From positions 2,340,001 through 2,404,000 of the forward strand of contig NZ_CP117229.1 in assembly GCF_028596125.1 (NCBI RefSeq): a DNA stretch of 64,000 nucleotides, in the 5' to 3' direction. The stretch comes from Listeria innocua. GTDB lineage: Bacteria > Bacillota > Bacilli > Lactobacillales > Listeriaceae. The notes under the pieces are model-generated. The model did no database searches, was not told the origin of the DNA, and saw only the letters and a program-made list of their open reading frames with translations. The translations under genes and the position numbers were made by a program. This document shows positions 1 to 64,000 of the stretch, piece after piece. How positions within the stretch are numbered: position 1 is the stretch's first letter; each line of letters begins with the position of its first letter.

Positions 1-92
1 ATTTCGCCAGTTGAAATTTCAAGGTTAACGCCCTTCAAAATTTCTTTTCCTTCTATTTCAACATGTAAATCTTGAATCTTTAAAGTTGCCAT
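1..92 (-). CDS. sufC: SufC, Fe-S cluster assembly ATPase (N-terminal fragment)
   Basis: Only the first 30 codons lie in the window; the gene continues past the left edge. The translation begins MATLKIQDLHVEIEGKEIL and runs into LKGVNLEISTGE, the usual start of the SufC ABC-type ATPase that energises the SufBCD scaffold in cytosolic iron-sulfur cluster assembly. A GGGAGG ribosome site lies 8-9 bases before the ATG. Family assignment rests on a short N-terminus and on synteny with Listeria, so the residues are strongly suggestive and not complete proof. Confidence 0.8.
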   Translation of the reverse strand, partial: MATLKIQDLHVEIEGKEILKGVNLEISTGE

Positions 93-431
93 AAAAAAGT
101 CCTCCCTAGTGTAAAATTTGCATAATCCTAGTTTAGTATAATTCTAATCTGATTACAACTATAAAAACCAGCACTCTTCGCATTCTCCCCTTCATTCTAC
201 TATTAATAGCCGTTTTTTACCAGTTTTCGTGCATTATCACTATTTCCATTTTATTTGAGAATCCATGACATAAAAGGAAGAGCGCTCTATATCAATAGAA
301 GAAAGGTCCTTTTTTACTATAAAAAAGGATTGTATATCTTATTTAGATATGGTATTGTTGTAACGTAACAAATTTGCAACATAATAACTTATTTGTAATA
401 AACGATTATTTATTGAAGGAGAATTTAAAAT
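93..431. other. Intergenic region with divergent promoters
   Basis: This 340-bp AT-rich gap separates the divergent sufC and lipoprotein genes. I see no ORF with a ribosome site and no RNA gene. A GTAACGTAAC direct repeat near 360-370 lies upstream of the lipoprotein gene and could be part of a control region, but I recognise no named operator. Confidence 0.4.
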
Positions 432-1508
432 ATGAAGAAAGCAATAATGGCTCTGACCATCTTTGTATTGCTTTTAGCCACATTATCCGGGTGCAGCTCC
501 CCTAAGTCCGACTTCACATCTACTTTAAAGAAAACAGCTGAAAATAAACAATTTACAACGAACGTCACATTCCAAGTAAACAACCTATCTGATAACTACA
601 TTAAAAAACTTGGCTCTGATATTGACTTAAATCAACTTAAAAAATCTAACATTCAATATAAAATTTCTGTAGATAGTGATTCTTCCTCTTCCTATAGCGC
701 CTATTCGCTTCACTGGAAAGGCAAAGAACCACTTGATTTAACTCTACATGCGCTCCAAAACAGTGAGGACGGGAAAGCTTATATCCCTGTAGCTGATATT
801 TATGACGCAGCAGACAGTTTTTCAAGCCTACTATCCAATTCAGCAGCTCAGATTTTCAACAAAGTACTCGCGCAAAATAAAGACTTAGAATCTAAATATC
901 TCAACGTATTCGAGACATTCCAAAACTTCTCCAATCAAACAATTGATTCAGAAACCGTTGATCGTCAAGCGGAAGAATTGAAAAAAATTGAAGAAGCCAG
1001 TGGTATCGCAATTTACAGCTATTTAAATAACTTAGATGACAAACATTTCACTTCCAAAGATAATGGAGATATTGTTTTAAACCTATCCAAAAACGAAATA
1101 AAAGATTTAGTCAATGACGTCTTTACAGCACTTGATAATGACGGAAACATCATCACACTTCTTTCAGAAATTGATGGTAGCTCGCAAAAAGAAGCTCAAA
1201 AAAAATGGAATTCCGGTGAAAAAAGTGTTCGTTCTTCACTAAAAAACCTTACTTCCAATAAAAATCAAACACTCGATTTCAAATTAACATTAACACCAGA
1301 TAGTAAGAAAGGTTTTAGTAAAGCTGTTATCACTACAAACTTTGAAGATAGCAAAACAAAAGATTTAATCAACTTAACAACAACTATCGATATGCTTGAT
1401 TATGAAAAAGTCCCTCCAATGCCGGAAGGTAAGGACATTGTTTCTAAAAAAGAACTTGATAAAGCCATTTCTGATGGACTGAAACTATATTTAAGTAGTG
1501 CTAATTAA
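432..1508 (+). CDS. Predicted lipoprotein of unknown function
   Basis: A 358-aa protein with a short positive N-terminus, hydrophobic stretch and lipobox LSGC (Cys21), so it should be lipidated and anchored on the outer face of the membrane. The mature part is rich in Asn, Ser, Lys and Asp and has no catalytic motif that I can name. It lies divergent from sufC and convergent with the methionine transporter, from which it is separated by a shared terminator. A GAAGGAG ribosome site precedes the ATG. It corresponds by position to lmo2416 of L. monocytogenes, a hypothetical lipoprotein. Function unknown. Confidence 0.85.
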   Translation: MKKAIMALTIFVLLLATLSGCSSPKSDFTSTLKKTAENKQFTTNVTFQVNNLSDNYIKKLGSDIDLNQLKKSNIQYKISVDSDSSSSYSAYSLHWKGKEPLDLTLHALQNSEDGKAYIPVADIYDAADSFSSLLSNSAAQIFNKVLAQNKDLESKYLNVFETFQNFSNQTIDSETVDRQAEELKKIEEASGIAIYSYLNNLDDKHFTSKDNGDIVLNLSKNEIKDLVNDVFTALDNDGNIITLLSEIDGSSQKEAQKKWNSGEKSVRSSLKNLTSNKNQTLDFKLTLTPDSKKGFSKAVITTNFEDSKTKDLINLTTTIDMLDYEKVPPMPEGKDIVSKKELDKAISDGLKLYLSSAN

Positions 1509-1546
1509 AAAAATCCTTTTACCAAATCGGTAAAAGGATTTTTTTG
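1506..1546. terminator. Bidirectional terminator
   Basis: An inverted repeat (AAATCCTTTTACC / GGTAAAAGGATTT) with A/T runs on both sides sits between the convergent lipoprotein gene and metQ and can stop transcription from both. Confidence 0.85.
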
Positions 1547-1547
1547 T

Positions 1548-2378
1548 TTACTTATCGACTGGAACAACTGCTCCGTCCCATTCTTTCGTAATGTAATCTT
1601 GAATTTCTTTTGAATGTAACACCTTAACTAGTTCTTTAATGTTTTTGTCGTCTTTTTTCTTGTCAGTAGTTACAACAATATTAGCATACGGAGAATCTTT
1701 GCTTTCGATTGCAATAGCATCTTTCGAAGGGTTTAAGCCTTGGTCTACAACAAAGTTTGAGTTAATAGCGACAACATCGCCTTCTTCATTATTATATGCA
1801 GTCATCAAGTAAGCTGGGTCAAAATCATATTTAAATTTCAAGTTTTTCGGATTGTCTTTAATGTCGTCAAATGTTGCATCTTGTGGTTTCACGCCATCTT
1901 TAAGCGTTAAAAGTCCATTATCCACAAAAATCCCAATAACACGCGGCCAGTCAGATTTTGAGTTAGAAAGTAAAACTTGCGCGCCGTCTTTTAAATCTTT
2001 AATATCTTTTACTTTTTTAGAATAAATGCCCATTGGTTCGATGTGAATAGCACCGACATCAGCAAATTTGTAACCTTTTTCTTTTTCTTCTAATTCAAGA
2101 TATGGTTTATGTTGGAAGTAGTTAGCATCTAAATCGCCTTCTTCTAGGGCTTTATTAGGCATAACGTAGTCTGTATATTTAACAATTTTCAAGTCAATCC
2201 CTTTATCTTTTAAGATAGGTTTTGCTTGTTCTAAGATTTGGGCATGAGGAGTATTTGACGCACCCACTACCAATTTATTATCGTCTTTACTAGATGAAGC
2301 TTTATCTGAGGAGCCACCGCAAGCTGTAAGTACTAAAACTAAACTTAATGTGAAAATTAAACCAAGAACCTTTTTCAT
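1548..2378 (-). CDS. metQ: MetQ, methionine-binding lipoprotein of ABC transporter
   Basis: A 276-aa NlpA/MetQ-family solute-binding lipoprotein. The signal peptide ends in the lipobox LTAC (Cys20), followed by a Gly/Ser/Lys linker. The mature domain carries the family signatures NTPHAQILE, NYFQHKPYLE and GLLTLKDG. It captures D- or L-methionine outside the cell and delivers it to the MetP permease. It is the last gene of the metN-metP-metQ operon, which is headed by a SAM riboswitch, so methionine specificity is supported by both sequence and regulation. A GGAGAG ribosome site precedes the ATG. Confidence 0.95.
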   Translation of the reverse strand: MKKVLGLIFTLSLVLVLTACGGSSDKASSSKDDNKLVVGASNTPHAQILEQAKPILKDKGIDLKIVKYTDYVMPNKALEEGDLDANYFQHKPYLELEEKEKGYKFADVGAIHIEPMGIYSKKVKDIKDLKDGAQVLLSNSKSDWPRVIGIFVDNGLLTLKDGVKPQDATFDDIKDNPKNLKFKYDFDPAYLMTAYNNEEGDVVAINSNFVVDQGLNPSKDAIAIESKDSPYANIVVTTDKKKDDKNIKELVKVLHSKEIQDYITKEWDGAVVPVDK

Positions 2379-2442
2379 GAAATTCTCTCCTTTTTTGCGG
2401 GGATTCCGCGTTTTTTTATATAAATTTCTTCATATACATTGA

Positions 2443-3117
2443 TTAGCGTTTATCGGTTCGTTTTGTTAGGAAGTCGCCGATAAACTGGAAAATAAAGACG
2501 ATAATTAAAATAATAATTGTCGCAAGTACCGTTACATCAGGTTGTCCACGTTGGAATCCTTCAAGATAGGCAGTATTTCCAAGCCCACCTGCACCAATGA
2601 CGCCGGCCATCGCTGTGAATCCAACAAGTGAAATTGCTGTCACTGTAATACCAGAAATAATCGCTGGTAAGGCTTCTGGGATGAGCACTTTACCAATAAT
2701 AGTAAACATGTTCGCACCCATGGATTTAGCGGCTTCAATAACGCCTTTGTCTACTTCACGAAAGGCAATTTCTACCATTCGACCATAGAACGGAGCTGCT
2801 GAGATAATTAAAGCTGGAAGTGCTGCTTTCGGTCCAATTACAGTCCCGACTAACGATTTTGTCATCGGTAAAAGTAACACGATTAAAATAATAAAAGGAA
2901 TGGAACGGAACACATTAACAAGGATTGCTGTTATCCAGTATAAAATGCGCGCTCCGGCATGTTTTTTATTGTTGGTTAAAAATAGTAATAATCCTAGCAC
3001 GATTCCTAGTAAAAAAACTGCAAATAATGAAGTAAGTGTCATATATAGCGTTTCTTGTGTGGCAACCCACATCATTTGAAAATCAACATTTGGAAATAAC
3101 TCTTGTAATTTCGTCAT
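2443..3117 (-). CDS. metP: MetP (MetI), methionine ABC transporter permease
   Basis: A 224-aa integral membrane protein with about five hydrophobic helices and the BPD_transp_1 EAA loop (EAAKSMGANMFTIIGKVLIPEALP) that docks on the ATPase. It forms the membrane channel of the MetNPQ importer. Its start overlaps the end of metN by 4 bases, so the two are translationally coupled, and metQ follows 64 bases downstream. Confidence 0.95.
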   Translation of the reverse strand: MTKLQELFPNVDFQMMWVATQETLYMTLTSLFAVFLLGIVLGLLLFLTNNKKHAGARILYWITAILVNVFRSIPFIILIVLLLPMTKSLVGTVIGPKAALPALIISAAPFYGRMVEIAFREVDKGVIEAAKSMGANMFTIIGKVLIPEALPAIISGITVTAISLVGFTAMAGVIGAGGLGNTAYLEGFQRGQPDVTVLATIIILIIVFIFQFIGDFLTKRTDKR

Positions 3118-4136
3118 CGTTCTAACACTTCCGTTTCTACTTTAAGTTGACGTAGCTGTGTTAGACTGGCATCTATCGCTTCTTCTGTGCCTAAAACTTG
3201 GACATACAATGTTCCGTATGCACCGTTTTGCGTTTGAGTTAAGTTCCCATGAAGGACATTTAGCATAACATCATTTTCTTTTGCTACTTGAGAGATAACT
3301 GGTTGAGTTGCATTTTCACTCATGAAGAGTAGTTTAACGATTTTACCTTCTGCGTAATTATCGAGTAATAGATGGATTAGTTCTTCCGTTTCGTCTGAAT
3401 CAGTTACTTGGCGGACGAAACGCTGCGTTACTTTTTCTTTAGGATGGCGGAAAACGTCTAATACGTCACCGAGTTCAGCAACTTTCCCGTTTTCCATGAC
3501 TGCCACGCGATTACAGATTTTCCGGATAACATGCATTTCGTGGGTGATAACGATGATAGTTAGGTTGAGGCGTTTATTTATGTCTAGCAGTAATTCTAAA
3601 ACTTCATCGGTTGTTTGTGGATCTAGTGCGGATGTAGCTTCATCACAAAGCAATACTTTAGGGTTATTCGCGAGCGCTCTTGCAATACCTACGCGCTGTT
3701 TTTGCCCACCACTTAGTTCAGCTGGATAGGCGTTTTCTTTTCCTTCTAAGCCAACGAGTCGGATTAGTTCATTGACCCGAAAACGTCTTTTTTCACCGCG
3801 AACACCAGCAATTTCTAATGGAAACGCGATATTCTCTGCAACAGTTCTAGACCATAATAAATTAAAATGTTGAAATATCATTCCGATTTGTTGGCGCGCT
3901 TTTCTTAATTTACTACCACGAATTTGGCTAATTAGTAGGTTATCTACTTCAACAGACCCTTCTGTTGGTAGTTCTAATCCATTGAACATTCGGATTAGTG
4001 TACTTTTACCAGCCCCTGAATAACCAACTACTCCGAAAATCTCACCTTGTTCAATTTCTAAATCGACATGGTCGACAGCGAGAACTTTGTTATTTCTGGA
4101 CGTATATTCTTTTACGACGTTCTGTAACGTAATCAT
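3114..4136 (-). CDS. metN: MetN, methionine ABC transporter ATPase
   Basis: A 340-aa cytoplasmic ATPase. It has Walker A GYSGAGKST, the ABC signature LSGGQKQR, Walker B VLLCDEATSALD and a switch His in ITHEM. The last ~90 residues form the NIL (ACT-like) domain that binds methionine and inhibits transport in characterised homologues. I chose the ATG at 4136, because AAAGG lies 8 bases before it; an in-frame GTG at 4145 is the alternative. It is the first gene after the SAM riboswitch. Confidence 0.95.
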   Translation of the reverse strand: MITLQNVVKEYTSRNNKVLAVDHVDLEIEQGEIFGVVGYSGAGKSTLIRMFNGLELPTEGSVEVDNLLISQIRGSKLRKARQQIGMIFQHFNLLWSRTVAENIAFPLEIAGVRGEKRRFRVNELIRLVGLEGKENAYPAELSGGQKQRVGIARALANNPKVLLCDEATSALDPQTTDEVLELLLDINKRLNLTIIVITHEMHVIRKICNRVAVMENGKVAELGDVLDVFRHPKEKVTQRFVRQVTDSDETEELIHLLLDNYAEGKIVKLLFMSENATQPVISQVAKENDVMLNVLHGNLTQTQNGAYGTLYVQVLGTEEAIDASLTQLRQLKVETEVLER

Positions 4137-4164
4137 CTCTATCACCTTTTCTACATTCTGATAT

Positions 4165-4345
4165 ACAAAAAAGCCTTCCTGCTAATGAGCAGAAAGGCAG
4201 CATTTTTTCAAATGGGCTAACTTCCTTCTCATCTTTCAGAACAAATCGTTGTTCTGCATGACTTAGCACCTTAAACACATAATGAATTATTGTTTAGGTT
4301 GCTGGGTTTCACAGGGCATTTCCCTCCACCACTCTGGATAAGATT
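4165..4345 (-). ncRNA. SAM-I riboswitch (S box) controlling metNPQ
   Basis: On the minus strand, CTTATCCAGAGTGGTGGAGG is followed by GGGAAATGCCCTGTGAAACC and CAGCAACC, the invariant P1/P2/P3 core of the S box. A terminator hairpin (GCCTTTCTGCT / AGCAGGAAGGC plus six T, 4167-4198) ends 30 bases before metN. By established knowledge, SAM binding stabilises the aptamer and permits the terminator, so transport genes are on when methionine/SAM is scarce. Confidence 0.95.
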
Positions 4346-4452
4346 TCTACATATTATTATATCACTTCATTTGTGACTATAGTGACGTTTCTTGTTTTTT
4401 CATATTACCTTTTCCGTCACACTTTGTCAATAACTTTTTTATTTATACGCAT

Positions 4453-4641
4453 CTATATGTAATTTACTTCACTAATAATACTATTTTCTCCCGAATCTTC
4501 CTGGCTAGCTAACTGAGAGGCTATTTTAATCTGAGCTCTATTTTGATATTTAAGTTCGCTACTATTGACTTGAATTATGTACATAAATACCGCAATGACC
4601 GTGATACAAGCAACAACAATTAAAACAATATGTTTTTTCAT
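4453..4641 (-). CDS. Small single-span membrane protein
   Basis: A 62-aa protein with an N-terminal hydrophobic helix (about residues 5-23) and a short hydrophilic tail facing probably outward. A GGAGAG ribosome site precedes the ATG. It lies 78 bases after cesK in the same direction, matching the position of lmo2420 next to the cesRK system, so it may be co-transcribed and related to envelope stress. No domain is recognisable. Confidence 0.65.
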   Translation of the reverse strand: MKKHIVLIVVACITVIAVFMYIIQVNSSELKYQNRAQIKIASQLASQEDSGENSIISEVNYI

Positions 4642-4719
4642 TTTTCTCTCCTCCGTGATTTATATTCTACTGAAAGAACATAAATCACAAGGAAAGAAAC
4701 ATTTAAGAATTTTTAAAGA

Positions 4720-5862
4720 TTAAATGAGCGGCAATTTGACGATAAAACTTGTTTTGCGATGTTTGCTTTCTGCGGTAACAATTCCGCCGTGTTTTTCAAC
4801 GATAGACTTAGCAATTGCAAGGCCTAAACCAGTACCCGTTGTTGTCCGGTTTTTATCTACTTTATAAAAACGTTCAAATAAATAAGGCAAATCAACGGTT
4901 GGAATCTCTTCACCATAGTTAGTGACCCGCACAACAGCCATATGATCTTCTTTTTTCGCGCTTACATCAATTTGTTTATTTCCTTCTCCGTATCTAAGTG
5001 CATTGGAAAATAAATTCTCAAACAAACGCATAATTTGGTTACCATCGCCACCAATAATGAGTTTATTGGCATCAAAATGTTCGATTATCTGCATATTTCG
5101 TTCTGCAGCTCGTCCGTCATATTCTGCTACTAATTGTCTGAGTAATTCAATGATGTCTAGTTCGTCTTTTTTCAATTGGTAATCAACACTATCAAGCCTA
5201 GTATAAGAGAATAAATCATCAATCAGTTTATGCAGATGACGCGCTTTTCCGTAAACAAGTTCCGTATAATAACGCAGCTCAATCTCATCACGATAACGAT
5301 CCTCATGAATATAACTTAAATATCCTAAAATCGACGTTAAAGGCGTTCGCAAATCATGTGAGACATTCGTAATCAAGTCATTCCTAGCTTGCTGCGCCTG
5401 TTCTTCCTTTTTCATTAATTTATTTTGTCGTTCACGCATATTTTCAATGTTTCGCTCAAGTTCTTGAATTTCCGGGACAAAACTTTCTGTATCAACCGGC
5501 TTTCCATCATTTAAAGCAAAATTAATCGTTCGTAGTTGTTTTTTTAATATCCGCTGACGCATCAATCGATAAAAGAATGCAAAGAATAAACAAGCAATCA
5601 AAAAGATAATTAAAAACTTCAGCGATAACATCCAAAACGACTGCATTATCCGAGTATATTTATTCGGCCCAAAAAGTTGAACCATAGATTGCGTCACTTC
5701 ACGTAAAAACAAAGAATCATCACGAATAGAAATACTCCACAAATAAATAGTTTGGACAGTAATCAAAGCAAAAACCCAAGACACTATTGCAAAAAAAGTC
5801 GCCTGCCAAACATTCATCACATGGCTAATTTTCGTAAACAACACTTCCAGCCTAGATTTCAA
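4720..5862 (-). CDS. cesK: CesK, envelope-stress sensor histidine kinase
   Basis: A 380-aa kinase with two N-terminal membrane helices (about residues 19-45 and 78-100) bounding a short extracytoplasmic loop, then a HAMP-like/coiled segment. The HisKA motif NVSHDLRTPLTSI follows near residue 170, then N, G1 and G2 boxes (NLFSNALRYG, GTGLGLAI). It should sense cell-wall damage and phosphorylate CesR. CesRK is known in L. monocytogenes to respond to beta-lactams and other wall-active agents. Its start overlaps the end of cesR by 11 bases. Confidence 0.9.
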   Translation of the reverse strand: MKSRLEVLFTKISHVMNVWQATFFAIVSWVFALITVQTIYLWSISIRDDSLFLREVTQSMVQLFGPNKYTRIMQSFWMLSLKFLIIFLIACLFFAFFYRLMRQRILKKQLRTINFALNDGKPVDTESFVPEIQELERNIENMRERQNKLMKKEEQAQQARNDLITNVSHDLRTPLTSILGYLSYIHEDRYRDEIELRYYTELVYGKARHLHKLIDDLFSYTRLDSVDYQLKKDELDIIELLRQLVAEYDGRAAERNMQIIEHFDANKLIIGGDGNQIMRLFENLFSNALRYGEGNKQIDVSAKKEDHMAVVRVTNYGEEIPTVDLPYLFERFYKVDKNRTTTGTGLGLAIAKSIVEKHGGIVTAESKHRKTSFIVKLPLI

Positions 5863-6547
5863 TTTTGTACCCTACTCCCCATATTGTCTTAATCACATTT
5901 TCTCCGCCCATAGCATCTCTCAATTTATCGCGCAAGTTGCTAATATGGACCATGACCGTTTTACTCGCTCCGAGTGCTTTCTCCTGCCAAATTTTCTCAA
6001 AAATATATTCCGAACTGAAAACACGACCTGGTTCACTCGCTAGTAAAAATAAAATATCAAATTCTGAAGTAGTTAAATGAAGTTCTTTTTCTCCAACAGT
6101 TACAACATGAAGCCCGCGATCAACTACAATTGGCCCAATAATGACCTTATCTTGACTAACTGGCTCCGCTTGACTCATTTGTTGCATACGTCTTAAAATC
6201 GCTTTAACGCGAACAGAGAGCTCTAAAGGATTAAACGGTTTGACCATATAATCATCCGCTCCAGTTAATAGTCCCATAATTTTATCATTATCTTCTGCCT
6301 TTGCACTAAGCATTAAAATTGGCGTTAAAATACCATTTTTCCGCATTAATCGGCATACTTCAAGGCCATTCATTTCTGGCATCATTATATCTAAAATCAC
6401 TAATGTTGGCTGCTTTTCTTGCACTAAACGCCATACTTCCGCACCATCATAAGCTTGATAAATTGTGTATCCTTCATTTTGTAAATATAATTTTACTAAA
6501 TCAACAATTTCTTTATCATCATCGGCAATCAAAATAGATGTTGTCAT
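5852..6547 (-). CDS. cesR: CesR, OmpR-family response regulator
   Basis: A 231-aa two-domain regulator. The receiver domain has acidic pocket DDD, phospho-acceptor Asp in VILDIMMPE, and the conserved Lys in VKPF. The C-terminal winged helix is of OmpR type (VMVHISNLRDKL...GVGYKI). I chose ATG 6547 (MTTSILIADDD), because GGAAAGGA lies 8 bases upstream; the in-frame ATG at 6553 is too close to that site. It pairs with CesK to control cell-envelope stress genes. Confidence 0.9.
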   Translation of the reverse strand: MTTSILIADDDKEIVDLVKLYLQNEGYTIYQAYDGAEVWRLVQEKQPTLVILDIMMPEMNGLEVCRLMRKNGILTPILMLSAKAEDNDKIMGLLTGADDYMVKPFNPLELSVRVKAILRRMQQMSQAEPVSQDKVIIGPIVVDRGLHVVTVGEKELHLTTSEFDILFLLASEPGRVFSSEYIFEKIWQEKALGASKTVMVHISNLRDKLRDAMGGENVIKTIWGVGYKIEI

Positions 6548-6622
6548 ACTCATTGTCCTTTCCATTCTTATTTCTACCTATTGTAACACTTTAGAAACAA
6601 ATCGAATAGAAAGAGCTGATTT

Positions 6623-7498
6623 TTAATTTCTAGTTAGCACTCGCTCTTCTTCAGGTTCTAAGTGAATCAAAACTTCTGCTTTCGCGTAAAAATTCATAAT
6701 CTCTGCTTCAATTTCATCACAAAGCGAATGAGCACTTTCAATTGTCATCGTGGAAGATACTACTAAATGAAAATCAATATATTCTTCCGCTCCTGCTCGC
6801 CTAGAGCGAAAATCATGAAATTCAATAAATTTATTTTTATGCGCTAAAATAATCTTTTTAATCGCCTCTTCTTCATTATCTGAAAGACGTTTATCCATTA
6901 ATGGTGGAAAAGATTCTTTTAAAAGCTTAAATGCTTCGTACATAATATAAAATGCCGTTAAAATAGCGATAACTGGGTCTAACCACAACCAGCCAGTTAT
7001 GTATACTAAAAATAAACTAAGCGCAATACCAAGCGATGTGAAAACATCTGTATATAAATGTAGCGCATTGGATTTCATTGCAACTGAATTGGCTTTAATT
7101 GCCGCTCTTTTAATAATTCGTGACACAATAATATTAACAATCGCCCCAAAAAGCATGACAGCAATACCGAGCGCTGGAAATCTAATTTCATGCGGATTTA
7201 AAAGTTTATTAACAGATTCAACAATAATCCAAATACCCGCTACAAAAATCAATAAAGTTTCAATAGTCCCCGCGATATTTTCCGCTTTCCCGTGCCCATA
7301 TGGATGGTCCTCGTCTGCAGGCTGATTCGAAATTCGAATAGAAAAGAAAGTAATGACTGATGCAAATAAATCCATTGAAGAGTGAATTCCTTCTGAAATC
7401 ACAGCTACCGATCCCGTGAAAAAGCCGACAATTAATTTAAGTACGACGATAACAAAATTACTACACACCGATAAAATAGTAAGGTTAGAATTGTTCAT
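6623..7498 (-). CDS. Cation diffusion facilitator family transporter
   Basis: A 291-aa CDF protein with about six membrane helices. Metal-site motifs are HSSMDLFAS (HxxxD, helix 2), HPYGHGKAE after helix 3 and HLYTDVFTS (HxxxD, helix 5). A cytoplasmic C-terminal domain includes HDFRSRRAG. CDF proteins exchange Zn, Mn, Fe or similar divalent ions for protons; the metal here cannot be read from sequence. ATG 7498 has GGAGG directly upstream (CGGAGGC); a longer in-frame ORF lacks such a site. Monocistronic, divergent context is absent: it is followed by cesR in the same direction. Confidence 0.85.
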   Translation of the reverse strand: MNNSNLTILSVCSNFVIVVLKLIVGFFTGSVAVISEGIHSSMDLFASVITFFSIRISNQPADEDHPYGHGKAENIAGTIETLLIFVAGIWIIVESVNKLLNPHEIRFPALGIAVMLFGAIVNIIVSRIIKRAAIKANSVAMKSNALHLYTDVFTSLGIALSLFLVYITGWLWLDPVIAILTAFYIMYEAFKLLKESFPPLMDKRLSDNEEEAIKKIILAHKNKFIEFHDFRSRRAGAEEYIDFHLVVSSTMTIESAHSLCDEIEAEIMNFYAKAEVLIHLEPEEERVLTRN

Positions 7499-7690
7499 AG
7501 AAAAGCCTCCGATATGTTTATGTTTCACTAAAAATTTCTCTTTATAAAACACTATTTTAACAACTCGAATTATCTTACCACGAGTAGCCAAATTGTGTCT
7601 ATAGCAATGTTTTTAGCTAAATGCAGTTCTATATCAGAAACGAAACTTTTTTGCGCACGGGCAAAAATTAACACAGAAAAAATCCCTGTA

Positions 7691-7999
7691 TCACTCACTA
7701 TACAGGAATTCAAAAATAGCTGTTGCATCATGTAATTTATACGTTAAATCCTTTGGTTCGCCGTTCTTAAATTTCACTAACGCGGGGACTGACGTGATTT
7801 CCAAGCTTTGAGCAATATCTGGCACATAGTTCAAGTCTACTTTTGCGACGTTGCTATGAATACTGTCTGCTTCTAAAACCACGTCTACTAAGCGGCTTGC
7901 TATCTGACAGTTGCCACACATTGGTGTAAAAAAGAAAACGACAAAATCCGCGCCATCGTTTTGTGCCTCGCTAAAAGTCTCTTTTTCCCAAGTTTCCAG
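7691..7999 (-). CDS. Thioredoxin-like protein, apparent CTG start
   Basis: The first ATG of this frame (7921) falls inside the active site (TPMCGNC), so it cannot be the true start. Reading upstream, the frame adds LETWEKETFSEAQNDGAD and FVVFFFTP, a normal thioredoxin beta strand, and is open back to a CTG at 7999 placed 8 bases after a perfect AGGAGG. No ATG, GTG or TTG lies between. The full product is 102 aa with a CGNC redox site and cis-proline TSVPALV, a thioredoxin-fold cytosolic disulfide reductase of unknown partner. It follows gcvH across a terminator, so it may be read through at low level. Confidence 0.75.
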   Translation of the reverse strand: METWEKETFSEAQNDGADFVVFFFTPMCGNCQIASRLVDVVLEADSIHSNVAKVDLNYVPDIAQSLEITSVPALVKFKNGEPKDLTYKLHDATAIFEFLYSE

Positions 8000-8017
8000 A
8001 AAAAACGCCTCCTATCA

Positions 8018-8053
8018 AAAAAAGCCAGCTTCGGTTATCCCAAGCCGGCTTCT
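8018..8053 (-). terminator. Terminator after gcvH
   Basis: Minus strand GAAGCCGGCTT / GAAGCTGGCTT hairpin with a seven-T tail, between gcvH and the thioredoxin-like gene. Confidence 0.8.
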
Positions 8054-8059
8054 AATAAA

Positions 8060-8437
8060 TTAATCTAATCCTTTTTCGTAATCATCACTTGATAAAAGAG
8101 CAGTTACATCTGCTTCTTCTACTTCAGTAAGTTTTAAAATCCAACCAGTGTCATATGGGTTGCTATTAATTAGTTCTGGCTCATCTTCTAATGTTTCATT
8201 AACAGCAACTACTTTACCAGTTACTGGCGCATAAAAATCAGATACTGTTTTAACGGATTCAATGCTACCGATTGAATCACCTTTTGTTACGGTATCGCCA
8301 ACTTCTGGCAATTCAACAAATACAATATCCCCTAATTGATCTTGGGCAAAGTCAGTAATCCCAATAATATAACTACCGTCTTCTGCTTTCACCCATTCAT
8401 GTTCTTCTGTGTACAATAAGTCTTTTGGTAAACTCAT
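8060..8437 (-). CDS. gcvH: GcvH, glycine cleavage system H / lipoyl carrier protein
   Basis: A 125-aa lipoyl-domain protein. The lipoylated lysine sits in IESVKTVSDFYAP and the fold signatures EHEWV and GWILKL are present. H protein carries the aminomethyl group in glycine cleavage. In Firmicutes it is also the relay from which lipoate is passed to other enzymes, which fits its position apart from gcvPT. A GGAGG ribosome site precedes ATG 8437. It lies 39 bases after the Spx/ArsC-like gene in the same direction and is probably its operon partner. Confidence 0.95.
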   Translation of the reverse strand: MSLPKDLLYTEEHEWVKAEDGSYIIGITDFAQDQLGDIVFVELPEVGDTVTKGDSIGSIESVKTVSDFYAPVTGKVVAVNETLEDEPELINSNPYDTGWILKLTEVEEADVTALLSSDDYEKGLD

Positions 8438-8476
8438 TTCAAAACTCCTCCTTTTACTTGCAATTATCTATATTGA

Positions 8477-8830
8477 CTATTTCCAAGTTGCTTCAAATTC
8501 TTCTTCTTTGAAACCAAGTGTTACTTCTTTACCGTTAGTTGTAAGTGGGCGTTTGATTAACATGCCATCTGAAGCAAGCAAATTATAAGCCTCTTCCGGT
8601 GAAAGTGTATCAAGCTTATCTTTTAGTCCAAGTTCGCGGTATTTAATACCACTTGTATTAAAGAAACGACGGATTGGAAGCCCGCTAGCCTCATGCCATT
8701 TTTGTAATTCTTCGGCAGTTGGGGTTTCAGTCTTAATGTCTACTTCGTTAAAATCAACATGCTCATTTTCAAGCCATGCTTTTGCTTTCTTGCAGGTGCT
8801 ACATTTTGGATACCAATAAAAATTAATCAT
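8477..8830 (-). CDS. Spx/ArsC-family reductase-like protein (YusI-like)
   Basis: A 117-aa thioredoxin-fold protein with a CSTC motif (YPKCSTCKKAKAWL) near the N-terminus and the family motif RRFFNTSGIKYRE, plus IKRPLTTNG near the end. This matches the Spx/MgsR/ArsC superfamily, closest in layout to B. subtilis YusI, which also neighbours gcvH. It could be a thiol reductase or an RNA-polymerase-binding regulator; sequence alone does not decide. GGAGG precedes ATG 8830. A promoter (TTGTAC-17-TATGAT) and an upstream cre-like site lie in front. Confidence 0.85.
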   Translation of the reverse strand: MINFYWYPKCSTCKKAKAWLENEHVDFNEVDIKTETPTAEELQKWHEASGLPIRRFFNTSGIKYRELGLKDKLDTLSPEEAYNLLASDGMLIKRPLTTNGKEVTLGFKEEEFEATWK

Positions 8831-8862
8831 TTTGCCTCTCCCTCCGATTGCATTCTATTACT

Positions 8863-8891
8863 ATCATAGTGCATTTTTTCTTAAAGTACAA
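8863..8891 (-). promoter_or_regulatory. Sigma-A promoter of the spx-like/gcvH unit
   Basis: Minus-strand TTGTAC (8886-8891), 17-bp spacer, TATGAT (8863-8868), about 35 bases before the ATG at 8830. Confidence 0.65.
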
Positions 8892-8921
8892 ATAGCAACC
8901 CTTAGAAAAAAACAGAGATTT

Positions 8922-8935
8922 TGAAAGCGCATTCA
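8922..8935. promoter_or_regulatory. cre-like (CcpA) site
   Basis: TGAAAGCGCATTCA matches every fixed position of the TGNAANCGNWNNCA consensus and is nearly palindromic. It is centred about 75 bases upstream of the expected start of the spx-like/gcvH transcript, a position more like CcpA activation than roadblock repression. Match is seen; binding is inferred. Confidence 0.5.
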
Positions 8936-8946
8936 TATCAGTTCAA

Positions 8947-8985
8947 AAAAATACAAAAGCCACTTCGACTTCTGTATTTTTCTTT
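8947..8985 (-). terminator. Terminator after rodA1
   Basis: Minus-strand AAATACAGAAG / CTTTTGTATTT hairpin followed by T run, directly after the rodA1 stop. Confidence 0.7.
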
Positions 8986-10160
8986 TAAGATGCGTGATTT
9001 TCTTCTTTCACTTCAAACATCGATTTCTTAAAGTTAAACCTTATCCCGAGAACGAGCCCGACTGCCATCATATTCCCGAGCAGAGCACTACCACCGTAAC
9101 TAATAAACGGAAGCGGAATACCTGTGATTGGTAATAAACCAATATTCATGCCAACATTTTCTAGCACGTGGAACATTAACATCATTACAACACCCGTACA
9201 GATATATGAATAAAATGGAACGCCCACATCAAGCGCCACTCGAATAATTTGATAAATTAGTAAGAAATAAATCGCCAGTAGAATACTCGCTCCAATAAAG
9301 CCATAGTCTCCAGCTACAATCGTAAAGATAAAGTCATTATGATTTTCAGGAATTGCGATGGCATCATATCCCGCCCCGTTTCCAGAAATCTGACCAGAAC
9401 CAATTGCCGTCATCGCTCGCAGCACTTGATAGCCCCCGCCTTGAGGGTCATTTTCCGGATTTATCCAAGTCGTAATCCGGTCAAATTGATATGGTTTAAA
9501 ACCAAGACTCGTTAACCAATTCTGATGATAAATAACCATCCAAATAAGCGTAGTACCAATTGCTGCTATCGAGCCAAAAAGCGGTACGATAATTTTCCAA
9601 GTAATACCTGAAATAAGAATCATCCCCGACATAATAGCAATAAATACAAGCGCTGTCCCTAAATCGGGTTGTAGCATAATTAAAATAAGCGGCATTAAAG
9701 TAAATAAGCCGATTTTTAGCAGTAACCAAGCATCATAACTAAAGCGATGAACTTTATACGTTCGATTATGATCCCAGATTACTTTTGCCAATACGATAAT
9801 TAATATTACTTTTACAACCTCAGAAGGCTGAATATTACCTAAAAACGGAATAACTATCCAACTCTTCGCTCCTTTTACTTCTTTACCAAAAAGTAAAACA
9901 AACACGAGTAAAAACAGACCTAACCCATAAAAGTAATAAGCCCATCTCGTGAGTCGATCATAATCCAGTTGCATCACGACAATAATTGCAAATGTCGAAA
10001 CCACAAACCACATAGCTTGTTTTACAACAAAGTTTGCATCATATTGATTATTTGTTAATTGCGCACTATAAATGGACACCAAACTGATTATCATAAGTAA
10101 CATCATTGATAAAACAATCCCGTAATCAATGCGTCCAGCTAGTTTATTTTGTTGATTCAT
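8985..10160 (-). CDS. rodA1: SEDS-family glycosyltransferase RodA1
   Basis: A 391-aa polytopic membrane protein (about ten helices) of the SEDS family, which polymerises lipid II into glycan strands together with a class B PBP. The loop motif PENHNDFIF carries the conserved Asp needed for activity in studied homologues, and GIPLPFISYGGSALLGNM is the C-terminal signature. A TGGTTTGTG/AGGAGT region precedes ATG 10160. It directly follows a close paralogue (rodA2) in the same direction. L. monocytogenes has several RodA proteins; this is the lmo2427 position. Confidence 0.9.
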   Translation of the reverse strand: MNQQNKLAGRIDYGIVLSMMLLMIISLVSIYSAQLTNNQYDANFVVKQAMWFVVSTFAIIVVMQLDYDRLTRWAYYFYGLGLFLLVFVLLFGKEVKGAKSWIVIPFLGNIQPSEVVKVILIIVLAKVIWDHNRTYKVHRFSYDAWLLLKIGLFTLMPLILIMLQPDLGTALVFIAIMSGMILISGITWKIIVPLFGSIAAIGTTLIWMVIYHQNWLTSLGFKPYQFDRITTWINPENDPQGGGYQVLRAMTAIGSGQISGNGAGYDAIAIPENHNDFIFTIVAGDYGFIGASILLAIYFLLIYQIIRVALDVGVPFYSYICTGVVMMLMFHVLENVGMNIGLLPITGIPLPFISYGGSALLGNMMAVGLVLGIRFNFKKSMFEVKEENHAS

Positions 10161-10230
10161 TATTTAATTACTCCTTACTGGTTGGTTTGTGTATACTAAC
10201 GCTTTCTCCCAAACAGTTTAAAAAAGAAAA

Positions 10231-11400
10231 TCATACGCGATTCCCTTTTCCTAAGTTAACTTCTGGGGCATTATACCTCGCAGATAACACGAGTCCAAGT
10301 GCCATAAATGCGCCAAGAAGAGAGCTTCCCCCATAACTGACAAAAAGAAGTGGAATACCGGTAATTGGAAGAAGACCAATTGTCATCCCGATATTTTCTA
10401 AAACGTGAAATAAAATCATCGAGCAAACACCCGTACAAATATACGAATAAAAAGGAATACCAATGTCTAATGCCACTCGAATAATTTGGTAAATCAGTAA
10501 AAAGTATAACATAATAAGTACGCAGCCACCAATAAAACCGAAATTCCCACCAATAATAGAAAAAATAAAATCATTGTGGTTTTCTGGAATAGCGATTGCC
10601 TGGTTGCCAATACCATTTCCTTGTAACTGACCAGAACCAATCGCCTGCATTGAACGGAGCAGTTGCATACCGTCCCCAAGCGGATCTTCCTCAGGTCTAA
10701 GCCAAGAAGTAATTCGTTTAAATTGATATGGTTTAAATCCTAGTTTTTGTAAAAAATCTTGATTGTACATAACTAAATAAATTAACGTCCCGCCTAGTAA
10801 AGCGACCGAACTAAATACTGGCACTAAGATTTTCCATGTAACACCACTAATAAAGATCATTCCGATGATAATAGCAATAAACACTAAAATTGTACCTAGG
10901 TCTGGCTGAAGTCTAACTAACCCAAGTGGAATAATAGAAACGATGCCTATTTTAAGCAATAATTGTATATCTAATTTTACCGTGTGCAGTTGATATTTTT
11001 TATTATGGTCCCAAATTACTTTAGCAAGCGCGAGAATTAAGAAGCTCTTCATTAACTCTGAAGGTTGCAAACTTCCAAGTGAGCCAATACTAATCCAGCT
11101 TTTAGAACCTTTACGCTCATCGCCGACAATTAATACAAGCACTAGAAGTAAATTCCCAATACCATACAAGTAATATGCCGCCCATTGAAGCCGATCATAA
11201 TCGAAAAAAAGTACAATAACAACGACTATTCCAGTAGAAATAACAATCCAAATAGACTGCTGCAGTAAGAAATTATTTGTGTACTGGTCATTAACAAGTC
11301 CTGCGACATAAATAGCCATTAAACCGATAGTACAAAGCAACATCATCAAGAATATAATCGCGTAGTCAACTCGAACTGCCTTTTTTCTATTTCTAGCCAT
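10231..11400 (-). CDS. rodA2: SEDS-family glycosyltransferase RodA2
   Basis: A 389-aa paralogue of the downstream rodA1 with the same topology and motifs (PENHNDFIF, GIPLLFVSYGGSSLLGAF). ATG 11400 has GGACGGAAAG upstream. The in-frame upstream ATG at 11472 is rejected, because the extra 24 residues would translate the terminator of the haem transporter operon (11432-11470). The two genes are separated by 70 bases. Likely role: elongation-type peptidoglycan synthesis, partly redundant with rodA1. Confidence 0.9.
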   Translation of the reverse strand: MARNRKKAVRVDYAIIFLMMLLCTIGLMAIYVAGLVNDQYTNNFLLQQSIWIVISTGIVVVIVLFFDYDRLQWAAYYLYGIGNLLLVLVLIVGDERKGSKSWISIGSLGSLQPSELMKSFLILALAKVIWDHNKKYQLHTVKLDIQLLLKIGIVSIIPLGLVRLQPDLGTILVFIAIIIGMIFISGVTWKILVPVFSSVALLGGTLIYLVMYNQDFLQKLGFKPYQFKRITSWLRPEEDPLGDGMQLLRSMQAIGSGQLQGNGIGNQAIAIPENHNDFIFSIIGGNFGFIGGCVLIMLYFLLIYQIIRVALDIGIPFYSYICTGVCSMILFHVLENIGMTIGLLPITGIPLLFVSYGGSSLLGAFMALGLVLSARYNAPEVNLGKGNRV

Positions 11401-11431
11401 TGCTTTCCGTCCTTTATGTTTAGATTTAAAT

Positions 11432-11471
11432 GTAAAAAAGCTGCTATTCTTAAAAAGAGCAACAGCCTTCA
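11432..11471 (-). terminator. Terminator after hupC
   Basis: Minus-strand GGCTGTTGCT / AGCAGC hairpin with a TTTTTT tail, between hupC and rodA2. Confidence 0.65.
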
Positions 11472-11540
11472 TCTATTATAATAAAGTTTACCTTGGATAG
11501 GAAGCTTTTTCACCAAATTCTAATCTTCTTTCTGTTTTCT

Positions 11541-12332
11541 TTAATATTCAAATCTAGTCGAAGCAAGCGGATGAATGTGCTGTTTTCCATCTTTTTCAGT
11601 AATATCTGCTGTAATATGAAAGACATTTCGCAAAAGCTCCGTTGTAAAAACTTCTTGAGGCGTACCATTTTTGACTAATCCACCATTTTCGCAAACAAAA
11701 ACATAATCACTGTAGATTGCAGCTTGATTTAAATCATGTAACACTAACACAATCGTTAAATTATATTCTTTATTTAAATGAACTAACAAATCTAACAGTT
11801 CAAGTTGATGGGCAATATCTAGATATGTCGTTGGTTCATCAAGTAGTAAAATAGGTGTTTTTTGCGCAAGAGCCATTGCAAGCCACGCACGTTGACGTTC
11901 ACCGCCTGATAACGAGTGAAGTGGTCGATACGCCAGATTTTCTAAGTTACACACTTTAATTGCCCACTGAATAACCGCCTCATCATCTTCTTGTAAAGTA
12001 GAAAGCCAACTTCTGTGCGGCAAACGTCCATAAGCCACCAAGTCATGCACCATAACATCAACTAAACCTTCAGGGGCTTGAGATAACATCGTCATTTTCT
12101 TCGCTAAATCTTTAGAAGGAATATCCTTAATATTTTTTTCATCAAGCAAAACTTCTCCACTATCAGGTGTCAAAAGGCGCATCATCAAACGAAGCATAGT
12201 TGATTTACCTGAACCATTTGGACCGATAAGTGTCGTGATTTTACCTTCTGGAATGCGTGCGCTCACGTCTTTCATTTCAAAATCTCTTTTACGTGAAAAA
12301 GAGATGTTTTTTAGTTCTAATGCAGGTTTCAT
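11541..12332 (-). CDS. hupC: HupC, haem/siderophore ABC transporter ATPase
   Basis: A 263-aa FecE/FhuC-type ATPase with Walker A GPNGSGKST, signature LSGGERQR, Walker B ILLLDEPTTYLD and LHDLNQA. It powers uptake through HupG. The start overlaps hupG by 4 bases (translational coupling). In L. monocytogenes the equivalent hupDGC operon is required for haem and haemoglobin iron use and is repressed by Fur; a Fur-like box precedes hupD here. Confidence 0.9.
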   Translation of the reverse strand: MKPALELKNISFSRKRDFEMKDVSARIPEGKITTLIGPNGSGKSTMLRLMMRLLTPDSGEVLLDEKNIKDIPSKDLAKKMTMLSQAPEGLVDVMVHDLVAYGRLPHRSWLSTLQEDDEAVIQWAIKVCNLENLAYRPLHSLSGGERQRAWLAMALAQKTPILLLDEPTTYLDIAHQLELLDLLVHLNKEYNLTIVLVLHDLNQAAIYSDYVFVCENGGLVKNGTPQEVFTTELLRNVFHITADITEKDGKQHIHPLASTRFEY

Positions 12333-13339
12333 GAAGCAACCCTCCCTCTTTGAAGTAGGAATAAGAAGAATGGTGCGCCAATCATTGCAAGCAGAATCCC
12401 AACCGGAAGCTCAATCGACCCAAACCAACTTCTAGCCGCAGTATCAGCAAAACCGACTAACAGTGCGCCACCTAAGGCAGATAATGGCAGTAAATATTTG
12501 TAGTCATTGCCGATAATCAAGCGGAAAATATGTGGCACAACCAGCCCAACAAAGCCAATTAATCCAGCTACACTCACTGCGACCCCACTTAAAAATGCCG
12601 CCAACATGATAATGAAAAAACGATGTCGTTCGACGGAAAAACCGAGTAATTTTGCTGCATCGTCCCCAAGTAGCAACACATTAGAAGAGCGAATAGCAAA
12701 ACCACTTAGCACAAAACCAACCAACATATAAGGCCAAATCATATCCAAGTGATACCAACTTTTCCCAGAAAGCGTTCCTGTCATCCAAGAAATAACACTT
12801 TGAACCCGGTTACTATAAAGCACCATAACTCCCGAAGTCATTGCGCCAATAAAAGCATTAATAGCAACACCAGATAAAATGACACGTAATGGAGAAACGC
12901 CACGATCCCACGCTAATAAATAAATTAAAATTGCCGTACCAAAAGCCCCTAAAAATGCGCCAATTGGAACAAAAGAAGCCAATGCAGGAAATGCTAACGT
13001 CATTAAAATTGCTACAAAGCCGCCACCCGCTGAAACCCCGATTACACCTGGGTCAGCTAATGGATTTCGCATTACACCTTGGAGCAAGCAACCTGCTATT
13101 GCAAGTGCAGCGCCTACTAAGAAGGCAATCAATAGTCGTGGCAAACGCAAATTCCATATCAATTGATTCGCAAGGTCACTCCCGCCGCCAGTCAAAGTTT
13201 GCCAAGCGTCACTATATGTAACTTTCACGGACCCAGTAGTCAGCCCGTAGAAAAAAGCTAAAATAAGTAAAACAATTACTACAATAAAAGTTATCCGTCT
13301 ACGTTTTCGCCGCGGATCATGCGCCTTCACAGTTGTCAT
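12329..13339 (-). CDS. hupG: HupG, FecCD-family permease
   Basis: A 336-aa FecCD-type permease with about ten membrane helices and family motifs RLPRLLIAFLVGAALAIAG, NPLADPGVIGVSAGGG and GLIGFVGLVVPHIFR. It is the membrane channel for haem (or a related iron chelate). It follows hupD directly (adjacent stop and start) and overlaps hupC. Confidence 0.92.
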   Translation of the reverse strand: MTTVKAHDPRRKRRRITFIVVIVLLILAFFYGLTTGSVKVTYSDAWQTLTGGGSDLANQLIWNLRLPRLLIAFLVGAALAIAGCLLQGVMRNPLADPGVIGVSAGGGFVAILMTLAFPALASFVPIGAFLGAFGTAILIYLLAWDRGVSPLRVILSGVAINAFIGAMTSGVMVLYSNRVQSVISWMTGTLSGKSWYHLDMIWPYMLVGFVLSGFAIRSSNVLLLGDDAAKLLGFSVERHRFFIIMLAAFLSGVAVSVAGLIGFVGLVVPHIFRLIIGNDYKYLLPLSALGGALLVGFADTAARSWFGSIELPVGILLAMIGAPFFLFLLQRGRVAS

Positions 13340-14310
13340 TAGTTAGCCACCTTATTTATTTCATCTGTCATATAATCCAATGCTTGATCAATTTTCATTC
13401 CGGGATTTGTTCCGAAAAGTTCTGCTGGAAGTACGACAATATGATCATTTTTAACGGCGCTTGTTGAATTCCAAGCTTCATTTTGTTTCATTTCTTTTTT
13501 AAAGGCTGTTTCTGTTTCTTTTTCATCTCCGCCGTGAATCATTAAGAAAATCACTTCTGGATCAGCAGCAACAATTTTTTCGACATTCATCGAAGCATAT
13601 TGCGGAAAGTTTTCCACACCTTTAAAATCTTTCGCCACGTTTTCTCCACCAGCGATTTCTAAAACATTTCCGCTTAACGAGGATGGTAACGCCGCGTAGT
13701 TACTTCCTGGAGCTCCGAGTACTAGTAAAGCGCGTACTTTTTTACCTTGCTGTTTTTGCTTCACTTCTGCTACTTTTTTTTCAATACTTGCTTCTAGTTC
13801 TTCTGTTTTTGTTTCTTTACCTAAAAGCTTGCCAAGAACGGCTGTCTGTTTTTTTATTTCATCGATTGAATTCGCTCCAGTTAGCACAACTTTCGGTCCT
13901 ACGCCTTCCATTGCAGGCACGTCTTTTAAGTTTTGTTCTGAACTTGCTACAATAGCATCAGCCCCAAGAGAAGCAATTTTCTCTAAGTTTAAATCATGCG
14001 TATTGCCCACTTCTGTCGCTTTTTTTGCGCCATCTGGAACACCACTCGCATCTGTTGTTTGACGACCAACGACTGTCCCACCAAGCGCATAAATAATGTT
14101 CATATCTGCATTTGTAAGTGCGATGATTCGTTCTGGTTTTTTATCAAAAGAAACATCACGACCAGCCATATCCGTTACCGTTAAGGCTGCTTGCGATTTA
14201 TTTTCTGTTTTTACTTTTTCGTTATTCGTATCAGTTGCAGTATCATTTCCACACGAAGCAAGGAGTAGTGCGGCTGTTATACTTAACGTCAATATAGTTA
14301 TTTTCTTCAT
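13339..14310 (-). CDS. hupD: HupD, haem-binding lipoprotein
   Basis: A 323-aa class III (BtuF/FepB-type) solute-binding protein. The chosen start ATG 14310 has GGAGGGG upstream and gives a clean signal peptide with lipobox LASC (Cys20); an upstream in-frame ATG (14340) adds ten residues without a ribosome site. The mature domain starts VTDMAGRDVSFDKKPERII, typical of the family. It is anchored outside the membrane and feeds HupG/HupC. First gene of the Fur-box-preceded operon. Confidence 0.92.
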   Translation of the reverse strand: MKKITILTLSITAALLLASCGNDTATDTNNEKVKTENKSQAALTVTDMAGRDVSFDKKPERIIALTNADMNIIYALGGTVVGRQTTDASGVPDGAKKATEVGNTHDLNLEKIASLGADAIVASSEQNLKDVPAMEGVGPKVVLTGANSIDEIKKQTAVLGKLLGKETKTEELEASIEKKVAEVKQKQQGKKVRALLVLGAPGSNYAALPSSLSGNVLEIAGGENVAKDFKGVENFPQYASMNVEKIVAADPEVIFLMIHGGDEKETETAFKKEMKQNEAWNSTSAVKNDHIVVLPAELFGTNPGMKIDQALDYMTDEINKVAN

Positions 14311-14348
14311 AATTCCCCTCCACAATACTGTCCTTTTCATTTTACTAA

Positions 14349-14399
14349 ATTATACCACGATATTCAAAAAGTCGGACCCCTAATTGAGAATTATTTTCA
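14349..14399 (-). promoter_or_regulatory. hup promoter with Fur box
   Basis: TGAGAATTATTTTCA (14385-14399) matches the 7-1-7 Fur consensus TGATAATNATTATCA at 13 of 15 positions. An extended -10 (TGGTATAAT on the minus strand, TATAAT at 14349-14354) lies between it and hupD. Iron-dependent repression of hupDGC is expected from what is known of the operon. Confidence 0.75.
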
Positions 14400-14465
14400 T
14401 CTATATCCAATTAGTCGATATTTTCACGTTAATACTTTATAATTAAATCAAGGAGGCGATGAAAA

Positions 14466-14630
14466 ATGACTGATAATCTTTTTCCTAATCTAGCGCATGA
14501 AAATTGCAAAGAACCGATGCCCCCAGTCACAACAGAACAATTCAAAGAAGCAGCCATTCTAGAAAAGAATCGCAAGCTTGAAGAAATTTTGAACATCGTG
14601 GATAAAAAGAAACCTAGTATAAAAAAATAA
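14466..14630 (+). CDS. Small conserved hypothetical protein (54 aa)
   Basis: ATG 14466 follows a strong AAGGAGGCGATG site. The product is a hydrophilic 54-residue protein starting MTDNLFPNLAHENCKEPMPP with a Glu/Lys-rich likely helical second half and a lysine tail. No signal, helix-turn-helix or metal motif is visible. It lies divergent from hupD, and a TATAAT-like -10 lies about 25 bases upstream. The position matches lmo2432. Function unknown. Confidence 0.75.
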   Translation: MTDNLFPNLAHENCKEPMPPVTTEQFKEAAILEKNRKLEEILNIVDKKKPSIKK

Positions 14631-14631
14631 C

Positions 14632-14660
14632 GAGGACCTGTTCGCGCAGGTTCTTTCTTT
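14632..14660 (+). terminator. Terminator after the 54-aa gene
   Basis: GGACCTG / CAGGTTC hairpin followed by TTTCTTT. Confidence 0.6.
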
Positions 14661-14762
14661 ACACTTTAATTCCGAGTTAACTCATAAGATAAGTTATATT
14701 TATTTTATTTCACTAAAAAATCATGTATACTAGAAAAAAAGATAGGTCAGGAGGCCCTTACA

Positions 14763-15521
14763 TTGGCTATTTTAGAACTAAATTTCAAATCAGAATGTTT
14801 AGCCATGCAAACAAGTGTAACGGTGATTTTACCCGAAACAGAAACACTTTACCATGGTTCAATTCCTAAATATAAAACATTATATATTCTGCACGGCTTG
14901 TCTAACAACCACACTACTTATGTGCGCAATACGAATATTGAACGTTATGCTACCGAAAAAGGACTCGCTGTCATCATGCCTGCAGCAGACCATAGTTTCT
15001 ATTCTAATATGGTTCACGGTCGCGATTTTTTCCAATTTGTCAGTACTGAACTTCCTCACGTGATGAAAAACTGGTTCCCACTTTCGGACAAAAAAGAAGA
15101 TACTTTCATAGCTGGGCATTCTATGGGTGGTTACGGTGCGTTCAAAGTTGCACTTACTTTCCCAGAAAAATTCCAAGCCGCTGCAAGCATGTCTGGTGTC
15201 ATGGATATTAATTATATCATTAAAGAAGATTGCTTCGAAAATTTCAGCACACGTGCCATCACTGGAGAAATGACTAGCCAAACTGGTACGGAAAATGACT
15301 TATTTCATTTATTAGAAACTAATCTAACGAACAACGTGGAGTTACCAGCTCTTTTCCAAAATTGTGGTACAGAAGATTTTCTTTATGAAGACAATCTTCG
15401 TTTCCGTGATTTTGCGCTTGCCAAAAACGCTCCACTAGAATACCGCGAAGGTCCTGGTGATCATGATTGGGATTTTTGGGATAAAAGCTTAAAAGAAATT
15501 ATCGACTGGCTTCCACTTTAA
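14763..15521 (+). CDS. Esterase (FrmB/acetylesterase-like alpha/beta hydrolase)
   Basis: A 252-aa cytosolic alpha/beta hydrolase of the putative-esterase (esterase D/tributyrin esterase) group. The nucleophile elbow is GHSMGGYGA, the acid is likely in NCGTEDF, and the catalytic His is in GPGDHDWDFWD. It starts at TTG 14763, with AGGAGG 8 bases upstream; there is no nearby ATG that keeps the N-terminal strand. It probably hydrolyses short-chain acyl or acetyl esters. It stands alone, convergent with gadD3. Confidence 0.85.
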   Translation: MAILELNFKSECLAMQTSVTVILPETETLYHGSIPKYKTLYILHGLSNNHTTYVRNTNIERYATEKGLAVIMPAADHSFYSNMVHGRDFFQFVSTELPHVMKNWFPLSDKKEDTFIAGHSMGGYGAFKVALTFPEKFQAAASMSGVMDINYIIKEDCFENFSTRAITGEMTSQTGTENDLFHLLETNLTNNVELPALFQNCGTEDFLYEDNLRFRDFALAKNAPLEYREGPGDHDWDFWDKSLKEIIDWLPL

Positions 15522-15523
15522 TA

Positions 15524-15562
15524 AAAAGAAGACTTGGACTCGCATCCAAGTCTTCTTTTTTA
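15524..15562. terminator. Bidirectional terminator
   Basis: AAAAAGAAGACTTGGA / TCCAAGTCTTCTTTTTT between the convergent esterase and gadD3 genes. Confidence 0.85.
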
Positions 15563-16963
15563 ATGCGTAAATCCGTATGAATCGTTTCGTTCCTTATCAT
15601 GATACAGCACTCTAGCATGTTCTAAATTATGGAGTGCATCCGCGAAATCAGCTGCAAATTCTTCCGCCACATTATAACCTAAGTCCGCCCGGCAAACAAA
15701 CCGCTGAATAATCGTATCACTTAAATCAGCCGGCAGCGGATAAGCCGGAACTTGCCAGCCTTTCATAAGAAGCTGGTCCGCAAGATCATAGAGCGTCCAC
15801 TCAACATCAAGGCCATCTTTCAACTTATAACAAACAATCGGCAAATTAGAGCCATCATTAATAATTTCAAAGTAGCCACTTTTTTCTACCGTTTTTGAGA
15901 GATATAGTGCTGTTTTCTTTGTTTTTTCGTGAATTTCTCGATAGCCTTCAAAACCATAACGCAAGAAATTATAATATTGACCAATAATTTGACTAGCACT
16001 ACGCGAAAAATTAATCGCCATGGTTGGCATTGAACCACCTAAATAACTCACTTCAAAAATAAGCTCTTTTGGTAAATATTCTTTATCTTTCCATAAAATC
16101 CAACCAACACCCGGATAAACTAAGCCATATTTATGACCAGAAGTATTGATTGAAACCACATTTTTAAGCCTAAAATCCCACGCTAATTCTGGATTTACAA
16201 ATGGAGTAAACATTGCGCCACTTGCCCCGTCAATATGAATCACTAATTGATGCTCGTTTGCTTCATTATAAGCTTCTACTTTTTCATCTAATAAAGCAAT
16301 ATCATCGAATTTCCCTGTGTAAGTAATACCTAAAATCCCAACGATACCAATCGTATACTCATCCACTAACTCAAATACCTTCTCAACATCAAGGCTTAGA
16401 TGCTCTTTATCCATTGGAACGACACGCATATCAACATCCCAGTACACACAAAATTTTTCCCAACACACTTGGTAGCCTGATGAAATAATTAAATTTGGCC
16501 GTTTCGCTTGAATATCTAGACCACGTTTTTCAGCATTATTACGCCAACGAAATTTCATTGCCAAGCCGCCAAGCATACACGCTTCCGAAGAACCAACAGT
16601 GGAAGTGCCTAGATAAGACATTTCTTTTGGCGCATTCCATAAATCCGCTAAAATATTAACGCAGCGATTTTCTAGTTCTGCTGTTTGTGGATACTCAGAT
16701 TTGTCGATAGCATTTTTTTCCAGTGTTTCTGCCATCAATATTTCGGCTTCTTTTTCCATATATGTCTGACAAAAAGTCGCCAAGTTCTGTCTCGCATTTC
16801 CTTCATCCATCAGCTGATCTTTCACTAATTGATAAGCAATGCGCGGTTCCATTGGTTCCTTTTTTAATACGTATTTCGGGATGCTAGTACTTTCTTCTTC
16901 AGATCCAAAGAGTGGGATTCGATAACTTTCATGTTTTCGCTTGTCGTTTTCACTATAAAGCAT
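15560..16963 (-). CDS. gadD3: Glutamate decarboxylase GadD3
   Basis: A 467-aa PLP enzyme that converts glutamate to GABA with consumption of a proton. The PLP-lysine motif is NTSGHKYG; the HIDGASGA motif and substrate-side STVGSSEACMLGG are present. ATG 16963 follows AAAGGAGG; an in-frame upstream ATG (17005) lies within the promoter. No gadT antiporter is adjacent, so it fits the intracellular GAD system of Listeria acid resistance. The C-terminus keeps the helical tail with SYGFTH (His near the end) used for pH gating in family members. A sigma-B-type promoter lies just upstream. Confidence 0.93.
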   Translation of the reverse strand: MLYSENDKRKHESYRIPLFGSEEESTSIPKYVLKKEPMEPRIAYQLVKDQLMDEGNARQNLATFCQTYMEKEAEILMAETLEKNAIDKSEYPQTAELENRCVNILADLWNAPKEMSYLGTSTVGSSEACMLGGLAMKFRWRNNAEKRGLDIQAKRPNLIISSGYQVCWEKFCVYWDVDMRVVPMDKEHLSLDVEKVFELVDEYTIGIVGILGITYTGKFDDIALLDEKVEAYNEANEHQLVIHIDGASGAMFTPFVNPELAWDFRLKNVVSINTSGHKYGLVYPGVGWILWKDKEYLPKELIFEVSYLGGSMPTMAINFSRSASQIIGQYYNFLRYGFEGYREIHEKTKKTALYLSKTVEKSGYFEIINDGSNLPIVCYKLKDGLDVEWTLYDLADQLLMKGWQVPAYPLPADLSDTIIQRFVCRADLGYNVAEEFAADFADALHNLEHARVLYHDKERNDSYGFTH

Positions 16964-17004
16964 CTTTTTTCCTCCTTTAAAATAACTGATCATCTCTTTC
17001 ACCA

Positions 17005-17030
17005 ATACCCATTAAAGCAAATAGGCAAAC
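17005..17030 (-). promoter_or_regulatory. Sigma-B promoter of gadD3
   Basis: Minus-strand GTTT (17027-17030), 16-bp spacer, GGGTAT (17005-17010), matching the general-stress consensus GTTT-N13-16-GGGWAW. The equivalent Listeria gene is known to be sigma-B dependent. Confidence 0.75.
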
Positions 17031-17088
17031 CGTTCAATTTTTCACAAGAATTTGTTATACTACGGTGGTACGTAAAAGGAGGTTTGCT

Positions 17089-17397
17089 ATGTTTGATTTA
17101 ATTTTCCCGTTTTTATTAATTATTATTGGCATTTTTTACAGAGTTAATCCACCCAAAAATAAAAATGGCCGCTTTAGTTACCGGACGAATGCTTCTTTAA
17201 AAAACGACGCCAACTGGAAAAAGGCTCATCGATTGCTTGGAATTTACTGGATAATCATTGGCGTGTGTATTCTAGTTTTTTCACTGATACTTGCATTTAT
17301 TCCAATGTATGCCATGATTCGCAGCTCCATTTTATTAACTACTAGTGTTTTCGCAGTGTTATTTTCGGTCATATTAGTAGAGAAAAAATTACAATAA
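17089..17397 (+). CDS. Small membrane protein, DUF6199-like
   Basis: A 102-aa protein with an N-terminal hydrophobic helix (DLIFPFLLIIIGIFYRVNPP) and two further helices (about residues 45-65 and 70-90) with a conserved-looking NWKKAHRLLG cytoplasmic loop. ATG 17089 has AAAGGAGG upstream. It is divergent from gadD3 and convergent with the antiterminator. No function is known to me. Confidence 0.7.
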   Translation: MFDLIFPFLLIIIGIFYRVNPPKNKNGRFSYRTNASLKNDANWKKAHRLLGIYWIIIGVCILVFSLILAFIPMYAMIRSSILLTTSVFAVLFSVILVEKKLQ

Positions 17398-17427
17398 AAA
17401 AAGCACCGCGATAAGCGGCACTTTTCT
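17394..17427. terminator. Bidirectional terminator
   Basis: AAAGCACCGC / GCGGCACTTTT hairpin between the convergent membrane-protein and antiterminator genes. Confidence 0.8.
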
Positions 17428-17456
17428 GTAATCCATTACATATAAGTCCAAAAAAA

Positions 17457-18314
17457 TTATTCTTCTTCTTTTGCTATTGTGTTTCTTTCAGTAACGCGGT
17501 AAATATGAATTGCGAGGTAAACACGTTCGTCTCTTGTTAATTCCGTATGATGCGTATTAATCAGATATGCATCAATTTTTTTCGTACAATTAAAAGCTTC
17601 TGGATACTTAATTTGCACTTGTTCATATAAAAAGTCATCGCCGGAATCGACAATTTCTTTTCGAAGTAAACGTTGTGCGAAATACTGTAAATGAGTAATA
17701 AAACGTGTATAGTTCAGTGAAGTTTCATCTAAAACCATACCATAATGATACGTGACAATGCTTAAAATATCTTGAACAATTTGGGTCATTGCTACTGTCA
17801 TGTGCATTTGTTGTCCGTCTTGTCTCGCATTTACAATGTGGAGAGCAATAAAACCTGCTTCATCTTCGTCTAACCTAATTCCTACTTCTTTCTCAATAAA
17901 ATCAAGGGCCTTCATTCCAACTAAATACTCTGCGTGATAAAATCGTTTTATTTCCCACAATAGTGCATTTTTCAAGTTAATACCCTGATTATAACGTGAT
18001 ACTGCAAAATTAATATGATCTGTGAGAGTTAAATAGATATTATCGCTTAAGTCTGTTTCAAGTGTTTCTTGCGCGTACTGGACAACATCATCCGCGATAC
18101 GTAAATGTTTCAGCGGAATCTCACTAAGTAATTCTGAAAGCTTTTCTGAAAGTTCGTGTGTTTCCATTACAAATGTTTTTTCAATCTTGGATACCTCCAC
18201 CTCATCTCCAAGTTTCTTTTGAAAAGCAAGACCACGGCCCATCACTACAGACTCCTTGCCACTTTTACCCTCGGCGATTACGACATTGTTATTCAGTATT
18301 TTTTTGATAATCAT
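17457..18314 (-). CDS. LicT/BglG-family transcription antiterminator
   Basis: A 285-aa RNA-binding antiterminator. Residues 1-55 are the CAT domain (IIKKILNNNVV...GLAFQKKLGDEV), followed by two PRD domains with phosphorylatable His (residues near DHINFAV, IALHIVN, LAIHIYR). PTS phosphorylation controls dimerisation in family members. Its own leader carries a RAT site and a terminator, but no beta-glucoside PTS or glucosidase gene is adjacent, so it seems autoregulated and may act on a distant operon. GAAAGAGGTG precedes the ATG. Confidence 0.9.
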   Translation of the reverse strand: MIIKKILNNNVVIAEGKSGKESVVMGRGLAFQKKLGDEVEVSKIEKTFVMETHELSEKLSELLSEIPLKHLRIADDVVQYAQETLETDLSDNIYLTLTDHINFAVSRYNQGINLKNALLWEIKRFYHAEYLVGMKALDFIEKEVGIRLDEDEAGFIALHIVNARQDGQQMHMTVAMTQIVQDILSIVTYHYGMVLDETSLNYTRFITHLQYFAQRLLRKEIVDSGDDFLYEQVQIKYPEAFNCTKKIDAYLINTHHTELTRDERVYLAIHIYRVTERNTIAKEEE

Positions 18315-18335
18315 GCATTTTCACCTCTTTCAAAA

Positions 18336-18424
18336 GAAAAAAACCCAAACTAATTCCAACGCTATTAATATCAAAATAGCACTTGAATTAATCTAGGTTT
18401 TGCCTGCCTCAGCAGTAACAATCC
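18336..18424 (-). promoter_or_regulatory. RAT antiterminator site and overlapping terminator
   Basis: Minus-strand GGATTGTTACTGCTGAGGCA continuing GGCAAAACCT (18395-18424) is a textbook ribonucleic antiterminator site for LicT/SacT proteins. It overlaps the 5' arm of a terminator (AAACCTAGATTAATTC / GGAATTAGTTTGGGTTTTTTT, 18336-18401). The downstream gene is the antiterminator itself. Confidence 0.9.
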
Positions 18425-18534
18425 TATTCTTTTCTCTAACATTATAGTACAAAAAGAAACCGATTACAAGGGGTATTTTTGATATTCAATTTTGGATTAC
18501 TTTATATCTTCCCTACTTTAACATAACTTATTCA

Positions 18535-18563
18535 TTGACAGGAAGTTTTCTGCATGCTATTTT
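18535..18563 (+). promoter_or_regulatory. Sigma-A promoter of the VOC gene
   Basis: Perfect TTGACA (18535-18540), 17-bp spacer, TATTTT (18558-18563), 19 bases before the ATG at 18583, with GGAGG in between. Confidence 0.7.
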
Positions 18564-18582
18564 TGGCTGGAGGTGATAAATT

Positions 18583-18993
18583 ATGGCAACACGCTCGGAA
18601 CAAATTTTTATTAATTTGCCTGTAAAAGATTTACAAGCAACCGTCGCTTTTTTCACAGAACTTGGCTACGAATTTAATCCTCAATTCACAGACGAAAATG
18701 CTACCCAAATGCTCATCGGAGAAAATATTTTCGCCATGCTCTTGAAAGAAGATTTCTTCCAGACTTTCCATAAAGAAGGCATCGCTGACACAACAAAAGC
18801 ACGCGAAGTCCTCATCACCATCACCCAAGATAGCCGCCAAGCCGTTGACACACTGGTCGATCATGCGCTAAAAATTGGCGCAAAACCAGCAGGCGAAACA
18901 CAAGACTACGATTTCATGTATAGCAGAAGTTTTCTTGATTTAGACAACCATCTTTGGGAAATTGCTTATTTAGACGAATCCGCTTTAAAATAA
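18583..18993 (+). CDS. VOC/glyoxalase-superfamily protein
   Basis: A 136-aa vicinal-oxygen-chelate fold protein. It starts with the typical IFINLPVKDLQATVAFFTELGYEF strand-helix and ends with FMYSRSFLDLDNHLWEIAYLD, which contains the metal/ligand Glu of the second module. It resembles YaeR/PhnB-like or fosfomycin-type relatives in general layout, but no specific substrate can be inferred. GGAGGTG precedes ATG 18583. Confidence 0.8.
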   Translation: MATRSEQIFINLPVKDLQATVAFFTELGYEFNPQFTDENATQMLIGENIFAMLLKEDFFQTFHKEGIADTTKAREVLITITQDSRQAVDTLVDHALKIGAKPAGETQDYDFMYSRSFLDLDNHLWEIAYLDESALK

Positions 18994-19034
18994 AAAAAGA
19001 ACCGCTGGAATTCATTTGATTCCAGCGGCTTTTT
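18990..19034. terminator. Bidirectional terminator
   Basis: AAAAAAAGAACCGCTGGAAT / ATTCCAGCGGCTTTTTT between the VOC and ClbS-like genes. Confidence 0.85.
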
Positions 19035-19524
19035 TAAATTTCCGTATTTTCTTCATAGCCCATTCATAGTGGCTCGTTGTGCTTGAAATAAAAATAGCAC
19101 CTAGCGACGTTGTATTCGTCCACTTATAATATTTTTTTGTAAACAGTTCTTCATTCGAGTGTTCCGCGATAATTTCCATTTCCGCATGATGCGTTTTATT
19201 TAGTAATTCCATCGCCGTCTCTAAATCCGTTTCCTGGTACTTCTGCCAAATGACCAAATTCAGTTCTGGCGTAGTCCTCCAAGTATAGCCTTCCGCCGGC
19301 ATAAAAGGTTTATCGCCCCTCATCCCAACCTGGTACCAATCAAGCGCCATATTGTGCCACTCATGCAAATGCACCACAACGTCACGAATATTCTTATCCC
19401 TATCCTCAAACGGAAACGCAAGCTGCTGTTTTTCTTTTGGAATAGAGTCAATTAAATCCAATAGCTTTTGATAACTTTCCGCACTTTGTTGAAGCAATTC
19501 TTCTTTATTTTTTGGTCTCGCCAT
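19012..19524 (-). CDS. ClbS/DfsB-family four-helix bundle protein
   Basis: A 170-aa protein of the DinB/ClbS-like four-helix group: MARPKNKEELL at the start, VVVHLHEWHNMALDWY in helix 2 and SHYEWAMKKIRKFKK at the end. ClbS itself is a colibactin-resistance cyclopropane hydrolase; most relatives in Firmicutes have no assigned role. The conserved His residues could bind a metal. AAAGGAGT precedes the ATG. Confidence 0.8.
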   Translation of the reverse strand: MARPKNKEELLQQSAESYQKLLDLIDSIPKEKQQLAFPFEDRDKNIRDVVVHLHEWHNMALDWYQVGMRGDKPFMPAEGYTWRTTPELNLVIWQKYQETDLETAMELLNKTHHAEMEIIAEHSNEELFTKKYYKWTNTTSLGAIFISSTTSHYEWAMKKIRKFKKAAGIK

Positions 19525-19646
19525 GAAATATTACTCCTTTCTAACAAATATGTAAGTTTAAAAATCCATTTCGTTGCCTTTTGCGAGGGTTTGTCCCGCT
19601 CTTTTCTTATACAATAAGTGTAATAACTCAGCAAAGGATGATTGAC

Positions 19647-19988
19647 TTGAAAAAAATTGTTATACTTATTATAAGCGTACTATTACTTGGTGGAATTATT
19701 GGTGGCGTATATTACTTTAAAAATGCCAACAAAATTGGTGCAGATGCTTCCTATGTTAAAATTACAAAAGATCCCACAAAAAGTAATGAAATAAGCTTCA
19801 ACAATAATTATACTCTTCCTGCATACGACGAAAATGGTAAAGAGACAGAAGTTACTTTTTCTGCAGATAAAGAATTACGTAAAGGCGCTTATTTAAAACT
19901 TTATATTAAAGAAGACAAAGGCGTAACTTCATTTGAAGAAGTGCCTGAAAAAGAAGTCCCAGCTAAAGCAGCTGAAAAACTTAAATAA
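19647..19988 (+). CDS. YxeA-family (DUF1093) exported small protein
   Basis: A 114-aa protein with an N-terminal hydrophobic anchor or signal (KKIVILIISVLLLGGIIGG) and a beta-rich tail ending in VPEKEVPAKAAEKLK, matching YxeA-like proteins. I chose TTG 19647, because AAAGGA lies 8 bases upstream; an ATG at 19638 overlaps that site. It is probably membrane-anchored or secreted. YxeA-like proteins accompany some bacteriocin or ABC loci, but nothing of that kind is adjacent here. Confidence 0.7.
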   Translation: MKKIVILIISVLLLGGIIGGVYYFKNANKIGADASYVKITKDPTKSNEISFNNNYTLPAYDENGKETEVTFSADKELRKGAYLKLYIKEDKGVTSFEEVPEKEVPAKAAEKLK

Positions 19989-19991
19989 TGA

Positions 19992-20024
19992 CAGAATCTC
20001 CTCCTTGTGAGGGGATTTTTTTAA
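19992..20024 (+). terminator. Terminator after the YxeA-like gene
   Basis: AATCTCCTC / GAGGGGATT hairpin followed by TTTTT. Confidence 0.7.
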
Positions 20025-20404
20025 ATAGAAATATAAACTTCTATTTTTCCATTCGTATGATACCATTCAAAATCTGTTTTATAAGCGCGCTGTAATTCAC
20101 TATCCCTCGCCCAGATTTCTTGCCAAACTTCCGCCACGCCTTTATGACTCGTATTATCTACAGTAAACACGAGATATTCTCCAGCTTCAATTTCTGTATT
20201 TTTTTCTTCGTCCCAGTCGCTAGTTCCTACTAATAAATCATATTCACCCGTAAAATCACTCGCATAATTACTATACACCGCAAAAATATCTCCGGCTGGC
20301 TTTTCAACCATGACTTCACCCCAAAGTTCTGCAATCGGACTAAAATCACTATTACTTGTACGTATTTGCTTTCCATTAATCACTTTATTTTCTTGTAACT
20401 TCAT
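20021..20404 (-). CDS. GyrI-like / effector-binding domain protein
   Basis: A 127-aa stand-alone GyrI-like (AraC effector-binding) domain: an IAELWGEVM helix, VYSNYASDFTGEYDLLVG and AGEYLVFTVD strands, and the typical ending FEWYHTNGKIEVYISI. Such proteins bind small hydrophobic or cationic molecules. It sits 54 bases downstream of a WYL-type regulator gene in the same direction, a frequent pairing, and probably shares its transcript. Ligand unknown. Confidence 0.8.
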   Translation of the reverse strand: MKLQENKVINGKQIRTSNSDFSPIAELWGEVMVEKPAGDIFAVYSNYASDFTGEYDLLVGTSDWDEEKNTEIEAGEYLVFTVDNTSHKGVAEVWQEIWARDSELQRAYKTDFEWYHTNGKIEVYISI

Positions 20405-20458
20405 TGTTTGTCGCCTCCTCTAACATCATTATAGCGATCAAAACTTGACAACTATCTG

Positions 20459-21355
20459 TCAAGAATTCAAATTAAAATAAAGTTTTTCCACTTCGGACTT
20501 ATATTCATTTTGTAGCGAATCCGGTTCTAAAATCTTCACCGCACTTCCAAACATCAATAAAAACGGGATAATATTCCGCTCAGAATCATATTGAAACGTT
20601 ACACGAACCAAATCTAACTCCATTTGCATTTCTTCTAACAAAAAGTAATCCAGTAATTTTCCAAGCTGATTTTTCGGAAACTCTAACACAATTTTTTCTG
20701 TTACTTCAGCTTGTTTTTGGTCTTCTTCTATTTTCATACTAGTTTTACTCGTTTCTTTCAAAGACGTTATTCTTGTTAATTTAAAGTGGCGAATGGCTGC
20801 TCTTTTGTGACAGTATGCTTCTAAATACCAACTGCCATCCATTAAGTTTAATTTTTGAGGTGAAATTTCTCGGTTTGTTTCTGTTCCGTCCATCGCAATA
20901 TATGTTATATCTAACTGTTTTTTCATCGTAAAAGCTTTTTGAATATAGGCGATTTTTCGTTTTACTTCGGCCTCAATTTGTTTGCGATGTTGTGTCGCTG
21001 AATCAAAGAAAATATAATTGCTAGTTGGTTTTTCCGTTTGTAATAAAGTGATTTTTTCTCGTAAAGTTTCTTGGCTATCATTCAACATAAATTCCGAACG
21101 CGCCTCTAAAGCTTCAAGCAAAATCCGCTTCTCTTCCTCCGAAAAAGTAAACGTCACTAATTTATATGTATCAAGCATCGTAAATCCGCCATTTTTCCCC
21201 GGTAAAGCAACGACTGGAAATCCCGCATAAAGGAGCGTATCCATATCGCGGTAAATCGTTCGTGTGCTTACCTCGAATTTTTCAGCGAGCTCACTTGCTA
21301 GTACTTTTCGCTCTAAAATCATGACTAATATTGCTAAAATCCGCTCTAGTTTCAT
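20459..21355 (-). CDS. HTH_11/WYL-domain transcriptional regulator (YafY-like)
   Basis: A 298-aa DeoR-like winged helix (residues ~1-60, LASELAEKFEVSTRTIYRDMDTLLYAGFPV) followed by a WYL domain (residues ~135-220, with DGSWYLEAYCHKR) and a WCX-type C-terminal tail. It should act as a ligand-responsive DNA-binding regulator, probably of the GyrI-like gene and itself. ATG 21355 follows CTGGAGGT; the longer in-frame ORF to 21418 has no ribosome site and overlaps the neighbouring ydcF-like gene. Confidence 0.85.
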   Translation of the reverse strand: MKLERILAILVMILERKVLASELAEKFEVSTRTIYRDMDTLLYAGFPVVALPGKNGGFTMLDTYKLVTFTFSEEEKRILLEALEARSEFMLNDSQETLREKITLLQTEKPTSNYIFFDSATQHRKQIEAEVKRKIAYIQKAFTMKKQLDITYIAMDGTETNREISPQKLNLMDGSWYLEAYCHKRAAIRHFKLTRITSLKETSKTSMKIEEDQKQAEVTEKIVLEFPKNQLGKLLDYFLLEEMQMELDLVRVTFQYDSERNIIPFLLMFGSAVKILEPDSLQNEYKSEVEKLYFNLNS

Positions 21356-21395
21356 CCCAAAACCTCCAGCCCTTTTAGCCTTATTATAGCATGTA

Positions 21396-21965
21396 TTATC
21401 GGTCAAAAACCCATGCATATGTGATGGATAAAACTTCGCGCATCATTCCTTTGTACTTGGCAGGTGTCCGAGATTTTGCTGGAAGACCGGTTGCATTTAT
21501 CCCCTGACGTTTTGCTAGCATTAGCGCCCTATACATATGATAGTCACTTGTCACAATCCCTGTTTTTCCTAAATCAAATTTTTCATTGCTATATTTAATA
21601 TTTTCTTCCGTTCTTTTGGATTTAGTTTCCTTTTTAATCCGATTTCTCGCAATGCCTTCATTAACCAAATATTCTTCCATAACCGCAGCTTCCGTCGTGC
21701 TTTCATCAGCACCTTGCCCACCACTAACAATCACCTTTGCCTTTGGATATTCATTCAAATAAGCCACTGCCGCATCCAATCTTTCCTCTAAAACTAACGA
21801 CGGGGTAGCCGGATCCCCATTAATTTTCGCACCTAAAATAAGTACCGTATTTACGTTTTCATCAGGTTTGGCCCTCGTCCCGCTAAACATAAATGCCGCT
21901 ACAATCAAGACATATATAAATCCAATTACAATTAAAATAACGAAAAATTTCTTAAAGCGTAGCAT
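21396..21965 (-). CDS. YdcF/SanA-like DUF218 membrane protein
   Basis: A 189-aa protein with an N-terminal transmembrane helix (residues ~5-28) and an extracytoplasmic DUF218 domain: VLILGAKINGDPATPSLVLEERLDAA, VIVSGGQGADESTTEA and TSDYHMYRALMLAKR with conserved Asp/His. Relatives (ElyC, SanA, YdcF) are linked to envelope polymer metabolism and vancomycin tolerance. GGAGAG precedes ATG 21965. It ends 40 bases before the WYL regulator start. Confidence 0.85.
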   Translation of the reverse strand: MLRFKKFFVILIVIGFIYVLIVAAFMFSGTRAKPDENVNTVLILGAKINGDPATPSLVLEERLDAAVAYLNEYPKAKVIVSGGQGADESTTEAAVMEEYLVNEGIARNRIKKETKSKRTEENIKYSNEKFDLGKTGIVTSDYHMYRALMLAKRQGINATGLPAKSRTPAKYKGMMREVLSITYAWVFDR

Positions 21966-22053
21966 CTTATTTCTCCTCTCCTTACTTCTTTATTTAGTTT
22001 AGCAAATGATTCTTAATAAAAGAGAAAGAAATAATCAAGTTAATGGAAAATAA

Positions 22054-22112
22054 AAAAAGGTCCTATGTTCTTAAATGGCTTAATAACACCATTAAAGAAC
22101 ATAGGACTTTCT
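22054..22112 (-). terminator. tmRNA terminator
   Basis: Long near-perfect hairpin (AAAGTCCTATGTTCTTTAAT with its complement, 13-bp perfect core) and T tail just after the tmRNA 3' end. Confidence 0.9.
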
Positions 22113-22129
22113 TTACGCGTTTCAAAATA

Positions 22130-22496
22130 TGGAGATGGTGGGAGTCGAACCCACGTCCAGAAATATCGGCACTTGAATATCTACGAGCGTAGTCACCGTA
22201 TTAGCATTTCGCATAAACATCAGCCCGGTAACAGGCTTCCATTCAGCTAGTCTGATTAAGCTCTTCTATTTAACCTCAGACGGAGATTAACTAGTGTAGC
22301 CCACTTAGAGTGAGACCCTTACCGTAGCACATGGGCGATGCACGGAGGATCAGCTATGCTACTGCTTATTAGGCAGCGAAAGCTAGGTTTTGTTTTTCTT
22401 TGCCAGTTATTATTGGCTTTGACGTTGATAACGAGGACGATCCCCCCGACTCGCAACTCAAGCTCGAACTATCCCTGTCGAATCCGTAACATCCCC
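22130..22496 (-). ncRNA. ssrA: tmRNA (SsrA)
   Basis: Transfer-messenger RNA of about 367 nt. The 5' end GGGGATGTTACGGATTCGAC pairs with the 3' end CATCTCC, and the T-arm (GGGTTCGACTCCC) is intact. The tag ORF reads GGC AAA GAA AAA CAA AAC CTA GCT TTC GCT GCC TAA TAA, giving (A)GKEKQNLAFAA, the known Listeria degradation tag. CCA is not encoded. It rescues stalled ribosomes together with SmpB, whose gene is separated from it here by the LRR/GH31 cluster. Confidence 0.97.
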
Positions 22497-22552
22497 AGAG
22501 TTAAAGTCTAACATTAGATATTATACAGGAAAAAACGAGCCTTTACAAACAG

Positions 22553-22608
22553 AAAAAACTTGTGACACAGCCAAATGTACAACTATTATTTAGCATGCCA
22601 CAAGTTTT
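22553..22608 (-). terminator. Terminator of the GH31/LRR operon
   Basis: Minus-strand AAACTTGTG / CACAAGTTTTTTC arms right after the stop of the last LRR gene and 50 bases before the tmRNA 5' end. Confidence 0.65.
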
Positions 22609-22611
22609 CAA

Positions 22612-23664
22612 TTAATTGATAGTTAATTTCAGTGAGTATTTCATAACTTCGCCTTCTTCAATATAGGGCTCTATTCCATTAAAATCAATACCAATCGTGT
22701 ACTCGCCTTTATCAAGATTACTTGTAGGAACAATAATTTGCGCCTTGTCCTCATCATAATTTACTTTAAATGAATCAAACACTTTATCATCATCTGAATT
22801 TCGAATCCACACTTCTTGAACACCATTAATATCCTTTAAATCATACAATTGTGTATAAATTGGTAGTGTGATATATGCATCTTCCCCATAAGCAACCGTT
22901 TGATCTGGTAAAGTTCCAATTTGGCCTAGTACAGTTATTTTATCAACAATAGTAGGTGGTAGTATGTTTAAATAATTATAGCTCAAATCCATACTTACCA
23001 AACTATCCAAATGAGTGAAATCTGTCATTTCTGTTGTGAATTGATTCGACTCAAAGTTTACTTCCTGTAAATTTTTCAAGTTTGTAAAATCAGGTACATC
23101 TTCTGAAGCAAGGCCACATTCATTTAGCAACAACGTTTCTAGTTTAGGAATATTAGAAAAGTCAGGCAAGCCCCCCACAATAGTTCTACTACCAAAATTA
23201 AGATACTTTAATTCTGGATAATTTTGATAATCTGGTACGGTAATATTTTCAGGTGGTATTTCACTTGTTATACTTACTTCTGCTCTTAAAGTATCTAATA
23301 GAGGTAAAGTCGGTAAATCCGGAAATTTAGTGAACTTTGTTTGGGTAGGATAAATCATAATATTATTTACATTGGTAAAATAAGCATTTCCTAGCATTTC
23401 TAAAGTTTCGTCTGTTAAGTAATTTGTAAAATAGCCCAATCCTAATGATGTCGCTGCATTTATATCATCTTGCGTAATGATGTCTGTAACATCACTTTTG
23501 TGCAAGTTTTCTACCATATCTTTCGCTAAGTTTTCATCTGGAAAAACATCAATTATTCTGGCTGGCAATGGATATACCTCTGTCACACTAGCATTTACAT
23601 CCATTGTATTAAAGCTGACAACTCCAATAATAATCAAACTAAATACTATAAATAGTTTTTTCAT
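22612..23664 (-). CDS. Secreted leucine-rich-repeat (internalin-like) protein, 350 aa
   Basis: A Sec signal peptide (MKKLFIVFSLIIIGVVSFNTMDVNAS) precedes an internalin-type cap (VFPDENLAKDMVENLHKSDVTDIITQDDI). About five irregular LRRs follow (for example IPKLETLLLNECGLASEDVPDFTNLKNLQEVNFESNQF). An Ig-like beta domain of about 110 residues ends the protein (TVAYGEDAYITLP...KYSLKLTIN). There is no LPXTG, GW or WxL anchor, so it should be released. It is a paralogue of the 314-aa LRR protein two genes upstream. AAGGAGGAG precedes the ATG. Partner unknown; by context it may bind the starch/cycloalternan machinery or host glycans. Confidence 0.85.
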   Translation of the reverse strand: MKKLFIVFSLIIIGVVSFNTMDVNASVTEVYPLPARIIDVFPDENLAKDMVENLHKSDVTDIITQDDINAATSLGLGYFTNYLTDETLEMLGNAYFTNVNNIMIYPTQTKFTKFPDLPTLPLLDTLRAEVSITSEIPPENITVPDYQNYPELKYLNFGSRTIVGGLPDFSNIPKLETLLLNECGLASEDVPDFTNLKNLQEVNFESNQFTTEMTDFTHLDSLVSMDLSYNYLNILPPTIVDKITVLGQIGTLPDQTVAYGEDAYITLPIYTQLYDLKDINGVQEVWIRNSDDDKVFDSFKVNYDEDKAQIIVPTSNLDKGEYTIGIDFNGIEPYIEEGEVMKYSLKLTIN

Positions 23665-23684
23665 CTTCTCTCCTCCTTAAAGAA

Positions 23685-23713
23685 AAGAGCGGGATATATC
23701 ATCCCGCTCTATC
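23685..23713 (-). terminator. Hairpin between 6GT-like gene and last LRR gene
   Basis: Minus-strand GAGCGGGAT / ATCCCGCTC stem followed by TTTTC. It may lower expression of the last gene or protect the mRNA end. Confidence 0.65.
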
Positions 23714-23716
23714 TAA

Positions 23717-26700
23717 TTATTTGGCAGATGGCATAACTCTAACATTATCAATATGAATACTTGTTCCACCTTTAGAGTCCATCACAAAACTTGTATTAAT
23801 ATTTCCTGTTGTTACTTTGACATCCTTAATTGAAACATAATGCCAAACATTATCAGCTACTAAATCAATAGTCTGACCTTCACTGCTATCGTAGTTATTA
23901 ACTGTCATTTGTGCTTTTGCAGTATCATCTTTACTTACTTTAACCCACGCTTCCACATCGTAATTCGCATTATTAGTCGGAACTGCGATTTGTTGCGCTA
24001 GTGTTTGCTGGTAAGCTCCTGGTAGGTAGAAATAAGCGCTCTGACTTCCAAAAGCTGGTGATTCTGGAGGATTGACACCTGAACCACTATCAACGCCGTA
24101 TGCCTTATCCTGACCGTCCGGATGAGACTCTACCCAATTAGTAGTTGCAGCAGGGTCACGTTCAAAACCGCCGTTATCAAGTAGATTTACTTCTGATTGA
24201 ACCGGACTGTTAATCGGATCCGCTGAGACAAGGATTCTATCAATATTGATATTTCCTGTAGTTTCACCGTCCATTAAGAAAGTGATTTTATTTGTACCAG
24301 CTTTTAAATTCACAGCTTTTTCTGTATCAGTCCAAATATTCCAGTTTTCACCTTCTGAAGGGAAAGTTACGCGAGAATTATAAGTACCATTTGTGTACAA
24401 ATCAAGCGTTTGCGGCATCCCACTTCCATTTGCAGTTCGGGTATTTAGCACATATTCCCCGTCCGCTGGCACATCCACTTCAAACTTGATTTCATCTCCT
24501 GCTGCTCCAAAGCCGCCAACAAAGCCTTCTCCACTATAGAACCAATGATCATTTGCCACTTTTAAAGTTCCAGATAGAGCTGCTTCTTCCGCTTCTACTT
24601 TTGCTACAGTTGGAGTGAAACCGATATTTACTTTGTCTAATGCGACTTGATCTGCTTTGTCGCCTGTGTCTGTAACCACTTTATAAGAGATACTATTTTT
24701 TCCTGCTGCAAGTGGTAAGTTTTCCGCTTGAACAGTCCAGTCCGCTGCCGGTTTTAAAGTTGTTTGTTTTACATATTCACCATTTACAAAAATACTTAAT
24801 GATTGGTTATCTTCGGAAGCATTTTTGTATGTTAAATCAACATTATAATCGCCAGCATCTTTTACATTTGCGTAAATCGTTGTTCCAGAGCCATCTGAAT
24901 CATATCCATCTACATAGGTTTGTTCAGTTACAGGTTTTTCAGCAACTATATTTGCAAAACTAGAACCTTTTTCCATTTCATATGTTCCAGTTTGTTCCAC
25001 GCTTTTAGAACCGGTTGCTGTAATAACTGTATCTGCGTCTCCTTGAGCTGGTACTTTCACATAAGTTACTGCGCCATAAATATCGCTAGAAACAGCATAA
25101 CCACTTCCATCTGCATTTTCGAGCGCAGATAAATCATCGTATAATTTGCTATCAGTGCCATTAACTTGGACACTTTCAGCAGCATTTCCGTGTAGTTTTA
25201 CAATGTAATTTTCTGTGTCAGCTTTGTAACTTCCTTCTTTCGCGCCAACTGTGAAAGTAGTAGTATCTGCTGTTTTCGATGTTGTCATTTTTTGTTTCAA
25301 ATAAACTTCTTTTTCATAATCAAAAGATTTTCCATCGTCATCATAATGTGTAAATGAAGTATCTTTTTCAGAAGCAAATGTGTCTAAATAAACGGTTTTA
25401 ACTGCGGATTCACCAACATAGTTTTGCGGCTGTTGCATTGGTATAATTGCGCCCTGCTTAACGAACATCGGAACATCCGTCCAGTCTTCGTCATTTACTT
25501 CATAATTGATAGTTTGGTTCCCTTCGTAGATATCACCACGATTATAGTCTATCCAAGTTCCCGCTGGTAAATAGATTTCACGCGAACCGGCACCCTCTTC
25601 TAAAATAGGAGCTGCAAGGATAGCATCACCAAACATCCATTCATTTGTTAGGTTAACTACATTTTCATCTGTTGGATTATCAAAAGTAAGTGGTTGAACA
25701 AGTCCTACTCCAGATTCATAAGCTTGTCTTTCATAGGCATACATGTATGGAATCATTGAATAACGCCAAGTCATACTACTTTTCGCCACTTCTTCTGCAG
25801 TCCCGCCGTAATACCAAGGTTGACGTTGTTGATTATCATTACCATGTGTTCTAAATACTGGTACAAGAGAGCTAAACTCCATCCAACGACTATAAAGTTC
25901 TGGATCTGGATTTAATACTTGTCCAGAATTGGCATTAAAACCACCTGTGTCCATGCCCCATTTCGTTTGACCTAAATTGATAGTAGACAACATCGTACTT
26001 GGTTGTTCTTGCATTCCATTTGCCCAGTCAATTACTTCGCCTTTTTTCCATTGGACGCCGATATCGCCTGACCAAATAGATGTGGAGTAGCGCTGAGCTC
26101 CTGGATAATATGTTCTTCCAGTCTGCCAAACACGTTCATTCGTGTAATCACGTTGACCTTCATACATTGCTTGAGATGTAAAACCTGTTGTGAAATTCCC
26201 AAACCAATAATCCGCTCCATTGGAGGATACTTTGTCAGTTTCATCATTCCACCAACCGACGATACCTTTATCCAGCGCATCTTCAGAATGAGACCACCAC
26301 CAATTACGTTCATCCGGATTATACGGATCGATACTTCTAACAGTAACTGGGAACGCGTAATCTTCATACGCTTCTTGGCCTGGATACCAGTAACCATTTG
26401 CCTCAGCATCTTTACCTTGTTGCGTTTCCGTTCCATCTTGTAGATTAGTTACCACACGAGGTTTAGTAATACCAATCATTTTTACACCTAGTGCATCCAT
26501 ATCATTTTTTAAAGTAGTGTCTTTTGCGGATGGGAAATTAGTTGTATTCCAAGCAAATTCACCGTAATCCCCTCCATAAACAGGATCTCCGTAAAACTTC
26601 CAATCGTAGTCAAAAGCAAAAGAATCAATCGGAATTCCCTTAGCACGATACGTATCAATATTTTTACGGAATTCATCTTCATTTGTTCCCCATTCGAAAT

Positions 26701-27649
26701 TGGAGAAACCAAGAGACCATTTTGGCATCATAGGAGTATGACCAGTTACATCAGCGTAAGAGGACATGATTTCTTCAGGTTCCCCTGACATCAAGTACAT
26801 TTCTACATTTTCTTTTTCGTAACGACGGCCTTCAACAACGGAATCCCCGTAATAGAATTCCAGCTTTTCTTCGTCTGAAACAGAATAAGGATAACCCCCG
26901 TCACTGTCTACTAAAAGGCCATAACCTGCTGTAGACCACATGAACGGGCCACCAGCATTACCTTGTTGACCTGCTTGAGCTGTCTTCCCGCTATTTGCAG
27001 CTGTATTATCTCGCTCCATCCCAAGGTCTCCGTCACTAAAACTAATACCATAAGCTCCGTAAACATGGTCAGTTGCACCACGTTTAAATCTCACACCGCC
27101 ATCGAAAATTCCACCATCAGCCGACTCAGATAATAAAGTTTTTCCCTCTTTATCTTTAAAAGTCATTCGTGCTGGTTCTTTAGAAATTTCAAGTGTGCAT
27201 TCGTCCGTTGAAATAACCATAGGATCAGATTCTAAATCAATCTCAGCCCCAATTGCTGTAAAAGTTGCATTAGGGTCAATCATCGGTGTTGACTCACTAT
27301 TTTCGATATTTCGTGGTCGTAAATTAACTTTAAGCAAATTATTGGCAAGTGGTGAAATTTCTAAGTAGTCATCTTCTGCTTCATCCCCGTTATCAATTTT
27401 TAGCGTGATAACATTGTCTGTTACAGTTGCCTCTAAAACATTTCCAAGCCCTTCTTCTGCACTTAACTTCGCATATTCTTCTTTACTAAGTTGTTTTGCA
27501 GTTTCTCCATTCGCTTGTTGTTTCACTTCTTTTTTCTCTGTTTCTTCTGCGTTAACTTCTACTTCTAATGGTTGCGTTATCCCTAAGTTCAACCAAACAA
27601 GCGGCACAACAGCCATACTGACACAAACTTGCTTCATCCCTTTTTTCAT
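23717..27649 (-). CDS. Secreted GH31 6-alpha-glucosyltransferase-like enzyme (cycloalternan pathway)
   Basis: About 1310 aa. A Sec signal leads to an N-terminal beta domain, then the GH31 barrel with nucleophile in GWWNDETDK (~residue 470) and acid/base in IWSGDIGVQW (~530). Proximal and distal beta domains follow, then two CBM35-like modules (VDGYDSDGSGTTIYA; VEAEEAALSGTLKVAN...NIDRILV) and a C-terminal jelly-roll CBM (DNGGFERDP...IHIDNVRVMP). Size and architecture match 6-alpha-glucosyltransferase (CtsZ) of Bacillus globisporus, which makes isomaltosyl-maltooligosaccharide, the precursor of cyclic tetrasaccharide. ATG 27649 lies 7 bases after AAGGAG; an ATG at 27667 overlaps the upstream stop (ATGA). 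No sortase motif. Exact specificity is inference. Confidence 0.9.
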   Translation of the reverse strand: MKKGMKQVCVSMAVVPLVWLNLGITQPLEVEVNAEETEKKEVKQQANGETAKQLSKEEYAKLSAEEGLGNVLEATVTDNVITLKIDNGDEAEDDYLEISPLANNLLKVNLRPRNIENSESTPMIDPNATFTAIGAEIDLESDPMVISTDECTLEISKEPARMTFKDKEGKTLLSESADGGIFDGGVRFKRGATDHVYGAYGISFSDGDLGMERDNTAANSGKTAQAGQQGNAGGPFMWSTAGYGLLVDSDGGYPYSVSDEEKLEFYYGDSVVEGRRYEKENVEMYLMSGEPEEIMSSYADVTGHTPMMPKWSLGFSNFEWGTNEDEFRKNIDTYRAKGIPIDSFAFDYDWKFYGDPVYGGDYGEFAWNTTNFPSAKDTTLKNDMDALGVKMIGITKPRVVTNLQDGTETQQGKDAEANGYWYPGQEAYEDYAFPVTVRSIDPYNPDERNWWWSHSEDALDKGIVGWWNDETDKVSSNGADYWFGNFTTGFTSQAMYEGQRDYTNERVWQTGRTYYPGAQRYSTSIWSGDIGVQWKKGEVIDWANGMQEQPSTMLSTINLGQTKWGMDTGGFNANSGQVLNPDPELYSRWMEFSSLVPVFRTHGNDNQQRQPWYYGGTAEEVAKSSMTWRYSMIPYMYAYERQAYESGVGLVQPLTFDNPTDENVVNLTNEWMFGDAILAAPILEEGAGSREIYLPAGTWIDYNRGDIYEGNQTINYEVNDEDWTDVPMFVKQGAIIPMQQPQNYVGESAVKTVYLDTFASEKDTSFTHYDDDGKSFDYEKEVYLKQKMTTSKTADTTTFTVGAKEGSYKADTENYIVKLHGNAAESVQVNGTDSKLYDDLSALENADGSGYAVSSDIYGAVTYVKVPAQGDADTVITATGSKSVEQTGTYEMEKGSSFANIVAEKPVTEQTYVDGYDSDGSGTTIYANVKDAGDYNVDLTYKNASEDNQSLSIFVNGEYVKQTTLKPAADWTVQAENLPLAAGKNSISYKVVTDTGDKADQVALDKVNIGFTPTVAKVEAEEAALSGTLKVANDHWFYSGEGFVGGFGAAGDEIKFEVDVPADGEYVLNTRTANGSGMPQTLDLYTNGTYNSRVTFPSEGENWNIWTDTEKAVNLKAGTNKITFLMDGETTGNINIDRILVSADPINSPVQSEVNLLDNGGFERDPAATTNWVESHPDGQDKAYGVDSGSGVNPPESPAFGSQSAYFYLPGAYQQTLAQQIAVPTNNANYDVEAWVKVSKDDTAKAQMTVNNYDSSEGQTIDLVADNVWHYVSIKDVKVTTGNINTSFVMDSKGGTSIHIDNVRVMPSAK

Positions 27650-27663
27650 CATCTCGCTCCTTT

Positions 27664-28608
27664 TCATTCAGTAATTGTTACAGGAAAATCATACCACCCT
27701 AAATATTCTGATCCATTGTAATTTAGTGAGATTTCTAACAAATGTTCACCAGGCTCTAATCCTGCTGTTTCAATAGTGTACATGTAAGAACCCGTATAGG
27801 ATGGATACACTGGTTTATAAAGAAATTCACCGTTATCATTAATTATCATCTCGTTCCCAGGAGCTGGTGCGATAAAATCTAGCGCTTGATAAATAAACGG
27901 CACAAAAACATCTAAATTTTCGCCTTGTTTAATTGTCCTTGGAGGATAGGTTGCCGTCTGTCCATCAAACGAACGATTCCTAATTTGCCCAGTTAGAAAA
28001 ATATCTTCTGGAATTGATATTAAATGATTATCACGAAGAAGTAATGTTTCTAAATTAGGCATATTCATCCAAATATCTTTCGCTATATATCCAGAAAGTT
28101 CTGCTTGCTCCATGTTAATACTGACTAATTTTTCCATCCCAATGAACTCAGGAATATTAATTCCGAAATTATTTTTACTAAAGTCTACTGTCGTTAAATT
28201 AGGATAATTTGCGTTTGGAAATTGAGTAATGTTTGCATCAGATGCTTTTATAGTTTCTAAAGCAGGAAGACTCTCCGATAAGTCAGGCATCTCGCCAATA
28301 TTATTACTCCAAATAGCTAATTCTGTTGCGTTTGTAAAAACTTCATTATTCAATACATTCAAATCTTCCCCAGTTAAATTTAACCCTGGAAATGGTAGGA
28401 TTGTGATTGTATCTAAATCTTCTTGCGTGATAATATCATTTACAGAATCTTTATCCAATTCTTCAGCAATCGCCTCAGCAATTGCTTCAACTGGAAATGC
28501 CTCAATGATTGGAGCTGGCAAAGGAACTGTATCCGCTTGCACTTTTATTGTTGGTGAAAGTAAAATACAACAACTTACAATGAACAACAATCCAATTATC
28601 TTTTTCAT
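27664..28608 (-). CDS. Secreted leucine-rich-repeat (internalin-like) protein, 314 aa
   Basis: A signal peptide (MKKIIGLLFIVSCCILLSPTIKVQA) is followed by the cap VFPVEAIAEAIAEELDKDSVNDIITQEDL-type segment and about four to five LRRs (NLTTVDFSKNNFGINIPEF, NLETLLLRDNHLISIPEDIF). A C-terminal Ig-like domain of ~100 aa (PPRTIKQGENLDVFVPF...DFPVTITE) ends the protein. No wall anchor. It matches the internalin-like protein lmo2445 in position. It sits between the two GH31 genes and its stop overlaps an ATG of the next gene, so expression is tied to the enzymes. Confidence 0.88.
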   Translation of the reverse strand: MKKIIGLLFIVSCCILLSPTIKVQADTVPLPAPIIEAFPVEAIAEAIAEELDKDSVNDIITQEDLDTITILPFPGLNLTGEDLNVLNNEVFTNATELAIWSNNIGEMPDLSESLPALETIKASDANITQFPNANYPNLTTVDFSKNNFGINIPEFIGMEKLVSINMEQAELSGYIAKDIWMNMPNLETLLLRDNHLISIPEDIFLTGQIRNRSFDGQTATYPPRTIKQGENLDVFVPFIYQALDFIAPAPGNEMIINDNGEFLYKPVYPSYTGSYMYTIETAGLEPGEHLLEISLNYNGSEYLGWYDFPVTITE

Positions 28609-28623
28609 CTCTTACTCCTTTCA

Positions 28624-28656
28624 AAGCACCACCCTCTTCACCTCGAAAAGGGTGGC
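28624..28656 (-). terminator. Hairpin between GH31 gene and first LRR gene
   Basis: Minus-strand GCCACCCTTTTC / GAAGAGGGTGGTGC stem with only a short T run; likely an mRNA-processing or partial termination point inside the operon. Confidence 0.55.
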
Positions 28657-28666
28657 AATGTGTTTA

Positions 28667-31600
28667 TTATTTAATTACAACATGATCAAAGTTAATTCCC
28701 GCTGTATCGCCTGCTTCAAAATCAAAGACGACTTGGTTAATACCATCTTGCAAGGTTACTGGCACTTCCACTACGTCCCAAGTATCCCAGTCAGTCGTTT
28801 TCGGTAAAGCAATTTGTTGTTTGTTGCCATTTACATAAACCGTTCTTGTAGCATCTTCCACACCCGCGCTATAACGCACTTCCATCGTATAATCGGATGC
28901 CCCATCAACTGCATCAATATCAAACTCAACTGCTTCTTTTTCTTCATCAAATCCAGCTACAAAACCAGTTCCAGTGTAGCCAGCATGGTCACTTGCAGTT
29001 GATACATTTGTTAAATGCCCGAATTCCGCTTCATAAGGTGCATGATTTACACCATTTAAAACGATAGCCTGAGTAGTGTCTGTTGCTGCAGTTTTGATGT
29101 AAGTTAAGTTTTGTACAGTGTCATAGTAATAAGCGCTCGTTGCTTCATTAAAGGCATCTAGTGTGTCTGCTTTAGCTACCTCAGTTCCTGCAACTGTTAC
29201 ACTTGTTGGCTCTGTACTGAAAACTTGCATCGTTGTTTCATCTGCCATTGCCGGAAGATTGACCGTAACTTTTTCATTTGCAAAGTCTTCAGAAACGCTA
29301 ATGTCACGCATCTCGCCACCATTTACATCATCATAGAAACTGTACTCGCTGTTTCCTGATGGGTAAACTCGGAACGTTAAATTATCATACGCTTTTAAAT
29401 CGTTACCTACATTTTGTCCTAGTTGGTAACCATCTGTCATATTCATTGGAATAATCGCTCCAGCTTTTGCAAATACAGGTAGCGTATCAACATCTGCATA
29501 GTAAGAAATTGTTTCGCCACCTGGATGGATACCGCCGTTCCAAATATCTATCCATTCGCCTTCTGGTAAATAAACTTCTTTTTCTGTTTGGCCTTCTTGT
29601 ACAATTGGTGCTACAAGTAAATCATCGCCAAACATATATTGTTCATCTAAATTACGCGTATTAATATCTTCTGGATAATCCATAGCCATTTGACGCATCA
29701 TAGATTTCCCATTATCAGCAGTATCTTTTGCCGCTGTATAAATATAAGGAAGTAAATTCATACGTGTATATAAATATTTTTGGAATGTTGGTAAAATCGT
29801 TTCGTCGCCAGTTCTAGCTACTGCATTCCACGGTGAGCGTTCTTCACTTGGCGATGGATCTGATTTTTCCGAGTGGAACTGCATAATCGGTGCAAAAGCC
29901 GCCATTGCTGTTGCGCGTTTATAAAGTTCTGCTGTTGGATAATTTCCTGTGAATCCTGCCATATCCCATGCCCAGTAAGAAACGCCTGATGTTGATGCAC
30001 TAAGACCTGCTTTTACGGATGCTTGGAAAGAATCAAATGTAGAAGTTTGATCTCCAGACCAGTAAATGCCCGATTTTTGTGCCCCTGAAGTTCCAGAACG
30101 GCTAAAGGAAACTGCCTCTGGATTTATACTTTTTGCAAAATCGAAATAGCTGGAAACATAATCTGTTGGATAACGGTTTCTCATTTCTTGCCCTTTTTCC
30201 CCGTTAGAAAAAGTTGTATCACGGCCCCAAACCATTTCTCCACCATCTGTCTTGAATCCATCAATTCCGACATCTGTTAGTAAATATTCACGTTGAGATG
30301 TCCACCAATTTACCGCATCTTTATTTGTGAAATCTAGTAAAATCCCGTTACCAAACCACTGAGATGCTGGAACTCGGTAAGGCGCCCCTGTTCCATCGTC
30401 CGCACTGTACCCTTGACTTATCATGTAGTCTTCATCATTATCTCTTTGTTCATACACTGTATTATCATCTTTTAATACAGGAACTTGCCATAATACAATG
30501 TTCATTCCTGCATCATGTACGCTGTCTACCATTGCTTTTGGATTTGTCCATTTCCCGTTAAATGTAAAATCATCATAGGCAAAAGGTTCACCATTTTTCT
30601 TCGCAGTATATGTCGCGTCGTTCCAAATGTAGTAAGTTTCTTCATCACTCCATTGTTCTAATACAAATCCCGTTGCTGGAATTTCATTTTCTTTTGCATT
30701 AGAAAGTGCTGTACTTACATCAGATTCTCTATCCCATTCATTTGCTGACATCCAAAGTCCGAATGCCCATTTTGGTAATAATGTAGTTTTTCCAGTAATA
30801 TCTGTGTAGTTATTTACAATATCATTTTGATCTTTTCCGCTGATGACATAATAATCAAGCATATTCGTCATATCGCCATCATTATCTAAAATAAAGCTAT
30901 ATTTGTCTTCTACTTTTGAAGCCATTTGGAATTGTGAATGAAAATCAGAATTCACAAACATACCATATTTATTTGCACTTACAAAAAACGGTACTGCTAA
31001 ATAAGTTCGTTCAGTTTGTGCTTGGTCTTGGTACTCATTATAAACATAGGTTTCAACATCTTTGCCTCGTTGATTAATAGTATCGTAACGTTCACCAAAA
31101 CCATAGAACGCCTCATCACTTGGCGTCATAAAATTATTTTGATACTGATTGATAACATTTTTGCCATCTGTCAACCAACCTAAGCTGTTGGCAGTTGTAT
31201 ATTCACTTGTAAGTAGAGTTCCATCTGCTTGGTACACTTCCATGCGGTAAGGAGACTTTTGGATTTCTACTCGCAAATCGTCAGTTGTAACTGTTACTTT
31301 ATCTGCACCATCATCTACTGTGTAACCAGTTTTTCCAGCATGTCCAGTTTCTTTACCGGTTGGTGATAGTTCCATACGAAGTGTATCTAAATCCTCAAAC
31401 GAAAGATATAATTTTGGAGTGAATTCACCTGCAGTAGCTGTCATATTTAATGTAATAGAATCTCCATTATCTACAACGCTGCTGACATCTTGCACATACT
31501 CCCAGTCCGTCACGTAAAATGTAAACGGACCACTTTCATATTCAGTTCCTCCGTCAGTAGAACCTTTTGTTGTATAAGTAATTTCATCGCCTTTTTCAAA

Positions 31601-31939
31601 TTTTCCTAAATCTGCTTTCCAGTAAGTATTGTTCCCGCTATTATAATCATAAGCTGCTGTAACATTTTCTTGTGCTACCCCGTTTTTAGTCCATTCTACC
31701 CAAACATTTTGTCCATCTTCAATTGGCCAGGTAGTAATATTTAATGTCACGTCTTCACCAGCTTTTGGATCTCTAGGAGAACGTTCTGTTGGTTGGACAG
31801 TATATAGATCATCATCCCCATATGGCGAGTGATATTCCCCATCCATCGCGAAAACGTTTGTCCCAAATCCACTTAAACAACTAAATATTAGTATGGTCAA
31901 AATGAAAATTAAACTAGATTTTCTTCCCTTTCGCTTCAT
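28667..31939 (-). CDS. Secreted GH31 isomaltosyltransferase / cycloalternan-forming enzyme
   Basis: A 1090-aa protein with a Sec signal ending near NVFA (residue 31), an Ig/CBM-like N-terminal domain (residues ~45-145) and a GH31 N-terminal beta domain. The barrel has its nucleophile in GIDGFKTDGGE (~565) and acid/base in IYWSGDQTS (~630). Beta domains and a C-terminal CBM35 (YEAEFGHLTNVS...INFDHVVIK) follow. Size and order match 3-alpha-isomaltosyltransferase CtsY of B. globisporus and the L. monocytogenes cycloalternan-forming enzyme Lmo2446, which cyclises alternating alpha-1,3/alpha-1,6 tetraglucose from starch products. First gene of the operon; GGGAGG precedes the ATG. Confidence 0.92.
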   Translation of the reverse strand: MKRKGRKSSLIFILTILIFSCLSGFGTNVFAMDGEYHSPYGDDDLYTVQPTERSPRDPKAGEDVTLNITTWPIEDGQNVWVEWTKNGVAQENVTAAYDYNSGNNTYWKADLGKFEKGDEITYTTKGSTDGGTEYESGPFTFYVTDWEYVQDVSSVVDNGDSITLNMTATAGEFTPKLYLSFEDLDTLRMELSPTGKETGHAGKTGYTVDDGADKVTVTTDDLRVEIQKSPYRMEVYQADGTLLTSEYTTANSLGWLTDGKNVINQYQNNFMTPSDEAFYGFGERYDTINQRGKDVETYVYNEYQDQAQTERTYLAVPFFVSANKYGMFVNSDFHSQFQMASKVEDKYSFILDNDGDMTNMLDYYVISGKDQNDIVNNYTDITGKTTLLPKWAFGLWMSANEWDRESDVSTALSNAKENEIPATGFVLEQWSDEETYYIWNDATYTAKKNGEPFAYDDFTFNGKWTNPKAMVDSVHDAGMNIVLWQVPVLKDDNTVYEQRDNDEDYMISQGYSADDGTGAPYRVPASQWFGNGILLDFTNKDAVNWWTSQREYLLTDVGIDGFKTDGGEMVWGRDTTFSNGEKGQEMRNRYPTDYVSSYFDFAKSINPEAVSFSRSGTSGAQKSGIYWSGDQTSTFDSFQASVKAGLSASTSGVSYWAWDMAGFTGNYPTAELYKRATAMAAFAPIMQFHSEKSDPSPSEERSPWNAVARTGDETILPTFQKYLYTRMNLLPYIYTAAKDTADNGKSMMRQMAMDYPEDINTRNLDEQYMFGDDLLVAPIVQEGQTEKEVYLPEGEWIDIWNGGIHPGGETISYYADVDTLPVFAKAGAIIPMNMTDGYQLGQNVGNDLKAYDNLTFRVYPSGNSEYSFYDDVNGGEMRDISVSEDFANEKVTVNLPAMADETTMQVFSTEPTSVTVAGTEVAKADTLDAFNEATSAYYYDTVQNLTYIKTAATDTTQAIVLNGVNHAPYEAEFGHLTNVSTASDHAGYTGTGFVAGFDEEKEAVEFDIDAVDGASDYTMEVRYSAGVEDATRTVYVNGNKQQIALPKTTDWDTWDVVEVPVTLQDGINQVVFDFEAGDTAGINFDHVVIK

Positions 31940-31977
31940 CTCTCTTTCCTCCCTTAATGTATATTTTTACTAAAAAC

Positions 31978-32005
31978 ATATTACTTTTGATGTATTATTT
32001 CGCAA
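31978..32005 (-). promoter_or_regulatory. Candidate sigma-A promoter of the GH31/LRR operon
   Basis: Minus-strand TTGCGA (32000-32005), 16-bp spacer, TAATAT (31978-31983), about 40 bases before the operon's first ATG and downstream of the leader terminator. Confidence 0.6.
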
Positions 32006-32106
32006 AATTATTAATTTTTGCATATCTATGATTGTAGAAATAATCACATAATGTTATAATTCTTTCACAGATACACTAAAAAAGTTCAAATTACTAATAA
32101 TCCTAC

Positions 32107-32159
32107 AAAAAAACGCAACTATGCCAGACCATTCTTCATGGAAAAACAATAATTGCGTT
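32107..32159 (-). terminator. Terminator in the leader upstream of the GH31/LRR operon
   Basis: Minus-strand arms AACGCAATTAT (32149-32159) and ATAGTTGCGTT (32112-32122), with one G-T pair and an inner CCAT/ATGG hairpin, are followed by seven T (32107-32113). It works only in the minus direction. It ends a short transcript that begins between the regulator and the operon. Confidence 0.75.
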
Positions 32160-32162
32160 CAT
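32136..32162 (-). CDS. Possible 8-codon leader ORF MNAIIVFP
   Basis: ATG 32162 to TGA 32136 encodes a hydrophobic octapeptide. A weak AAGG lies 7 bases upstream. The codons cover the 5' arm of the leader terminator, so a translating ribosome would keep that hairpin open. The frame is open further upstream (LVVLKFFKQGLL precedes the Met) but lacks a standard start codon. It is too short for any statistical support; the call rests only on position. Confidence 0.3.
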   Translation of the reverse strand: MNAIIVFP

Positions 32163-32185
32163 CAGAAGACCTTGCTTAAAAAACT

Positions 32186-32224
32186 TTAAAACAACCAGTT
32201 AATACTTTTGAACAAAGTTAACAT
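32186..32224 (-). CDS. Candidate 12-aa hydrophobic signalling or leader peptide
   Basis: ATG 32224 to TAA 32186 encodes MLTLFKSINWLF. A perfect AAGGAGGG stands 8 bases before the ATG, in a gap where nothing on the opposite strand explains it. The ORF lies 97 bases upstream of, and divergent from, an Rgg/RNPP-type regulator and ahead of a strong terminator. Streptococcal RopB is controlled by SIP, a leaderless hydrophobic octapeptide encoded in exactly this kind of gap, so a leaderless pheromone is one reading. A regulatory leader peptide for the GH31/LRR operon is another. Translation is inferred from the ribosome site only. Confidence 0.5.
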   Translation of the reverse strand: MLTLFKSINWLF

Positions 32225-32269
32225 GTCTTCTCCCTCCTTTTTCATCTATACAGAAATACTAACTCACAA

Positions 32270-32302
32270 ATCTTACATAAAATTAAAAAGCATCAAATTT
32301 GA
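32270..32302 (-). promoter_or_regulatory. Candidate promoter and palindrome for the peptide transcript
   Basis: Minus-strand TTGATG (32291-32296), a short 15-bp spacer and an extended -10 TGTAAGAT (TAAGAT at 32270-32275) lie about 45 bases before the 12-codon ORF. The 10-bp palindrome TCAAATTTGA (32293-32302) overlaps the -35, 19 bases before the regulator ATG, and is a plausible site for the regulator itself. Confidence 0.4.
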
Positions 32303-32321
32303 ACAAATGGAGCTGAGTTTT

Positions 32322-33230
32322 ATGCAAAATATTGGTGATACATTAAAATTTATTCGGAAAAGTAAAAACTTAACACAACAAGAGGCCTGTACAAATGCTC
32401 TCAGTCGCTCTAATTATCAAAAAATCGAGAATAATAAAATCATGCCTAGTATGGACCGTTTTATTCAAATCTTACTTAATTTCAATATGACGTTAGAAGA
32501 ATTTGAATTTATAAAACGAGACTTTACACCTTCTCCAAAAGAAAATATCCTTTATCTATACTCCAAGATTATTACCTCCTCAGAAACAGATATGATACTT
32601 AATGTTATTTCCAAATGCGACGACTACTTAGAAACCCACAACGATATTTTTATCTCTGACATTAAAGCCTCACTTGAAGGCATTTTACTAGCTGAAAAAG
32701 AACATAATTTTAAACTTGCTCGAAAGAAAGTAACCTACATTTGGGACAGGCTTTCGGAAGCTGATGAATTATTTTGGAATGACATATTAATATTAAGAAA
32801 TATTTTCTTTATTTTTGAAAATGAAACTGCTCAACATATTGTAAATCGTCTTATTTCTCAACTTAAAAAATATCGTTACTTATATCCAACACTTTCGATT
32901 GAGATTTCTCTTCATGTTAATCGTGCTACTTATTTAATTTTGGACGAAAAATATGAACTAGCTTTGCACTACATTGAATTATCTATTAAAATCGCTAAGC
33001 ATAACCATTATTACTTACAATTTTGCATGGCTGTTGCGAAAAAAGGAATTGTTCTGTATAAGCTAGGTGAAAAACAAAAAGGTAAACACTTTATGCAACG
33101 AGCGCTCAGAGTGGCTAAAGTGCTTGAAGAAGAACGTATTTTAAGCGGGATTAAAAATGAAATCGATTATTTTCTTCATGATGAGATGCATAACCTCTCT
33201 TTGAATGAATTTACAAAAATAGACATATAA
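32322..33230 (+). CDS. Rgg/RNPP-type transcriptional regulator
   Basis: A 302-aa protein. Residues ~1-60 are an XRE helix-turn-helix (MQNIGDTLKFIRKSKNLTQQ and SRSNYQKIENNKIMPSMDRFIQIL). The remainder is all-helical with TPR-like repeats (ALHYIELSIKIAKHNHYYLQF, GIVLYKLGEKQKGKHFMQRALRVAKVL), the fold that binds peptide pheromones in Rgg, PlcR and PrgX proteins. ATG 32322 has GGAG 9 bases upstream; in-frame ATGs at 32208 and 32307 have none, and 32208 would overlap the candidate peptide gene. Divergent from the GH31/LRR operon and by position its likely regulator (lmo2447 locus). Confidence 0.85.
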   Translation: MQNIGDTLKFIRKSKNLTQQEACTNALSRSNYQKIENNKIMPSMDRFIQILLNFNMTLEEFEFIKRDFTPSPKENILYLYSKIITSSETDMILNVISKCDDYLETHNDIFISDIKASLEGILLAEKEHNFKLARKKVTYIWDRLSEADELFWNDILILRNIFFIFENETAQHIVNRLISQLKKYRYLYPTLSIEISLHVNRATYLILDEKYELALHYIELSIKIAKHNHYYLQFCMAVAKKGIVLYKLGEKQKGKHFMQRALRVAKVLEEERILSGIKNEIDYFLHDEMHNLSLNEFTKIDI

Positions 33231-33288
33231 AAAAAGCCTAAATCTAGCTTCTTCAACTGTTGTTGAATGACTAGATTCAGGCTTTTAT
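33228..33288. terminator. Bidirectional terminator
   Basis: AAAAAAGCCTAAATCTAG / CTAGATTCAGGCTTTT between the convergent regulator and smpB genes. Confidence 0.85.
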
Positions 33289-33749
33289 TGTTGGCGCTCT
33301 TTAAAGGCGCGTTCAATATCACGTTTTGCTTCTTTTTGTTTTAAGTCTTGGCGTTTATCGTATTTCTTTTTACCTCGAGCTACACCGATGAGTACTTTTG
33401 CGTAGCCATCTTTAATATACATTTTTAGTGGAACAATCGAATAACCGGACTCTTTCGTTTCTCCAATTAAACGGCTGATTTGCTTCTTATGTAAGAGCAA
33501 CTTGCGCGTTCTTAGTGGATCATGATTGTAGCGGTTCCCTTGTTCATATGGACTAATGTGCATATTGTGTAAGAAAATTTCCCCTTTGTCGATACGTGCA
33601 TAGGAATCTTTTAAGTTTACCCGTGCGTTTCTGACGGATTTGATTTCAGTACCTTGCAGGACAATGCCAGCCTCAAAAGTTTCTTCAATTGCGTAATCGT
33701 GGCGCGCTTTTTTATTTTGCGCGACTAGTTTACCATCACCTTTTGGCAT
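33285..33749 (-). CDS. smpB: SmpB, tmRNA-binding protein
   Basis: A 154-aa protein with the SmpB signatures [53 protein letters not shown] and a basic C-terminal tail ([25 protein letters not shown]) that enters the ribosomal mRNA channel. It delivers tmRNA to stalled ribosomes. It lies 15 bases after rnr, as in Bacillus, but ssrA is 10.8 kb away on the far side of the GH31/LRR cluster. Confidence 0.97.
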
Positions 33750-33764
33750 AACTCCCCATCCTTT

Positions 33765-36146
33765 CTAGCGACGTTTTTTCTTCTTCGGGCTTTCTTTTGC
33801 TACACCTTGATAAAAAGGTTTTTTCTTCTTTTTCTTTTTAGGTTTTGTATACCATTCGTCTTCTTTACGTTCTGATTTTGGTTTCACGTCTTCTGATTTA
33901 CCAGTTCTACGTTTGTTACGACCTTTTTTTTGGTTACTCTTAAAGTTTCTAGTTTTATCAATCGGTTTTTCACGTTGACGTTTTTGTTTATCGCTCACCG
34001 GACCTGGTTTGCCTTCACTACGAAGAGCAAAATCGATTTCACGAGCATCTACGTCGACTTTAGTTACTTCTACTTCCACTTCATCACCAATACGATAAAT
34101 TTGGCCTGTTCTTTCGCCAATCATCGCTAATTGATTTTGGTGGAATTTGAAGTAATCGCCTTTCATTGCGCTCACATGGACTAAACCTTCAATTGTGGTC
34201 GGAAGTTCAATAAATAAACCAAAATTGGTTACAGAGCTAATAATTCCGATGAATCGTTCGCCCACTTTATCGACCATGAACTCAGTTTTCTTCAGTTCGT
34301 CAGTTTCACGTTCAGCTTCTACTGCACGTCGCTCCATTTTTGAGCTATGTTCAGCAATCTCAGGAAGCTCCTCAGCGCGTTTTTCTAAAGTTTCTGGACG
34401 AACATCCCCGTTTATTAAATATTCTCTAATAAGCCTATGAACGATTAAATCCGGATAACGACGAATTGGCGACGTGAAATGTGTATAAAAATCAGTAGAC
34501 AAGCCAAAGTGTCCCGCGCTCACTGTATCATACTTCGCTTGTTGCATCGAACGTAGCATTACAGTCGAAACAACCATCTCTTCCGGTTTACCTTTTACTT
34601 CTTCTAGTACTTGTTGTAAGGCAGCTGGGTGAATATCATTGGCAGTTCCTTTGACAATTAAGCCAAAATTAGTAATAAATTCAAAGAAACGTGCTAATTT
34701 GTCTTCTTTTGGATCTTCATGAATACGATAAATAAATGGTACATCCATCCAGTGAAAATGTTCTGCAACTGTTTCATTCGCAGCAAGCATAAATTCTTCA
34801 ATCAAATGCTCTCCCGCTGAACGTTCGCGCATAACGACTGCTTCTGGATGACCTTCTTCATCAACGACTACACGTGCTTCTTTGAAATCAAAATCAATCG
34901 CGCCACGTTTTTCACGTTTACGGCGAAGGATTTCAGCCAAATGTTGCATCGCTTCAAGCATTGGAACGATTGGCGCATATTTTTCACGCAATGCTTCGTC
35001 TTTTTCAACTAAAATATCATTAACGTCTGTATAAGTCATTCGTTCCGTTGTTTTAATAATACTTTCAAAAATTTCATGATTAACTACGTGGCCCTCTTGG
35101 TCAATTTCCATTTCACAACTCATTGTAAAACGGTCTACTTGTGGGTTAAGTGAGCAAATGCCATTCGAAAGTTTATGTGGCAACATTGGAATTACTCGGT
35201 CGACCAAATAAACACTTGTTCCGCGGTCTTGCGCTTCTTTATCAAGTGGCGAGCCTTCTGTTACATAATGCGTTACGTCTGCAATATGCACGCCTAGCTT
35301 CCAGTTGCCATTTGGTAATTGTTTGACAGTAACTGCATCATCCAAGTCTTTGGCGTCTGCCCCGTCAATTGTAATTATCATTTGGTCACGAAGATCGCGA
35401 CGATTACCAATATCTGAATCATCAACCACATCGGGTGCTTTACTTACTTGCTCCATTACTTCTTCCGGGAACCCGATTGAAATACCGTGTTTATGAATAA
35501 TCGATAAAATATCCACACCTGGGTCATTGCGGTGACCGATGATTGATTTAACAACCCCTCTTGCACGCGCATGCCCAGTTGCATATTCCGTCAATTCAAC
35601 GATAACTTTATGACCGTCTACCGGTTTTAAGCCATCCTCTAAATCAATTTCCACTTCACCGAAAAGTCGTTTATCATCTGGCATCACAATTGGAGTACCA
35701 GCTAAGTCTTCCATATAAGTTCCGACGATTTGTGTTGTCTTCCGTTCGACAATTTTCTTAATCGTACCTTCTGCCAAATTATCGCCTTTACGTTTCGTGA
35801 TCGTCGCAAAAACTAAATCACCGTTCATTGCATCTTTAACTTCATTTGGCGGGATAAAAATATCGTCCATTTCTTTCTCTTCCGGGAGAACAAAGCCAAA
35901 ACCTCGTTCATGTGCGCGAAATGTTCCTTTTACTAAGTCCATTTTTTCTGGTAATGCATACCGATTCTTCCTTGAGCGGACAATAGTTCCGGAATCTTCC
36001 AGTTTTACTAAAGCTTTCACCATTAATTTAAAGTCATCCGCATTGTTTAAAGCTATTTCTATTTCTAAATCTTCTAGCGCAAATGTTTTATCAGGCGCTG
36101 AAGTTAATAGATTCATAATTTTTTCTTCCATTTGTTTTTGTTCCAC
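33765..36146 (-). CDS. rnr: Ribonuclease R
   Basis: A 793-aa 3'-5' exoribonuclease. It has an N-terminal winged helix (residues ~1-60), cold-shock domains (GTFRAHERGFGFVLPEE near 75), and the RNB catalytic domain with TIDGADAKDLDDAVTV aspartates (~260-285). An S1 domain (ISSVTNFGLFIELPTTIEGLVHVSAM, ~640-700) and a long Lys/Arg-rich tail follow. It degrades structured and non-stop mRNA and is functionally linked to SmpB/tmRNA. Upstream estA ends 33 bases before it, so est-rnr-smpB form one unit. Confidence 0.97.
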   Translation of the reverse strand: MEQKQMEEKIMNLLTSAPDKTFALEDLEIEIALNNADDFKLMVKALVKLEDSGTIVRSRKNRYALPEKMDLVKGTFRAHERGFGFVLPEEKEMDDIFIPPNEVKDAMNGDLVFATITKRKGDNLAEGTIKKIVERKTTQIVGTYMEDLAGTPIVMPDDKRLFGEVEIDLEDGLKPVDGHKVIVELTEYATGHARARGVVKSIIGHRNDPGVDILSIIHKHGISIGFPEEVMEQVSKAPDVVDDSDIGNRRDLRDQMIITIDGADAKDLDDAVTVKQLPNGNWKLGVHIADVTHYVTEGSPLDKEAQDRGTSVYLVDRVIPMLPHKLSNGICSLNPQVDRFTMSCEMEIDQEGHVVNHEIFESIIKTTERMTYTDVNDILVEKDEALREKYAPIVPMLEAMQHLAEILRRKREKRGAIDFDFKEARVVVDEEGHPEAVVMRERSAGEHLIEEFMLAANETVAEHFHWMDVPFIYRIHEDPKEDKLARFFEFITNFGLIVKGTANDIHPAALQQVLEEVKGKPEEMVVSTVMLRSMQQAKYDTVSAGHFGLSTDFYTHFTSPIRRYPDLIVHRLIREYLINGDVRPETLEKRAEELPEIAEHSSKMERRAVEAERETDELKKTEFMVDKVGERFIGIISSVTNFGLFIELPTTIEGLVHVSAMKGDYFKFHQNQLAMIGERTGQIYRIGDEVEVEVTKVDVDAREIDFALRSEGKPGPVSDKQKRQREKPIDKTRNFKSNQKKGRNKRRTGKSEDVKPKSERKEDEWYTKPKKKKKKKPFYQGVAKESPKKKKRR

Positions 36147-36179
36147 TTCTGTCCCTCCTCTCTCTGTTTTAAAAATTGT

Positions 36180-36926
36180 TTATTCTTGCCAATCTAAGCT
36201 ATCTAAAAATGTTAAAATCGCTTGGTTTACGTCTTTTCTTTCTTTGTCTAATGTGATGACATGACCAGATTCTTTAAACCAGTGTAACTCTTTCTTTGTT
36301 GATTCTACTGTATCATAAATCAGCTGTGCCCCGCTCACATCAACCATATCGTCTTTTTCACCTTGAACGACCATGATTGGTGCATAAATCATATCTATTT
36401 CAGAAACGACGCCATTAATTTCATCTTTTAGTTTAGCGATAGTATTCATTGGCGCGTCTTTATAGGCGACCATTTCTGCATCGATTTGTTCAGGCGTTTT
36501 ACCTTCTAATTTTTTATAATTACGCACATAATCTAAAAAGCCTTGAATTATTGGCGATGAGCTGTCCATTCTTGTTGGAGTACTCATGGCTATAATTCCC
36601 TTTAACGGCCTAGAAAAACCTAATTTTAGTGAAAAAAGTCCACCGAGCGAAAGTCCTGCTACAGCGATTTCCGTGTAACCGAGTGATTTTAGGTGATCAT
36701 AGGCTTTAAGAACATCTTCCCACCAGTCGTTTGGTCCTGTTTTTAGTAGTAGGTCTGGTGATACGCCGTGGCCTCTGTATTGAGGCGCATAGCAAGTGTA
36801 ATTGTTTTCTTGTAAAAACCTACCTAATATTCTTACATCCGCTGAGCTACCTGTGAAACCGTGTAAGAGTAACACTGCTCTTTTGCCTTTTTCGAATAAA
36901 AATGGTTGTGGTGGTGTTATTTTCAT
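36180..36926 (-). CDS. est: Carboxylesterase (Est30-like)
   Basis: A 248-aa alpha/beta hydrolase close in sequence to Geobacillus Est30. Oxyanion region LLLHGFTG, nucleophile GLSLGG (Ser~93), acid Asp in VVQGEKDDMVD and catalytic His in KESGHVITLD are all present. Likely hydrolyses short to medium acyl esters in the cytosol. It lies between secG and rnr as does B. subtilis yvaK. A paralogue lacking the serine lies on the other side of secG. Confidence 0.92.
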   Translation of the reverse strand: MKITPPQPFLFEKGKRAVLLLHGFTGSSADVRILGRFLQENNYTCYAPQYRGHGVSPDLLLKTGPNDWWEDVLKAYDHLKSLGYTEIAVAGLSLGGLFSLKLGFSRPLKGIIAMSTPTRMDSSSPIIQGFLDYVRNYKKLEGKTPEQIDAEMVAYKDAPMNTIAKLKDEINGVVSEIDMIYAPIMVVQGEKDDMVDVSGAQLIYDTVESTKKELHWFKESGHVITLDKERKDVNQAILTFLDSLDWQE

Positions 36927-37004
36927 AGTAAATATCGCTCCTTGGTTCTTTTTGGAGTTTTGGTTGATCTGGGGTGGGTGTTGTTTTTGTTGGAGTTTTA
37001 GGGG

Positions 37005-37216
37005 GATTTGTTGTACTTAAAAATTTGTGCTCCCCTTTTTGTGTTGTTCGTCCACTTTTTTATGGAAAACAATACTCCACCTTGTTACGCCTTGTATTGG
37101 AGTTCTAGGGGATTTGTTGAACTTAAAAATTTGTGCTCCCCTTTTTGTGTTGTTCGTCCACTTTTTTAATGGAAACAACGCTCCACTTCGTTACGCCTTG
37201 TATTGTAGTTCTAGGG
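37005..37216. repeat. 106-bp tandem repeat, two copies, non-coding
   Basis: Unit 1 (37005-37110) and unit 2 (37111-37216) both begin GATTTGTTG, share CTTAAAAATTTGTGCTCCCC and GTGTTGTTCGTCCACTTTTT, and end GTTCTAGGG. A partial earlier copy (TTGTTGGAGTTTTAGGG) ends at 37004. The repeats lie between est and secG and show no ORF with a ribosome site. They may be a duplicated small-RNA or leader element of est; no family is recognised. Confidence 0.75.
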
Positions 37217-37247
37217 AAGCGGACTACGCTTCTGGAGAACTACAATA
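37202..37247. repeat. Long imperfect inverted repeat
   Basis: ATTGTAGTTCT and AGAACTACAAT (11 bp) flank an inner GAAGCG/CGCTTC stem around a short loop. It overlaps the end of the second 106-bp repeat and immediately precedes the secG terminator. It could fold in RNA from either strand. Confidence 0.7.
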
Positions 37248-37249
37248 AT

Positions 37250-37277
37250 AAAAAACCACCTAAATTTTCATTCAGGT
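37250..37277 (-). terminator. secG terminator
   Basis: Minus-strand CCACCTGAATG...TTTAGGTGG stem followed by TTTTTTA. Confidence 0.8.
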
Positions 37278-37290
37278 GGTTAACATCTCG

Positions 37291-37524
37291 TTACTGTACA
37301 AAATATGCCAGTGCAATTAGTATTGCGAAGAAAACAATGGATAGAACGATGGTTGTACGATGTAGAATAAGTTCTAGTCCTCTTGCTTTTTGCTTACCGA
37401 ATAATTGCTCAGCTCCACCAGAGATGGCGCCGGATAAGCCAGCACTTTTACCTGGTTGAAGTATGATAACTGTAATTAACAGTACTGATACGATGATGAG
37501 TAAGACCGTTAAAACTGTACTCAT
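37291..37524 (-). CDS. secG: SecG, preprotein translocase subunit
   Basis: A 77-aa protein with two membrane helices separated by the conserved cytoplasmic loop ([28 protein letters not shown]). It stimulates the SecYE channel. GGAGG precedes ATG 37524. Neighbours est, rnr and smpB match the Bacillus order. Confidence 0.95.
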
Positions 37525-37613
37525 TGTTCTTTCCTCCTAAAACCGCCCAATTTGACTAAGGTTAATTTTACCATATTTGGTATTATACGTAAAGGTTTGT
37601 TTCTATACAATAG

Positions 37614-38357
37614 TTAAACAACTTTTTCCTCAAGCCAAACTAGATCGTCTAAGAAGTAAATCAAGTCTTCTTCTAAAATATCTTTTTCACAGTCGTTCAC
37701 AATATCGTGACCTGAACCTGCGTAGAAGCACAGTTGTTTATCATTTGTATGAATGTGTTTGAAGATATAATTGGCGTTATCTGCGTCGATTTCTTCGTCT
37801 TGGCAGCCTTGACCAATCATCGTTGGCACATGAATCTTTTCAATATCACGCGCAACATTTTTGTAGAAAGTAGCACGTGCTTCCGTCATTACGTCTATTT
37901 CAGGAAGGTAGTTTTTTAACATATCATCTGCTTCTTGTTCTACTATACCTTGTTTCTTTAATTGTTTAGTTAAATAGTTTTCGATTGGGATATAGCGCAT
38001 TTTACGGTTTACATTGGCGCATAAAGGAACAATCGCTTTTGGTGAAAACGATTCTGCCATTTTAAGCGCAAAAACACCGCCCATTGCCACACCGACAATT
38101 GCAATTTCATTATATCCGTCTTTTTCAAGTTGACGATATCCAGCCACCGCATCTTCATACCACATTTCCGGTGTTGTTTTCAAGAAAATAGCGGGTTCAT
38201 CCCCGTGACCTCTGAAGTTTGGTGCATGTACTGTGTATCCATTTTCTGCTAGAGTTTCTCCAAGTTCTCTTACGTCTTCTGTAGTCCCTGCAAAGCCATG
38301 CAAGAGCAAAACAGCACGATTTCCCGCTTTTAACGTAAAGCTACGATCCGCACTCAT
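37614..38357 (-). CDS. Carboxylesterase-like protein lacking the catalytic serine
   Basis: A 247-aa paralogue of the downstream Est30-like enzyme (RAVLLLHGFAGTTEDVRELG, FRGHG, GYNEIAIVG). The nucleophile elbow reads GVAMGG, with Ala91 (codon GCA, 38085-38087) where the family has Ser. The acid Asp (GQGCQDEEID) and His (AGSGHDIVND) are kept. It is therefore predicted to be inactive as a serine esterase, or to use another chemistry or bind ligands. The reading frame is intact. ATG 38357 has TAGGAGG upstream. Confidence 0.85.
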   Translation of the reverse strand: MSADRSFTLKAGNRAVLLLHGFAGTTEDVRELGETLAENGYTVHAPNFRGHGDEPAIFLKTTPEMWYEDAVAGYRQLEKDGYNEIAIVGVAMGGVFALKMAESFSPKAIVPLCANVNRKMRYIPIENYLTKQLKKQGIVEQEADDMLKNYLPEIDVMTEARATFYKNVARDIEKIHVPTMIGQGCQDEEIDADNANYIFKHIHTNDKQLCFYAGSGHDIVNDCEKDILEEDLIYFLDDLVWLEEKVV

Positions 38358-38539
38358 TTTTACGCAATCCTCCTAATATCATCACTTTTATAATCCACTC
38401 TATTGTAGCCCATCTGAACTAAATAAGCTACCTTTTGAGTTCTGACCAATAGACCAATATTAACGCTATCCAAGGAACTTGTCAAATACTTTTTTCACAC
38501 CCCTCAAACACGTTGGTATTAAAGGGTTTTAAGGTGTTT

Positions 38540-39259
38540 CTATTTGTGAATTTCCGCGCTTAAATTGGAAAAGAAAGTATGAATTAATCGTAACAATTGT
38601 TTTGGTTTTTGCCTAGGTAAATAATGAAGCCCATTTCTAACAATAACCATTTCGCCGTGTTGAACAGAATGTACCATTTTCTTCGTATCTTTAGAAGAAA
38701 TCAAATCGTATTCACCAACAACAGCCAAAAGTGGTGCGCTTATTTTCTTTAAATCTGCTTCTGACATGTGTGGATGATAGATCGTTAAAGCAAGTTGTTG
38801 TTTCATACGTTCAAAAAAACGACTGAACGGAGCTAAGAGAACTGTAGCTCCATAAGCAACGCGGCAAAACAAATCTGGTAAAAAGCGGATTTGGTTTACA
38901 TGATAATTTGTGCCAATAACGACAGAGGCGATTTGACGTTTTGGTTGCATTTTACCCATGACAAGAGCAACAATACCACCGTCGCTATAACCAACGACTT
39001 TATATTTATCAATTTTCAAAAAATCGAGTAATGAAAGCATATCGAGAGCCATTATTTCAAAATCAAGCGGCATATTTCCTGCGTCACTTCTACCGTGTGC
39101 GCGACTATCTACAGCGATTACTTGATGATCAAGTGCTAAGTCATCAATAATTCGTTTTAAGGAACGGTGACTTTGACCATTCCCGTGGATAAGAAGAATC
39201 GGTTCGCCAGTCCCGTATATTTGATAAAACAAGTTAATTCCATTGATTTTTGTTATCAT
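38540..39259 (-). CDS. Alpha/beta hydrolase
   Basis: A 239-aa alpha/beta hydrolase (HHPred-like family of prolyl-aminopeptidase or haloperoxidase-type folds). It has LLIHGNGQSHRS oxyanion region, GYSDGGIVAL nucleophile elbow, acid in VVGEYDLIS and His in NGLHYLP. ATG 39259 follows CAAGGAG; a longer in-frame ORF (39325) has no site. Probably cytosolic; substrate unknown. It is separated by ~180 bases from the serine-less esterase. Confidence 0.82.
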   Translation of the reverse strand: MITKINGINLFYQIYGTGEPILLIHGNGQSHRSLKRIIDDLALDHQVIAVDSRAHGRSDAGNMPLDFEIMALDMLSLLDFLKIDKYKVVGYSDGGIVALVMGKMQPKRQIASVVIGTNYHVNQIRFLPDLFCRVAYGATVLLAPFSRFFERMKQQLALTIYHPHMSEADLKKISAPLLAVVGEYDLISSKDTKKMVHSVQHGEMVIVRNGLHYLPRQKPKQLLRLIHTFFSNLSAEIHK

Positions 39260-39345
39260 AAAGCATTTCTCCTTGCTCGAGACTTCTAATACTCTTATTT
39301 TACACCTGATTATACTTGATTTCATATAAAAATGCTTCTAATATA

Positions 39346-39385
39346 TTAAAATACGCCTGATTCTAATCAAGCTAGAATCAGGCGC
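39346..39385 (-). terminator. Terminator after the 55-aa stress gene
   Basis: CGCCTGATTCTA / TAGAATCAGGCG stem directly after the stop, with a T-rich tail on the minus strand. Confidence 0.7.
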
Positions 39386-39390
39386 ACTAT

Positions 39391-39558
39391 TTATTTCATA
39401 AGTCTACGATGGTATTGTTGTTGCGGTACGTCTGCATCAATAATTTTCTTTGGTACAGAGCGCTTTTCGGCTAAGGGGTGGCTTTTTTCATGCACCACAG
39501 CGTCTTTGATTTTTGGAGTTTCGAGCACTTTTGAGGCCTGACTATTTTTTACTTTCAT
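39391..39558 (-). CDS. Small hydrophilic sigma-B-type stress protein (55 aa)
   Basis: A basic, hydrophilic protein (MKVKNSQASKVLETPKIKD...RRLMK) with no recognisable domain. I chose ATG 39558, because GAGGAGG lies 8 bases upstream; the ATG at 39579 would lie at the expected transcription start of the sigma-B promoter (39584-39608). It corresponds to lmo2454, which I recall as part of the general stress regulon. Function unknown. Confidence 0.7.
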   Translation of the reverse strand: MKVKNSQASKVLETPKIKDAVVHEKSHPLAEKRSVPKKIIDADVPQQQYHRRLMK

Positions 39559-39583
39559 CAGCATTACCTCCTCTTCCAAATCA

Positions 39584-39608
39584 TTACCCCTCTATCTATT
39601 TTTAAAAC
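39584..39608 (-). promoter_or_regulatory. Sigma-B promoter of the 55-aa gene
   Basis: Minus-strand GTTT (39605-39608), 15-bp spacer, GGGTAA (39584-39589). Confidence 0.75.
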
Positions 39609-39610
39609 AG

Positions 39611-39648
39611 AAAAAACTCCGCGAAAATGTTACTTTTCGCGGAGTTTA
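39611..39648 (-). terminator. Hairpin near the enolase end, in front of the 55-aa gene
   Basis: Minus-strand CTCCGCGAAAAG / TTTTCGCGGAG with TTTTTTC tail, just after the eno stop. Confidence 0.85.
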
Positions 39649-39666
39649 GCGTTTTATTCAATCAAC

Positions 39667-40959
<1,293 letters not shown>

Positions 40960-41093
40960 TTATAATTCTCTCCTTTGTTGGGATTAATTGAACGAAATGA
41001 ACAAGATATTCACTTCAAATCAAAGACCCATCCGTTTTTAAATTCGTTTTTATTGTAGCTCTGTTTGCAAAAAAACTAAAGTAATAACTAAAA

Positions 41094-42626
41094 TTATTTT
41101 TGAATTAAACTTTCGCCTGTCATTTCGGCAGGTTTTTTAACGCCAAGTAAATCAAGCATTGTTGGCGCAACGTCAGCCAGACGACCACCTTCACGAAGCG
41201 TTACACCTTTTTTCGTTACAATTACTGGAACTGGAACGGTAGTGTGCGCAGTGTGCGGTTTTCCTTCTGGAGTAGACATTGTTTCAGAGTTACCATGGTC
41301 AGCAAAGATAATAGCTGAGCCACCTTTTTCTAAAATAAGGTCTACTACACGACCAAGATTTTCATCTACTGCTTCGATTGCCTTAATAGTTGGCTCAAGC
41401 ATACCTGAATGTCCAACCATATCTGGATTAGCGAAGTTTAAGATGATCGCATCGTGTTTGTCGTTTTTAATGTCTTCAACAAGCGCATCTGTTACTTCAT
41501 ATGCACTCATTTCAGGTTTTAAATCGTATGTTTCTACTTTTGGCGAATTGATTAGAATCCGGTTTTCACCAGGGAATTCTTCATTTCGTCCACCATTCAT
41601 AAAGAATGTTACGTGTGGATATTTTTCTGTTTCAGCGATACGCAGTTGCGACAAACCTTCATTAGAAAGTACTTCGCCGATAACATTTTTCATTTCAATT
41701 GGCTCAAAAGCAACTTCAGCATCAACGCTTGGGTTGTAAAGAGTCATTGTAACGAACTTGATGTTTTTAGGGTGGTTAGCCCCGCGGTCGAAATGATCCC
41801 ATTCTTTATCAGTAAATGCATTAGAAAGCTGGATCGCACGGTCAGGACGGAAATTGAAGAAAATAACTGCATCGTTGTCTTTAACTGTTGCAACAGGTTT
41901 GCCATCTTTAGTAATGATAGCAGGAACAACGAATTCATCATTTTTGTCGTTAGCATAAGAAGCTTTGACAAGTTCGATTGGATCTTCAAATTTTTCACCT
42001 TCAGCGCTTACGATTGCTTTATATGCTTTTTCAACACGTTCCCAGCGTTTATCACGATCCATCGCGTAGAAACGTCCAGAAACAGTAGCAATTGCACCAT
42101 AGTTTAAGTCACTAATAGCTTTTTCTAGTGTTTCTAAATATTCTAGTGAAGATTGTGGAGCCACGTCACGTCCATCAAGGAATGCATGGATATAAACGTT
42201 TTTCACGCCTTTATCTTTTGCAGTTTCTAAAAGTGCAACGAGGTGATTAATGTGACTATGCACGCCGCCGTCTGATAGTAAACCGAAAAGATGTAGGTCC
42301 GAGTTGTTTTCTTTTGTATGAGTGAAAGCATTGTTTAGGGCTTTGTTCTCTTGGAATTCGCCTTCTTCAATAGCTTTATCAATACGAGTTAAGCTTTGGT
42401 AGACAATACGTCCAGCTCCGATGTTTGTATGGCCAACTTCAGAGTTACCCATTTGACCTTCTGGAAGACCAACATCAAGGCCGGCAGCTTTAAGTTCCCC
42501 GTGAGGAAAATTAGCCCAATAACGGTCGAAATTTGGTTTGTTTGCTTGAGCTACAGCATTACCTACTGTTTCTGCACGTTTACCAAAACCATCGAGGATA
42601 ATAATTGCTACAGGTGATTTACTCAT
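41094..42626 (-). CDS. gpmI: 2,3-bisphosphoglycerate-independent phosphoglycerate mutase
   Basis: A 510-aa Mn-dependent alkaline-phosphatase-fold enzyme converting 3- to 2-phosphoglycerate. The metal/phospho-serine sites are ILDGFG and [11 protein letters not shown] (Ser), and the second metal cluster is [12 protein letters not shown] and FADHGNSE. It follows tpiA with one base between stop and start, so translation is coupled. Cytosolic glycolysis. Confidence 0.98.
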
Positions 42627-42627
42627 T

Positions 42628-43428
<801 letters not shown>

Positions 43429-44619
43429 TTATTTGTCGCTAATAGAAGCAACTCCAGGAAGCTCTTTACCTTCAAGATACTCTAAAGATGCGCCGCCACC
43501 AGTGGAAATATGTGTGAATTTGTCAGCAAAACCTAAGTCCATAGCTGCTGCTGCAGAATCCCCACCACCGATGATTGTTGTTGCATCAGTTAAGTTTGCA
43601 ATAGCTTCACAAACGCCAATTGTACCTTTAGCGAAGTTGCTAAGTTCGAATACGCCCATTGGACCATTCCATACAACTGTTTTAGCGCCTTGAAGTTCTT
43701 TTGTGAATAAGTCAATTGTAGCTTGACCAATATCTAGTCCCATTTCATCAGCTGGAATGCTATCTGCACTCACTGTATGGAAAGGAGCATCGTTACTGAA
43801 TTCTTTAGATACAACTGCATCAACTGGTAATACTAATTTATCGCCAGCTTTTTCAAGTAAGCCTTTAGCAAGTTCAACTTTATCTGCTTCTAAAAGAGAT
43901 TTACCAATTTCTTGACCTTGAGCTGCCATGAAAGTGAAAGTCATTCCGCCGCCGACAAGTACTTTGTCTGCTTTTGTAAGTAAGTTTTCGATAACACCGA
44001 TTTTGTCAGAAACTTTTGCGCCACCTAGGATTGCTACTAGTGGGCGTGCTGGATTATCAACTACACCGCCGATGAATTTAATTTCTTTTTCCATCAAAAA
44101 TCCGGCCGCTGATTCTAAGTTAGAAGCGATTCCAACGTTAGACGCGTGCGCACGGTGAGCAGTACCGAAAGCGTCATTTACGAAAACGTCGCCAAGGCTA
44201 GCCCAGTATTTTCCAAGTTCTGGATCATTTTTGCTTTCTTTTTTACCATCAATATCTTCAAAACGTGTATTTTCAAAAAGAAGTACTTCGCCGTCTTTTA
44301 ACTCATCAACTGCTTTTTCAAGTTCTGGACCACGAGTAGTAGGAACGAATTTCACTTCTTTTCCAAGTAATTCGCTTAAACGAGCGGCTACTGGACGAAG
44401 AGATTTTCCTTCTTTATCTTCTTCTGTTTTTACTTTTCCAAGGTGAGAAAATAGAATTGCTTTACCGTTTTGTTCTAAGATGTACTCAATTGTTGGAAGT
44501 GCAGCTACAATACGGTTGTCGTTAGTGATTTTGCCGTCTTTCATTGGCACGTTAAAGTCAACACGAACTAAAACTTTTTTGTTTTTTAAATCTAAATCAG
44601 TTACAACTTTTTTAGCCAT
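43429..44619 (-). CDS. pgk: Phosphoglycerate kinase
   Basis: A 396-aa two-domain enzyme making ATP from 1,3-bisphosphoglycerate. It has [14 protein letters not shown], substrate His/Arg in SHLGK and GTAHRAHAS, and nucleotide-binding [16 protein letters not shown] and [15 protein letters not shown] precedes the ATG. A hairpin lies between it and gap. Confidence 0.98.
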
Positions 44620-44676
44620 TTAGAGTTCCTCCATTAATTTTAAAGGATTGGGGTCGCCGCCCCCGTTATTTCAGAA

Positions 44677-44716
44677 AATAAGCGGAAACAATAGTGTCTC
44701 CGCTTATTCTTGTTAT
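44677..44716 (-). terminator. Hairpin between gap and pgk
   Basis: Minus-strand AATAAGCGGA / TCCGCTTATT stem with only TTTTC following. It may partly end the cggR-gap message or act as a processing/stability site. Confidence 0.6.
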
Positions 44717-44756
44717 TGCTGATGTGACTAGCACTTCAGTAAAATTAATCTGCTAA

Positions 44757-45767
44757 TTATTTAGCGATTTTTGCAAAGTATTCTAAAGTACGAACTAATT
44801 GAGCAGTGTAGCTCATTTCGTTATCGTACCAAGCTACAGTTTTAACTAATTGTTGATCGCCAACTGTAAGAACTTTTGTTTGAGTTTCGTCAAATAATGA
44901 ACCGAAAGTCATACCTTTGATGTCAGAAGAAACAACTTGGTCACTAGTGTAACCGAATGTTTCTGGATCAGAAGCTGCTTCCATAGCTGCATTTACTTCA
45001 TCAACAGTAACTTTTTTGTCAAGAACTGTTACTAACTCAGTAAGGGAACCAGTTGGAACTGGAACACGTTGAGCAGCTCCGTCTAATTTACCTTTAAGTG
45101 TTGGTAATACTTCACCGATAGCTTTAGCAGCACCAGTTGTATTAGGGATAATATTTTCGGCAGCAGCACGTGCACGACGGAAGTCACCTTTTGGATGTGG
45201 AGCATCTAATGTATTTTGGTCACCAGTGTAAGCGTGAATTGTAGTCATTAGACCTTCAACAACACCAAATTTGTCTTCTAAAACTTTAGCCATTGGAGCT
45301 AAACAGTTAGTAGTACAGCTTGCGCCAGAGATAACTGTTTCAGTTCCGTCTAATGTTTCATGGTTTACATTGTAAACGATTGTTTTCATGTCGCCAGTTG
45401 CTGGAGCGGAGATAACAACTTTTTTAGCGCCAGCTTTAATGTGTAATTCAGCTTTGTCTTGTGCTGTGAAGAAACCAGTACATTCTAGAACGATGTCTAC
45501 TCCTAGGTCACCCCATGGAAGTTCTTCTGGGTTACGGTTAGCTAATACTTTAACTTCTTTACCGTTTACGTTGAAGAAACCATCATGTACTTCTACTTCA
45601 CCGTCGAAACGGCCTTGAGTTGTATCATATTTTAACAGGTGAGCTAACATTTTAGCGTCTGTTAAGTCGTTGATTGCAACAACTTCAATTCCTTCCACAT
45701 TTTGAATACGACGGAATGCTAGACGTCCGATACGTCCAAAACCATTAATACCAACTTTAACTGTCAT
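44757..45767 (-). CDS. gap: Glyceraldehyde-3-phosphate dehydrogenase
   Basis: A 336-aa NAD-dependent GAPDH. The Rossmann motif is [14 protein letters not shown] with Asp in NDLTDAKM favouring NAD. The catalytic Cys is in [12 protein letters not shown] and the [17 protein letters not shown]-terminus is typical. Glycolytic type. 33 bases after cggR; GGAGG precedes the ATG. Confidence 0.98.
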
Positions 45768-45800
45768 AAGTCAATTTCCTCCTTGAAAATAGTGTTTTTT

Positions 45801-46847
45801 TTATTTCAAAAGGGTATTACTCCCTTTTAAAAGCGATTTTGCTGCTCCTTCATCCGTGATTAAAATCGTATTTTTTGGAGCGCTTTTCATATACGACTTG
45901 ATTGCTTTGGCTTTTGATGTACCGCCTGCAACAGCGATAATGTGCGGGATTTGCGCTAAGTCTTCGAACTGAAGACCGAATGTAGGAACCTTATGTACAA
46001 CCTCGCCTTGTTCATCAAAATAATAACCAAATGCTTCACCAACAGCTTTACGACGGATGATTTTTTCAAGTACATCTTCGCCGGTATGTCTGCGTTTCGC
46101 CATCGCGAGCGCATCACCTATGCCTAAAATAATAGCATTTGCGGATTGTACTAATCGTAAGCCTTCTTGAATTGCCGGCTCTTTCAGTAAAGAACGATAG
46201 GCTTCTTCGCCAAGTTGTTCTGGTACATAGAGAACACGGTGTTTTGTGTTTGTCTTTGTTGCCATCTTATCACAAATTGTATTCGCTTGATTGTCAAGGT
46301 CTTCACCAATACCTCCACGACCGGGAACGAAAAGTAGTTCTCTGCCTTTTGCGAAATCAGTTGTCATCATTTCGGCAACAGTTGCCATTGTAGAGCCGCC
46401 CATAACTGCGACGATGTTTCTTTTTTCGGTGAGTGCCATGTCTAATTGTTCTACCGCCACACGTCCCATTTCTTCGCGGACCCATGGTGTATCATCGCTA
46501 TCACCTTGCACTACCAAGCATTTTTTGATTTGCAATTTTTTCGCTAATTGTTCTTCCATTGAATGTAACCCTGAAAGCTGGTTCATGACATTTTCTAAAT
46601 CACGAAAAACTACCAAGCCTTCTTTTGTAACGGTCATTCCGGAAGAAGCAATTTCTACTAAACCTTGTGCTTTCAAAAATTCTACTTCGCCGCGCAGGAC
46701 TCGTTCACTCATGCCTAACATTCCGGCGAGTGTTCGTCTTCCTACTGGTTCAGAAAAATATATCGAGCGTAGGATTTGATAGCGTTTTTGCATAATCATT
46801 AAAACGTCGGGCAATAACTTTTTCTGAATGTTAATTAAGTCTGACAT
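45801..46847 (-). CDS. cggR: CggR, central glycolytic genes repressor
   Basis: A 348-aa SorC/DeoR-family repressor. An N-terminal helix-turn-helix (VGRRTLAGMLGMSERVLRGEVEFLKAQG) is followed by a sugar-binding domain with GDSDDTPWVREEMGR, VMGGSTMATVAEMM, FVPGRGGIGED and AVAGGTSKAKAI. In B. subtilis fructose-1,6-bisphosphate relieves repression of the gap operon. ATG 46847 has GAGGAG 9 bases upstream; the longer frame to 46886 would translate the operator. Confidence 0.95.
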   Translation of the reverse strand: MSDLINIQKKLLPDVLMIMQKRYQILRSIYFSEPVGRRTLAGMLGMSERVLRGEVEFLKAQGLVEIASSGMTVTKEGLVVFRDLENVMNQLSGLHSMEEQLAKKLQIKKCLVVQGDSDDTPWVREEMGRVAVEQLDMALTEKRNIVAVMGGSTMATVAEMMTTDFAKGRELLFVPGRGGIGEDLDNQANTICDKMATKTNTKHRVLYVPEQLGEEAYRSLLKEPAIQEGLRLVQSANAIILGIGDALAMAKRRHTGEDVLEKIIRRKAVGEAFGYYFDEQGEVVHKVPTFGLQFEDLAQIPHIIAVAGGTSKAKAIKSYMKSAPKNTILITDEGAAKSLLKGSNTLLK

Positions 46848-46868
46848 TTTTAATTGCTCCTCATCTTT

Positions 46869-46905
46869 GGACGCTTTACGACCCACTTAGTCATCTGGCG
46901 TCCCG
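46869..46905 (-). promoter_or_regulatory. CggR operator
   Basis: Minus strand CGGGAC-N6-TGACTA-AG-TGGGTC-N6-CGTCC, a 20-base direct repeat with the same spacing as the B. subtilis operator CGGGACN6TGTCATAG-CGGGACN6TGTCC. It ends 21 bases before the cggR ATG. Confidence 0.8.
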
Positions 46906-47239
46906 TTAGAACTAAAAAAAGTAGAGATAGAGGTTTTTACAACTTTCAAGACTATTAAACTAGCTACTTCAGCTTGTTAACAAAGTGTCTCTCAATGTGA
47001 TTTTTACCCCTTCTCTTTCTGCTTACGCTGGTGAATCTTTTTTTAATGTTCTTTAACTACCCTACGTTCCCTATTCTAACAGTCTTGGCACAAATCTTCA
47101 AGTGTTAAGTGGGACATTTATGAAATATTCACCTGAAATTTACAATTAAGTTTTAAAATGTAAACTTCTAACTAGGCTATACTAGTTGTTTTCCACGTCT
47201 ATTAAAAATGAAACATGCTCTTGCTGATTTTTTTATTTT
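46906..47239. other. Promoter region of the cggR-gap operon
   Basis: This AT-rich stretch, on the minus strand, should hold the operon promoter. I see weak -35/-10 pairs (for example TTGTTA followed 18 bases later by TTTAAT near 46945-46985) but none decisive, and no ORF with a ribosome site. Confidence 0.4.
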
Positions 47240-47296
47240 AAAAAGACATTTTTTGTCCCACAGCCTAGTTGTGAGGCAAAAAATGTCTTTTAAAAT
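47240..47296 (-). terminator. sigL terminator
   Basis: Long inverted repeat AAAAGACATTTTTTG / CAAAAAATGTCTTTT around a CAGCCTAGTTGTG loop, after sigL. Confidence 0.75.
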
Positions 47297-48633
47297 CTTT
47301 TTCTTTTGGAAGATGATGGAATATTTAACTCCAAGCGATATTTAGCGATAGCTCTTCTTGAAACTTGAATTTCTTTTTCTGCGAGCATATCAACTATTTT
47401 TTGATCTGAAAGTGGTTTTAGTTTGTCTTCTGCTGCTACGAATTCTTGTACTAGTTTTTTAATCGTTGTACTGGAGATGTCGCCAACATTTTCGTTTTCC
47501 GAAGATTTTTTCTGTAAACCAGATGCAAAAAAGCGTTTTAGTTCGTACACGCCGGTATTTGTTTCCATATATTTGCCATTTACCGCACGACTTACAGTAG
47601 ACTCATGCACCCCAAGTTCTTCTGCCACTTCTTTTAAAGTTAGGGGTTGTAAATGGGCTGAATTGTCGAGAAAATAGGCTTTTTGGTGACTTACGATTGC
47701 CTCACCAACTCTTTGTAATGTATTTTCCCGTTGTTCAATTCCTTTTTTTATCCAATCAAATTCACCCGCTTTTTCACGGAGAAATTGGGCCACGTCTTTT
47801 TCTTCTGTTGCTCGCATTGTTTCATAATAAGCCTCTTGGAACCTGACTTGTGGTAGAAATTGTTTTGCCAAAGATACTGTGAATTCATTTCCATGTTGGA
47901 GTAAAATTAAGTCTGGTACTACATACTGGACACGTTCTGACTCAAACTCAGAGCCAGGTTTAGGATTTAATGTTTGGATGTAATCGGAAACTTCTTGAAT
48001 ATCTTGCAAGCTTACATCCATTTCTGAGGCGATTTTCTTCCATTTTTTCTCCGCGAATTCCGTGAAGAATTTTTGGATGACATCGTAAGCAATATATGGA
48101 GCATCAGGCGAACGTTCGATTTGTAGTAAAATACATTCTCTCGCATCCCTCGCTCCCACGCCAGCAGGTTCCATCCCTTGTAAAATTTCAAGTCCTTCTA
48201 AAACACTGGAATCGTCCATCAGAAGTGCTGCACTGACGTCTTTTAAATCTATTTGTAAATAACCATTGTCATTTAAACTTTCTATTAAATATAAAACAAT
48301 AATTTTTTGGGTTTGCGTTACATCCATTAAATGCAACTGTTCTTTTAGCGCATCGGCCAACGTCAGCTTATTATCGGCTATTTGTTCTAACCAATCTGTA
48401 TCATCAGAGCTTCCAGAGCTTTTACGGCTACTATAGGAAAAATCTGTTGCAAAATCCGAGCCTGGAATCACTTCTATTAATGGGTTCTCGAGTGCTTTAT
48501 CTTCTAAAAATGCCACTAAATCAGCTGTCGCAAATTGAAGCATAGCAATAGACTGTGACAATTGTTGCGTCATATTTAATTTCAGCGATTGTTTTTGTTG
48601 TTGCTTTTGGACGAAATTAGATTCTAAACGCAC
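47290..48633 (-). CDS. sigL: Sigma-54 factor (SigL/RpoN)
   Basis: A 447-aa sigma-54. Region I is Gln/Leu-rich (QKQQQKQSLKLNMTQQLSQSIAMLQ), followed by a core-binding domain, the HTH LKEVAEELGVHESTVSRAVNGKY and the RpoN box (VSRRAIAKYRLELNIPSS), which reads the -24 element. It needs bacterial enhancer-binding activators such as LevR- or ManR-type proteins in Listeria PTS control. The Listeria position, next to cggR, is as expected. Confidence 0.96.
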   Translation of the reverse strand: MRLESNFVQKQQQKQSLKLNMTQQLSQSIAMLQFATADLVAFLEDKALENPLIEVIPGSDFATDFSYSSRKSSGSSDDTDWLEQIADNKLTLADALKEQLHLMDVTQTQKIIVLYLIESLNDNGYLQIDLKDVSAALLMDDSSVLEGLEILQGMEPAGVGARDARECILLQIERSPDAPYIAYDVIQKFFTEFAEKKWKKIASEMDVSLQDIQEVSDYIQTLNPKPGSEFESERVQYVVPDLILLQHGNEFTVSLAKQFLPQVRFQEAYYETMRATEEKDVAQFLREKAGEFDWIKKGIEQRENTLQRVGEAIVSHQKAYFLDNSAHLQPLTLKEVAEELGVHESTVSRAVNGKYMETNTGVYELKRFFASGLQKKSSENENVGDISSTTIKKLVQEFVAAEDKLKPLSDQKIVDMLAEKEIQVSRRAIAKYRLELNIPSSSKRKRF

Positions 48634-48744
48634 ATTAAAACCTCCATTAAAAATCAGTCTGATACTACTACCAAACTGGATTATATTCCATTTCTAGTCT
48701 TCATTATAACATGCCATTTTTCAAAATACAGCACATTATATTTG

Positions 48745-49728
<984 letters not shown>

Positions 49729-49788
49729 TTAGATACATCTATTATATACCTTTCAGAGGAATAGACAAGAAGTTTATTTAGGACATTA

Positions 49789-51951
49789 TTATTTTGTCAT
49801 TTTATGTTGTTTACCTGGCCAAAATGCCCATTTTCCAAGGAGTACGGTAATTGATGGAACAAGGAATGGACGAACGATAAATGTGTCTAGTAATACACCA
49901 ATCGCAGTAATTAAACCGAATTGTACTAATAGCTGGATTGGCAGCGTGGTTAAAACACAAAACGTTCCCGCTAAAATTAAACCTGCGGAAGTGATGACCC
50001 CACCAGTTTGACCAACACCTTCTGTAATGGCTTTTCGAAGTGGCATTGTCTTACTGTTTTTCCAAATACTAGAAATCATAAAGATATTGTAATCTTCCCC
50101 GAGTGCCACAATAAAGACAAAGGCATATAGTGGAATCAAGCCAGAAATAGCCTCTACTCCCATTGCATAATGGATAATGACCCAACCAAGTCCAAGTGCT
50201 CCAACGAATGAAAGTAGAACTGTTGCCACTAAGTAAAGCATTGCTGTAATCGAACGTAAATAACAAAGTAGTAAAATGGCAATTAAGGTAATCACGAGTG
50301 GGATAATCACTTTTTCATCATGCTGTGTCACTGCCCGGTCATCATATTGTGTTGCTGTTTGGCCGGCTATATAAACATCATTGCCTTTATCAGCAGCGGC
50401 GCGAACTTTTGGTACGACATCCATTGCTTCATTGCTGTAAGGATTGTCTTTCAAAATAAGTGTGTATTTTTGGTACCCCTTGCTTCGTTCTGGCCCAGTA
50501 ACCGAAGCTACTCCATCCACATTTTCAAGCGAACTTTTCATTGATTCTTTGGAATTAACAACCACTTCCATTGGTGCGAGCATACCCGCACCAAAATGAT
50601 CACTAATTAGTGTGAAACCTTCTCGAGATGGCATGTCTTCTGGGAATGTCGAAAGTGTATCATACGTATATTTGACTTGAGTCGTGAAAATTCCACAGCC
50701 AATTAGAATGATTAAAGTAATAATCAAAATACGCACAGGATGTTTTGCAGACATTTCACCAATTTTATGCCAAAAACGGTTTTCTTTGTGGTGTTTCGGT
50801 GTTTTCCCTTTTTTCTTTGCACGGGCTTCTTCCATTTCTATTGTTCTTGGGATAAATGGCCAGAATGAAACACGACCAAATAAGCCAAGTAGCGCTGGTA
50901 CAAGTGTTAACGAAGAAATCATCATAATGAAAATCGCCAAACTAAAAGGTACGGCAAAGTTATGGAACGAACCGTATTCGGCAGCTAAAAGTAGAAGTAA
51001 CGCCGCCATAACAGTCAAGCCACTAAGCGCAATTGCCCCCGCTGTCCCACTAAAAGCTTCTTTAAATGCTTGGAAACGATTTTTTTCAGTGTGTAAATGG
51101 CTTCGGAATCTAGCAATCAAGAATAAACAGTAATCTGTTCCGGCACCAAATAGTAATACGGTCATTATCGAGAGCCCTTGTGAACCGTATGTGATAATCC
51201 CTTCTTTTGCGAGTAATCCAAGAATCGGCGTAATTACTAAATAAGCAAACCCTACTGCAATCAAAGGAATTAATGCCAAAATTGGCGAACGATAAATAAC
51301 TAATAAAAAGACTAGAACAAGCAGAACCGTCCCAATTAACAGGGAAACATCTGCGTCTTTAAATAATCCACTCGCATCCACACTGATACCAGCTGGCCCA
51401 GTTGTCCAAGCAACTAGTGTGTCATCAGCTGACACTTTCTTCGCAAAAGGATCTTCGCCAATCGTTTCTTTAGCAGTTGTTTCGAGTTGTTTAAAGCTCT
51501 CAGCTAGTTGATCTGACGTCGCACTATCTTTCATAATAACGGTTTGAATAAAAGTGGTCCCATCTTTAGAAACTTGTTGTTTTAACGCAACTGGTGGCAT
51601 TTTATCATATGGAACTGCCATTTTTTGGAAGTCAACTGGGTTTTTAGTTAATTCTTTGCTGTATTTTTGAATATTAGCTAAATCTGCTGTTGTTAAGCCA
51701 GTTGAACGATACCAAGTAATAAGTGCGGGCGTCCCGTCTGTCCCAGCAAATTTATCATCAATTAGTTTTTGAGCAACTACTGAAGGCTCTGAACTAGGTA
51801 AATCTTTCGCTGCATCGTCTTTGTAATCAGCAGCTTTTGGAAAGAAAAACTGTAAAATTATAATAGCGATAATCCATATACCTAGTGTTATAAATCGACC
51901 TTTCTTGCCACCTACAAAACTGGCTATTTTACTTAAAAATCCATCTTTCAT
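49789..51951 (-). CDS. MmpL-type RND transporter
   Basis: A 720-aa protein with about 12 membrane helices in two MMPL halves, each with a large extracytoplasmic loop after the first helix. The motif GAGTDYCLFLIARFRSHL (and VALGEDYNIFMISSI in the second half) holds the proton-relay Asp-Tyr pair of MmpL/YdfJ proteins. It likely exports a lipid or hydrophobic compound. ATG 51951 follows AAGGGGG; the frame to 52023 lacks a site. The TetR gene lies 78 bases upstream in the same direction and is its likely regulator. Confidence 0.9.
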   Translation of the reverse strand: MKDGFLSKIASFVGGKKGRFITLGIWIIAIIILQFFFPKAADYKDDAAKDLPSSEPSVVAQKLIDDKFAGTDGTPALITWYRSTGLTTADLANIQKYSKELTKNPVDFQKMAVPYDKMPPVALKQQVSKDGTTFIQTVIMKDSATSDQLAESFKQLETTAKETIGEDPFAKKVSADDTLVAWTTGPAGISVDASGLFKDADVSLLIGTVLLVLVFLLVIYRSPILALIPLIAVGFAYLVITPILGLLAKEGIITYGSQGLSIMTVLLFGAGTDYCLFLIARFRSHLHTEKNRFQAFKEAFSGTAGAIALSGLTVMAALLLLLAAEYGSFHNFAVPFSLAIFIMMISSLTLVPALLGLFGRVSFWPFIPRTIEMEEARAKKKGKTPKHHKENRFWHKIGEMSAKHPVRILIITLIILIGCGIFTTQVKYTYDTLSTFPEDMPSREGFTLISDHFGAGMLAPMEVVVNSKESMKSSLENVDGVASVTGPERSKGYQKYTLILKDNPYSNEAMDVVPKVRAAADKGNDVYIAGQTATQYDDRAVTQHDEKVIIPLVITLIAILLLCYLRSITAMLYLVATVLLSFVGALGLGWVIIHYAMGVEAISGLIPLYAFVFIVALGEDYNIFMISSIWKNSKTMPLRKAITEGVGQTGGVITSAGLILAGTFCVLTTLPIQLLVQFGLITAIGVLLDTFIVRPFLVPSITVLLGKWAFWPGKQHKMTK

Positions 51952-52029
51952 TATAAATCCCCCTTTAGTTTGCTTATTTTTTCGTTTATCAAATGATAAG
52001 TGAAACACCAAAAAAAGAAGCACGCTAAA

Positions 52030-52641
52030 TTATACCTCTTTTTTACAAATACCAAACATCATTAAATTGATTAATTCATCGATTTGTTCTGTAGTCGTTT
52101 GTTTTTGCGCGAAACTACCTTTACCAGAAAACAGTGGGCTAATAGTTGACAAGCAGTATCGTGCGGCCGTTTCAGCACTGACACCTGCGCGCAACTCTCC
52201 TGCATTTTCTAAGCGCTCAAAAAATTGTTGAAACGGCATTAAATATGTTTGTTGCCATAACTTATATAGTAAAAACTGATTTTCCGGCTTCATTTCATTA
52301 AGAATATCGTGAATCATTAGTAAAATATTAGTCGGATGTTCTTCAATTAACATAATCAACATATCATGTAACTGTTCTTCTTTCGGCTTATTCAATTGTA
52401 AAATCGGATGCATTTCCACCTGAATATTCTGCGTCAGTTCACGAACTACTTCAATATAAAGTGATTCTTTATCTTCAAAATGATGATAAAGTGCTGGTTG
52501 GGTAATTTTGGCGATTTTAGCAATTTCTCTTGTTGACACTGCCCGGTAACCTTTTTCCATGAATAAATCCCGCGCTGTGTCGAGAATTTTTCTTCTTGTT
52601 ATTCCTAGTTCTTCTGCCCGAGTTCGTTTCTTTTCCATCAT
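52030..52641 (-). CDS. TetR-family regulator
   Basis: A 203-aa protein with the N-terminal TetR helix-turn-helix (RRKILDTARDLFMEKGYRAVSTREIAKIAKITQPALYHHFEDKESLYIEVV) and a helical ligand-binding domain. It probably represses the adjacent MmpL gene in response to a hydrophobic ligand. ATG 52641 (MMEKKRT) is preceded by AAAGGTGGGG. The preceding gene ends 13 bases upstream. Confidence 0.88.
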   Translation of the reverse strand: MMEKKRTRAEELGITRRKILDTARDLFMEKGYRAVSTREIAKIAKITQPALYHHFEDKESLYIEVVRELTQNIQVEMHPILQLNKPKEEQLHDMLIMLIEEHPTNILLMIHDILNEMKPENQFLLYKLWQQTYLMPFQQFFERLENAGELRAGVSAETAARYCLSTISPLFSGKGSFAQKQTTTEQIDELINLMMFGICKKEV

Positions 52642-52654
52642 TACCCCACCTTTC

Positions 52655-53053
52655 TCATTTGTTTGTAGTAAGTAGTTGTATGTTTTTATCAATTAATTTT
52701 TGTAAAGTTTCTTTGTGCCATTTCCGTCCTAGAACTCGTTTACTTACAAGATATTTTCCTTCTTCTAGTTCGCCGTCCTCTGTTACCGCACGGATAAATA
52801 AACGGTACACCAATTTCTTTTTAACTAGCGCAATTTGTTGAATCGTTTTTGCATCTAAAAAGTGCATTTCTGCGTCACTTAATTTGAAAACAAATGTAAA
52901 AATCCCAGCTTCCGTAAAGGCTAAAATAAGCGAGTGGCGTCCTCGCATATGAGGTCCTGCATATAAAAAATCAATTGTTTGAACGTTCAAATGATTATCT
53001 TCACTATATGTTCTTACTTCTTTTTCTAACCGTTCTTTCAAACTAGCAGCCAA
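52655..53053 (-). CDS. Conserved hypothetical protein (132 aa)
   Basis: A soluble alpha/beta protein without signal or membrane helix: an N-terminal helix, beta-rich middle (TIDFLYAGPHMRGRHSLILAFTEAGIFTFVFKL) and basic C-terminal helix. I do not recognise the family; the beta content and length resemble PH-like small domains, but that is a guess. It lies 13 bases upstream of the tetR gene in the same direction, probably in one operon with tetR and mmpL. GGAGGCGC precedes the ATG. Confidence 0.7.
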   Translation of the reverse strand: MAASLKERLEKEVRTYSEDNHLNVQTIDFLYAGPHMRGRHSLILAFTEAGIFTFVFKLSDAEMHFLDAKTIQQIALVKKKLVYRLFIRAVTEDGELEEGKYLVSKRVLGRKWHKETLQKLIDKNIQLLTTNK

Positions 53054-53243
53054 AATAAGCGCCTCCCTTGCTGATTTATATTTTACCAGAAAATGCTGGG
53101 TTGAAGTAGACTAATTTTAGCAGAAAGTTAAATAAGGTATTTATCTCTTCTACTAAACATGGTAATATCAATCTTGGCATTTAAAAAGTTAGTATAAACG
53201 TTATTGCGATTATATAAATATTAAAAAGGAAGTTGGTAAGAGA

Positions 53244-53579
53244 ATGGAAGAACAGCACATCATTGAAACACGAAACGGGAGAACATCATTTTTCGATGGA
53301 GGTTTACTGCAATATATTGGTTGGACAATACTTGGCACTTTGGTGACGATTTGTACCATTGGGATTTGCTATCCATGGGCTTTATGCATGGTTTATGGTT
53401 GGAAAATTAATCATACTGTTATCGAAGGCAAACGTTTGAAATTCCAAGGATCAGCCTTTGGACTTTTTGGACATTGGATTAAATGGTTACTTCTAACTAT
53501 TATTACTATCGGAATTTATGGTTTCTGGGTTTTTATTAAGTTAGAAGATTGGAAAGTAAAAAATACGATTTTTAAATAA
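53244..53579 (+). CDS. DUF898-like small membrane protein
   Basis: A 111-aa protein with two strongly hydrophobic hairpins (GWTILGTLVTICTIGICYPWALCM and WIKWLLLTIITIGIYGFWVFI) and a WKINHTVIEGKRLKFQGSAFGLFG loop, matching DUF898/YjgN-type proteins. Probably a membrane protein of unknown role. AAGGAAGT precedes the ATG. Divergent from the 132-aa gene; a strong terminator follows. Confidence 0.8.
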   Translation: MEEQHIIETRNGRTSFFDGGLLQYIGWTILGTLVTICTIGICYPWALCMVYGWKINHTVIEGKRLKFQGSAFGLFGHWIKWLLLTIITIGIYGFWVFIKLEDWKVKNTIFK

Positions 53580-53587
53580 AAAATAAA

Positions 53588-53631
53588 AACATCTTACAAA
53601 TGAGCTTTCGCCAATTGTGAGATGTTTTTTT
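53588..53631 (+). terminator. Terminator of the DUF898-like gene
   Basis: AACATCTTACAA / TTGTGAGATGTT stem and T7 run; the T run abuts the first copy of the tRNA-derived 15-bp repeat. Confidence 0.85.
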
Positions 53632-53644
53632 ATGCCCTCGGAGG
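53630..53644. repeat. attachment-site-like copy of tRNA-Arg 3' end
   Basis: TTATGCCCTCGGAGG is identical to 54970-54984, which includes the last 12 nt of tRNA-Arg(CCG) plus three flanking bases. Downstream it diverges (ACAATG versus GAATCG). Direct duplication of a tRNA 3' end 1340 bp from the intact tRNA is the classical footprint of site-specific integration. Confidence 0.65.
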
Positions 53645-53723
53645 ACAATGTCGCCTTTTTTAAATATAATGAAATCAAGAGTTAAAGCTTATATAATAAT
53701 GTACTACAATCAATAATATACGA

Positions 53724-53894
53724 TTACTTTTTTATTTCCTCTTTTTTCTTTTTAGCTAATGGATAGATTGCTGAAATATAACAGATAGTTCCTACAATTA
53801 CTACAAAAAAACTAAATGTCTTCATGAATAACAATACCGAACTTAGCAGTACTATGTAAAATATTGTATATCCAATTAATCTTTTGTAATTCAT
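53724..53894 (-). CDS. Small membrane protein (56 aa), immunity-like position
   Basis: The product (MNYKRLIGYTIFYIVLLSSV...AKKKKEEIKK) has two hydrophobic segments (about residues 6-23 and 28-45) and a lysine-rich cytoplasmic tail. ATG 53894 comes one base after the stop of the 163-aa secreted protein, with GAGGAG 5 bases upstream, so translation is coupled. The pairing of a secreted protein with a tiny basic membrane protein recalls bacteriocin/immunity gene pairs, but no family is recognised. Confidence 0.65.
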   Translation of the reverse strand: MNYKRLIGYTIFYIVLLSSVLLFMKTFSFFVVIVGTICYISAIYPLAKKKKEEIKK

Positions 53895-53895
53895 T

Positions 53896-54387
53896 TTATC
53901 TCCTCACTTTTTGTATCGTTGATTGAACTGGACCCTTCCAAGTAGTTTTACTATTTGAAAATTCATCAATAACTTTATAGTAATGATACTTACTATCTGA
54001 TCTTTTGTAAATCGTTTGTTTCATGTACTTATATTGCTTGAATGGTGTAGGTGCAAGCACACCAGCTACTGCTTTCGCAACTGCATTTCCCAGAGGTATT
54101 TTAGCGAATCCACCGACATAAATTGCTTGATACATCTTATTTACTCCAAGAGAGTTCAAGTTCACTACTACACTAGACACATATTTAAACTTAGACCCAC
54201 CAGACTCCGTTTGATTAGCAAATAACATCATTTTTGGAGCTGGAGTTAAATCTACACCCAAATTTGTTTCAGGAGTAGTTTCTTCGGAAATTATTGGTTT
54301 CTCACTCTCATTTGCAGATGAAACTACTGGCGCAAAATTACCAAAAACTAAGCAAGCAGATAAAGCAACAACAAGATGTTTTTTCAT
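53896..54387 (-). CDS. Secreted protein of unknown function (163 aa)
   Basis: The signal peptide (MKKHLVVALSACLVFGNFAPVVSSA, cleavage near residue 25) is followed by an acidic Thr/Pro/Glu linker and a basic C-terminal domain with a Gly/Ala-rich hydrophobic patch (YVGGFAKIPLGNAVAKAVAGVL) and a Tyr/Lys-rich end. A promoter TTGATG-17-TAACAT and GGGAGAGGG precede the start. No anchor. I do not recognise the family. The acidic leader followed by a cationic, glycine-rich segment would suit a secreted antimicrobial protein, but this is inference. It lies within the tRNA-Arg-bounded segment. Confidence 0.7.
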   Translation of the reverse strand: MKKHLVVALSACLVFGNFAPVVSSANESEKPIISEETTPETNLGVDLTPAPKMMLFANQTESGGSKFKYVSSVVVNLNSLGVNKMYQAIYVGGFAKIPLGNAVAKAVAGVLAPTPFKQYKYMKQTIYKRSDSKYHYYKVIDEFSNSKTTWKGPVQSTIQKVRR

Positions 54388-54524
54388 TTTCCCTCTCCCT
54401 TTATGTAATAGATTATGTTACGAAAAAAATTCTAACACATCAACATAATGTATAACCAAAAATGTAATGAAATGTCCGATTCTTGTCATGAACGACCAAA
54501 AATGAGAGTTATTTAGATTTATTA

Positions 54525-54583
54525 TTACACAATTCGTGTAACATTGTATTTTTAGTCATAAATCTTTACACAATACGAGTTAC
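54525..54583. promoter_or_regulatory. Pair of operator-like 18-bp repeats
   Basis: TTACACAATTCGTGTAAC (54525-54542) and TTACACAATACGAGTTAC (54566-54583) match at 15 of 18 positions and start 41 bases apart, about four helical turns. The first is a palindrome (TTACAC/GTGTAA). They lie 140-200 bases upstream of the secreted 163-aa gene and suggest cooperative regulator binding; no regulator is encoded nearby. Confidence 0.5.
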
Positions 54584-54915
54584 TATTCACTATTTATGCA
54601 TTTTAATTTCCATCTGACACAAAAAATACATATTCGCTCATAATATACACTGAATTTTATATAAAATCTCTTTATTTATTTAATTATTTCTCACATTTTT
54701 TTAATACCTAAGTGAATAAATTAGTATAATTATTCAACAATTCTAAAAATTACTGACTCTTAATAAATCTACGTGAAACGATAATCTCATAAATGCTTTT
54801 TGTACCTAGTAATATCATTCAGATTAGGGGGCATAATACTACAGAAACCTACTCGCCTCTAATTGATGAATAAGATTAATGAAATTTAAAATTTTTTGTA
54901 ATTTATTTGAACTTC
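54584..54915. other. AT-rich gap without genes
   Basis: No ORF with a ribosome site on either strand and no RNA-like fold that I can support. Base composition is lower in GC than the flanks, consistent with acquired DNA. Confidence 0.45.
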
Positions 54916-54967
54916 ACAAAACAAAAAGCGCTATAAACATTGTATTACCAAAGTTTATAGCGCTTTA
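54916..54967 (-). terminator. tRNA-Arg terminator
   Basis: AAAGCGCTATAAAC / GTTTATAGCGCTTT stem with TTTTTG tail on the minus strand, immediately 3' of the tRNA. Confidence 0.85.
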
Positions 54968-54969
54968 AC

Positions 54970-54984
54970 TTATGCCCTCGGAGG
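54970..54984. repeat. tRNA-side copy of the 15-bp attachment-like repeat
   Basis: TTATGCCCTCGGAGG within and beside the 3' end of tRNA-Arg; see the matching copy at 53630-53644. Confidence 0.65.
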
Positions 54985-55044
54985 GAATCGAACCCCCATT
55001 TTAAGAACCGGAATCTTACGTGCTATCCGTTGCACCACGAGGGC
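54973..55044 (-). tRNA. tRNA-Arg (anticodon CCG)
   Basis: A 72-nt cloverleaf: acceptor GCCCTCG/CGAGGGC with discriminator A, anticodon stem TAAGA/TCTTA around loop TTCCGGT (anticodon CCG), T-arm with TTCGATT loop. CCA not encoded. A tRNA-Arg gene is the known attachment site of Listeria phage PSA, probably this one. Confidence 0.95.
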
Positions 55045-55124
55045 TTTATGTACAAAGAAAATGTTTACCGTACGAATAATAATTATAGCGAAATTCGTAT
55101 GTTTTTACAAGCTTTATTTTGAAT

Positions 55125-55161
55125 GAAGAAGCCAGCGCATCCTAAGATTCGCTGGCTTCAA
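55125..55161 (-). terminator. LPMO terminator
   Basis: GAAGCCAGCGAAT / GCGCTGGCTTC stem with T-rich tail after the LPMO stop. Confidence 0.8.
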
Positions 55162-55164
55162 TAG

Positions 55165-56601
55165 TTAATTTACCGCTATCCAAATAGATGAACTATCTGG
55201 TTTTTCACCTCGTACCCACCATTTTGCTTGGTAGATTTTACCATTGTATGAAACTTTTTCTCCGCCATTATAGGCTTTTTGGGTGTTCCAAACTGGCAAT
55301 TCGGTGCTGTTTGATTTCCATACATCGCTCGTATCTGGTGCGTTACCTTTAGTCCACCATTTCGCTGTGTAAGCTATCCCATTATAATAAATTTGATCGC
55401 CTGCATTATAAATTCGATCAGCTTTCCAAGTATTCATTGGGTCTAGTGGTTTAGTTTTGGCTGTGATTTCGTTACTTACTAGTGAACGATTACCTGATGT
55501 ATCAACTGCATATACTTTGTAGCTATAACTTGTGTCACTTGCTAGCTTTGTATCTTCAAACATCGTGGAAGTCGTTGTTGCGATTTTCGTATTATTTCGA
55601 TATAGTTCATAATTTTTCACTTCAACATTGTCCGTTGAGGCTTGCCAACAAAGTGCAATAGTAGTGTCTGTTTGTGCATGTGACATTAAACCTTTTGGTG
55701 CTGTTGGAGCTTCTTTATCAACGGCTGGTGCTTCTTTCGTTGTTAATTTAGCGCTGTTACTAAGTGAAGATGTATTACCAGAAAAATCTTTTGCGCGCAC
55801 TGTATATGTATAGGTTGTATTGTCTTTTACAGTTGTATCTTCGTATGCGACAACTTGACTTTCCCCGATTACTTTTCCATCACGTAAAATTTCATATCCT
55901 TTAATTCCTACGTTATCCTTAGAAGCAGTCCATGTTAAACTTACTTTTTTAGCAGTGGTTGTTCCTGTTAAATTAGTCGGTTCAGTAGGTGCTTCATTGT
56001 CTAAAACTGGTTCAATATCAGAATTAATGATATTTGCGTCGATAACTTGGTAAAATGCATTTCCAGTATCCGCAATAGACCAGACACCTAAGATAACATA
56101 ATAACCAGAACGATCATTTGGAATAGTTATTTCTTGTTTTGATAATCTATCTGGTACGCTACCATCAGCTGTAATTGTGGCTAACGGTTCAAAGTCTGCT
56201 CGTGTTAAAGGTTTATTTGGATCCCAACCTTTTTTGGTAATAAAATAATCCCAACTACTTGTTCTATGTGGCGCTGTTAAAGTCCATTCTACAGTTAATG
56301 GGCCTGATTCTACATCTACTTTTGCCCATCGATCTTGTGTTTGAGCATCTAACAGTGAGTATTTTCCTCCGCCTGCAATTTTGCCATCAACAGGGCCACT
56401 TGCTGGAAAACCTTTTGGTGCTTCTACGCTTTGTGGCTCGTACTGTGCTGCCCCAACTCCCGTATTAATCCCTTGATTAGCTAAATATACCCGACTCGCT
56501 GGTTTAGATATGTATCCGTGAGCAGAGGCATTTGTTTCGAAAAGCACGACAGATAATATTGCAACAACAAAAAACATTCCAATTTTTGAAAATTTATTCA
56601 T
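55165..56601 (-). CDS. Secreted chitin-active lytic polysaccharide monooxygenase (AA10)
   Basis: A 478-aa protein. After a 27-aa signal the mature chain begins HGYISKPASR, the His1 of the copper histidine brace. The AA10 domain runs to about residue 200 (second His in TAPHRTSSWDYF). Two fibronectin type III domains follow (~212-300 and ~303-390), then two CBM5/12 chitin-binding modules (TWKADRIYNAGDQIYYNGIAYTAKWW and VWNTQKAYNGGEKVSYNGKIYQAKWW). It oxidatively cleaves chitin with secreted chitinases. Position matches lmo2467. Confidence 0.95.
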   Translation of the reverse strand: MNKFSKIGMFFVVAILSVVLFETNASAHGYISKPASRVYLANQGINTGVGAAQYEPQSVEAPKGFPASGPVDGKIAGGGKYSLLDAQTQDRWAKVDVESGPLTVEWTLTAPHRTSSWDYFITKKGWDPNKPLTRADFEPLATITADGSVPDRLSKQEITIPNDRSGYYVILGVWSIADTGNAFYQVIDANIINSDIEPVLDNEAPTEPTNLTGTTTAKKVSLTWTASKDNVGIKGYEILRDGKVIGESQVVAYEDTTVKDNTTYTYTVRAKDFSGNTSSLSNSAKLTTKEAPAVDKEAPTAPKGLMSHAQTDTTIALCWQASTDNVEVKNYELYRNNTKIATTTSTMFEDTKLASDTSYSYKVYAVDTSGNRSLVSNEITAKTKPLDPMNTWKADRIYNAGDQIYYNGIAYTAKWWTKGNAPDTSDVWKSNSTELPVWNTQKAYNGGEKVSYNGKIYQAKWWVRGEKPDSSSIWIAVN

Positions 56602-56679
56602 GGTGCACCTTCCTTTCAGTATAGTTCATTATACCTTTTTGTTAATTTTTTTAAAAATAGTTTGCTCCAAACTTTATCA

Positions 56680-56709
56680 TTTGACCTAATTTGACCATTC
56701 GTGTATGAT
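56680..56709 (+). promoter_or_regulatory. clpP promoter with CtsR operator
   Basis: TTTGACC-TAA-TTTGACC (56680-56696) is the CtsR heptad direct repeat in reverse orientation. It overlaps the -35 of TTGACC (56681-56686)-17-TATGAT (56704-56709). CtsR should repress clpP until heat or protein stress. Confidence 0.9.
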
Positions 56710-56758
56710 ATAAACAAAGCTAAATTAAAATATACAATTTAACAGGAGGAATCTTGAT

Positions 56759-57355
56759 ATGAACTTAATTCCAACAGTAATTGAACAAACTAGCCGCGGT
56801 GAACGCGCATACGACATTTATTCTCGTTTATTAAAAGACAGAATTATTATGTTAGGCTCTGCAATTGATGATAATGTTGCTAACTCAATTGTTTCCCAAT
56901 TATTATTCTTAGATGCACAAGATCCTGAAAAAGATATTTTCTTATATATCAACTCTCCAGGAGGTAGTATTTCAGCTGGGATGGCAATTTACGACACAAT
57001 GAATTTCGTTAAAGCTGACGTGCAAACTATCGGTATGGGGATGGCTGCTTCAATGGGCTCATTCTTACTAACAGCCGGTGCAAATGGTAAACGTTTCGCT
57101 TTACCAAATGCAGAAATCATGATTCACCAACCACTAGGCGGAGCTCAAGGTCAAGCAACTGAAATTGAAATTGCTGCTCGTCATATTCTAAAAATCAAAG
57201 AACGTATGAATACGATTATGGCTGAAAAAACTGGGCAACCTTATGAAGTAATCGCTCGCGATACCGATCGTGATAATTTCATGACTGCTCAAGAAGCAAA
57301 AGATTACGGTTTAATTGATGACATCATCGTTAACAAATCTGGCTTAAAAGGCTGA
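56759..57355 (+). CDS. clpP: ClpP, ATP-dependent Clp protease proteolytic subunit
   Basis: A 198-aa serine protease with N-terminal [29 protein letters not shown]. The catalytic Ser is in [11 protein letters not shown], His in [14 protein letters not shown], Asp in DTDRDNFM. It forms the tetradecameric chamber used with ClpC, ClpE and ClpX. AGGAGG precedes the ATG. Confidence 0.98.
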
Positions 57356-57359
57356 TTAA

Positions 57360-57400
57360 ATAAAAAAAGTGGGCTTGAAATTACAAGCCCACTTTTTTTG
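57360..57400. terminator. Bidirectional terminator
   Basis: AAAAAAAGTGGGCTTG / CAAGCCCACTTTTTTT between convergent clpP and permease genes. Confidence 0.9.
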
Positions 57401-57405
57401 TTGCC

Positions 57406-58797
57406 TTATTTTAAACGTAAAGCAGAATGTTTTCTTCCATAGAATGTATAAACAATAATTCCAAGTACAAACCAAACACCAAACGCAATCCAAGTTGTTT
57501 TAGATAAATTAAGCATTAAGTATACACAAAGTAAAAACGAAAGTGCTGGTACCACTGGATAAAACGGTGTCTTAAAGCCTTTTTGATTAAGCTCAGGGTT
57601 GCGACGTAAGAAGAAAATTCCGACTGAAACCATCGCAAAAGCAAATAACGTGCCGATATTAATTAATTGTGCCAAATCTTCCATTGGTACTGTTGAGGCA
57701 ATCAAGCCCATTACTGTCGCAAAAATCATCGTATTTCTAACTGGCGTATCGTTCTTGCTGATTTTTGAAAAAGATTTTGGTAGTAGTCCGTCACGTCCCA
57801 TTGCAAACAATAATCTAGTTCCGCCGTAAGACATAACAAGCACTACTGTTGTCATTCCAACAATTGCTCCAACTGAAAGCAAGCCTGCAATCCAGTTTTG
57901 ATTAATCGCTTGAAGCGCAAAAGCAACTGGTGCACTAACTCCAACTAAATCAGTGTACGGAACAACGCCGGTTAGAACTGCTGATAATAAAATATAAAGC
58001 AACGTACACACTGCCAAGGAAGCGATAATCCCGATTGGCATATTTTTTTGCGGATTTTTTACTTCTTCCGCTGCGCTAGATACGGCGTCAAAACCAATAT
58101 AAGCAAAGAAAACGGTAGAAGCTCCCGTAATTACACCTTGCACTCCAAATGGTAAAAACGGCGTCCAATTATCTGGCTTCACATAGAATGCACCTACGAT
58201 AATAAATAAAACAACAACTGCAATTTTTACTAACACCATTATATTATTTACTCTCGTAGATTCGCGAATACCAAAACTAAGTAAAATTCCAATAACCATA
58301 ACTACTACAAAAGCGAGTAAATCAAAGTAAGTACCTGCGCTTGGGTTATAAGCGGAAGATATAGCTGTTGGAATGTGTAAATCAAAACCCGCTAGCAAGC
58401 TCTTCATATAAGATGACCAACCACTTGCAATCGCTGCTACCGCAAGTCCGTATTCCAAAATAAGCGACCAGCCAAGAATCCACGCTACTCCTTCTCCAAA
58501 TACGTGATAGCTGTATGTATAAGCGCTACCCGCGACTGGCAGTTTTGAAGCGAATTCCGAATAACAAAGAGCCGCCAAACAACAAGCAATGCCTGCAATA
58601 ATAAATGAAATAATAATTCCTGGTCCCGCTATGACAGAAGCTACCTGTCCTGGAAGAATGAATATCCCACCCCCAACAACCGCTCCAACTCCAAGCATTG
58701 TTAAATCAAATGCGCCTAAAGTTTTGTTTAAATGATGTTTATCTGTCGCTGGGTTATGAAAACTCTTTTTTCTGAAAAAAGAATTAACTTTCGTCAT
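57406..58797 (-). CDS. APC-family amino-acid permease
   Basis: A 463-aa transporter with about twelve helices of the cationic amino-acid/YfnA type. Helix 1 has GVGAVVGGGIFILPGQVA, helix 3 GSAYTYSYHVFGEGVAWILGWSLILEYGLAVAAIASGW, helix 6 FFAYIGFDAVSSAAEEVKNPQKNMPIGI. Substrate not determined by sequence. GGAGGG precedes the ATG; preceded by a 240-bp gap. Confidence 0.9.
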   Translation of the reverse strand: MTKVNSFFRKKSFHNPATDKHHLNKTLGAFDLTMLGVGAVVGGGIFILPGQVASVIAGPGIIISFIIAGIACCLAALCYSEFASKLPVAGSAYTYSYHVFGEGVAWILGWSLILEYGLAVAAIASGWSSYMKSLLAGFDLHIPTAISSAYNPSAGTYFDLLAFVVVMVIGILLSFGIRESTRVNNIMVLVKIAVVVLFIIVGAFYVKPDNWTPFLPFGVQGVITGASTVFFAYIGFDAVSSAAEEVKNPQKNMPIGIIASLAVCTLLYILLSAVLTGVVPYTDLVGVSAPVAFALQAINQNWIAGLLSVGAIVGMTTVVLVMSYGGTRLLFAMGRDGLLPKSFSKISKNDTPVRNTMIFATVMGLIASTVPMEDLAQLINIGTLFAFAMVSVGIFFLRRNPELNQKGFKTPFYPVVPALSFLLCVYLMLNLSKTTWIAFGVWFVLGIIVYTFYGRKHSALRLK

Positions 58798-58992
58798 AAA
58801 AATCCCTCCTACTTATATTCCAATTTTCAGTTAATTTATTTGTGTATTTTTAAACTAACTAGAAAACTATTATTCATACTACCACAAACACACTGAAAAA
58901 TATACCACATATGTATAACTTTATTTAAAATGTAAAAAATTTTTTAGTGTTGTATTACTTGAAATTACATTTACATTCAATCAGTTTAAATA

Positions 58993-59034
58993 AAAAAGCT
59001 TGAAGACCACAACTTGTCGTCTTCAAGCTTTATT
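58993..59034 (-). terminator. namA terminator
   Basis: AAAGCTTGAAGAC / GTCTTCAAGCTTT stem after the namA stop. Confidence 0.85.
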
Positions 59035-59036
59035 AA

Positions 59037-60053
59037 TCATTTCCAAGCTCGTGAATATTGTTTCGGTGCTTCGATTGTTTCACCTAACGTTTCAGCAGCC
59101 TCTTTAGCAAAATAAGGGTTTCGTAATAATTCACGACCGACGATAATTAAATCTGCTCGTTCGTTGCATAAAATTTCTTCCGCTTGCTCGCCTCGTGTAA
59201 TAAGCCCAAGTGCTCCTGTTGCAATACCAGCCCCGCGACGAATTTCATCAGCGAACGGTACTTGATAACCCGGGAAAACTGGTGGTGCTACGTTGACTAA
59301 ACCACCTGTACTTACATCAATTAATTCCACGCCATCTGCTTTCATCCATTTGGCAAAAGGAATATGGTCTTCTAATTGCAAGCCGCCATGTGCATAATCA
59401 GTAGCGGAAACTCGAACAATAATCGGTCCATCCCATACTTCTTTTATTGCCTTAATAATATCACTTAAAATTTTATAACGATTGCCAGCAGGTCCCCCGT
59501 AATTATCTTCGCGACGGTTTGAAATTGGGGAAAGGAACTGGTGAATTAAATAACCATGCGCTGCGTGAATCTCGATTACATCAAAGCCAGCTTCCTTAGC
59601 CCGGTACGCTGCCCGTTTAAAATCAGCGACAACTTCTTTAATTGCTTCTTTCGTAAGTTCTACTGGTTTAGCAGATTTTTCGTCAAAAGGAATTGCAGAA
59701 GGGGCCACAATTTCGCCTGGTAAAACAGCTTTTCGACCAGCGTGCGCTAATTGAATGCCTGCTTTTGCCCCGTGATAATGAAGTCCATCTACTAGACGTT
59801 TTAAAGCTGGAACTTGCTCATCATTCCATAAGCCTAAATCAAATTCAGAAATTCTACCTACTTCTTGAACCGCAGTAGCCTCTAATATTACAAGGCCGGT
59901 ACCGCCAGCTGCTCTTGAAACGTAATGCGCAAAATGAAAGTCTGTTGCGATCCCGTCTTTATTTTCTACTGAATACATACACATTGGCGACATAACAATT
60001 CTGTTTTTTAGCGTTACATCTTTTAATTTATATTCTGAAAATAATTTTGACAT
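59037..60053 (-). CDS. namA: NamA/YqjM-like NADPH dehydrogenase (old yellow enzyme)
   Basis: A 338-aa FMN enzyme. It has [21 protein letters not shown], catalytic His/Tyr and FMN loop [34 protein letters not shown] and the C-terminal [14 protein letters not shown]. It reduces activated C=C bonds. ATG 60053 gives the family length of 338; the in-frame ATG at 60065 overlaps the AAAAGG site. whiA lies 25 bases upstream in the same direction. Confidence 0.93.
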
Positions 60054-60078
60054 TCTAATTCGCATCCTTTTCTTTTAA

Positions 60079-61050
60079 TTAACTATTGCTAACTTTTAAC
60101 CCTACTTGCGCTGGAGTTTCACCGCTTCTGAGTCGTTCTGCAATTTGATCCAGTTTGCGAAGACGATGGTTAATGCCTGATTTACTTACTTGGCCAGTTG
60201 TTAGCATTTCACCCAACTCTTTTAAAGTAACATCTTCATTTGCAATCCGAAGCGCGGCAATTTCACGCAGTCGTTCTGGTAAAGCTTCAAGTCCAACTGT
60301 CGACTGGATATACTTAATGTTATCAATTTGCCTTACAGCAGCGTTAATAGTTTTATTGAGATTCGCTGTTTCACAGTTAACTAACCTATTCACTGAATTT
60401 CGCATATCGCGCATAATCCGAACATCTTCAAAATGAAGAAGCGCACTAGTTGCACCAATAATACTTAAGAATTCCGTGATTTTTTCCGCTTCTTTCAAAT
60501 AGGTAATAAAACCGTTTTTCCGTTCAAGGGTTCGCGCATTGAGGTCGAATTGATTCATTAAAGCGCAAATCGCCTCATTATGCTCCTCATAAACAGAAAA
60601 AATTTCTAAATGATACGATGAAGTTTCCGGGTTATTAACTGATCCACTTGCCAAAAAGGCTCCACGTAAATAAGCACGTTTGGCGCTCCTCTTCTTAACA
60701 AATCCCCTATCAATCGACTTCGTAAACGTCATTGGAGGTTCAAGAATTCGTAAATCTTCTAAAATCCCTCGCGTGCCAGACTTTAATCGCACAATATAGA
60801 CATTATTTTTTTTCAGTTTCATTTTACGACGTACTAGAAGTTCAATTGGCACTTCATACAAATCTTTTAGTAATTGGTACATTCGTCTAGCTATAGCTGC
60901 ATTCTCTGTTTGGACATCCATTATAACTAATTGATTCGAAAACGAGATTGCGCCATTCATTCGAATAAAAGCTGCGAGTTCCACTTTTGCATCGCTATCA
61001 CTTACGTCCATATGGGTTAATTCTTTCTTCGTTTCCGATGCAAATGACAT
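60079..61050 (-). CDS. whiA: WhiA, DNA-binding cell-division regulator
   Basis: A 323-aa protein with an N-terminal degenerate LAGLIDADG fold ([21 protein letters not shown]-type segment) and a C-terminal helix-turn-helix ([32 protein letters not shown]). In Bacillus it influences division and chromosome segregation. Third gene of rapZ-yvcK-whiA, starting 7 bases after yvcK. Confidence 0.95.
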
Positions 61051-61057
61051 GGCTTAC

Positions 61058-62026
61058 TCACTCCTTTTCATTATTTTTATTAGGCAACATTGCTAAAAGC
61101 GCATCCGCCACCTTATCAGCTGCATGGCGCACAAGGCCATCTTCTGTAGAAAGAAAATCTTGATAAATAGCTTCTACTCCAAGTTTTTCCATTTCTTCCG
61201 CATTATGCTCCACTTGCGCCACATCTTCAGGAAATAGTAATTCTTTTGGAACAGTTGTAGTGTTAATTAATGTTTTATCGATAAAAGATTTACCAACATG
61301 TTCGTGGATGACTTTAATATGATCCGCGTCTGAGAAAAAGTCCGTTTCCCCAATTTGCGTTAAAATGTTCGTAATGTATACTTTCTGGGCTTTACTTGCT
61401 GTAATTTCATCAGCTAATTCTTCTAATAATAAATTAGGTAAAATACTTGTATATAAGCTTCCAGGACCAATAACAATCAAATCTGCTTCTTTGACTGCTT
61501 CTACTGCTGTTGGATATGGTTTCACATTTTCTGGTTCTATAAATACTCGGTTAATATGTTTGCCTTGAAGTGGAATAAGCGACTCGCCGTGGACAATTGA
61601 TCCATCTTCCATTTCTGCATTTAAAATAAGTGGTTGGTCGGTTGCTGGAATGACTTTACCACGAATTTTTAGTACGGTAGCAAGAACATTTATTGCATCA
61701 ACGTAACTATCATTAAGTTGCGATAATGCCGTCAAAATCAAGTTACCAATCACATGACCTGATAAATCCCCATCTACAGCAAAACGATATTGGAACAAGT
61801 CTACTACACGCGGATCAACATTAGATAAAGCAAGCATGACGTTACGAATATCTCCAGGAGGAAGAACGTCCATTTGTTCGCGAATTTTACCAGAACTACC
61901 GCCATCATCAGCAACTGTAACAATCGCTGTTAAATGAATCTCTTTTTTCTTAAGCCCTTTTAAAACGACTGGGAGACCTGTTCCGCCGCCTATAACGACT
62001 ACTTTCGGCTTCGTTTCTTTGCTCAT
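61058..62026 (-). CDS. yvcK: YvcK/MgfK (GlmR) UDP-sugar-binding regulator
   Basis: A 322-aa CofD-like protein: VVIGGGTGLPVVLKGLK, VADDGGSSGKIREQM, PPGDIRNVMLALS and VIGPGSLYTSILPNLL. Bacterial homologues bind UDP-GlcNAc and steer carbon to wall precursors, needed for growth on gluconeogenic substrates; the Listeria homologue is needed for lysozyme resistance and virulence. One base separates it from rapZ. Confidence 0.95.
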   Translation of the reverse strand: MSKETKPKVVVIGGGTGLPVVLKGLKKKEIHLTAIVTVADDGGSSGKIREQMDVLPPGDIRNVMLALSNVDPRVVDLFQYRFAVDGDLSGHVIGNLILTALSQLNDSYVDAINVLATVLKIRGKVIPATDQPLILNAEMEDGSIVHGESLIPLQGKHINRVFIEPENVKPYPTAVEAVKEADLIVIGPGSLYTSILPNLLLEELADEITASKAQKVYITNILTQIGETDFFSDADHIKVIHEHVGKSFIDKTLINTTTVPKELLFPEDVAQVEHNAEEMEKLGVEAIYQDFLSTEDGLVRHAADKVADALLAMLPNKNNEKE

Positions 62027-62027
62027 A

Positions 62028-62903
62028 TTAGCGTTCCTTTCTACGTTTCATATCTCGGTGTGAAATCGTTGTTTCATATTTTTGTTGGATTGCTTTACCA
62101 ACATATTCTGTTAAAGCAACAGAACGATGCTGTCCTCCCGTACATCCAATTGCAATCACAAGCTGCGTTTTTCCTTCTCGTTTGTAAAAAGGAAGAGTAA
62201 ACATTAATAAATCAACTAATTTATCTAAAAAGGCCATTGTTTCCGGCCATTTCATCACGTACTCATAAACATCTTCATCAAGCCCTGTCAGTGGGCGCAT
62301 CTTATCAATATAATGCGGATTTGGTAGGAAACGAACATCAAATACTAAATCTGCATCAATTGGAATACCATATTTAAAACCAAACGACATTAATTGGACA
62401 TTGAAAACATCCTTGTCTTCTGTTTGAAATTCATTGTTAATTCGTTCTCTAAGTTCACGCGGCGCCATATTGGAAGTGTTAATTACTAACTGTGAGCGCC
62501 CTTTTAAATCACTAAGCAGTTCACGCTCAGCATTAATTCCATCAAGCACAGACCCATTAGGCTCCAGTGGATGGTGGCGACGAGTTTCTTTATAACGCGA
62601 AACAAGTACCTTATCATCAGCCTCTAAAAAGAGGATTTTCGTTGTTATAAAATTGGTATTATCTAGTTCATCTAGCGCTGGTTCAATCGAATCGAAAAAC
62701 TCACGACCACGAAGATCCATTACGAGCGCGATTTTATCCATCTTATCGCTTTCTTTCATTAACTCCCAGAATTTTGGAAGTAAACTTGGCGGTAAATTAT
62801 CTACACAAAAATAACCGAGATCTTCTAAAGACTGCATTGCAACTGTTTTCCCTGCCCCAGACATCCCAGTAATAATTACTAATTTTAATTGTTTAGAAGC
62901 CAT
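62028..62903 (-). CDS. rapZ: RapZ/YvcJ nucleotide-binding protein
   Basis: A 291-aa P-loop protein with Walker [21 protein letters not shown] and the C-terminal [18 protein letters not shown] uridine-sugar/RNA-linked domain. In E. coli RapZ tunes GlmS; in Firmicutes YvcJ affects competence. ATG 62903 follows AAAGGATGAGG; the ORF to 62924 starts upstream of the site. First gene of the cluster. Confidence 0.93.
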
Positions 62904-62965
62904 ATACGCCTCATCCTTTCGCACAAATAATATCTACCTTTCATTTTAGCACACTTCCCACTAGA

Positions 62966-63007
62966 AAATCCCGGAAAAGTCTCTAAATAGAGTTTCCGGG
63001 ATTTTTC
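62966..63007 (-). terminator. pgcA terminator
   Basis: AAATCCCGGAAACTC / GACTTTTCCGGGATTTT stem after pgcA, separating it from rapZ. Confidence 0.85.
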
Positions 63008-63011
63008 TTTT

Positions 63012-64000
63012 TTAAGCTTCGATATATTGCATCAAATCAGCTTTTACTTTTTCAAGTTTTTGCGTGCTTTCTGCTTCATTTTCACCGCGAATGCTAAAAT
63101 AGAATTTGATTTTCGGTTCGGTGCCTGATGGACGCAAGCAGAACCATGAACCATCTTCAAAATAACATTTAATTACATCTGCGGTCGGTAATTGAATCTC
63201 TTCAGTTTTACCTGTTTCAATCCAAGTAGTTTCGCTTCTTAAATAATCTTCCGCGCGCTCAATTCGGAAACCGCCCATGCTTGTAGGAAGTTGCTCTCTA
63301 AAGCCACTTGTAATTTCTTTAATGCGCTCTGATCCATCTTTTCCACTTAAAGTGAGCGAAACTAAATCTTCTTTATAATAACCAAATTCAGCATAAATTT
63401 GTTCTAACTCTTCTAGCAAAGTCCGCCCTTCCGTTTTGCTCACAAGTGCCACTTCAGAAATCGCGAGAACTGCCTGAATAGCATCTTTATCACGAGTAAA
63501 CGACTTAACCATATAACCATTACTTTCTTCATAACCAAATTCAAATGTATGCTTCCCTGTTTCCTCAAAATGCTTGATTTGTTCCGCGATAAATTTGAAC
63601 CCTGTTAAAACTTCAATCATCTGTACACCAAAGTGTTTCGCGATTTCCGTCCCAAGATTACTTGTGACAATCGATTTTAAAACAGCCGCATTTTCTGGTA
63701 GTTCATTTTGCGCTTTCTTTTGTTTTAACAAGTAATGTAAAATTATCGCACCAATTTGATTACCGGATAAAATCTCATATTCCCCGTCATTATTCCGTAC
63801 TGCAACTCCTAAACGGTCAGCATCCGGATCAGTTCCTACTAATATATCGCCATCATGTTTTTTGCCATATTCAATTGCGAGCGAAAATGCTTCTTTGTTT
63901 TCTGGATTAGGTGATTTTACAGTACCAAAATCAGGGTCGTTCACAAATTGCTCCTCTACTTTAACGATATTCGTGAAGCCGACACTTTCAAGCGCAGGAA
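63012..64000 (-). CDS. pgcA: Alpha-phosphoglucomutase, C-terminal part
   Basis: The gene runs off the right edge; about 329 codons are visible. The visible domains include metal loop VGTDPDADRLGVAV, substrate loop GYEESNGYM and phosphate-binding RPSGTEPKIKFYFS. The upstream frame is open to 64000 (ALESVGFTNIVKVEEQF before the GTG at 63944). It interconverts glucose-6-P and glucose-1-P for UDP-glucose and teichoic acid decoration. Confidence 0.95.
   Translation of the reverse strand, partial: PALESVGFTNIVKVEEQFVNDPDFGTVKSPNPENKEAFSLAIEYGKKHDGDILVGTDPDADRLGVAVRNNDGEYEILSGNQIGAIILHYLLKQKKAQNELPENAAVLKSIVTSNLGTEIAKHFGVQMIEVLTGFKFIAEQIKHFEETGKHTFEFGYEESNGYMVKSFTRDKDAIQAVLAISEVALVSKTEGRTLLEELEQIYAEFGYYKEDLVSLTLSGKDGSERIKEITSGFREQLPTSMGGFRIERAEDYLRSETTWIETGKTEEIQLPTADVIKCYFEDGSWFCLRPSGTEPKIKFYFSIRGENEAESTQKLEKVKADLMQYIEA

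Follow-up and report, generated by a model that had tools for sequence, protein, structure and literature searches.

The closest described counterparts of the locus analysed here are pairs of a short peptide and an Rgg-type or Rgg-related receptor. In the SHP/Rgg2-Rgg3 systems of streptococci, a short hydrophobic peptide gene occupies the divergent gap beside the Rgg gene, and its product is a pro-peptide of 20-30 amino acids with a basic/hydrophobic N-terminal part and a processed C-terminal octapeptide. In ComR-XIP systems, the ComS gene is located downstream of ComR. Listeria monocytogenes has a pheromone of its own, PplA, the peptide of which is lipoprotein-derived. The leaderless communication peptides (LCPs), for which SIP and its receptor RopB serve as the reference in this work, are mostly 8-10 amino acids long. 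LCPs of unusual length also exist, and the short-peptide/Rgg pairs assayed in the same paper act between cells, according to its available text (PMC10518010). The Listeriaceae are not among the families listed there, and the main text, its supplement aside, does not mention 'Listeria'. Type II XIP carries a WW motif, as stated in the available passages of PMC5131891. For L. monocytogenes, five Rgg-like proteins are counted, Lmo0833 and four others, in the source on PplA, whose accessible passages mention no micro-ORF beside lmo2447 (PMC4379056). Among the literature matches listed, in a search with subscription papers and supplementary tables outside its range, there was no description of the peptide-regulator pair reported below, and the published passages among them that name lmo2447 give no ligand for it.

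The window, by which we mean the whole stretch of 64,000 nucleotides of Listeria innocua DNA under analysis, carries a peptide gene of 12 codons divergent from an Rgg-type regulator gene. The locus resembles the LCP/RopB systems in its Rgg-type regulator, in a divergent ultrasmall ORF with a strong Shine-Dalgarno (SD) sequence about 100 nt away, in a hydrophobic peptide without visible leader, and in putative activator sites near or upstream of the -35 position. It differs from them in that the peptide, of 12-13 amino acids compared to mostly 8-10, contains S, N, and K or T. The description 'RopB-like' in an earlier note on this DNA could be retained in part: RopB residues N152, F155, Y176, and N192 are kept here as N160, F163, Y184, and N200, whereas RopB Arg188, the anchor of the peptide C-terminus, corresponds to Ser196, and the receptor is placed apart from the SIP/RopB rows in a midpoint-rooted tree that holds two SIP receptors only, on a long branch of 2.5. 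The pair is not placed in the RopB/LCP clan because of this substitution and this separation in the tree. Another basic residue, R159, is a candidate contact for the carboxylate at the C-terminus of the peptide. Four SIP loci, from six matched Streptococcus genomes, were read as positive controls; all four adjoin an Rgg gene in the same divergent layout and encode MWLLLLFL behind a strong ribosome site, at a distance of 124 nt in three loci and 268 nt in the fourth. Counts of the SIP pattern itself were at chance level among 395 genomes of the order (3 versus 16 for the reversed control) and uninformative among 197 Streptococcus genomes (6 versus 6 for the control).

The SHP systems share with the locus the Rgg receptor and the short hydrophobic peptide gene in the divergent gap. 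However, 12-13 amino acids are too short for a leader plus an octapeptide, and the peptide has no Gly-Gly end, which is found in many of the peptides from outside the genus. Lys occurs at position 6 in three of the 12 ortholog peptides, and the other nine contain none. The resemblance to type II ComR-XIP lies in an Rgg-related receptor and a Trp-centred peptide; in contrast to type II, SINWLF has a single Trp, WW being found in sister peptides of the same receptor group, and in contrast to ComR-XIP in general, the peptide gene is divergent, not downstream, and no competence target was seen. PplA is alike as a Listeria peptide pheromone (PMC4379056, in its available passages) but is a different peptide.

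Peptide Gene and Its Setting

On the minus strand of the window, an ORF at 32186..32224 runs from an ATG at 32224-32222 to a TAA ending at 32186 and encodes MLTLFKSINWLF (codons ATG TTA ACT TTG TTC AAA AGT ATT AAC TGG TTG TTT TAA), a candidate Rgg pheromone with the core SINWLF. The ORF reading of the earlier note was thereby reproduced, and the three elements that it had placed around the ORF, namely a strong ribosome site upstream of the ATG, a terminator downstream, and a divergent Rgg-type regulator from 32322, were recovered as well. The SD sequence AAGGAGGG lies at 32232..32239 of the minus strand with a spacing of 7 nt to the ATG, a hairpin of terminator type and a T run follow the ORF at approximately 32159-32107, and the regulator, whose start at 32322 is 97 nt off, matches Rgg_C and HTH models above gathering. 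The L. monocytogenes allele, whose leader letters are identical to those of the window, shows an anti-SD duplex of -13.3 kcal/mol. In the annotated L. monocytogenes record NCTC7974, the gene table of which is incomplete, no gene is listed between the enzyme and the regulator. A gene of 12 amino acids is small enough to escape notice, and the product of this one has the appearance of a bacterial signal peptide of a new kind, for which a mode of action is proposed below.

Conservation among Listeria Orthologs

Orthologs of the regulator were sought in 25 genomes of the genus, and 12 were found at 83-100% identity, that of the window included. Alignment of the gap across Listeria, which the earlier note had proposed, showed that the ATG, the ribosome site AAAAAGGAGGG, the 12-codon frame, and the stop are kept in 12/12 orthologs with synonymous drift. 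The 12 peptides are MLTLFKSINWLF in the window, MLTLLKSINWLF (two orthologs), MLTFLTSVNWLF (four), MLNFLTSVNWLF, MLTFVTSINWLF, MLTFLTSINWLF (two), and MLTFLTSINWIF. Over all ortholog pairs, pN/pS of the micro-ORF is 0.25 (pS 0.30, pN 0.075). Of the 13 distinct changes in codons 2-12, 7 are non-synonymous, compared to 9.8 expected from permutation, a modest result (P = 0.024) from orthologs that share descent and are not independent; by halves, the same test has no power and was not significant (P 0.19 and 0.21). Invariant columns make up 88% of the box described below, 56% of the spacer before the ribosome site, 71% of the ribosome site, 67% of the ORF, 52% of the stretch after the stop, 39% of the terminator stem, and 49% of the stretch before the enzyme. 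Gaps are absent from the 56 columns of the ribosome site and ORF and occupy 35 of the 229 columns downstream, but the gap-free ORF is weak evidence because the 43-column upstream spacer is equally gap-free. A divergent ORF at 80-130 nt is found in all 12 orthologs, compared to a mean of 0.11 of 12 in shuffled sequences (100 dinucleotide shuffles per region).

The peptide MLTLLKSINWLF is present in two named L. monocytogenes records and in three contigs filed as Listeria phage with L. monocytogenes as host. Five records filed as Listeria plasmids or phages (NZ_CP030101.1, NZ_LR134400.1, OR846809.1, OR846849.1, and OR848262.1) carry the chromosomal locus and look mislabelled; five 'phage' matches come from unannotated records, and the three inspected look like Listeria chromosome. 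A scan of viral contigs for relatives gave seven pattern matches, none of which is a relative.

Rearranged Locus and Co-Occurrence with the Enzyme

A 13th genome (G004) has a regulator only 47% identical to that of the window, and no divergent micro-ORF turned up next to this regulator in the upstream scan. In G004, the cycloalternan enzyme comes after the regulator on the same strand, and an ORF of 13 amino acids, MLATILESINWLF, stands directly before the enzyme with a ribosome-site duplex of -12.7 kcal/mol. The N-terminal half of this peptide is altered by substitutions and one extra codon, while SINWLF is identical. The box reads TGTTCATATTTGATG, a single change away from TGTTCAAATTTGATG, and the distance from its end to the ATG is 65 nt, compared to 66 nt in the window; by eye, GTATAAA is found at the matching -10 place. 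The terminator is a different hairpin with a T run, and little else is alike, by eye, outside the box, SD sequence, and ORF. As read from the sequence, the operator-like box, ribosome site, SINWLF, and enzyme have stayed together through the rearrangement. The term 'leaderless' of the earlier note holds insofar as no leader is visible, but the N-terminal half varied in G004 while SINWLF stayed, which makes a signal that is processed, or recognised by its C-terminal part, no less likely.

The cycloalternan enzyme is present at an identity of at least 77% in 13 of the 25 genomes, namely the 12 ortholog genomes and G004; in G015, it is in pieces. Of the 25 Listeria genomes, the 13 with the enzyme, and no others, contain the core S[IV]NW[LI]F followed by a stop. 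Among the 395 genomes of the order, the corresponding DNA pattern with near variants matched 14, compared to 4 for the reversed-pattern control; the 14th match, in one Streptococcus, is attributed to chance because it lies out of frame within a 569-codon gene and has no good ribosome site. A loss of the ATG, frame, or ribosome site among relatives, which the earlier note had named as evidence against the gene, was thus found neither in the 12 orthologs nor in G004, and the core accompanies the enzyme. A chance ORF was considered and ruled out by the 12/12 conservation, the shuffle counts, the G004 locus, and the co-occurrence of core and enzyme.

Putative Promoter, Operator-Like Box, and Terminator

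A -10-like TATAGAT at 32244..32250 (minus strand), exact in 9/12 orthologs, could serve as the promoter of the peptide gene, and transcription would then start near 32238. No good -35 is visible before TATAGAT in the window. Farther upstream, an operator-like box TTGTTCAAATTTGATG at 32291..32306 (minus strand) contains the palindrome TCAAATTTGA at 32293-32302 and conforms to TGTTCAAATTTGATG in 12/12 orthologs. The earlier note had the palindrome overlapping a candidate -35, which does not hold given the conserved TATAGAT as -10, since the palindrome would be centred near -60 relative to the predicted start. The genome contains one exact copy of the 16-nt box, one copy with one mismatch, and three with two, and a scan at up to three mismatches is not interpretable (92 matches versus 41 for the reversed control). 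The one-mismatch copy (G000:C2:2310145-2310160) is intergenic and lies upstream of an apparent membrane-protein gene, approximately 62 kb from the micro-gene.

The predicted peptide transcript would end at an intrinsic terminator at 32107..32159 (minus strand), whose stem and T-rich tail are found in 11/12 orthologs; the remaining one (L011) has retained a short stem but shows no clear T run. The predicted fold of 32245-32096 has an energy of -35.8 kcal/mol (z -2.43). A generic terminator scan did not list the hairpin at approximately 32159-32107, probably because its stem is too long and imperfect for a scan of that type. A weak half operator may be represented by TTTGAAC at 32084..32090 (minus strand), ahead of the promoter that belongs to the enzyme itself. 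TTTGAAC or TTTGAAT occurs in 8/12 orthologs and is degraded in the other four (L003, L004, L008, and L011), and no second copy of the box was seen by eye before the enzyme in G004.

Regulator and Neighbouring Operon

The regulator, the ortholog of lmo2447 at 32322..33230 (plus strand) and the proposed receptor, belongs to the Rgg family of the RRNPP superfamily, with an XRE-type HTH and a C-terminal TPR-like domain. HTH_19, HTH_3, and Rgg_C match above gathering (Rgg_C 35.1 bits, cut-off 27), and TIGR01716 narrowly meets its cut-off (37.4 versus 36.9 bits). The matches of a profile built from 25 relatives include the full length of the solved Lmo0325, RopB and streptococcal regulator chains, and, over the HTH only, PlcR. 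A structure prediction made from the window protein together with three orthologs (mean pLDDT 51, pTM 0.34) is too poor to show a pocket.

The inferred target operon lies on the minus strand and comprises the cycloalternan-forming enzyme (GH31; 28667..31939), which is the lmo2446 ortholog and co-occurs with the peptide in the 13/25 genomes; an LRR/internalin-like protein (27664..28608), the lmo2445 ortholog, with Lmo2445-like_C and Internalin_N; and a GH31 + CBM enzyme (23717..27667), whose gene order is as in the annotated L. monocytogenes record and which, by that order, we take to be the lmo2444 ortholog. In the available parts of the literature, a rex mutant shows a 10.76-fold increase of the lmo2447 transcript (PMC8389512, Table 1), and lmo2447 is named the most down-regulated gene, at more than 13-fold, during desiccation (PMC6987299). 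Likewise, the accessible passages state, with reference to other work, that full virulence requires the alpha-glucan operon (PMC13068326), and describe lmo2445 as higher at 25 than at 37 degrees C (PMC3443086). In PMC5689173, again as far as its available text extends, lmo2445 is listed as co-evolving with the small RNA rli30; there is no link to the micro-gene here.

Related Regulators and Their Micro-ORFs

A scan for a divergent ATG-initiated ORF of 7-30 amino acids with a ribosome-site duplex of -9 kcal/mol or lower covered the sequences upstream of 63 loci in the genus and 73 outside it, with 100 shuffles each. A genus listing of 90 places supplied 30 loci and 40 stretches; for the loci outside the genus, 74 places were taken from a separate listing, mostly by rank. 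Omitted before the counts were L029, L030, L054, and L072, in which no start codon was found, and L021 and L061, with an ORF below 150 amino acids; L015 and L115 were omitted from the scan for their short upstream regions. At 80-130 nt, a micro-ORF was found in 21 of 30 genus paralogs with E<1e-15 (0.21 in shuffles), in none of 21 remoter genus paralogs, the lmo0325 type included (0.09), and in 16 of 73 loci outside the genus (0.83), with a same-strand control of 0 in every group; the genus paralogs include orthologs of each other and are not independent. When the distance was widened to 30-330 nt, the counts were 12/12 for orthologs (shuffles 0.63), 25/30 for E<1e-15 paralogs (1.23), 0/21 for remoter paralogs (0.55), and 24/73 outside the genus (4.80), and the same-strand control gave 0, 1, 0, and 1, respectively.

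In a maximum-likelihood tree of 120 receptors with midpoint root, from which 20 receptors had been omitted by hand (near-duplicates, short upstream regions, and L036), the rows of the window sit in a group of 12 with support of 97/84. All 12 rows of this group have a peptide with Trp near the C-terminus, the ends being ...GHWWV, ...SNWWIG, ...QWWM, and ...SINWLF or a variant. Two labels of the tree need a word of explanation: the label 'none' at L028 arises from its MFSLFTAPLALLCGHWWV, which at -7.6 kcal/mol falls short of the stricter cut-off, and the peptide label of L013 is the non-divergent ORF of G004, entered by hand.

Matches were found in 28 plasmid records, and of the five inspected, two are chromosomal sequence. 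On three Listeria plasmids, those of L. innocua, L. ivanovii, and L. monocytogenes, the relatives stand as tandem pairs or have three micro-ORFs. On L162 (NZ_CP103398.1) and L164 (NZ_CP076670.1), tandem Rgg genes each have their own divergent micro-ORF, encoding M[FV]LTLAVVSVIVTVLSHGQVGG and MFSI[FL][AT]APIALLCGHWWV. On L. ivanovii pLIS46 (L163:2500-3001) and in G011 (L025:1100-1501), three successive micro-ORFs, each with a ribosome site, precede one Rgg gene and encode MTGLIQVLIQWWM, MNK[NY]LGFILY[SL]NWWIG, and MK..FQKWGHWWM; L163 has a weak fourth micro-ORF.

Further micro-ORFs were observed beside other relatives. A second Rgg paralog in the genome of the window (L072/L029, G000:C2 ~844300), found also in G003 (L030), has the micro-ORF MMQMINWFFGSSNYLR, which has INW[LF]F in common with the window peptide. 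The regulator frame of L072/L029 shows no ATG, GTG, or TTG near the HTH and a good ribosome site before an ATT, and G003 is the same in this respect. L039 (G008) and L108 (G101, from another genus of the family) have a like 12-amino-acid peptide, MLASV[LF][VA]YFII[VA], beside related Rgg proteins. In another receptor group of the genus (L018, L048, L050, and L042), the micro-ORFs lie 245-270 nt from the regulator, compared to approximately 95 nt, and their peptides end in G and contain GH towards the C-terminus. At L139, L141, L142, L129, and L140, which are outside the genus, very short peptides with Gly-Gly ends, such as MVYIIWFVGG and MIELFLIWLAGG, are encoded beside Rgg genes; they are SHP-like, almost without a leader.

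Alternative Explanations

A strict leaderless communication peptide of the RopB/LCP class, in which the whole 12-mer would be exported, re-imported, and read unprocessed, is possible although doubtful. Such a peptide would agree with the lack of a visible export leader, with a divergent anatomy that is the same as at the SIP loci, and with the unusual lengths of some LCPs (PMC10518010, in its available text), but the receptor falls outside the two SIP/RopB rows of the tree and lacks the anchoring Arg, and the N-terminal half is variable with a change in codon length. A purely intracellular feedback, with the peptide binding Rgg in the producing cell and never being secreted, is unlikely: the action between cells of the short-peptide/Rgg pairs mentioned above and the plasmid copies with their own peptides, which would fit communication, argue against it, while the tiny hydrophobic peptide without a leader would suit it.

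It is highly improbable that the micro-ORF and terminator form a leader-peptide attenuator, which would govern read-through into the enzyme operon by ribosome pausing, the peptide being no signal. In the 12 orthologs and G004, the ORF and terminator point the same way as the enzyme gene, and the stretch folds stably, as an attenuator would have it; however, there is no run of one regulatory codon, SINWLF shows silent codon drift, no competing antiterminator helix was seen in the single fold examined, and AGAAGAC/GTCTTC complementarity is found in L001-L008 only. Moreover, the enzyme-less genomes G007, G008, G010, and G024 have micro-ORFs beside Rgg genes, and two Listeria plasmid loci carry such pairs without the enzyme nearby. 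A small regulatory RNA with an incidental ORF, to which a short predicted transcript with its own terminator might point, is scarcely credible in view of the frame, the SD sequence, and protein-level conservation with silent drift, a likeness in G004 confined by eye mostly to the box, SD sequence, and ORF, and the absence of any Rfam family near its gathering score (one match, 11.4 bits versus 180).

Proposed Mechanism and Significance

The probable explanation, in our judgement, is that the Rgg protein and its pheromone form an autoinducing pair, which would activate the promoter of the peptide and presumably the alpha-glucan operon as well. The ORF is conserved, is linked to the regulator, the box, and the enzyme, and recurs beside sister regulators, and the case for the autoinducing pair draws on four lines, none of which depends on the counts of another: the rearrangement in G004, the exact match between genomes with the core and genomes with the enzyme, the recurrence beside sister regulators compared to shuffles, and the Trp core in the receptor group. 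In the proposed mechanism, 32224-32186 would be translated into a short hydrophobic pheromone, the recognised part of which is probably the C-terminal SINWLF, and the divergent Rgg protein would be its receptor. Once it has bound the peptide, Rgg would occupy the TTGTTCAAATTTGATG box, some 60 bp ahead of a promoter without a -35, and activate the peptide transcript in a positive feedback, the transcript stopping at its own terminator. Peptide-bound Rgg may also raise the adjoining cycloalternan/LRR operon, via read-through or a second, weaker site. We infer translation, binding, activation, and operon control from these sequence arrangements, the last because of the linkage of the operon to the peptide-regulator locus. 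The least certain elements are export and re-import, i.e., true cell-cell signalling, and the mature form, which could be the whole 12-mer or a C-terminal fragment.

For the wider group, we see an even chance that Listeria has an Rgg-pheromone family of its own, apart from RopB, SHP, and ComR, with leaderless peptides and a C-terminal Trp core ([N/H/Q]W then W, L, or F). SINWLF would then be the chromosomal member tied to cycloalternan/LRR surface functions, and its WW relatives, some in tandem pairs or triples, would be found on plasmids. The locus offers a concrete and conserved candidate ligand for the lmo2447-type regulator, together with a putative operator, promoter, and neighbouring operon, and whether Listeria talk via Rgg peptides becomes directly testable with the synthetic 12-mer. 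In addition, a simple scan uncovers many further micro-genes in the genus, plasmids included. If Listeria does have such a pheromone family, its members would together form a communication network, mobile in part, throughout a genus that comprises a food-borne pathogen and harmless species.
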